A DNA stretch of 25,772 nucleotides. It comes from a virus. The notes beneath the pieces are model-generated. The model did not search any database, had not been told where the DNA came from, and saw nothing but the letters and a program-made list of their open reading frames with translations. The number at the start of each line of letters is the position of its first letter. The stretch's first letter is position 1. Both the position numbers and the translations under genes were made by a program. This document shows, piece after piece, positions 1-25,772 of the stretch. The DNA is taken from positions 1-25,772 of IMG/VR virus record IMGVR_UViG_3300037808_001105. One strand, 5' to 3'.

Positions 1-1
1 G

Positions 2-757
2 TACAATGGCCTCGGAAATATACTTATCAAAACAATTAATGAACATGGGTCATGGACTTTTGACTATCCTGAATTTAGATATACTGAAAAAGCAAACACT
101 GTAGTGTATAATTATGCGGATGGGGGTATGCCAAGTTCATTAGGTTGGAGAAATAATTATAGACCTAATATGAGACTTGGATTTGGTGGGGGTGGTGGAG
201 CATTACCAATTGTTTTGACTTCTTTTACAGGAGAAGCCACAGAAAATAATACAGTAAATTTAAGTTGGGAGGTATTATCACAAGTAAATAATGATTATTT
301 TACTATTGAAAGAAGTTTAAATTGTAGGAAATGGGAGGTTGTAGGTAAAATAGAGGGAGCAGGAAATAATAATACGGGAATGAGTTATAATTTATTAGAT
401 AGTAACCCTCATAGAGGGTTATCTTATTATAGATTGTCACAAACGGACTATGACGGAAGATATGAAATATTTGATCCTATATCTGTTGAAGTGAGTGAAT
501 ATAATACCGTTGGTTTAAATATTATACCCAACCCTGCTATTGATTATATACAACTAGAATTAGTTTACCCCTATGACCACCCCATTAATCATGATGTGAA
601 GATTTATAATTCTCAAGGAAAGGAAGTTTATGATATGTTTTATATGGGAGAGTTGGAGAATTTTTCTATTAATATTAAAAAACTCAAACCGGGGTATTAT
701 GTTGTTAATACTAAAAGCGATAATAATAAAGGAACAGGTAAATTTATTAAAGAATGA
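2..757 (+). CDS. Secreted protein with T9SS type A C-terminal sorting domain (5' end outside window)
   Basis: The reading frame is open from base 2 without a stop, so this is the 3' part of a longer gene; a GTG at 104 could be called a start but nothing supports it. After a glycine-rich linker (GFGGGGGALPIVL) comes a domain common just before T9SS signals in Bacteroidota, with the pattern NLSWEV...NNDYFTIERS...W...G...YYRLSQTDYDGRYE. The last ~80 residues fit the type A sorting domain (Por_Secre_tail/TIGR04183): IIPNPAIDYIQLE, VKIYNSQGKEVYD, INIKKLKPGYYVV and a basic GKFIKE end. In known systems this domain directs Sec-exported cargo through the outer membrane and is then removed or linked to surface LPS. 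What the N-terminal part does cannot be seen. The stop codon overlaps the next gene's ATG, so the two are probably co-translated. The family call is strong; the role in a phage is inference. Confidence 0.85.
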   Translation, partial: YNGLGNILIKTINEHGSWTFDYPEFRYTEKANTVVYNYADGGMPSSLGWRNNYRPNMRLGFGGGGGALPIVLTSFTGEATENNTVNLSWEVLSQVNNDYFTIERSLNCRKWEVVGKIEGAGNNNTGMSYNLLDSNPHRGLSYYRLSQTDYDGRYEIFDPISVEVSEYNTVGLNIIPNPAIDYIQLELVYPYDHPINHDVKIYNSQGKEVYDMFYMGELENFSINIKKLKPGYYVVNTKSDNNKGTGKFIKE

Positions 758-1137
758 TGTTAATAAGAGAAGAATCAACTACCCCTTATGTAAAATTGGA
801 TAAGGAAAATTGCACATTAACTATTAAAGGCAAATCATACCCAGAACACCCCACTATATTTTATACTCCTATATTAAATGAGTTGAAAGATTGTATATCC
901 TCTCTAGGAGATGTTGGTATTACTGTTAATCTGGCACTAGAAATAATGAATTCAGTTTCTACTAAGTATATTTACAACATAATATCAAATATAAATAAAT
1001 CCTCAGACAAAATCAAAATTAATTGGTATTATGAGGAGGATGATCAAGATATGGAGGAAGAAGGGCAACAACTTACAACAACATTTAAAAATATAAAAGT
1101 TAAACTAATTCCTACGGAAGATATAAGAAATTTATAG
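754..1137 (+). CDS. SiaC-like regulatory phosphoprotein (DUF1987 family)
   Basis: A 127-residue protein matching the whole length of the SiaC/DUF1987 family: TPYVKLD near residues 10-16, GKSYPEHPTIFYTPIL at 26-41, and the very characteristic WYYEEDDQDMEEEGQ at 91-105. In Pseudomonas aeruginosa SiaC is switched by the kinase SiaB and phosphatase SiaA and, when unphosphorylated, activates the diguanylate cyclase SiaD. The phosphorylated Thr of that family lies in a conserved loop of the form NTSS(S/T)K; here the loop reads NSVSTK (66-71), so Ser replaces Thr but a phosphorylatable residue remains. No kinase, phosphatase or cyclase partner is in the window, so it would have to act on host partners. 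ATG at 754 overlaps the upstream TGA (ATGA); a second in-frame ATG follows directly. Family assignment is confident, its function in a phage is unknown. Confidence 0.88.
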   Translation: MMLIREESTTPYVKLDKENCTLTIKGKSYPEHPTIFYTPILNELKDCISSLGDVGITVNLALEIMNSVSTKYIYNIISNINKSSDKIKINWYYEEDDQDMEEEGQQLTTTFKNIKVKLIPTEDIRNL

Positions 1138-1150
1138 AAAATGCGCAGGG

Positions 1151-1182
1151 AATTTGGAGAAGCAAAAAACAGTTCGTATATT
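1151..1182 (+). repeat. Direct repeat copy 1 (promoter-bearing element)
   Basis: This 32-base stretch matches 3875-3906 at 27 of 32 positions, including TTGGAGAA and the block GTTCGTATATT. Both copies sit between a stop codon and the next gene of a new transcription block, so the repeat is best explained as a duplicated or convergently kept promoter. Confidence 0.7.
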
Positions 1183-1184
1183 GG
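1153..1184 (+). promoter_or_regulatory. Bacteroidota-type promoter P1
   Basis: TTTG at 1153-1156 and TATATTGG at 1177-1184, separated by 20 bases, fit the Bacteroidota vegetative promoter (TTTG near -33, TAnnTTTG near -7). It lies about 25 bases before the ATG at 1210. A near-identical copy stands at 3877-3908. Transcription would start near 1190 and read the membrane protein and the three secreted proteins. Confidence 0.6.
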
Positions 1185-1209
1185 CGTATAAATTAAAAAA
1201 ATATAAATT

Positions 1210-1398
1210 ATGAGTTATGTATTGGTGTATGTGTTAATTGGAGTGTTATTAAGTTTTATTTTTGATGTATTAAACGAATTTGTTTTACATCCGGAAGATA
1301 AGATAAAATTTGATTGGGGAATGAGAATTATTAATGCTGTTATATGGCCCTATGTTTTAGGGGCGTTTATTAATTGTTTTGTTAATCACAATAGATAA
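1210..1398 (+). CDS. Small membrane protein, two predicted TM segments
   Basis: A 62-residue protein with a hydrophobic stretch at about residues 3-24 (YVLVYVLIGVLLSFIF) and a second at about 40-57 (IINAVIWPYVLGAFINCFV), separated by a charged loop (HPEDKIKFDWGMR). It is the first gene after promoter P1 and its TAA is followed one base later by the ATG of a secreted protein, so the genes look like one operon. The family is not recognised. Size and two-helix layout would also fit a holin or anti-holin, but it is 5 kb from the endolysin and next to exported proteins, so a role in the envelope together with those proteins is equally possible. Confidence 0.65.
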   Translation: MSYVLVYVLIGVLLSFIFDVLNEFVLHPEDKIKFDWGMRIINAVIWPYVLGAFINCFVNHNR

Positions 1399-1399
1399 A

Positions 1400-2722
1400 A
1401 TGAGGAGATTATTTTTATTATTTACGTTATTAGTTCCCCTTATTATATATACCCAGGTGGGAAATGATGATTGTGCGAATGCCACTCCTTTAGGTAATCT
1501 ACCAAATCCCGTAAATTGTGGGAATGGTCCCAACGCAAATGGACAAGGAGCCCCAGTTACTTTCAATAATCTCACAAATATAAATTCATTAACAGAATTT
1601 CCCTATACAACATTAGTTAATTGCCAGGGTGGTGGAAATAATATGGCTTCTCCTGCTACTGATGTTTGGTATTCATTTGTAGCTACAGGGAATTCTCTAG
1701 ATATAACAATCAATGGAAATATCAATCAACCAAACATTGGTGTATGGACTGGAAATTGTGGTGCATTAATAGGATCTGGTTGTGATATTGGGGGTGGAGG
1801 AAACTTAAATACAACAGTAGCCCAAGTTGCTCCCGGACAAACCTATTATATTCAAATAAGTGGTGGGAATCCTGCTGATCAGGGCACATTTGATTTAACT
1901 CTACAAAACAATAATAGTTGTGATGACTGTTTATTATCATCAACAATGACTGTGGCACCCTTGCCCGTTAACGGAGTATATCAAGCGGGTACCAACGTTA
2001 CCTTTTGTTTTACAATAACAGAATGGTCTCAAGAAAATTCTAATTGGTTTCACGGTATTGTTCCAATAATGGGGGCAGGATGGGGACCTATAAATCCAAT
2101 AAGTGCTGCTAATACTTGTGATGGTGGTTCAGGAATATGGGCTTGGTTCAATGGAGTGAACACACCCAACGGTAATTCAAATGGGTTTTTCTTTGATGGG
2201 GATTTATTTCAATTTCCAAACGGAAATCCAACCGGAAATTATGGGGATAACTGTGATGGGAATGTCAATTGGGAATTCTGTTGGGAAGCCACTGCTGTAG
2301 CTTGCCCACCTGGCCAAGATGGTGATGATTTAAGTGTGTTTGTTGAAACATATGCAGATGGTGAGACTGGGAGTTGGACAAACATAGCCTGCCAAACAGA
2401 TCCTGTTTTTGCATTTGCTGCTAGTTTAACTTGCTGCCCACCACCAACAGAAGTTCATACTGATGAAACTTGTCTAGGAGAAGAAGATGGAACAATCACA
2501 ATAACAGGACAAGGAAGCGCACCATGGGATTATACATGGTTTGATCAAAACGGAAATACAATACAAACGTCAAATAACGTTAATGGAACAGATAATATGA
2601 CGGGGTTGGCTAATGGAATATATGATGTATCCGTTATAGATAATGATGGTTGCGCACAAACAATACAAATAACAATATTACCCGGGGGGCAAGCGTCCAC
2701 TGTAGGTATTTTTCACAATTAA
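1400..2722 (+). CDS. Secreted multidomain protein with SprB-like repeat and IFHN C-terminus
   Basis: Start is set at the ATG at 1400 rather than the TTG at 1379, because it begins a clean signal peptide (MRRLFLLFTLLVPLIIYTQ) and follows the upstream TAA by one base. The 440-residue product then has: GNDDCANATPL and a beta-sandwich of pre-peptidase C type (DVWYSFVATG ... PGQTYYIQISGG ... GTFDLTL, about 87-168); a Cys- and aromatic-rich domain typical of large Bacteroidota surface proteins (TFCFTITEW ... WEFCWEATAVACPPG ... YADGETGSW ... CC, about 175-345); and one repeat resembling SprB repeats (DETCLGEEDGTITITG ... GLANGIYDVSVIDNDGCAQT, about 353-430). It ends GIFHN, as does the next product. 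There is no recognisable T9SS sorting domain. The many cysteines, absent from virion proteins nearby, suggest extracellular disulfides. Probable role: surface-displayed adhesin-like or receptor-interfering protein (inference). Confidence 0.82.
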   Translation: MRRLFLLFTLLVPLIIYTQVGNDDCANATPLGNLPNPVNCGNGPNANGQGAPVTFNNLTNINSLTEFPYTTLVNCQGGGNNMASPATDVWYSFVATGNSLDITINGNINQPNIGVWTGNCGALIGSGCDIGGGGNLNTTVAQVAPGQTYYIQISGGNPADQGTFDLTLQNNNSCDDCLLSSTMTVAPLPVNGVYQAGTNVTFCFTITEWSQENSNWFHGIVPIMGAGWGPINPISAANTCDGGSGIWAWFNGVNTPNGNSNGFFFDGDLFQFPNGNPTGNYGDNCDGNVNWEFCWEATAVACPPGQDGDDLSVFVETYADGETGSWTNIACQTDPVFAFAASLTCCPPPTEVHTDETCLGEEDGTITITGQGSAPWDYTWFDQNGNTIQTSNNVNGTDNMTGLANGIYDVSVIDNDGCAQTIQITILPGGQASTVGIFHN

Positions 2723-2747
2723 TAACTAACAAATAAAAACAAAACAA

Positions 2748-3293
2748 ATGAAAAAACTATTAATTTTACTCGGAGTATTAATTTCTTCTACAGCATTCAG
2801 TCAAATCACAACAAGCCCAGATACAGTATGTGTAGGTGCCGTTGGTGAAAATTATTGGGTAACCCCAACAGCGGGTTCAACTTATGGTTGGACAGTAAAC
2901 GGAGGGGGTGGTACCATTACTTCAGGCCAAGGAACAGATGCTATAACAATTGATTGGGGTAACAATCCTGGTCTATTTCCATTAGCAATTGAAGTTATAG
3001 AAACTAATGTAAACGGTTGTACAGATACAGTGGAGTTGGATATTTTTATCTTACTACCAACGTTTAACCAGATTGGTCCTTTTTGTGAGGGAGATCCATG
3101 TGTAGCATTAATCGGTACACCTGCAGGTGGAACTTGGACAGGTACTGGGGTAACACCAGTAGCGGGGGGTTATGAATTTTGTCCAAACGCATCAGGTACA
3201 TTTAACTTAACTTATACAGTAGGTGGATGTTCAATAGTAATGCAAGTAGTAGTTAATCCATTACCAGTAATAGGGCCTATCTTCCATAACTAG
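2748..3293 (+). CDS. Secreted two-domain Ig/PKD-like protein with IFHN C-terminus
   Basis: A 181-residue protein with a typical Bacteroidota signal peptide (MKKLLILLGVLISSTAFSQ). Residues ~20-100 form a PKD-like domain (DTVCVGAVGENYWV, STYGWTVNGGGG, DAITIDWG, NGCTDTVELDI), closely paralleled in the following gene. Residues ~100-175 form a second small beta domain with CEGDPC, GGTWTGTGV and YTVGGCS. It ends PIFHN, the same last four residues as the upstream secreted protein despite little similarity before them. No T9SS sorting domain is seen. A 25-base A-rich gap separates it from the upstream gene, and its TAG stop overlaps the GTG start of the next. Function unknown; likely part of a surface assembly with its two neighbours. 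Confidence 0.8.
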   Translation: MKKLLILLGVLISSTAFSQITTSPDTVCVGAVGENYWVTPTAGSTYGWTVNGGGGTITSGQGTDAITIDWGNNPGLFPLAIEVIETNVNGCTDTVELDIFILLPTFNQIGPFCEGDPCVALIGTPAGGTWTGTGVTPVAGGYEFCPNASGTFNLTYTVGGCSIVMQVVVNPLPVIGPIFHN

Positions 3294-3865
3294 TGAGGAG
3301 ACTATTAACCATATTATTTTTACTGCCCTGTTTTGTTTTTTCTCAACAGTCGATAGAGGTATGCACTGAAAATCAAGCATACCTCCAAGATTATTGGGTT
3401 GCTAATGGGGATAATCAATACTTTTGGAGTGTTGAAGGTGGTGTAATAGAAGCCAACAATGGTAATTCTATAACAGTTAATTGGCTCAACGTCCCCTATG
3501 AACAATATTTAATAACAGTTTATGTTATTAGTAATGCGGGGTGTGAAGGAGACACTGCTAATCTGTGGGTTGATATTGATGAATGTTCATTTAATGGATT
3601 ATATGTTCCTAACGCATTTACCCCTAATGGTGATGGAGAAAATGATAATTTTATAGCAATAGGTGAAAATATTGATAAATTAGAATTATTTATTTTTAAT
3701 AGGTGGGGAGAGTTAATTTACCAAACATATTATGGGGAACCATGGGATGGTAAAATGAATAACGTAGATTGTCAGATAGATGTTTATGTTTGGATGATAA
3801 ACTATAAATTTACAGATGATAATTTTTATAAGACTGAACATGGTCATGTTACTTTAGTAAGGTAA
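3293..3865 (+). CDS. Secreted protein with T9SS type B (CHU_C) sorting domain
   Basis: The GTG start at 3293 shares a base with the upstream TAG (TAGTG), and it is the only start that keeps the signal peptide (MRRLLTILFLLPCFVFSQ). Residues 20-96 are a PKD-like domain parallel to the preceding product (YFWSVEGGVIEANNG, SITVNW, NAGCEGDTANLWVDI). Residues ~100-190 match the gliding-motility-associated type B sorting domain (TIGR04131/CHU_C): YVPNAFTPNGDGENDNF at 104-120, FNRWGELIY at 135-143, WDGK at 151-154, DVYVWMINYKF at 163-173 and the terminal GHVTLVR. In Flavobacterium johnsoniae, type B domains send SprB and other cargo through T9SS with SprF/PorP-type partners. At 190 residues this is close to a minimal cargo: signal, one Ig-like domain, sorting domain. 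Confidence 0.88.
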   Translation: MRRLLTILFLLPCFVFSQQSIEVCTENQAYLQDYWVANGDNQYFWSVEGGVIEANNGNSITVNWLNVPYEQYLITVYVISNAGCEGDTANLWVDIDECSFNGLYVPNAFTPNGDGENDNFIAIGENIDKLELFIFNRWGELIYQTYYGEPWDGKMNNVDCQIDVYVWMINYKFTDDNFYKTEHGHVTLVR

Positions 3866-3874
3866 TTGTAAAAA

Positions 3875-3906
3875 AACTTGGAGAACCAAAATATGGTTCG
3901 TATATT
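3875..3906 (+). repeat. Direct repeat copy 2 (promoter-bearing element)
   Basis: Second copy of the 32-base element at 1151-1182, with 27 of 32 bases identical. Mismatches fall mainly in the spacer, while the TTG and TATATT boxes are kept, as expected of a promoter. Confidence 0.7.
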
Positions 3907-3908
3907 AT
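3877..3908 (+). promoter_or_regulatory. Bacteroidota-type promoter P2
   Basis: CTTG at 3877-3880 and TATATTAT at 3901-3908 with 20 bases between TTG and TA, the same spacing as P1. The arms TTGG/CCAA and AACCA/TGGTT inside it could form small alternative hairpins. If transcription starts about 6 bases past the -7 box (near 3914), the ATG at 3909 is upstream of the transcript, which favours the in-frame ATG at 3924 for the next gene. Confidence 0.6.
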
Positions 3909-3923
3909 ATGAAAATAAATGTT

Positions 3924-4151
3924 ATGAGTAGACACGTAAAAGAATTAAAAGAACAAAAAGAAGCAGTTTATGGCTGTGACGATTATGGATATTTTTATCT
4001 ATTATTTGATGATAAGAATGGGATTCCCGAAGATGATTTTTTGATAGAGAAACAGGGCAGTGTTCCTAAAGAGGATTTCGTAAAATTTCTAAAAGAAATA
4101 GGTGCAGACCCTAAACACATTTCACTAGCAAGGAGAGAAAAACAATTTTAA
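3924..4151 (+). CDS. Small hypothetical protein, first gene after promoter P2
   Basis: A 75-residue soluble protein beginning MSRHVKELKEQKEAVYG; an in-frame ATG at 3909 would add five residues, but it lies inside or before the presumed transcription start of P2. The body has an aromatic/acidic patch (YGCDDYGYFYLLFDDKNG) and a lysine-rich helix-like end (PKEDFVKFLKEIGADPKHI). It ends one base before the ATG of the HExxH-VWA protein, so the two are probably co-expressed. I do not recognise a family; an accessory or adaptor of the downstream protein is only a guess. Confidence 0.6.
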   Translation: MSRHVKELKEQKEAVYGCDDYGYFYLLFDDKNGIPEDDFLIEKQGSVPKEDFVKFLKEIGADPKHISLARREKQF

Positions 4152-4152
4152 C

Positions 4153-5856
4153 ATGGATAAGATACATTCAGCTTATTGGTTCAAGGATATTGGGCAGGTC
4201 GAGGACCTGTCCCTCTTTGATTATGCTTCTATTCAAAATAGTATCTCTAATTTTGTTAAGATAATAACAGAGAGGGATGATATTAAGGTAGAATTTGCTT
4301 CCTCAAGTGAAGAGGGGGGTAAATCAACAAAAGATACAATTACAATCTCTTCCCAAATATATAAGGAAAACATTGACAGCATTGTGGGTTTAACTTTACA
4401 CGAAGCATCCCATATTTTACTTACAGACTTTGATTTTAAAAAAGAATACATTCAAGGAGGAAATAACAACAAGAACTTCCATTCGATATTAAATTGGATA
4501 GAAGACAGACGCATAGATCATTATATATTAAGTAGTATCGCAGGTTATCGCGGTTATTACGCTAAATTATACGATAAATATTTCAATAATCTGAAGGTAA
4601 AGACTCAAATAGAACATTCTAAAAATAGGGACTCTAAGAACATTCATTGTTGGATTTTTCACTTAATTAATATGGTCTCTAAACATAGAGATGTAAAGGC
4701 ATTAAAGGGTTTGGATAAACTTTATAAGTTAATTGATTTAAAGAATATAAATAGACTTAAGTCAACTCAAGATGCTTACGAATTGGCTTTAGATGTATGG
4801 GATTTTATAAATGATAGGATTGAGGGGGATATTTACGAACACCTTCCCATCCTTGAGGATCAAGACGATTTTGTAAATGGAAACGTTAAAAAGAAACCTA
4901 TTCCTTCTAAGAAAAAGTCACTTATCGAACAAATAAGTAAATTAAATATTAAAGATTTAAAAAGGTCTAGTTTATTAGATAATGTAAAACCTAAAGATAA
5001 AAAGCTAAAAGATGATTTTCTTCACAACTTTTTACACCCAACCCAACTCCCATCAAATGAGATACCAATAAAAGAGGGTATTGTTATGGGTAAAAAATTA
5101 GCCTCAAAACTACAATTTAGAAACTTAGATCAAAAAGTAACTTACCATAACCAAAAGAAAGGCAAAATTGACCCAAAGAACCTCTATAAGGCTACTTTCG
5201 ATGATTTGATTTTCAAACAGGACTTCATTAAAGAACATAAAAAGACTCACATACATTTATCTATTGATGGGAGTGGAAGTATGTGTATGTACGGAAAGGA
5301 TTATAAGACTCTAAAGTTAAGTGCTTGTATGGCTACAATAGCATGTTTAATACCCGATATTAGGGTTTCTATAAGTGTTAGGAAGATAAAAACTAATAGT
5401 AGAAAGAGAGATGCGAATATAGTTCTCGCCAGAAAGCCAATAACAATAATTATGTTTGATTCTCTAACAGACGATATTAAAGATATTTCTAAATTGGGAC
5501 ATATTGACTTTAAAGATTTAACTCCAGAAGGGTTATGTTTTGATAGTATTAAGAAATATATGGAAATAAACCCAATAAATCAGGAGAAGATAGTTTTTGT
5601 AAATATATCAGATGGTTTTCCTTCGGCTATGTTGGATACTGTTAAAGAAAAAGTTGAAGAAGTTACGAGGAAAAAAATAAATGAATTTAAAAGAGAAGGG
5701 GTTGATGTACTAAGTTATTTTGTAGAAAGTGGTTCTACTTTAAAAGCAACTAAGGGTCTTAAAACATTTAAAAGAATGTATGGAAATACAAGTGAAACTT
5801 TAAACGTAGATAATTTTTCGAAAATATTAAGAGATATAAATAAACAATTAAAATAA
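4153..5856 (+). CDS. CobT-like protein: HExxH metallopeptidase-like N-terminus plus VWA domain
   Basis: The 567-residue product has an N-terminal zinc-peptidase-like signature, TLHEASHILL (H83-E84-x-x-H87), followed by IEDRRIDHY (E117/D118 as possible third ligand). A lysine-rich linker (~240-300) leads to a C-terminal von Willebrand factor A domain with a full MIDAS: DGSGS (D372, S374, S376), TPEG (T457) and ISDG (D487). This layout is that of the CobT-like/DUF2201-type VWA proteins, which normally work with a MoxR- or CobS-type AAA+ ATPase; T4-like cyanophages often carry a CobS homologue. No ATPase gene is in the window, so the partner would be upstream, elsewhere in the phage, or from the host. 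Its substrate in phages is unknown, and cobalamin synthesis is not implied. The stop overlaps the next ATG (TAATG). Confidence 0.8.
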   Translation: MDKIHSAYWFKDIGQVEDLSLFDYASIQNSISNFVKIITERDDIKVEFASSSEEGGKSTKDTITISSQIYKENIDSIVGLTLHEASHILLTDFDFKKEYIQGGNNNKNFHSILNWIEDRRIDHYILSSIAGYRGYYAKLYDKYFNNLKVKTQIEHSKNRDSKNIHCWIFHLINMVSKHRDVKALKGLDKLYKLIDLKNINRLKSTQDAYELALDVWDFINDRIEGDIYEHLPILEDQDDFVNGNVKKKPIPSKKKSLIEQISKLNIKDLKRSSLLDNVKPKDKKLKDDFLHNFLHPTQLPSNEIPIKEGIVMGKKLASKLQFRNLDQKVTYHNQKKGKIDPKNLYKATFDDLIFKQDFIKEHKKTHIHLSIDGSGSMCMYGKDYKTLKLSACMATIACLIPDIRVSISVRKIKTNSRKRDANIVLARKPITIIMFDSLTDDIKDISKLGHIDFKDLTPEGLCFDSIKKYMEINPINQEKIVFVNISDGFPSAMLDTVKEKVEEVTRKKINEFKREGVDVLSYFVESGSTLKATKGLKTFKRMYGNTSETLNVDNFSKILRDINKQLK

Positions 5857-6134
5857 TGGCAAAAAGAGGTAGACCAAAATCAGAACCCAAAGAAGAAGTA
5901 ACAAAATACACCCAAGTGGTTAAACACGATGATGGTGCAGTAACTACCTGGTATTGGGATAAATCAATTAGACCCTTTAATGAGGGGCCTATCAAAACAG
6001 TAACTAAGTGGCCTAAGGGTTATTTAGATTTTGAACAGATGCAAGAATTACTCCCAAGAACAAAAAGGAAATATATGTTAGATGATGGGAGAATAGTGGG
6101 ATATGCGAGAGCTAAAGCACTAGGATTTATATAG
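5856..6134 (+). CDS. Small basic protein with AT-hook-like N-terminus
   Basis: A 92-residue protein whose start, MAKRGRPKSEPK, holds the RGRP core of an AT-hook, a minor-groove binder of AT-rich DNA. The rest is mixed alpha/beta with several tryptophans and aromatics (TTWYWDKSI, VTKWPKGYLDFEQMQELLP) and ends with a basic segment (RTKRKYMLDDGRIVGYARAKALGFI). The ATG overlaps the TAA of the VWA gene. DNA binding is suggested only by the hook motif; no family is recognised. Confidence 0.6.
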   Translation: MAKRGRPKSEPKEEVTKYTQVVKHDDGAVTTWYWDKSIRPFNEGPIKTVTKWPKGYLDFEQMQELLPRTKRKYMLDDGRIVGYARAKALGFI

Positions 6135-6158
6135 TATCGTATTTTTTTACTATTTGGG

Positions 6159-6175
6159 TATATTTAATAATAAAC
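6159..6175 (+). promoter_or_regulatory. Recurring ATATTTA motif before 6185 (late-promoter candidate)
   Basis: TATATTTAATAATAAAC lies 26 bases before the ATG at 6185 in a 50-base gap. It belongs to the family of ATATTTAt/a motifs also seen at 7256, 8621, 11253, 15096 and 25254. Confidence 0.3.
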
Positions 6176-6184
6176 TATATATTT

Positions 6185-6373
6185 ATGGAAGAACAAGAAC
6201 TATATGATGAATTAGAATTTATCAAGGACGAAATGAAGAATGGTGAAATAGATGTAGAAGCCGCCACTAAGAAACTTGAAGAAGTTTTAATTCAAATTGA
6301 AGAATTAATAGAAAGTAAATTAGATAATCTTAACGGAGATTACGACCAAATGGACTTATATGAAGACAATTAA
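6185..6373 (+). CDS. Small acidic coiled-coil protein
   Basis: A 62-residue, strongly acidic, almost wholly helical protein (EEQELYDELEFIKDEMKNG, KKLEEVLIQIEELIESKLD) with heptad-like hydrophobic spacing. Its last 14 bases overlap the start of the endolysin gene in another frame, so translation of the two is probably linked. No family recognised. It could be a chaperone-like or regulatory partner of the endolysin, but only the overlap supports that. Confidence 0.6.
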   Translation: MEEQELYDELEFIKDEMKNGEIDVEAATKKLEEVLIQIEELIESKLDNLNGDYDQMDLYEDN

Positions 6374-7226
6374 ATCAGGTGATACTGGAGAAAAAGTAAG
6401 ACAAATCCAAACGGCCCTACAAATAGGGGTTGATGGTAAATTTGGTAATTTAACTGAACTTTCCGTTAGAAAATTTCAAGACCAAAATGACTTAGAAATA
6501 GATGGTGTAGTAGGTCCTCTAACTTGGAAGGCCTTAAAAATAGATGAAGTAAAAGAAGAAGAATCAACTCCATCAAATACTACAAACGATTCAAATTATT
6601 TATGGATTTTTGACAATGGTCACGGAGGCATTATAGATGGTGTATATCAAACATCAGGCAAAAGATCACCTAAATGGGATGATGGTTCTATTTTATATGA
6701 AGGTGAATTTAATAGAGCTATTGTTAATAGATTAATAAAATTATGTACTGATGCAGGAATTGAGTGTGTTAACTTAGTTGATACACAAGAAGATATTCCA
6801 TTATCTAAAAGAACAGACAAAGCAAACGACATCTATCGTGAACAAAGAGATAAAGATGGTAAACAATGCATTTATATTTCTGTACATGCGAACGGATTTT
6901 CTAAAGAATCAGCAAATGGTTGGTCAGTTTACACTTCTGAAGGTGAAACAAAGTCAGACATAGTGGCTTCAGTTTTAGCAAAGAACGCAGCAGCTGAATT
7001 TCCAGATGAAAAAATGAGAAAAGATACTCGTGATGGTGATGCAGATAAAGAATCTAATTTTTGGGTATTAAGGAAAACAGTAATGCCATCAATTCTTAGT
7101 GAGAATTTCTTTATGACCAACTATAATAATTGCCATAAATATTTACTTTCGGAAGAGGGTAGAGATAGGATAGCAAAAATTCACTTTCAAATGGTGCAAG
7201 AAATAGAAGAGAAAAAATTAGTGTGA
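6360..7226 (+). CDS. Endolysin: PG-binding domain plus N-acetylmuramoyl-L-alanine amidase (Amidase_3)
   Basis: The 288-residue product starts with a PG_binding_1 domain (SGDTGEKVRQIQTAL, GVDGKFGNLTELSVRKFQ, DGVVGPLTWKAL; residues 5-60), then a Ser/Thr/Asn linker, then an Amidase_3 zinc amidase (~80-285). Expected metal ligands are visible: H88 in FDNGHGG, E116 in YEGEFN, H176 in SVHANG, and the catalytic E248 in LSENFF; R151 in LSKRTDKAND is also typical. It would cut the bond between MurNAc and the stem-peptide L-Ala to lyse the host at the end of infection. There is no signal peptide or TM segment, so it needs a holin or other export route; no sure holin is in the window. The N-terminal place of the binding domain is less usual than a C-terminal one. 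Confidence 0.92.
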   Translation: MKTIKSGDTGEKVRQIQTALQIGVDGKFGNLTELSVRKFQDQNDLEIDGVVGPLTWKALKIDEVKEEESTPSNTTNDSNYLWIFDNGHGGIIDGVYQTSGKRSPKWDDGSILYEGEFNRAIVNRLIKLCTDAGIECVNLVDTQEDIPLSKRTDKANDIYREQRDKDGKQCIYISVHANGFSKESANGWSVYTSEGETKSDIVASVLAKNAAAEFPDEKMRKDTRDGDADKESNFWVLRKTVMPSILSENFFMTNYNNCHKYLLSEEGRDRIAKIHFQMVQEIEEKKLV

Positions 7227-7255
7227 AAATTAAATTAAGTTTGTCTTTTTTTTCC

Positions 7256-7276
7256 ATATTTATCGATATATAATAA
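7256..7276 (+). promoter_or_regulatory. AT-rich promoter candidate before 7294
   Basis: ATATTTATCG at 7256-7265 followed by TATATAATAA at 7267-7276 sits in the 67-base gap before the ATG at 7294. A TTTG at 7240-7243 upstream leaves a 23-base spacer to TATATAAT, slightly long for a host-type promoter, so either promoter class is possible. Confidence 0.3.
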
Positions 7277-7293
7277 CTTACAAACAATAAAAA

Positions 7294-7995
7294 ATGGCTA
7301 GATTATCAAACCTCGTCCCAGACAAAGCAAGAGAATTAGTAATGGCAACTGATAGAGTTAACCCTTACGAACTTAAAAATGGCTTAGAATATGAAGCAAT
7401 TAAGAAAGGATACAGTTGCTTTAGTACTTTAGAGGAAGAAGACAGAAAAGCATCTATAAAAATAGTAGAAGCAGTGTTAAAAAACCTTGGAACTTATCAA
7501 GCATACTACTCTGTTCTATCAGAATATGAAGGTATGAAAACAGGAGGTCAATTTAACGATAAAAAACCACCTACATTTAAAAAATATTTAAAAACAGTAA
7601 CTGAAGCCCCAAAAGATAAAATGGAAAAATCAAAATTAAAAGAAAGCTTCCACAGCTTAATTAAAGAAGTAATAAATGAAGCTAAAGAGGAAAAGAAAGA
7701 ACCTAAAAAGAAAGAACCTAAAACAGGATTAGAAGGAGTAATGGAAAGAACTGAAGGATACGTTAATGAAATTAAAAGTATTGTTAGTGAAAAGTTAAAA
7801 GAAACTAAACAAAAACTTAAAGAACTTAAACCAGTCCTTAAAGAACTCTACACGGAGACCGAGAAGAAGACAACTCGCGATCCTAAAAATAAAATGGCGT
7901 ACATGGAAGTATATAAATCTGACCCCATGGTTAAGGAGTTTTTAGATGTAAAGGGGAAGCTCGAAGAAATGATTGAAATAGCAAACTCCCTATAA
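7294..7995 (+). CDS. Hypothetical Lys/Glu-rich protein
   Basis: A 233-residue protein. Residues 1-105 look folded (LVPDKARELVMATDRVNPYE, GTYQAYYSVLSEYEG); residues ~106-200 are a long charged helical region with short EPKKK repeats near 137-143 and coiled-coil stretches (SEKLKETKQKLKELKPVLKE). Residues 114-130 (KLKESFHSLIKEVINEA) resemble the N-terminal helix shared by the products at 8356 and 8654. It is the first gene of a four-gene run ending at the terminator at 9073. The function is unknown; a virion-internal or scaffold-associated protein is possible from composition alone. Confidence 0.6.
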   Translation: MARLSNLVPDKARELVMATDRVNPYELKNGLEYEAIKKGYSCFSTLEEEDRKASIKIVEAVLKNLGTYQAYYSVLSEYEGMKTGGQFNDKKPPTFKKYLKTVTEAPKDKMEKSKLKESFHSLIKEVINEAKEEKKEPKKKEPKTGLEGVMERTEGYVNEIKSIVSEKLKETKQKLKELKPVLKELYTETEKKTTRDPKNKMAYMEVYKSDPMVKEFLDVKGKLEEMIEIANSL

Positions 7996-7996
7996 T

Positions 7997-8350
7997 ATGG
8001 CGTTTGACATCCATAATTGGCAAATAAAAAGAGCCAACACTCAATATCAACTTTTACAAGAAGAAAAACAACCAATTCAGTTCCCTATAGAGGGACAGAA
8101 TTTGGAGTTTGATGTTTTCTTTTACGAAGGAGAAGGTAATTTCTACTATCAGTTTCTCCCAAAAAACAATGAAGTATTAGATTTAATAGAACAAATCGGA
8201 AAACAAAGGGTTTCAGAAGAAATAGCCAAATATATAGAAATTAAAACAACCTTTATTGCTCCCTTTGATGAAGATGCTACCGGGGCAGGGATGAATTTTA
8301 AAATATTACCAAGCGAACTTAAGGGTTATATGTTAAGTCCTTTCAAATAA
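7997..8350 (+). CDS. Hypothetical protein, 117 residues
   Basis: A soluble alpha/beta protein starting MAFDIHNWQIKRANTQ, with a beta-rich centre (LEFDVFFYEGEGNFYYQFLP) and a C-terminal half containing EIKTTFIAPFDEDATG and NFKILPSELKGYML. One base separates its ATG from the stop of the preceding gene, and five bases separate its stop from the next ATG, so it is co-transcribed with both. No family or catalytic motif is recognised. Confidence 0.65.
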   Translation: MAFDIHNWQIKRANTQYQLLQEEKQPIQFPIEGQNLEFDVFFYEGEGNFYYQFLPKNNEVLDLIEQIGKQRVSEEIAKYIEIKTTFIAPFDEDATGAGMNFKILPSELKGYMLSPFK

Positions 8351-8355
8351 ATAAA

Positions 8356-8598
8356 ATGAAAAAATCCGAATTAATAGAAATTATTAAGGAAGAGATTGCC
8401 AAAATCTTAAGTGAAGACAGCACAGGCATGGTGGGAAGTATGTATGGTGAGAATGAACATCTTAGATATAAAAATGAACCTTATTTAGATAATAATATTC
8501 GTAAACCTCTCAAAAATACAGACCACGCCAGACATTACGTGCATAGTAACGTATCTGATGTAACCGAAAACAGAAAAATAAGGAAAAAATTAAAATAA
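8356..8598 (+). CDS. Small protein with N-terminal EEI helix
   Basis: An 80-residue protein that opens with an amphipathic helix, MKKSELIEIIKEEIAKILSE, a type of start that recurs in this genome (8654, and more loosely 15109). The helix ends in LSE, which fits the (L/I)-x-E cleavage pattern of the T4 prohead protease, so a capsid-targeting or propeptide role can be imagined but is not shown. The remainder is polar and probably disordered (ENEHLRYKNEPYLDNNIRK, TDHARHYVHSNVSDVTENRK) with a basic end. Confidence 0.6.
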   Translation: MKKSELIEIIKEEIAKILSEDSTGMVGSMYGENEHLRYKNEPYLDNNIRKPLKNTDHARHYVHSNVSDVTENRKIRKKLK

Positions 8599-8620
8599 AC
8601 GATGTTTTCCTAAATTTATA

Positions 8621-8634
8621 TATATTTATTAGCA
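8621..8634 (+). promoter_or_regulatory. Recurring ATATTTA motif before 8654 (late-promoter candidate)
   Basis: TATATTTATTAGCA lies 33 bases before the ATG at 8654 in a 55-base gap, and resembles the motifs at 11253 and 25254. Confidence 0.3.
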
Positions 8635-8653
8635 AATATTAACACATACTCAA

Positions 8654-9055
8654 ATGAACAGAAGAGAATTAAATAACCTTATCAAAGAAGAGCTGTCAGC
8701 AGCGGTACAAGGACACCCATCATACCTCGAAGAAGTAGAAGACATGGAGGCCGGAGACGTAGAAGGCGGAGAAGGAGAAGAAGACATTATGGATTCTCTA
8801 CAAGGATTTTATGAAAAATTAAAAGCCCATTTTGAGGGAGAAGCAGAAGGTGGAGAAGACGGTGAAGAAAAAACTGACGATGAAGAAAAAGAAATGGAAG
8901 ACGAGGAAGAAGCTCCTGAGGACGTAGAAGAGGGGAAGAAGAAGAAAGCTAAAGCTCCAAAAGGAGATCCAGAGGAAAAAGACGAAAAAGACGAATTAGA
9001 AAAATTAAACGAATCAGTTAAACGATTCCAAAAATTAGCCAATATTAGAGGTTAA
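8654..9055 (+). CDS. Highly acidic, low-complexity protein (scaffold/internal-protein candidate)
   Basis: A 133-residue protein with the helix MNRRELNNLIKEELSAAV at the start, then a very acidic tract (EDMEAGDVEGGEGEEDIMD; EGEAEGGEDGEEKTDDEEKE), a lysine patch (GKKKKAKAPKG) and a C-terminal helix (ELEKLNESVKRFQKLANIRG). The DNA is almost all purine on the + strand from about 8730 to 9010. Acidic, helical, low-complexity proteins of this size are typical of prohead core or scaffold proteins in T4-like phages, but no capsid gene is in the window, so this stays a guess. It is the last gene before the terminator at 9073. Confidence 0.6.
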   Translation: MNRRELNNLIKEELSAAVQGHPSYLEEVEDMEAGDVEGGEGEEDIMDSLQGFYEKLKAHFEGEAEGGEDGEEKTDDEEKEMEDEEEAPEDVEEGKKKKAKAPKGDPEEKDEKDELEKLNESVKRFQKLANIRG

Positions 9056-9072
9056 TTCATATAACATTAATT

Positions 9073-9104
9073 AAAGGGCATACCGTCAGGTGTGCCCTTT
9101 TGTA
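9073..9104 (+). terminator. Strong rho-independent terminator
   Basis: AAAGGGCATACC (9073-9084) pairs over 12 positions with GGTGTGCCCTTT (9089-9100), with a single G-T wobble and a GTCA tetraloop, followed by a T-rich stretch (TTTTGT). It closes the 7294-9055 run and separates it from the HD/sigma block. Confidence 0.9.
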
Positions 9105-9136
9105 GTTCTTATTAAAATTGTTTGGGTTCCCGAGAA

Positions 9137-9388
9137 ATGTTATTTACAATAAAACAAAAAATAAATTTTATGGATGCAAATTATGAAAATCGATTTAGAG
9201 CTCAGGCTGTTAATCGTCTAGACAGATTAGACGCTGGGTTAGCTAGAGTTTACACTTATGTTAAACGAAATGAAAATGAAAAGGCTTTACATTTTATGGA
9301 TAATGAGTTAAAAGACTTATACATGGGGTTGGAAGATATTATTAAAGCAAATCGAGACACTATGGGCTCACAAATAGGAACTATATAA
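9137..9388 (+). CDS. Small helical hypothetical protein
   Basis: The first gene after the terminator. Starts are possible at ATG 9137 (83 residues, MLFTIKQKINFMDANYENRF) or ATG 9170 (72 residues, MDANYENRFRAQ); a TTG at 9122 is unlikely. TTG at 9118-9120 and TATTTACA at 9141-9148, 20 bases apart, weakly resemble the host-type promoter, and if that is real, the start at 9170 is the right one, with an A-rich leader before it. The product is an all-helical, charged protein (AVNRLDRLDAGLARVYTYVK, EKALHFMDNELKDLYMGLED). No family recognised. Two bases separate it from the HD-domain gene. Confidence 0.6.
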   Translation: MLFTIKQKINFMDANYENRFRAQAVNRLDRLDAGLARVYTYVKRNENEKALHFMDNELKDLYMGLEDIIKANRDTMGSQIGTI

Positions 9389-9389
9389 T

Positions 9390-10208
9390 ATGTTATCAGC
9401 AGAAAAAATTCAAGAGAATTGGGGTACATATCTCAATATTATCAAAAACAGAGTTGGAAAGGAAAGAAGCCAACCCATTATAGACTTCCACATGGAACAC
9501 GAGGAACGTTTTATGATGATGCCAGCCTCTTCTAAAGACTGGTTTCACTCAGCCTTCCCAGGTGGATACATTGACCACGTTATTCGCGTTGTAAACAACG
9601 CTTTAAAACTATATTCTGTATGGGAAGACGCAGGAGGTGATATATCAACATATACCGAAGAAGAATTAGTATTCGCGGCTCTATTTCATGATTTAGGAAA
9701 AATGGGTTTACCAGGAGATAATCAACACTTCTATGAGCCAAACGATTCTCAATGGCATATTGACAAGTTAGGGATGGTTTACAAATGTAATACTGAGATT
9801 CCTGCTATGAAAGTCCCAGAGAGATCCTTATTCATTTTACAACAGATTGGAGTTAAAACAACAGTCAATGAGTTTTTAGGAATTAAATTACACGATGGTT
9901 TATATGATGATTCTAATAAGTTTTATCTTATGTCAAGTATGAAAGAAACGAGATTAAGGACACATCTACCTATTTTATTACATCAAGCAGACCAAATGGC
10001 AGCTCAGATTGAATTTGAAATGTGGAATAATAGTACAGAGTCGGTTCCCAAAGCTTCTAAAAAACAATATAAACCCAGAAACGCATCTAAAGCTGACAAA
10101 GCTATTCGAACTACTAAAGCAATGAAAGAATCGGCTGAGAGTTTGAATCCAAACTTCAAGGACACAACGATAAGTTTGATAGATAGTTTCTTTAAAACAG
10201 AAGAATAA
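9390..10208 (+). CDS. HD-domain phosphohydrolase
   Basis: A 272-residue protein with the ordered metal ligands of the HD superfamily: H63 in GGYIDHVIRVV, H100-D101 in AALFHDLGKMG, H158 in IKLHDGLYDD and D201 in LLHQADQMAA. This set fits a metal-dependent phosphohydrolase or nucleotidase acting on nucleotides or cyclic nucleotides; the substrate cannot be told from the sequence. The C-terminal ~50 residues are polar and lysine-rich (ASKKQYKPRNASKADKAI). It lies between a small helical protein and a single-TM protein, two genes before the late sigma factor. Candidate roles are nucleotide-pool control or removal of a signalling nucleotide during infection (inference). Confidence 0.82.
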   Translation: MLSAEKIQENWGTYLNIIKNRVGKERSQPIIDFHMEHEERFMMMPASSKDWFHSAFPGGYIDHVIRVVNNALKLYSVWEDAGGDISTYTEEELVFAALFHDLGKMGLPGDNQHFYEPNDSQWHIDKLGMVYKCNTEIPAMKVPERSLFILQQIGVKTTVNEFLGIKLHDGLYDDSNKFYLMSSMKETRLRTHLPILLHQADQMAAQIEFEMWNNSTESVPKASKKQYKPRNASKADKAIRTTKAMKESAESLNPNFKDTTISLIDSFFKTEE

Positions 10209-10465
10209 TGGAGATGTTATATGTTGTATTAGGAGTGTTAATTGTATGGGTGGGTTTGAGTATTTATTTATTAAAGAACTTACTTAAAAAACTCGAAAGG
10301 TTTGAAGACTTTGTTGAAAACTTAAACGATGATATACATGCCATTGATAAGTCTTTAAAAGTGATTGACGAGCGAGTATCATTTAAATCAGATGATGAAA
10401 TTGGATTTTATTTTGATGAGATAAAAAAATTACAAGAACACATTAACCAATTTAAATTAAAATAG
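10208..10465 (+). CDS. Single-TM protein with cytoplasmic coiled coil
   Basis: An 85-residue protein with one N-terminal transmembrane segment (MLYVVLGVLIVWVGLSIYLL, residues 3-22), a basic flank (KNLLKKLERF) and then a long helical, heptad-like tail (VENLNDDIHAIDKSLKVIDE; EIKKLQEHINQF). ATG overlaps the upstream TAA (TAATG). The family is not recognised. A spanin- or holin-type function has not been excluded, but the lack of a second TM or lipobox and the distance from the endolysin give no support. Confidence 0.65.
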   Translation: MEMLYVVLGVLIVWVGLSIYLLKNLLKKLERFEDFVENLNDDIHAIDKSLKVIDERVSFKSDDEIGFYFDEIKKLQEHINQFKLK

Positions 10466-10472
10466 AGAGCCT

Positions 10473-11252
10473 ATGAGCACTACACAGGAAACAGAACTAG
10501 CAACCGCTAGTTCTCCTAGTCTACCGAAGGACCCCCCAACCCCTAAAAAAAGAGGGAGAAAAAAGAAAAAGAAAAATTATTACTTCACAGAAGAAACCGA
10601 AGCAGAATTAGTGAATTATTTAAATTGTGATTGTCAAGAAACGAAAAACGCAATTTTTACAAAACACCTTTACTACCCTTTCTATAAAATGTCTGAGAAT
10701 TTAATTCATACATTTAAATTTTACTATACTGAGGTAGAAACCTTAGAAGATTTAAAGCACGAGATGGTAATATTTTTCTTAGAAAAATTAGATAAATTTA
10801 AAGTAGGTAGAGGAAAAGCATTTTCTTACTTTTCAATTGCCGGTAAGAGATATCTAATTAACTATAATACCAAAAACTACAAAAAGCTTATTAAAAAAGC
10901 AGATGTAGAAGCAATGGACACAGATTACTATCTTTTAAAAGAAGGAGACGTAATAACTAATAGAGATGTTACTATTGCTTTCTTTTCTTATTTTGTAGAC
11001 TATCTGGATGAAAATTTATTTACACTTTTCACTAAACCTAAGGAACAAAAGGTAGCTAGTGCTTTCATTACAGTATTTAAAAGTAGAAAAAACCCGGGCA
11101 TGTTATTTAATAAAAAGGCTCTTTGGGTCTATATACGAGAAATTACCAACCTAGAAGAAAAGGAAACCCCAATCATAACACGAGTAGTTAAGAAAATGAA
11201 GAAAATATACGCAGATCAATTTGCGTCATATTCCCAACAGGGCTACCTTTAG
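10473..11252 (+). CDS. gp55: Late-transcription sigma factor, T4 gp55-like
   Basis: A 259-residue protein with a lysine-rich, AT-hook-like N-terminus (KKRGRKKKKKN, 25-35) and a segment at ~65-140 resembling sigma region 2 of T4 gp55 and related phage sigmas: a helix with YYPFYKMSENLIHTF, then LKHEMVIFFLEKLDKFKVGRGKAFSYFSIAGKRYLIN, split here only for naming: the KFKVGRGKAFSYFS core corresponds to the DP/GxAFxYF segment. The C-terminal ~100 residues are helical and end without a clear region 4, as in gp55. In T4, gp55 binds host core polymerase and reads a minimal -10 box in late promoters with help from gp33 and the clamp gp45. It stands just before the baseplate module whose transcription it would control. 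Confidence 0.72.
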   Translation: MSTTQETELATASSPSLPKDPPTPKKRGRKKKKKNYYFTEETEAELVNYLNCDCQETKNAIFTKHLYYPFYKMSENLIHTFKFYYTEVETLEDLKHEMVIFFLEKLDKFKVGRGKAFSYFSIAGKRYLINYNTKNYKKLIKKADVEAMDTDYYLLKEGDVITNRDVTIAFFSYFVDYLDENLFTLFTKPKEQKVASAFITVFKSRKNPGMLFNKKALWVYIREITNLEEKETPIITRVVKKMKKIYADQFASYSQQGYL

Positions 11253-11266
11253 TATATTTATAATCA
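11253..11266 (+). promoter_or_regulatory. Recurring ATATTTATAATCA motif before 11273 (late-promoter candidate)
   Basis: TATATTTATAATCA begins directly after the sigma-factor stop codon, 20 bases before ATG 11273. Thirteen bases (ATATTTATAATCA) recur exactly at 15097-15109. Confidence 0.4.
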
Positions 11267-11272
11267 AAATGT

Positions 11273-11635
11273 ATGTCTGACTTTGATAAAATAATATTTA
11301 AGGACAAGTCTTTCTCAAGTATTCTTGAAGATATCTACAAAAACAGCAAGAAGAAAGAAAGCCAAATCAAATCCTTAATAGAAGAACTCAAACCCCTTAT
11401 AGGGAGCATGGGTGATGCTATTAGTGTTGTTCCATTAATCAAAGAATACCTCGAAATAGGAGTCAAAAACGACGAACAACTTATTAAGATGGCTGCTATT
11501 ATTCAGAGAGCTATGAATTCAGGCGGAAATGATAGTGGTGATTTATTAACCGACGATGAAATTAATCAATTAACAAAGATGGCTGAGGAGATGAATGGTG
11601 AAGATGTAAAGAAGGAGGGTGAAGATGTCGACTGA
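11273..11635 (+). CDS. Hypothetical protein opening the baseplate module
   Basis: A 120-residue soluble helical protein (DFDKIIFKDKSFSSILEDIY; KKKESQIKSLIEELKPLIGS; LIKMAAIIQRAMNSGG) with an acidic tail (EMNGEDVKKEGEDVD). Its last bases overlap the start of the spike gene, and its acidic tail codons (AAG GAG GGT) supply a Shine-Dalgarno sequence for that gene. No family recognised; position suggests a baseplate or tail-assembly role. Confidence 0.65.
   Translation: MSDFDKIIFKDKSFSSILEDIYKNSKKKESQIKSLIEELKPLIGSMGDAISVVPLIKEYLEIGVKNDEQLIKMAAIIQRAMNSGGNDSGDLLTDDEINQLTKMAEEMNGEDVKKEGEDVD
11613..11618 (+). promoter_or_regulatory. Shine-Dalgarno AGGAGG for 11625
   Basis: AGGAGG lies six bases before ATG 11625 and directly abuts the GTG at 11619. 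The spacing decides for the ATG. A strong SD is unusual in a genome whose other genes have A/T-rich leaders, as in Bacteroidota. Confidence 0.6.
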
Positions 11636-12542
11636 TTCAGTAGGTAATATGTTAAATTCCTCAGGAGGGAGTTCTATGGAAATTGAGGGAAACAACTCTA
11701 ATTTTGTTCCCAATATTTTATATGCTAAAGTAGTTGAAAACACTACAGAAAAATCTGATCCTTTATATCAAAATTCTACTAGTTTAAAAACTATTTATTT
11801 TAGATTTTTAAAAGAAGATGATTCCCTAAACGAACCTGGTGGAGTAGCAGCTCCTTTATTTAATACAAGTGTTACCCCCCCTCTACTTAACGAGATAGTA
11901 TTAATTATACCTAATAAGACTAAAAAAGGTAATTTTTTATATTATTATATGGGCCCCGTGAATTTATTTAATAATGGAACATATGATGTTGATGCTAATA
12001 TTGAAGATTTAGATGAAAATGATAATGTTGTAATGGGGAAGGGGATAAATGAAGGCAAGTTAAAAGAAGTTAGGAAATTAATTCCTTCTCCTGGTGATGT
12101 TCTATTAGAGGGAAGATTTGGTAATACTATTAGAATGGGAAATTCCAATTCTCAAACTGATTTTAAGGGTGATGAAAATTCTCCTATTATTATAATAAGA
12201 AATGGGCAAAAGAAAATAGAAAAAAATGATTTAGATTATATTAACGAAGATATAAATTTAGATTGTTCTTCTATTTATTTAACTTGTAAACAAACAGTCC
12301 CTATTAATGTAATTAGTAAAAATATGCAGACGTTTAAAGTAGAAAGATCTAACACTACAACTGCTTCTGATGTTTTATCTTTATCTTTGACTGAAGGGGC
12401 AAGGGGGATTATTGATAATGATTCTAATTCTACTATTATATCTGACTCTGAATTGAGTCAAGATTCAATAACAAACAATAATGAAAATAAATCCTCCGAC
12501 CAAGCATTCGTCCCCATAGGATCTAAAGATCAAATAACTTAA
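11625..12542 (+). CDS. Baseplate spike/hub protein with gp5-type OB-fold
   Basis: Start at ATG 11625 (SD AGGAGG at 11613), overlapping the upstream gene by 11 bases. The 305-residue product resembles the gp5-like structural proteins of marine T4-like phages: an N-terminal beta-rich OB-like region (FVPNILYAKVVE ... PLLNEIVLIIPN), the signature SPGDVLLEGRFGNTIRMGNS (~150-170), then SPIIIIRNG and DINLDCSSIYLTCKQTVPI. There is no lysozyme domain here; a peptidase-like domain is instead encoded by the next gene. The C-terminal ~60 residues are Ser/Asn-rich and likely disordered. Probable role: part of the central spike or hub at the tail tip. Confidence 0.7.
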   Translation: MSTDSVGNMLNSSGGSSMEIEGNNSNFVPNILYAKVVENTTEKSDPLYQNSTSLKTIYFRFLKEDDSLNEPGGVAAPLFNTSVTPPLLNEIVLIIPNKTKKGNFLYYYMGPVNLFNNGTYDVDANIEDLDENDNVVMGKGINEGKLKEVRKLIPSPGDVLLEGRFGNTIRMGNSNSQTDFKGDENSPIIIIRNGQKKIEKNDLDYINEDINLDCSSIYLTCKQTVPINVISKNMQTFKVERSNTTTASDVLSLSLTEGARGIIDNDSNSTIISDSELSQDSITNNNENKSSDQAFVPIGSKDQIT

Positions 12543-12545
12543 TAT

Positions 12546-13769
12546 ATGCCAGATCCACCAATAATAAAAGGAGGTGCTAATCCCAACGACTCAAATCCAC
12601 AAGTAATTGAGGGTACTTACCCCAATGATGTTGATTGGATCGAAGCAGGGAAGCCCTTTGCTAATCAGGGAGCAATGTCTAATAGATTAAGAGTAGTAAT
12701 GAATCGTTTAGGAGTTGAGAATTTCCAAGAACAAATAGAAGCCACTCCTGGGGATATTTATCGTTCAGGCCCACAATTAGATAATGCTGGGGATATTACT
12801 TATTGTATGTTTTTAGCTGCCACTTGTGTTTTTAGTTTAATAAAAAAACATAATCCCAAAATAGGGATTAAAATAACAGCCGGAAATAATCAATTTTTTC
12901 AAAATTTCCAAAACTCTAAAGGAGAAATATTAGATAATAACCACATAAGAGGTAAAGCAATTAATTTTGAAATAATAGGAATTGATAATCAAAAAACCTT
13001 TGATGAATTTAAACCAAAAGACCAAAATAAAATTAACGCTGTTGAAGAAGTACTCCAAGCAGTAACCGCGGGGAACAAATACTTTCAATATATTAATGAA
13101 TATAAGAAAGGTACCAGAGACGGAGATCCTAGAAATAATTTCTTAATGTCGATGTCAGGCCCTTGCTGCCCCGCCCCTGAAGAAGGGAACATATACATTG
13201 AATTTAATAAACATGGTGTAGTAATTAGGCAGTATGCTGACTGGTGGAATGAATTTGTTAATGACAACACAACCATGTTTACTGCTAATTCAGGGGGGAC
13301 TAATCCCAACCCATCAAAACGAAAGGGGGATTATGACGCTTATGTAGAGGGGGTTGATGAAAAAGAAACAGCCATTGGGTTAGCTATTATGAATATAATA
13401 GAAATAGTAGATTTATATGATATAGCGGAGGCATATCAAGACGAATATGTAACGGATCCAGAAGAAATTAAATCTTTTCTTGAAAAGTGTATTCCCAGAT
13501 TCAAAGCCACTTATCCTACATTATTAACTAAAGGAATAGAATTTAATTTCCCATCATTTAAATTTCCCACTTTTAGTATCCCTAAAAGAAAAAGATTAAG
13601 AGAAAAAGCAGAGGGATATACTAAGAGGGAAGATAAATATTATGTTGGGAGAACAAAACCAAGATATTTAAAAGGAGGAAAGTTTTTTAAAGTAGGGAAG
13701 ACCGGACGAAGACAAGTAAAAGGTACCCCTCTTTCAGGAAATTTTGGAACATTATCAGCAAAAGGATAA
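12546..13769 (+). CDS. Baseplate protein with degenerate M15-like peptidase domain
   Basis: A 407-residue protein. After a polar N-terminus, residues ~90-225 recall M15 (VanY/D-Ala-D-Ala carboxypeptidase-like) domains: GIKITAGNNQFF, then NNHIRGKAINFEI with H133, G136, A138 and N140 in the H-x-x-G-x-A-x-D arrangement, and a later EFNKHG (E219, H223). The family's zinc-binding Asp is Asn here, so the domain may be inactive. Residues ~330-407 are basic with Lys/Gly/Arg-rich segments (KRKRLREKAEGYTKREDKYY). Placed directly after the gp5-like spike gene, it may replace the lysozyme domain of T4 gp5 as a wall-facing part of the hub. The fold call rests on motif spacing only. Confidence 0.6.
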   Translation: MPDPPIIKGGANPNDSNPQVIEGTYPNDVDWIEAGKPFANQGAMSNRLRVVMNRLGVENFQEQIEATPGDIYRSGPQLDNAGDITYCMFLAATCVFSLIKKHNPKIGIKITAGNNQFFQNFQNSKGEILDNNHIRGKAINFEIIGIDNQKTFDEFKPKDQNKINAVEEVLQAVTAGNKYFQYINEYKKGTRDGDPRNNFLMSMSGPCCPAPEEGNIYIEFNKHGVVIRQYADWWNEFVNDNTTMFTANSGGTNPNPSKRKGDYDAYVEGVDEKETAIGLAIMNIIEIVDLYDIAEAYQDEYVTDPEEIKSFLEKCIPRFKATYPTLLTKGIEFNFPSFKFPTFSIPKRKRLREKAEGYTKREDKYYVGRTKPRYLKGGKFFKVGKTGRRQVKGTPLSGNFGTLSAKG

Positions 13770-13772
13770 ATT

Positions 13773-14249
13773 ATGGAAGAACCAATAGAAGCAAATGTAT
13801 ACGGAAGTAAAGAAGGCCAAGACCAAGTAATATTGGATTCAGGGAGATTATTATTTCACGCTAAAAGTGATTATATAATTTTTAATTCTTCTAAGGGATT
13901 TTCATTCTCTACTAATGGTGGTTTTCATATAAATGGGGGAGATGATGATGAAACTAGTATAACTCACATAAATACTAAAAAAATATATTTAGGGCTAAAT
14001 GCGGAAAGTAAAGGTCAACCCGTTTTGATGGGAGATGATACACATCAATGGTTACATGATTTAGTAACTTCTCTTGAGGGTATATTGAACGCATGGATAA
14101 CCCAAATAGGCCCTTTAATGTGGCCCCCAGCAGGGGGAGCTGCCCAAGTTCCTGCTGCTATGCAAAATTATATTTTAGAAATGGAGAATTTAAGGAGGGG
14201 ACTTAAGGATATAAAATCTAAATCAGTTTTTTTAATAAAAGAAAAATAA
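13773..14249 (+). CDS. Spike-tip-like beta-helix protein
   Basis: A 158-residue protein. Residues ~15-75 form short alternating beta strands (QVILDSGRLLFHAKSDYIIF, GFSFSTNGGFHING) like the beta-helix C-terminus of gp5/gpV spikes. They are followed by QPVLMGDDTHQWLHDLVTSL, resembling the end of phage spike proteins that read PVxLGDxxxxWL, then a Pro/Ala linker and a C-terminal helix. It fits between the OB-fold/M15 proteins and the wedge genes. It could be the needle that contacts the outer membrane. Identification is by pattern and context. Confidence 0.6.
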   Translation: MEEPIEANVYGSKEGQDQVILDSGRLLFHAKSDYIIFNSSKGFSFSTNGGFHINGGDDDETSITHINTKKIYLGLNAESKGQPVLMGDDTHQWLHDLVTSLEGILNAWITQIGPLMWPPAGGAAQVPAAMQNYILEMENLRRGLKDIKSKSVFLIKEK

Positions 14250-14253
14250 AACT

Positions 14254-15090
14254 ATGGTAGGAGCAGTAAATAAATTGATGAATAAAGTAAGCAAGGATGT
14301 TATGATGGAATTACCTAAAAAAGCAACCAAACTTCAAGACACAATACCAGGACAATTATCTAAGGTTACAGATAAAATTCCTTCTCCCGATATCATAAAA
14401 GAAAGAATATGTGGTACTAATAATATGAATACTTCTAAGAAGATGTATAATCAGATGGGAGATCAAATGAATAAAGCCCAAAAACTTATTGATAAAGTTA
14501 AAAGACTAATTGATAAATTGAATGCTATAATAAGTAAAGTTAAAGCTCTATTAAATGCTATTTTAGATATTGCTAAGATTATATCATCATTGTTGGATGC
14601 GTTGAAATTTGCTATTCCTGCTTTAGAAGCTGTCTTAGTAAGCCAAACAGTGCCCCATATTAATGGAAAAGTATTAGATGTTGCTATAAATAAGAAAAAA
14701 GACATAAAAGATAAAATTAAAATGTTTTCTAATGTTGCTGCGGGGATAGCAGGAAAAGTTGAATTTATTATACCCAAATTAAATAAAATTGAGGGAATAG
14801 CATCTTCATTAAACAGTTTACCCAATTTACCACAAGACCGACTAAACCAATCAAAAGATACAATGGACCAATGTATGAAAGATAGATTGGTTGAAGCTTC
14901 ACCTCCAGCCGACTCATTAGAAGATGGAGTTGATGGGGGAGTTGATGCACAAAATCAAACCCTAGACTCACTAATAGATAAAGAAAACAAAAATCAAAGG
15001 GACACAACAAAAATTGAAGAATTTGGATATAAAGGATTTCCAAAAACAGAAGAATATACAGTAAGAACAGTTCCTTCAGATGAACTTTAG
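14254..15090 (+). CDS. Helical structural protein, probably baseplate-associated
   Basis: A 278-residue, lysine-rich, mostly helical protein. Residues ~60-120 are a strong coiled coil (KAQKLIDKVKRLIDKLNAII; KVKALLNAILDIAKIISSLL), followed by a hydrophobic stretch (LKFAIPALEAVLVSQTVP, ~119-137) that may be buried rather than membrane-spanning. The C-terminal third is acidic and polar (EDGVDGGVDAQNQTLDSLID). No family recognised. Its place between the spike and the gp25-like gene suggests a tail/baseplate component or assembly chaperone. Confidence 0.6.
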   Translation: MVGAVNKLMNKVSKDVMMELPKKATKLQDTIPGQLSKVTDKIPSPDIIKERICGTNNMNTSKKMYNQMGDQMNKAQKLIDKVKRLIDKLNAIISKVKALLNAILDIAKIISSLLDALKFAIPALEAVLVSQTVPHINGKVLDVAINKKKDIKDKIKMFSNVAAGIAGKVEFIIPKLNKIEGIASSLNSLPNLPQDRLNQSKDTMDQCMKDRLVEASPPADSLEDGVDGGVDAQNQTLDSLIDKENKNQRDTTKIEEFGYKGFPKTEEYTVRTVPSDEL

Positions 15091-15095
15091 AATTA

Positions 15096-15109
15096 AATAT
15101 TTATAATCA
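15096..15109 (+). promoter_or_regulatory. Recurring ATATTTATAATCA motif before 15109
   Basis: AATATTTATAATCA ends at the A of ATG 15109 and shares 13 exact bases with 11254-11266. So close to the start codon, a promoter here would give an almost leaderless transcript, so other roles remain open. Confidence 0.3.
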
Positions 15110-15603
15110 TGAAACAAACACAGTTATTAGAAAAATTAATAAGAAGAGTAGTAAGAGAAGAATTTGATATGGCAGTTGAAAAACACATTACTCCTATCAA
15201 AGAACAACTCAATGAAGTTTTAAACCAAAAGAACGGTAAAACTATCATACACGACACAGAATTGAGTAGTAAATTAGCGTCTATTAAGCGAGAAATTAAC
15301 CAGACTCTTGAAGAAACCCCTACTCCAACACAAACAAAAAACCAACCTAGTTTTAACCTTAAAAACAAGATATTAAATGAGGTTTTAAACAACACAACAT
15401 CAATGAGTGATAATGAAGAACCAGTTTCTATTTTAGACCAAATGAAGCCAAGTATGGTTGCAGAATATGTTGATGAAAACACAGTGGGAGATAATGCTAC
15501 AACAGCACAAGTACCTACGAATGGTGGTTTAGAAGCAGTGTTTAAAAAAGATTATTCCGCTTTAATGAAAGCAATGGACGAAAAGAAAAGTTTTAGACCA
15601 TAA
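15109..15603 (+). CDS. Hypothetical protein with N-terminal amphipathic helix
   Basis: A 164-residue protein starting MKQTQLLEKLIRRVVREEFD, a helix related in pattern to those at 8356 and 8654. A polar linker with TPTPTQTKNQ follows, then helical pieces and a C-terminus KDYSALMKAMDEKKSFRP. Its TAA overlaps the ATG of the gp25-like gene (TAATG), linking it to baseplate expression. Family unknown. Possible roles are a small baseplate component, assembly factor or head-targeted protein. Confidence 0.6.
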   Translation: MKQTQLLEKLIRRVVREEFDMAVEKHITPIKEQLNEVLNQKNGKTIIHDTELSSKLASIKREINQTLEETPTPTQTKNQPSFNLKNKILNEVLNNTTSMSDNEEPVSILDQMKPSMVAEYVDENTVGDNATTAQVPTNGGLEAVFKKDYSALMKAMDEKKSFRP

Positions 15604-16004
15604 TGGCAAGAGTTCTAACCCCCATAGCAGTAAATGATTTAAATCCTAAACAGGGCATAGGACTTGATTTACCATTTGAGGGTAATAAATTGTTTGATGT
15701 AAATTATTTAACAAAGGATCAAGTTAAAGCGAATTTATTAAATTTATTCCTAACAGATCCCGGGGAAAGACTCCAAAACCCAAGTTTTGGTATAGGTTTA
15801 AGGAAGTTATTATTTGAAAATGATATAAATGAAGGGAGAATTAGATCATTAATAGAAAACCAAATTCAGGTACATATTCCTGATGTAGTTATAGATGGTA
15901 TAGAATTAGATTTAATAGAGGATGAAAATAGACTTAATATAATATTTACGTATAGTTTTAAATATGAAGAATCTCCTCAACAACTTGAAATAACATTACA
16001 ATAA
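15603..16004 (+). CDS. gp25: Baseplate wedge protein, gp25/GPW family
   Basis: A 133-residue protein with the family signature DPGERLQNPSFGIGLRKLLF at residues 52-71, containing the conserved G-E-R and P-x-F-G elements, and a C-terminal beta-rich half (DVVIDGIELDLIEDENRLNI). Length is that of T4 gp25 (132 residues). In contractile tails gp25 joins the inner wedge to the first sheath ring and nucleates sheath assembly. It is directly followed, one base later, by the gp6-like gene, the usual partner in the wedge core. Confidence 0.9.
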   Translation: MARVLTPIAVNDLNPKQGIGLDLPFEGNKLFDVNYLTKDQVKANLLNLFLTDPGERLQNPSFGIGLRKLLFENDINEGRIRSLIENQIQVHIPDVVIDGIELDLIEDENRLNIIFTYSFKYEESPQQLEITLQ

Positions 16005-16005
16005 A

Positions 16006-17931
16006 ATGGCAAATTTATATAATCAGTTAGATAGACCAATACAAGATAAAGATATTAAATATCTCAATAGGGATTTTACTACTTTTAAAACCCAATTAGA
16101 ACAATTTGCTCAAGTATATTTTCCTAATACTTTTAATGACTTTTCAGATGCACAACCTGGACAAGTATTTGTTGAAATGGCAGCTTATGTAGGTGATGTT
16201 TTAAGTTTTTATTTGGATACTCAATTAAAAGAACACTTTTTAACTACAGCCCAAGAAACAGAAAATATATATGAAGCTGCTTACTTATTAGGATATAAAC
16301 CTAGAGTAAGTGTACCTTCTACTGCTATGGTTGATTTATATCAATTAGTTCCCTCAGTAGGGGGGTCTTATGTTCCTGATTTTAATTACGCTATTAATAT
16401 AAATGAAAGAACTACATTAGGGGGATCAGGAGAAGAATTTACATTAGTTAATAGTGTTAATTTTGGTTTTAGTTCTAGTTATGATCCTACAGAGGTAAAG
16501 GTATATGAGTATGATAATTTAGGAAATCCTAAATATTATATTTTAAAAAAGAAAGGCAAAGTAAAAAATGGTAAGGTAGTTACTACTACTTTTAATGTAA
16601 GCAGCCCCGAAAAGTTTTTAAAGTTAGACTTTAATGATTCTTCCTTTATAGAGATACTTAGTTGTGTTGATAGTGATGGAAATTCTTGGTACGAAGTACC
16701 ATATTTAGGGCAAGAAACTATTTATGAAGAAATCGCTAATAAGCCTAAATTTGATCAAACACTATCAGGTTTTTCAAATAAAACTCCTAGTTTATTAAGA
16801 TTAAAAAAAGTACCAAAAAGATTTGCAACCAGAGTAAAAGATGGAAATGGGAATATAGAATTAATGTTTGGTTCGGGAATATCATCAAATGCAGATGAAA
16901 TTATAACTCCTAATCCAGATAATGTTGGTTCTGGTTTATTGAATGGATTAACACGTTTAAATTATGCTTTTGATCCTTCAAATTTCTTACTAACAAGGAC
17001 TTATGGGGAAGTACCTACAAATACAACTTTAACAATTTCTTATTTATCAGGAGGGGGAGTGAGTTCAAATCTATCAAGTAATACAATAGAAGAAATAGTA
17101 GAACTAAAGTCAGAATTTAAGGATGAATCATTATTAACTAGTGCTTTACAAGATTTTGTAATAAGGTCTATAGCAGTTACCAATCCTAAACCTTCAACCG
17201 GGGGTTCCTCAGGGGACAGTATTGAAGAAGTAAGACAAAACTCTATAATGAATTTTGCTGCCCAACAAAGAACAGTAACTAAGGAAGATTATTTATTGAG
17301 GGCATTATCTATGGCCCCAAAATTTGGTTCACTTGCTAAAGCATATATTACACAAGACCAACAAATAACACCAACTTCAACCGAAACTATTAATAACCCA
17401 CTAGCTTTAAATTTATATGTGTTGGCTTACGATATCAATAATAATTTAATTTTAACTAACGAAGCATCAAAAGAAAACCTAAAGATATATTTAGATCAAA
17501 ACAGAATGATGACAGATGCAATTAATATTAAAGACGGATATATTGTTAATTTCGGGGTTGATTTTGAGATAAGTGTGGCATCGAACGAAAATAGTAATGA
17601 AGTATTAACAAATTGTATTAGTGCTATTCAAGATTTATATAAAATAGATGATATGCAGATAAATCAACCAATAGTTAAAAGTGAATTATATACTAGATTG
17701 TATAAGGTAAAGGGGGTGTTGAACGTTGCTAAGTGTGAATTTATTAATAAGACAGGGGAAGATTCAGGATATAGTAAATATAGGTATGATATGAAAACAG
17801 CACTTAAAGATGGTGTTTTATATCCTAGTTTAGATCCTATGATATTTGAATTAAAAAACCCTAACTCCGATATTAGAGGAAAGGTTGTTACAAGTGGTGG
17901 GGAAGATGGTGATGCTACCACAACCTATTAA
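16006..17931 (+). CDS. gp6: Baseplate wedge protein, gp6 / baseplate-J-like
   Basis: The 641-residue product is close in length to T4 gp6 (660). Its N-terminus has the family pattern YLNRDFTTFKTQLEQFAQVY, DAQPGQVFVEMAAYVGDVLS, FYLDTQLKEHFLTTAQ and AAYLLGYKPR. The middle is a beta-rich insertion, and residues ~400-470 (SSGDSIEEVRQNSIMNFAAQ, RTVTKEDYLLRALSMAPKFG) match the conserved baseplate-J core. Two gp6 copies per wedge form the inner ring that holds the baseplate together and opens on contraction. Order gp25-gp6 supports the call. Confidence 0.88.
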   Translation: MANLYNQLDRPIQDKDIKYLNRDFTTFKTQLEQFAQVYFPNTFNDFSDAQPGQVFVEMAAYVGDVLSFYLDTQLKEHFLTTAQETENIYEAAYLLGYKPRVSVPSTAMVDLYQLVPSVGGSYVPDFNYAININERTTLGGSGEEFTLVNSVNFGFSSSYDPTEVKVYEYDNLGNPKYYILKKKGKVKNGKVVTTTFNVSSPEKFLKLDFNDSSFIEILSCVDSDGNSWYEVPYLGQETIYEEIANKPKFDQTLSGFSNKTPSLLRLKKVPKRFATRVKDGNGNIELMFGSGISSNADEIITPNPDNVGSGLLNGLTRLNYAFDPSNFLLTRTYGEVPTNTTLTISYLSGGGVSSNLSSNTIEEIVELKSEFKDESLLTSALQDFVIRSIAVTNPKPSTGGSSGDSIEEVRQNSIMNFAAQQRTVTKEDYLLRALSMAPKFGSLAKAYITQDQQITPTSTETINNPLALNLYVLAYDINNNLILTNEASKENLKIYLDQNRMMTDAINIKDGYIVNFGVDFEISVASNENSNEVLTNCISAIQDLYKIDDMQINQPIVKSELYTRLYKVKGVLNVAKCEFINKTGEDSGYSKYRYDMKTALKDGVLYPSLDPMIFELKNPNSDIRGKVVTSGGEDGDATTTY

Positions 17932-17947
17932 TATTTAATTTAAGAAA

Positions 17948-19054
17948 ATGGCAAGATATTTTATATTTCCCGACAAAGATTCTACATTATATGAAGATAA
18001 AGGTGTAGTAAGTAGAAAAAACCTCAACACAGGTAAAGACGAGATTCTGCAATTAGAAAAAGGAATTATATCATCCACCGATGTATATAATAGTAGATTT
18101 TTAATATCGTTTAAAACATCAGATATACAGGATGTTATCAACACGGTAATTAATACAAACGACTTTACTGCCTCTTTAAAACTATATACAACTGAAAACT
18201 TTAGTTTGGGACAAACCCAGTCTATAGAAGTATTTCCAGTAGCAGAACAATGGTCAAACGGCACGGGTCACTCAGCTGATCAACCCCAAAAGACAGACGG
18301 AGTTAGTTGGGAATATAGGACAGATAAAAATTTGGGAAATAATTGGACTACTTCATCATATACTGCTGGGACAACAGGTTCTTGGACAGGATCAAATGCT
18401 GGAGGGGGAGTATGGTATACACAGAGTGCCTGGGCTAGTAATACTAATTATGATTTAGTAGATAATTTTGATTTGACTTTAGACTTAACTCCCGCCGTAA
18501 TACAACATTATTCTGAGAGTATTTCGAATTATGGGTTTGTTGTAAAAAGGCCTGAATCACAAGAGAGATCATTAGAGGCTTTAGGAACGTTAAATTGGTT
18601 TTCAAGAAATACTCATACAATATATCCACCTGCTTTAGAATTTAAATGGGACGATAGTGTATATAGTACTGGTTCACTTACTATGATAGGTGAGGAATTT
18701 GATTTAAATTTAAAAAATAACACAGAGATATATAATAGAAATTCAAAGAAAAAATTCAGATTATTTGCAAGAGATAGATTCCCTGCTAGGGCATTTACAA
18801 CCTCTTCAATATATTTAACAGGTAACGCTATACCAAGTTCAAGTTTTTATTCAATAAGAGACGCATATACAGAAGAAATAGTTATGCCTTTTGATGAGTA
18901 TTCAAAAATTAGTCACGATAGTACGGGGCCATATTTTGATATTGATTTTCAAGGAATGCAACCAGAAAGATATTATAGATTCTTATTTAAATTAAAGTTT
19001 GATGATAGAACGGAAATAGTAGACGATAAGTATATATTTAAAGTAGTAAGATAA
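17948..19054 (+). CDS. Baseplate/tail structural protein, beta-sandwich
   Basis: A 368-residue beta-rich protein. Residues ~1-200 resemble a jelly-roll module found in surface and tail proteins: FPDKDSTLYE near the start, SRFLISFKTSDIQDV, LKLYTTENFSLGQTQSIEVF, PVAEQWSNGTG, and later NYGFVVKRPESQE and YPPALEFKWDDSVYSTG. The C-terminal part (MIGEEFDLNLKNNTEIYN; YYRFLFKLKFDDRTEIVDD) is likely a second beta domain. A 16-base gap containing AATATTTAATTT precedes it, and its TAA overlaps the next ATG. Exact T4 counterpart not identified; wedge-peripheral or fibre-attachment roles fit the position. Confidence 0.65.
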   Translation: MARYFIFPDKDSTLYEDKGVVSRKNLNTGKDEILQLEKGIISSTDVYNSRFLISFKTSDIQDVINTVINTNDFTASLKLYTTENFSLGQTQSIEVFPVAEQWSNGTGHSADQPQKTDGVSWEYRTDKNLGNNWTTSSYTAGTTGSWTGSNAGGGVWYTQSAWASNTNYDLVDNFDLTLDLTPAVIQHYSESISNYGFVVKRPESQERSLEALGTLNWFSRNTHTIYPPALEFKWDDSVYSTGSLTMIGEEFDLNLKNNTEIYNRNSKKKFRLFARDRFPARAFTTSSIYLTGNAIPSSSFYSIRDAYTEEIVMPFDEYSKISHDSTGPYFDIDFQGMQPERYYRFLFKLKFDDRTEIVDDKYIFKVVR

Positions 19055-19812
19055 TGCCAGAAAATATAAATATAGATAAAACGGTATTTAATAAGAGTCA
19101 ATTTATTTTGGCTGTGGATACGAAATTTAGTGAGTTATTCGCTCAAAATACCCCTCTCACAGTAGATCAATTTTTTGTTTACTATGATGATTTATTTTTT
19201 GAAATTCCTGATAATGGGACGAAATCCCACCAAGAATTAATACAAAGGAGTATAGAATATTTGGATATAGATCCTTTTGAATCAGAAAGGGATATACTTT
19301 TAAAACAAATAAACGAATTAGAGAAGAGAGTAGCAGAGTTAGAAGAAGAAGACCCTGAACACCCAATATTCCCTAATGGTTCTTTCTTAAGATATGATAA
19401 TTTTGGTGATAGGCCCGAAGGAGGAGTTATTTTTTATATGGATAAAGGGGTAAGAAGACAACTTAGACCTGGTTCTGAGTTGATGACAGCTTTAGTAAAA
19501 GCACAATATCCTGAAGCTAGAAAATTATCTAAGAGTGAATATAGTAATGGTCCTTATATTCAAGATATTTCTTCCGAGATTATGGATCAAATAGAGGTAG
19601 GACCTGTTTTTACTTATAATGATTTCTCAGGGAAAAATATTGAAGAAAGACAATCTAAAACAACAATTTTATTGAATAAAGCAATAGACCAAGCAACAGA
19701 AGCACTTAATTCAGGAGTAGTTAAAACTTCTTCTCAGAAGAAACTAGAAAAAGAAGAAAAAGAATCTATCTCACAAAAAAGATCAGAGAATAAAAAGTTC
19801 ATAACTAAGTAA
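19054..19812 (+). CDS. Baseplate-associated protein with central coiled coil
   Basis: A 252-residue protein: helical N-terminal region (~1-80), a short coiled coil (SERDILLKQINELEKRVAEL, ~77-97), a compact beta segment (FPNGSFLRYDNFGDRPEGGV then IFYMDKGVRRQLRPG), and a highly charged helical C-terminus (KKLEKEEKESISQKRSENKK). It overlaps the preceding stop (TAATG) and is one base from the 1197-residue gene. No family recognised; co-translation with the wedge/tail genes supports a structural or assembly role. Confidence 0.62.
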   Translation: MPENINIDKTVFNKSQFILAVDTKFSELFAQNTPLTVDQFFVYYDDLFFEIPDNGTKSHQELIQRSIEYLDIDPFESERDILLKQINELEKRVAELEEEDPEHPIFPNGSFLRYDNFGDRPEGGVIFYMDKGVRRQLRPGSELMTALVKAQYPEARKLSKSEYSNGPYIQDISSEIMDQIEVGPVFTYNDFSGKNIEERQSKTTILLNKAIDQATEALNSGVVKTSSQKKLEKEEKESISQKRSENKKFITK

Positions 19813-19813
19813 T

Positions 19814-22800
19814 ATGTCCACTTTAAATAACCCTAACATAATATCTTCTTCTTTAGAAAATCCCGAAACTTCTAATGTATCTATTCAAATTTTAGATACA
19901 AAATTCGGTAAACCTGAGGATATTATTGAAGCTCATGTTTATGATAAAAATGATAATTTATTAAGTAGTCATCCAAACGTTAAGGATAATGATAATGTTG
20001 TACATTTTGATTATAGTAATGCTATTTCGATTGATAATACTTCTAACCCCCCTGGAGATGACTTAAATCCCCAAAATACTAATCCTCAACCCTCCTCTCC
20101 TCCACAATTCTTATTTGATGAGATTGAATTTAAAACAGATAATTTTTTAAGCAGAACTTATCCTCCGGGGGAATATAGGACTCAATATAATATTATAAGG
20201 CCTAAATTATTTTTAGATGCGGATCTAAATCCACAAAAATTTCAATTAAAAACAATATCCCCCTCAAGGACAGAAATAGAAATACAGAGTCTTAGTATTG
20301 ATAATGGGCCTTTTCAAAATGCTGTGGAGAATTTTATTACAGATTTAAATTCTTACCAATTTTTTAGGGACTTTATAGTAAATTTTAGTAGTAATAAAAT
20401 TTTTACAGGACTTAATATAGCATTAAATAAAAATGATCCTAATAATTATACAATATATGTTAAATTATATGAACCTTTATCTAATGATATAAATATAGGG
20501 GATGATTTATTTATAGCTGAAAAACTTACAGATTCATTTTATGTAGATGTTTCTTTATTACCTTCCTCTCCTGAAAGAGCTGATCCATCTACTCCTATTG
20601 CTCCGCCAAACTTTACAATAGATGTAACTAAAAATCTATCTGTACCAACTGATTATAAGACATATAATGATTTACTTTTATCGGAAAATTCATCATCTTA
20701 TAGGAGACTACTAAATAAAATGGGACAAGTCAAACCTGCTATTGATTATAGAGAGTTTGAGAATTTTGTTCATTTTGGGTCCGCTACTGAGAGGTTGAAA
20801 AATTTTAAATATAAGATCGAGTTATATGAACTGTACAATAGTCAATTAAATGATTTAAGTAGTTCGTTGGCTTCTAATTTTTATATATCTGCTAATGAAG
20901 AGATAGTTGAGAAGAAAATAGATAATTTAATTGAAAATTTAGATGGGTTTGAGTCTTATATGTTCTATGAGTCCACAAGTTTTGCATGGCCAAAAACTAC
21001 AGATACTATACCTTATCAATTAGCCTCTACTACATCAACCGAAGCATTAACGTGGATGGGTTCTGAGATTGAGGGTACTTATTATTATGGTGGTAGGTTG
21101 GAATCTTCTTCCCTATACGACAAATTAAACCAATATAATCTTTTAAATACTGTTCCCTTACACATTAGAGACAACAGTGATAATCAACAATACGAAATAT
21201 TTGTTCAAATGATTGGGCAACATTTTGATCAAATATGGACTTACATAGACGATATTGGTGAAATTAAGGACGCAGACAACTCTCCAGACAGAGGTATTAG
21301 TAGAGATTTAGTATATTACGCACTTAAGTCAGTTGGTTTAGATGGATTTAAAGCCAACTTTGATAGTAATTTCGTAACTGATCTTTTAGAGACAAGTGTT
21401 AGTGCTTCTAATTTGTGTGATTTTGTTGAAGATCAAGATATATCTGATACTCGAGATATAAATTCAGTAACAGGGGTGAAAACCTCAATGAACGATTATA
21501 ATAAAGAACTTTGGAAAAGAATTTACCATAACGCACCTTACCTATTAAAAACAAGAGGAACAGAACGTGGTTTAAGAGCTCTCATAAATTGTTATGGGAT
21601 ACCTGACACTGTATTACAGGTTAAGGAATTTGGTGGACCTCAAAAGACAGGAACATCACCTAACTACTACATCCACAACAAATATTCTTATGGCTTTTCA
21701 GTCAATAAAGGCATAGACACATATAGTATTATAACAAGTAGTTATGGAGGAAGAATAGCCCATAACGAATATATTGAAAGTTTAGGACCAAGAACCATTG
21801 AACTAAGATTTAAAACTCCATATAAAGAAGACCAAATTATTTGGGAGAAAGGATTTTTGCCAGATACTAGTGAATATTATACTGATGGGTATGCCGATCC
21901 TGGATACGTTGAAGATCTAACAGACAATGATTTTAGTTTTGTTTTTACACTTGAACATTCAGCTTCTGCAGCGGCAGGAACATATAATGGAGGAACTTCC
22001 CAATATTACGATTATGGTAGAGTAGTATTTACAGCTACAGGGGGACCATCAGGTACTGAAGTTATATCTGGTAGTTTGACTCCTTATGCTCCTATATTTG
22101 ATGGAGATTGGTGGAATTTAACATTTAGAATACCTTCTTCCGGTTCGCTTATAATGGAAACAGATTTACAAAAAGCACCAGACGGATTAGAAAAACAATA
22201 TACAAATATAATTAAACACACAGCATCAGGTGATTTTGATTTTTCAACTGTTACTTCTGGTTCTGCTATTATAGATGATTTTTATTATAATTCTTTAATT
22301 ACTGTTGGGAGGGGGTTTAGTGGTTCTTTACAAGAATATAGAGAATATAATGAATATTTAACAGATGATGTTATAAAAGGACATGCAGAATCTCCTGAAA
22401 TGTTTGATGGAAATACTTATTCTTCGAGTTTTGATTCATTGTATTTTAGATTGGCTTTAGGGTTTGATTTGGAAACAACACTTATTTCAAGTTCGGGAAC
22501 TTTAATTAATATGTGTAATGTTGATAGTGGGAGTTTAGATTTAAGAGGTTCTTTAAATTCAATTCACCCAGACCAAAGCACAAAAAGGTCAGCCCAAATT
22601 TCAGGTAGTTTCCTTTACACAGGAAATGAAGAAAACTTATATACAAGATATCCAAACGGATCTTCAGCCAACTTATCATCAAATAAAGTAAGAATTGAAA
22701 ATGGAATATTTGATAGTCCTCCAATCTTAAGCTTTAATGTCAGGGGAGAAGCTCCAGCCTACGATACTACACCAATAGATTCATCAAAGTTAGGTGTATA

Positions 22801-23407
22801 TTTCTCACCAACCTACGAAATGGATAGAGACATTACGGGAGAGCTTGGCTTATACGATATGGATCAGTACATTGGTGACCCTTCAGATATTGACAAGACG
22901 AAGTACACTGATATAGAGTTGTTGGAAGATCACTATAAAAAGAAAAAGCCAACCAACCTAAATAGATATAAGTTTGAAGACTATATTAGGTTAATTCAGT
23001 TCTTTGATACGTCATTATTTGAAGCTATAGAACAGTTTGTTCCAGCGAGAGTTACTTTAATGAAAGGTTTAGTAATTGAACCAACATTATTTGATAGAAA
23101 TAAAATACCAACCTTTTACCCAACTTGGGAAAATTTAACGTATTCTGCTTCCATTGCAAGTAGCTCTATGCTACCAGGAATGAATAGCGAATATTTATTA
23201 ACCGATGTAGAATATGATTTATGGGAATATTATGAAACATTTGAAAAAATTAACCCATTATATGGGAATTTTGTGAATAAAAAATCATCACAATATTATG
23301 CAACAGTGGTTACAAATTCAACTTTAGTCACAGTAATACCTCCTGACGGGGGAATTGGAGAAACTCCTCCTACTGCTGAATCTGATCAAGAAAACCCAAC
23401 GAGTTAA
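19814..23407 (+). CDS. Large tail/baseplate protein with ConA/LamG-like lectin insertion
   Basis: The 1197-residue product is the largest here. The signature region ~565-600 (ELWKRIYHNAPYLLKTRG then TERGLRALINCYGIPDTVL and VKEFGGP) is shared by large tail proteins of many marine and gut phages. Inserted right after it (~640-870) is a beta-sandwich with ConA/LamG-like lectin traits: GPRTIELRFKTP, DGDWWNLTFRIPSSG, ITVGRGFSGSLQEYREYNEY, and LTDDVIKGHAESPEMFDGN. The last ~130 residues (LNRYKFEDYIRLIQFFDTSL; FVPARVTLMKGLVIEPTLFD) return to the conserved frame. Size and position fit a gp7-like outer wedge protein, but I cannot confirm homology. The lectin-like part may bind surface glycans of the host during landing (inference). 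Confidence 0.72.
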   Translation: MSTLNNPNIISSSLENPETSNVSIQILDTKFGKPEDIIEAHVYDKNDNLLSSHPNVKDNDNVVHFDYSNAISIDNTSNPPGDDLNPQNTNPQPSSPPQFLFDEIEFKTDNFLSRTYPPGEYRTQYNIIRPKLFLDADLNPQKFQLKTISPSRTEIEIQSLSIDNGPFQNAVENFITDLNSYQFFRDFIVNFSSNKIFTGLNIALNKNDPNNYTIYVKLYEPLSNDINIGDDLFIAEKLTDSFYVDVSLLPSSPERADPSTPIAPPNFTIDVTKNLSVPTDYKTYNDLLLSENSSSYRRLLNKMGQVKPAIDYREFENFVHFGSATERLKNFKYKIELYELYNSQLNDLSSSLASNFYISANEEIVEKKIDNLIENLDGFESYMFYESTSFAWPKTTDTIPYQLASTTSTEALTWMGSEIEGTYYYGGRLESSSLYDKLNQYNLLNTVPLHIRDNSDNQQYEIFVQMIGQHFDQIWTYIDDIGEIKDADNSPDRGISRDLVYYALKSVGLDGFKANFDSNFVTDLLETSVSASNLCDFVEDQDISDTRDINSVTGVKTSMNDYNKELWKRIYHNAPYLLKTRGTERGLRALINCYGIPDTVLQVKEFGGPQKTGTSPNYYIHNKYSYGFSVNKGIDTYSIITSSYGGRIAHNEYIESLGPRTIELRFKTPYKEDQIIWEKGFLPDTSEYYTDGYADPGYVEDLTDNDFSFVFTLEHSASAAAGTYNGGTSQYYDYGRVVFTATGGPSGTEVISGSLTPYAPIFDGDWWNLTFRIPSSGSLIMETDLQKAPDGLEKQYTNIIKHTASGDFDFSTVTSGSAIIDDFYYNSLITVGRGFSGSLQEYREYNEYLTDDVIKGHAESPEMFDGNTYSSSFDSLYFRLALGFDLETTLISSSGTLINMCNVDSGSLDLRGSLNSIHPDQSTKRSAQISGSFLYTGNEENLYTRYPNGSSANLSSNKVRIENGIFDSPPILSFNVRGEAPAYDTTPIDSSKLGVYFSPTYEMDRDITGELGLYDMDQYIGDPSDIDKTKYTDIELLEDHYKKKKPTNLNRYKFEDYIRLIQFFDTSLFEAIEQFVPARVTLMKGLVIEPTLFDRNKIPTFYPTWENLTYSASIASSSMLPGMNSEYLLTDVEYDLWEYYETFEKINPLYGNFVNKKSSQYYATVVTNSTLVTVIPPDGGIGETPPTAESDQENPTS

Positions 23408-23416
23408 AAAGACAAA

Positions 23417-25231
23417 ATGGCACAAAAATTAGCACTAGGACAACGATATTATAATTATGGATTTACGGATTCAGTGTTATTTACTGAGGCTTATATGAGA
23501 CCTAGATATAAAGGCAGCAAGTTGATTGCTAAAGAAATCAACAAATATACTGATTATTCACAATTGACTGCTGAGGAATATACGGCTAAATATAATAATG
23601 ATACTAGTAATAATTTAGGAATTATTCCAATTACCGGGCGGGAATTGACTTCAAATTTCCCTGAATTTATAAGAACTACAAAACCGATGGATGGAACCCT
23701 CCCCCCATTAGCTCAATTCACCCTCCAGGGTTTATCCTTTGATAATAATACTAACAAAGCTTCAATGAAAGGGAATTTTTCTCCATTTCCTATTCCCGGT
23801 ACGGCTTTTATCGCAAAATACCCAATATTTACTTTTGCAAACAATGGATTTACAAGACCTCTCTCTAGCTTAAATGAATTATATGGTCAAGATGGGAAGG
23901 TATCATCAAGGTTTCTATTTAGTAACTTGGGGGATGTTATAGGGGTGTGGGAATGTCAATTTATGGGGGGTTATCGCCGAGACCGTAGCTACGGAAGAAA
24001 TCCAGTTATAGAAGTTAAAACAAGTACAATTTACGAATTTGATTGGGGTGGAAGTACTTATCCTGAGATTGAAAAGGGGGGATCAGTCCACATAAAACAA
24101 ATTCTCAACGTTGATAGTTATGCTAAGGGTAATCCAAGTGTCTATATAGTAAACGAAGCTACAAACGACTCTTTTAGAGTAGATACTACAACAGTAGATG
24201 GGCAAGGAGTTAGTATATTAACTGATAATCCAGGAGAAGAAACAGACTTTTCAATAAATTTAAAAAGAAGTTTATACTTTGGTGATAGGATAACTTTAAA
24301 TTCTTATATAGCAGGTAATAATCTTGTTGAGGGTCCCGCGAGTATTGTTGGCGGAATTAATGATTTAATATCAGAGATTAATGAGGTGCCTATTAAAAAT
24401 GTGGTAACTTTAGAACCAGGTTTAGGTGTTCCTTCTTACACTGGGATTTATACTCAGCGTAAAATAGGAGCAGACAGTGATGCTACATCTTCACTTACTG
24501 GAGAACCTATTGGTGTTCCTTATTTACCAAGATTTGAATCATCATCACCCCATTATGAAAATGTGGGATCTCCTTCTCCTCGTGCTGACTTTTATATGGC
24601 AGACTTTCAAAACCCTGGGGGTCCTGATGTTTTAGCAAGTACTCTCAGAAACGTTTCAGGTTCTTATTATTATCCTTCAACAGTACCCAATCTGGGCAAT
24701 GCAGGGGTTGTTCAAAGTTTCCAAAATAACAGTAAAGGGGAGGGGGCTATTATAATAAATCGAGATAGAACAAAATATCTCAAAATATCCCCTGAAGGAG
24801 TCTATATAACTGGGTCTGTTTATGTTGATGATAGTAGTGTTCATACAGAATTGTCTGCTTCTTTAGCAAATAATAATAGACATTTTGTTTCTTTTTATGA
24901 AACCTTAGGAAATAAAGCTGTTGGGGGTTTAAATCAAATAGGTGAACCTATAGAAATAAATAGTGTAGAATTTCCGGCTTCTGATACATATATGTATCTT
25001 AAATCCACCCCACCAAAAACAGGGGTCATTGGGAATGATGGGGGGTTTGGTATGTTAATTTGGAAAGTCAAACAAGGGCCCTTCGCAGTAATGAAACCAA
25101 CCAACACAACTGTCGACTATTCATATAGATATTTAAGAACAGGAGGATTTTATAGAGAATTCTCAACAAACACAATAAAACAACATTTTAACGATATAGT
25201 AGAAACCGTAGGAATAAAGCCTTCACTATAA
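23417..25231 (+). CDS. Tail structural protein, unknown family
   Basis: A 604-residue beta- and glycine-rich protein starting MAQKLALGQRYYNYGFTDSV. Residues ~190-300 hold several strand-rich pieces (YEFDWGGSTYPEIEKGGSVH; SVYIVNEATNDSFRVDTTTV), and ~430-490 contain EGAIIINRDRTKYLKISPEG and VYITGSVYVDDSS, which look like a repeat-type attachment domain. No peptidase or chaperone motif is visible at the C-terminus (GGFYREFSTNTIKQHFNDI). The low Cys content and place after the large tail gene fit a virion component such as a fibre base or tail collar. No family is recognised. Confidence 0.65.
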   Translation: MAQKLALGQRYYNYGFTDSVLFTEAYMRPRYKGSKLIAKEINKYTDYSQLTAEEYTAKYNNDTSNNLGIIPITGRELTSNFPEFIRTTKPMDGTLPPLAQFTLQGLSFDNNTNKASMKGNFSPFPIPGTAFIAKYPIFTFANNGFTRPLSSLNELYGQDGKVSSRFLFSNLGDVIGVWECQFMGGYRRDRSYGRNPVIEVKTSTIYEFDWGGSTYPEIEKGGSVHIKQILNVDSYAKGNPSVYIVNEATNDSFRVDTTTVDGQGVSILTDNPGEETDFSINLKRSLYFGDRITLNSYIAGNNLVEGPASIVGGINDLISEINEVPIKNVVTLEPGLGVPSYTGIYTQRKIGADSDATSSLTGEPIGVPYLPRFESSSPHYENVGSPSPRADFYMADFQNPGGPDVLASTLRNVSGSYYYPSTVPNLGNAGVVQSFQNNSKGEGAIIINRDRTKYLKISPEGVYITGSVYVDDSSVHTELSASLANNNRHFVSFYETLGNKAVGGLNQIGEPIEINSVEFPASDTYMYLKSTPPKTGVIGNDGGFGMLIWKVKQGPFAVMKPTNTTVDYSYRYLRTGGFYREFSTNTIKQHFNDIVETVGIKPSL

Positions 25232-25253
25232 TTATAAACAAATAGATACTTCG

Positions 25254-25267
25254 TATATTTATAAATA
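25254..25267 (+). promoter_or_regulatory. Late-promoter candidate with TATAAATA before 25283
   Basis: TATATTTATAAATA includes TATAAATA (25260-25267), the T4 late promoter -10 consensus, 16 bases from the ATG at 25283, in the 51-base gap after the previous stop. The preceding TTCGTATATT also echoes P1 and P2 but without a TTG box 20 bases upstream. Confidence 0.5.
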
Positions 25268-25282
25268 ACAAAAACAAATTAA

Positions 25283-25772
25283 ATGGGATACTTAGATAAT
25301 ACTACAGTTGTAGTTGACGCAATTTTAACTAAAAAAGGAAGAGAAATGTTAGCAAGAGGCGATGGTTCGTTCAATGTTACACAATTCGCCCTATCAGACG
25401 ATGAAATAGATTACGGATTATGGAATCCAAACCACCCAAACGGCTCAGCTTTTTCAGGTGAGGCTATAGAAAATATGCCAGTCATAGAAGCCTTTCCAGA
25501 CGAAAATCAAATCATGAGAAATAAGTTAGTTACTTTACCCCGTGGTACTACTAAAATGCCTATTATTACTTTCGGAACTGCTAAAATTATGATCAACGTT
25601 GGTGGATCTAATTCATATCAACCTCAAACACTCAATTTTAATGGATCAAATGCTTTAACAGAAAATAGTGGTTATAAATTTACTATTGCTGATAGGAGAT
25701 TAGTTTCAAATATGAGTGCTGGTGGAGGAGTATCATCTCCAATCGGTTCAATCGCTAAATCCAAATTCATCC
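25283..25772 (+). CDS. Conserved phage structural protein (3' end outside window)
   Basis: The frame is open from ATG 25283 to the window's end (163 codons). Its N-terminus, MGYLDNTTVVVDAILTKKGR then EMLARGDGSFNVTQFALSDD, followed by EIDYGLWNPNHPNGS and AIENMPVIEAFPDENQIM, is a pattern I associate with a conserved virion protein of many tailed phages infecting marine and gut bacteria. Its exact place in the virion is unknown to me. It has its own late-promoter candidate, so it probably starts a new transcript. Confidence 0.75.
   Translation, partial: MGYLDNTTVVVDAILTKKGREMLARGDGSFNVTQFALSDDEIDYGLWNPNHPNGSAFSGEAIENMPVIEAFPDENQIMRNKLVTLPRGTTKMPIITFGTAKIMINVGGSNSYQPQTLNFNGSNALTENSGYKFTIADRRLVSNMSAGGGVSSPIGSIAKSKFI

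Follow-up and report, generated by a model that had tools for sequence, protein, structure and literature searches.

A phage operon encoding a candidate split SprB/CHU_C-type adhesin with a recurrent I-x-H-N tail and a single T9SS sorting domain

Introduction

What would a phage do with three exported proteins encoded side by side, of which only the last carries a sorting signal for the T9SS of its host? This question is raised by an IMG/VR record, a linear phage fragment of 25,772 bases, all of which is covered by the stretch analysed here (the window). A preliminary description of the locus, made from sequence, had proposed a tightly coupled four-gene operon behind one promoter, encoding a small membrane protein and three signal-peptide proteins with SprB-like, PKD-like and type B sorting domains, and had suggested that the phage builds a surface assembly with the help of the host T9SS, one that might mask a receptor or exclude other phages. 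The host side of the question is better known. Flavobacterium columnare becomes resistant to phage when its gld and spr genes are mutated (PMC9233685), from which it follows that the T9SS-built surface matters for phage docking. In F. johnsoniae, the PorP/SprF shuttles are scarce and are needed in stoichiometric amount by type B cargo (PMC12618676), and SprB has been found bound to SprF, with type B cargo remaining on its shuttle at the surface (PMC9143113).

Results

The window and its neighbourhood

A contractile-tail block that includes baseplate wedge proteins makes up the right-hand part of the window, and its wedge protein is 45–46% identical to the homologues of Flavobacterium phage vB_FspM_immuto and Microcystis phage Mel-JY01. 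Based on the T9SS domains described below and on the kinship to a Flavobacterium phage, we infer that the host probably belongs to the Bacteroidota. The features discussed are collected in Table 1, in which the three exported proteins are designated A, B and C.

Table 1. Position of the features discussed, in bases of the window
Feature	Position	Strand	E-value	Remarks
Truncated protein with T9SS type A domain	2-757		9e-10	left end of the window; overlooked in the preliminary description
SiaC-family protein	754-1137		3e-30	left end of the window; overlooked in the preliminary description
Promoter-like motif TTTGGAGA-N11-GTTCGTATATT	1153-1182	+		before the 62-aa gene and A/B/C; 0 mismatches
62-aa small membrane protein	1210-1398	+		upstream of A/B/C
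A	1400-2722	+		signal peptide, N-terminal beta domains, SprB-type repeat, tail STVGIFHN; no sorting domain
Tail of A, STVGIFHN	2699-2719	+
B	2748-3293	+		signal peptide, PKD_6 domain, second Ig-like domain, tail PVIGPIFHN; no sorting domain
Tail of B, PVIGPIFHN	3264-3290	+
C	3293-3865	+		signal peptide, PKD-like domain, CHU_C type B T9SS sorting domain; GTG start
Second copy of promoter-like motif	3877-3906	+		straight after C; marks the end of the cassette
80-aa gene	3909-4151			next gene after C; driven by the second motif copy
Amidase endolysin	6360-7226

Two neighbours deserve a separate mention. A T9SS type A protein with a SiaC-family gene close behind is found both at the left end of the window (2-1137) and in the 210-kb genome designated L011 (locus L092, 2967-6062), where the pair lies about 25 kb from the relatives of A, B and C, and this pair is a second recurrent phage module. 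The SiaC-like family is named by NCBI for biofilm regulation; a literature search for SiaC gave nothing. Further downstream, the conserved 567-aa phage protein (4153-5856) contains a DGSGSM motif resembling a VWA-type metal site and gave no significant Pfam or PHROG match.

A three-gene cassette behind a repeated promoter-like motif

All four open reading frames of the proposed operon were confirmed. The tight coupling claimed for them holds at two of the three junctions, namely the single base between the stop codon of the 62-aa gene (TAA, 1396-1398) and the ATG of A (1400), and the TAGTG overlap in which the GTG start of C shares one base with the stop codon of B, but not between A and B, where the gap is 25 bases. 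The claim of a single promoter gained support from a repeated motif, TTGGAGA-N11-GTTCGTATATT, of which the window holds two copies (1154-1182 and 3878-3906) against 0.03 expected. In the sister phage L003, nine copies occur within 580-9320, on a single strand and always ahead of its structural block, and none was found in another 20 kb of that contig. The motif is limited to the accessory-gene region, and it resembles the Bacteroidota -33/-7 promoter with extra conserved bases.

The same sister phage corrects the composition of the system. It retains the 62-aa, 80-aa and 567-aa neighbours, the last with 86% identity, and lacks A, B and C, whose slot is taken by a TIM-barrel gene and a 140-aa gene. 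The TIM-barrel gene (8388-9284, 298 aa) presumably resembles a UV damage endonuclease. Because the neighbours are kept while the slot holds other genes, A, B and C form an exchangeable cassette, and an operon of four genes that includes the 62-aa gene is ruled out: the system consists of three genes (four, with an additional gene D, in one phage), and the 62-aa gene is independent of it. A, B and C recur together in many phages, and the 62-aa gene is kept in L003, where they are absent.

Three exported proteins, one sorting domain

Signal peptides of the Bacteroidota type, judged from the sequence by eye and with a hydrophobicity script, are present in A, B and C as a hydrophobic core with Gln at the likely cleavage site. 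The PKD-like domain assigned earlier was recovered in B above the cut-off (PF19408, 4.9e-9), and the type B sorting domain in C by two models, CHU_C (PF13585, 2.3e-14; 53.7 bits against a curated cut-off of 27) and TIGR04131 (2.4e-13; 50 bits against 35). It is this domain that A and B are without. The SprB-like label fared less evenly, since a Pfam search of A gave no SprB match at E up to 1, but the C-terminal domain of A aligns with the SprB-type repeats of relatives, among them the phage protein of locus L008. The A protein of the window is 79% identical to that of L011. Predicted models of the proteins reached a pLDDT near 70, and a PDB fold search with A and B returned generic Ig/beta-sandwich matches of low TM-score, with no specific ligand domain among them. 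Against PHROG, the best match for A was Hoc-like and not significant (E=0.03), and B and C gave none.

The pieces correspond to one adhesin chain

The same domain order (signal peptide, N-terminal domains, SprB-type repeats, PKD domains, CHU_C) is found within one gene at six phage loci (L005, L007, L008, L010, L012 and L013), some of them in huge phages, with no split and no I-x-H-N tail. Phages that encode these kinds of domain in one chain are the uncultured LR745206 (635 kb), LR756502 (642 kb) and those represented by IMG/VR contigs measuring 385 kb, 281 kb and less. Bacterial relatives of A, at 61–62% identity, come from metagenome-assembled genomes of marine Flavobacteriales and form the N-terminus of long proteins. 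Among those whose end lies within the locus, most finish in a CHU_C-type domain, and two end in apparent frame breaks or truncations. Hence, judged by their predicted domains, A, B and C are one SprB/CHU_C-type adhesin chain in pieces; where an SprB-type adhesin usually unites signal peptide, repeats and type B domain in a single long chain, the window has three proteins.

Several features of the single-chain loci are recorded here for their own sake. In the 642-kb phage, a 1670-aa protein (L008, 6379-11391) combines some twelve SprB-type repeats with a CHU_C end, and the 635-kb phage also encodes an EF-G-like protein (L007, 10018-11982). Beside type B chains, ends resembling a shortened type A sorting domain were seen at L012 (6185-7873), L013 (13243-14661) and L010 (5709-6776), mostly under the Pfam threshold.

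The split form was found in nine phage lineages including the window, with partial cases cut by contig or locus ends, the phage contigs being metagenomic and often truncated. The order A-B-C occurs in the window and in L148, L150 and L153; B-C in L004, L105 and L147; A-B-C-D in L011; and L006 encodes a replacement of A followed by B. Two further loci, L152 and L155, seem to be near duplicates of L148 and L153. A short version of A (198 aa), reduced to the middle domain, occurs in L150 and L153, and in L148 A is cut at its start. Relatives of A, B and C were found in no isolated phage, only uncultured ones having matched among 50,697 records. A pattern scan found no cellular relatives of B, and weaker profile matches in bacterial genomes sit mostly within long open frames. 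The dN/dS ratios (0.07–0.36, with synonymous sites near saturation in some pairs) bear the clear mark of purifying selection. In a tree of C proteins, a branch with 82/78 support, recovered in 84% of bootstraps, has those of the split form on the same side, so a single old split event appears likely.

A four-residue tail on the pieces that lack a sorting domain

A and B of the window share the C-terminal residues IFHN, which the preliminary description had overlooked. Across phages, A ends in VGIFHN, SSIWHN, GPISHN or GVISHN, and B in GPIFHN, GPIIHN, GPINHN, SPIQHN, TPISHN or TPIQHN. D of L011 ends in NVIFHN, and the replacement of A in L006, which has a reelin-like domain and is unrelated to A, in IGIFHN. 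All pieces without the sorting domain, that is A, B, D and the A replacement, therefore finish in I-x-H-N-COOH. Within the 210-kb L011 contig, an HN end is found in exactly three of about 251 genes (as counted by greedy choice of open reading frames), and these three are A, B and D; from composition, I-x-H-N would be expected by chance at about 1 in 10,000 protein ends. All four combinations of His and Asn codons are seen in the tails, and this free choice of codons indicates that selection acts on the protein.

The tail can also be used to find the module. When IMG/VR was scanned at the DNA level for the B form of the tail overlapping a start codon, with no other homology required, 8 of the 10 stretches recovered were B/C pairs, of which two (L004 and L011) were already known and six were new records. 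Within the samples scanned, the tail, as far as sequence goes, belongs to the phage module.

Two other roles for the tail were considered. A DNA-level signal for translation coupling is ruled out, as the tails of A and D overlap no start codon and the codons vary. A general host signal is not supported, as xPIxHN-stop gave 37 matches in 399 Flavobacteriales genomes against about 90 for a reversed-pattern control (a count made by eye), and of the 30 matches that were located, not one ends a plausible gene.

The tail of B plus mature C has the length of the fused linker in most pairs

Ahead of their last PKD domain, three fused proteins have the linkers PQISQITPYNDFYEVC, PIITPISPDNVFFELC and PLILSILPSSQYITVC, each of which measures 16 residues from Pro to Cys when counted by hand. 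If signal cleavage before Gln is assumed, the tail of B from its Pro, joined to mature C up to the same Cys, gives the same 16 residues in six of eight split pairs (PVIGPIFHN followed by QQSIEVC, for example) and 18 residues in the remaining two. Mature C would thus start where the first part of the linker strand belongs, which makes the B tail its natural replacement in trans and suggests docking of the B tail onto C in the manner of a strand donor. The clean match in length applies to B and C only, and B, which retains its own first strand, offers no evident acceptor for the tails of A and D. The AlphaFold model of B leaves the tail disordered, and that of A draws it as a strand on A itself with modest confidence.

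No shuttle gene found in 14 phage records

A search for PorP/SprF (PF11751) found none in 14 phage records, while the same search gave strong matches in three bacterial control genomes, so a host shuttle would have to be used. A linked shuttle gene is typical of type B cargo and not strictly required, as orphan cargo without one is known (PMC12618676). In addition, tiny proteins with hardly more than a signal peptide and a CHU_C domain are encoded in the L011 genome and in both huge phages (L018, 4839-5258; L025, 2838-3218; L026, 3509-3859), and these are possible decoys for host type B shuttles. The central proposal of the preliminary description, a phage-made surface assembly displayed by the host T9SS, withstood the analysis: signal peptides on all three proteins, a sorting domain on C only, the joint recurrence of A, B and C, purifying selection, and a shuttle search of the phages that found none all agree with it.

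Discussion

Our reading is that A, B and C are separate subunits of one SprB/CHU_C-type adhesin, docked through their tails, displayed by the T9SS through a host shuttle and altering the surface of the infected cell; we give it a probability of about one half. Each protein would cross the inner membrane by Sec, the tails would serve as free linker strands that dock into the PKD/Ig-like domain of a partner (the B tail, at least, into C), and the type B domain of C would bring the complex to the surface by way of the host T9SS and a host PorP/SprF shuttle. With less certainty, the displayed complex and the use of scarce shuttles might change the surface of the infected cell such that competing phages adsorb less; coating the host surface or using up type B shuttles could exclude rivals, and receptor masking or superinfection exclusion by A, B and C is possible. 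We further infer that the tail acts as an assembly tag. In its broader form, in which I-x-H-N-COOH would be transferable and would dock signal-peptide proteins non-covalently, in strand-donor fashion, on a single CHU_C carrier for the ride to the surface, we put this forward tentatively and would not call it probable.

The shuttles themselves invite a simpler explanation, namely that the type B domain of C acts as a decoy which occupies scarce PorP/SprF shuttles or the translocon and so reduces the display of those host adhesins on which phages dock, A and B being of minor importance. Shuttle supply is limiting, with one shuttle consumed for each cargo (PMC12618676), gld and spr mutants are phage resistant (PMC9233685), no shuttle was found in the phages, and the very short signal peptide plus CHU_C proteins of the huge phages and of the L011 genome look suited to such a role; but selection on A and B and the conserved tails would be left unexplained, and a decoy needs no 440-aa partner, so that we regard it as unlikely. 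Much the same holds for the idea that the complex is an adhesin of the infected cell, sticking it to particles, host tissue or other cells so that the burst finds hosts or the cells stay put, with exclusion incidental. The bacterial relatives are adhesin-like giant CHU_C proteins, and a neighbouring gene is of the SiaC-like biofilm-regulation family of NCBI, but the distance of some 25 kb between the SiaC gene and A-D in the L011 genome makes that link unspecific and the fold search found no ligand-specific domain; we doubt this explanation as well.

That the proteins belong to the particle, either as a fibre on the virion or as exported proteins picked up by it after lysis, is brought to mind by the operon's neighbours in the window and in L105, which are tail or lysis genes. 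However, the cytoplasmic assembly line is not where signal peptides and a T9SS domain point, no structural PHROG match was significant, the promoter motif occurs in the accessory region only and the sister phage does without the cassette. A part in the virion is therefore very improbable in our view, and the accessory class of the promoter and the exchangeable slot suggest that a takeover or exclusion gene fits the sequence data better. As to the tail, it might be a functionless leftover of the splitting of the gene, given that fused linkers such as PVVGPITYN and PIITPISPDN look like tails. Yet these fused linkers do not have HN, the ending is common to proteins with unrelated domains (D of L011 and the A replacement of L006), it is kept where C is only 33% identical, and all four His/Asn codon combinations occur, which together make a mere relic improbable.

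Returning to the reading of a tail-docked, surface-displayed adhesin, the four-residue tail yields a prediction of assembly partners among otherwise unrelated exported proteins. If the reading is right, it shows how a single carrier can display proteins that lack a T9SS signal, and it provides a small surface-display tool for Bacteroidota. It would also indicate that large Bacteroidota phages recurrently remodel the host surface, possibly via competition for scarce type B shuttles. If the tail is truly transferable, Bacteroidota phages would own a plug-in kit for the display of exchangeable proteins on their host.

Several known systems lie close to the one described here. SprB and other type B adhesins of Bacteroidota share with A, B and C the signal peptide, the Ig/PKD/SprB-type domains and the TIGR04131/CHU_C end, and the bacterial chains include the N-terminal domains of A at the 61–62% identity given above. 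They are, however, single giant chains, often with the shuttle gene directly downstream (PMC9143113, PMC12618676), whereas the phage operon encodes three chains and no shuttle.

Chaperone-usher pili are built by donor-strand assembly, in which a terminal peptide of one subunit completes the Ig-like domain of the next. There the donor is N-terminal and the protein families are other ones, while the donor proposed from sequence for the phage tails is C-terminal.

Among phages, vB_FspM_immuto (Immutovirus) is one of the closest isolates by its baseplate wedge protein (45% identity), and no relative of A, B or C was found in it. Neither a split phage adhesin nor an I-x-H-N tail came up in a search of the open-access literature, a four-residue tail being hard to search for. 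The nearest precedent is Cryophage, which has strain-variable genes for T9SS-labelled proteins; Bellas et al. 2020 (PMC7468147) proposed that these serve in competition or in superinfection exclusion. The statement that the operon is not a standard phage module must therefore be narrowed, because both T9SS cargo and the idea of exclusion have already been published for that phage (PMC7468147). Both systems are phage-encoded T9SS cargo, but in Cryophage each labelled protein, be it an enzyme or the PA14 protein, is one chain with a type A domain, while in A, B and C the domain is of type B, an adhesin-like chain is split in three and the tails are carried by the unlabelled pieces. It is this split, tail-tagged form of phage T9SS cargo that appears to be new.
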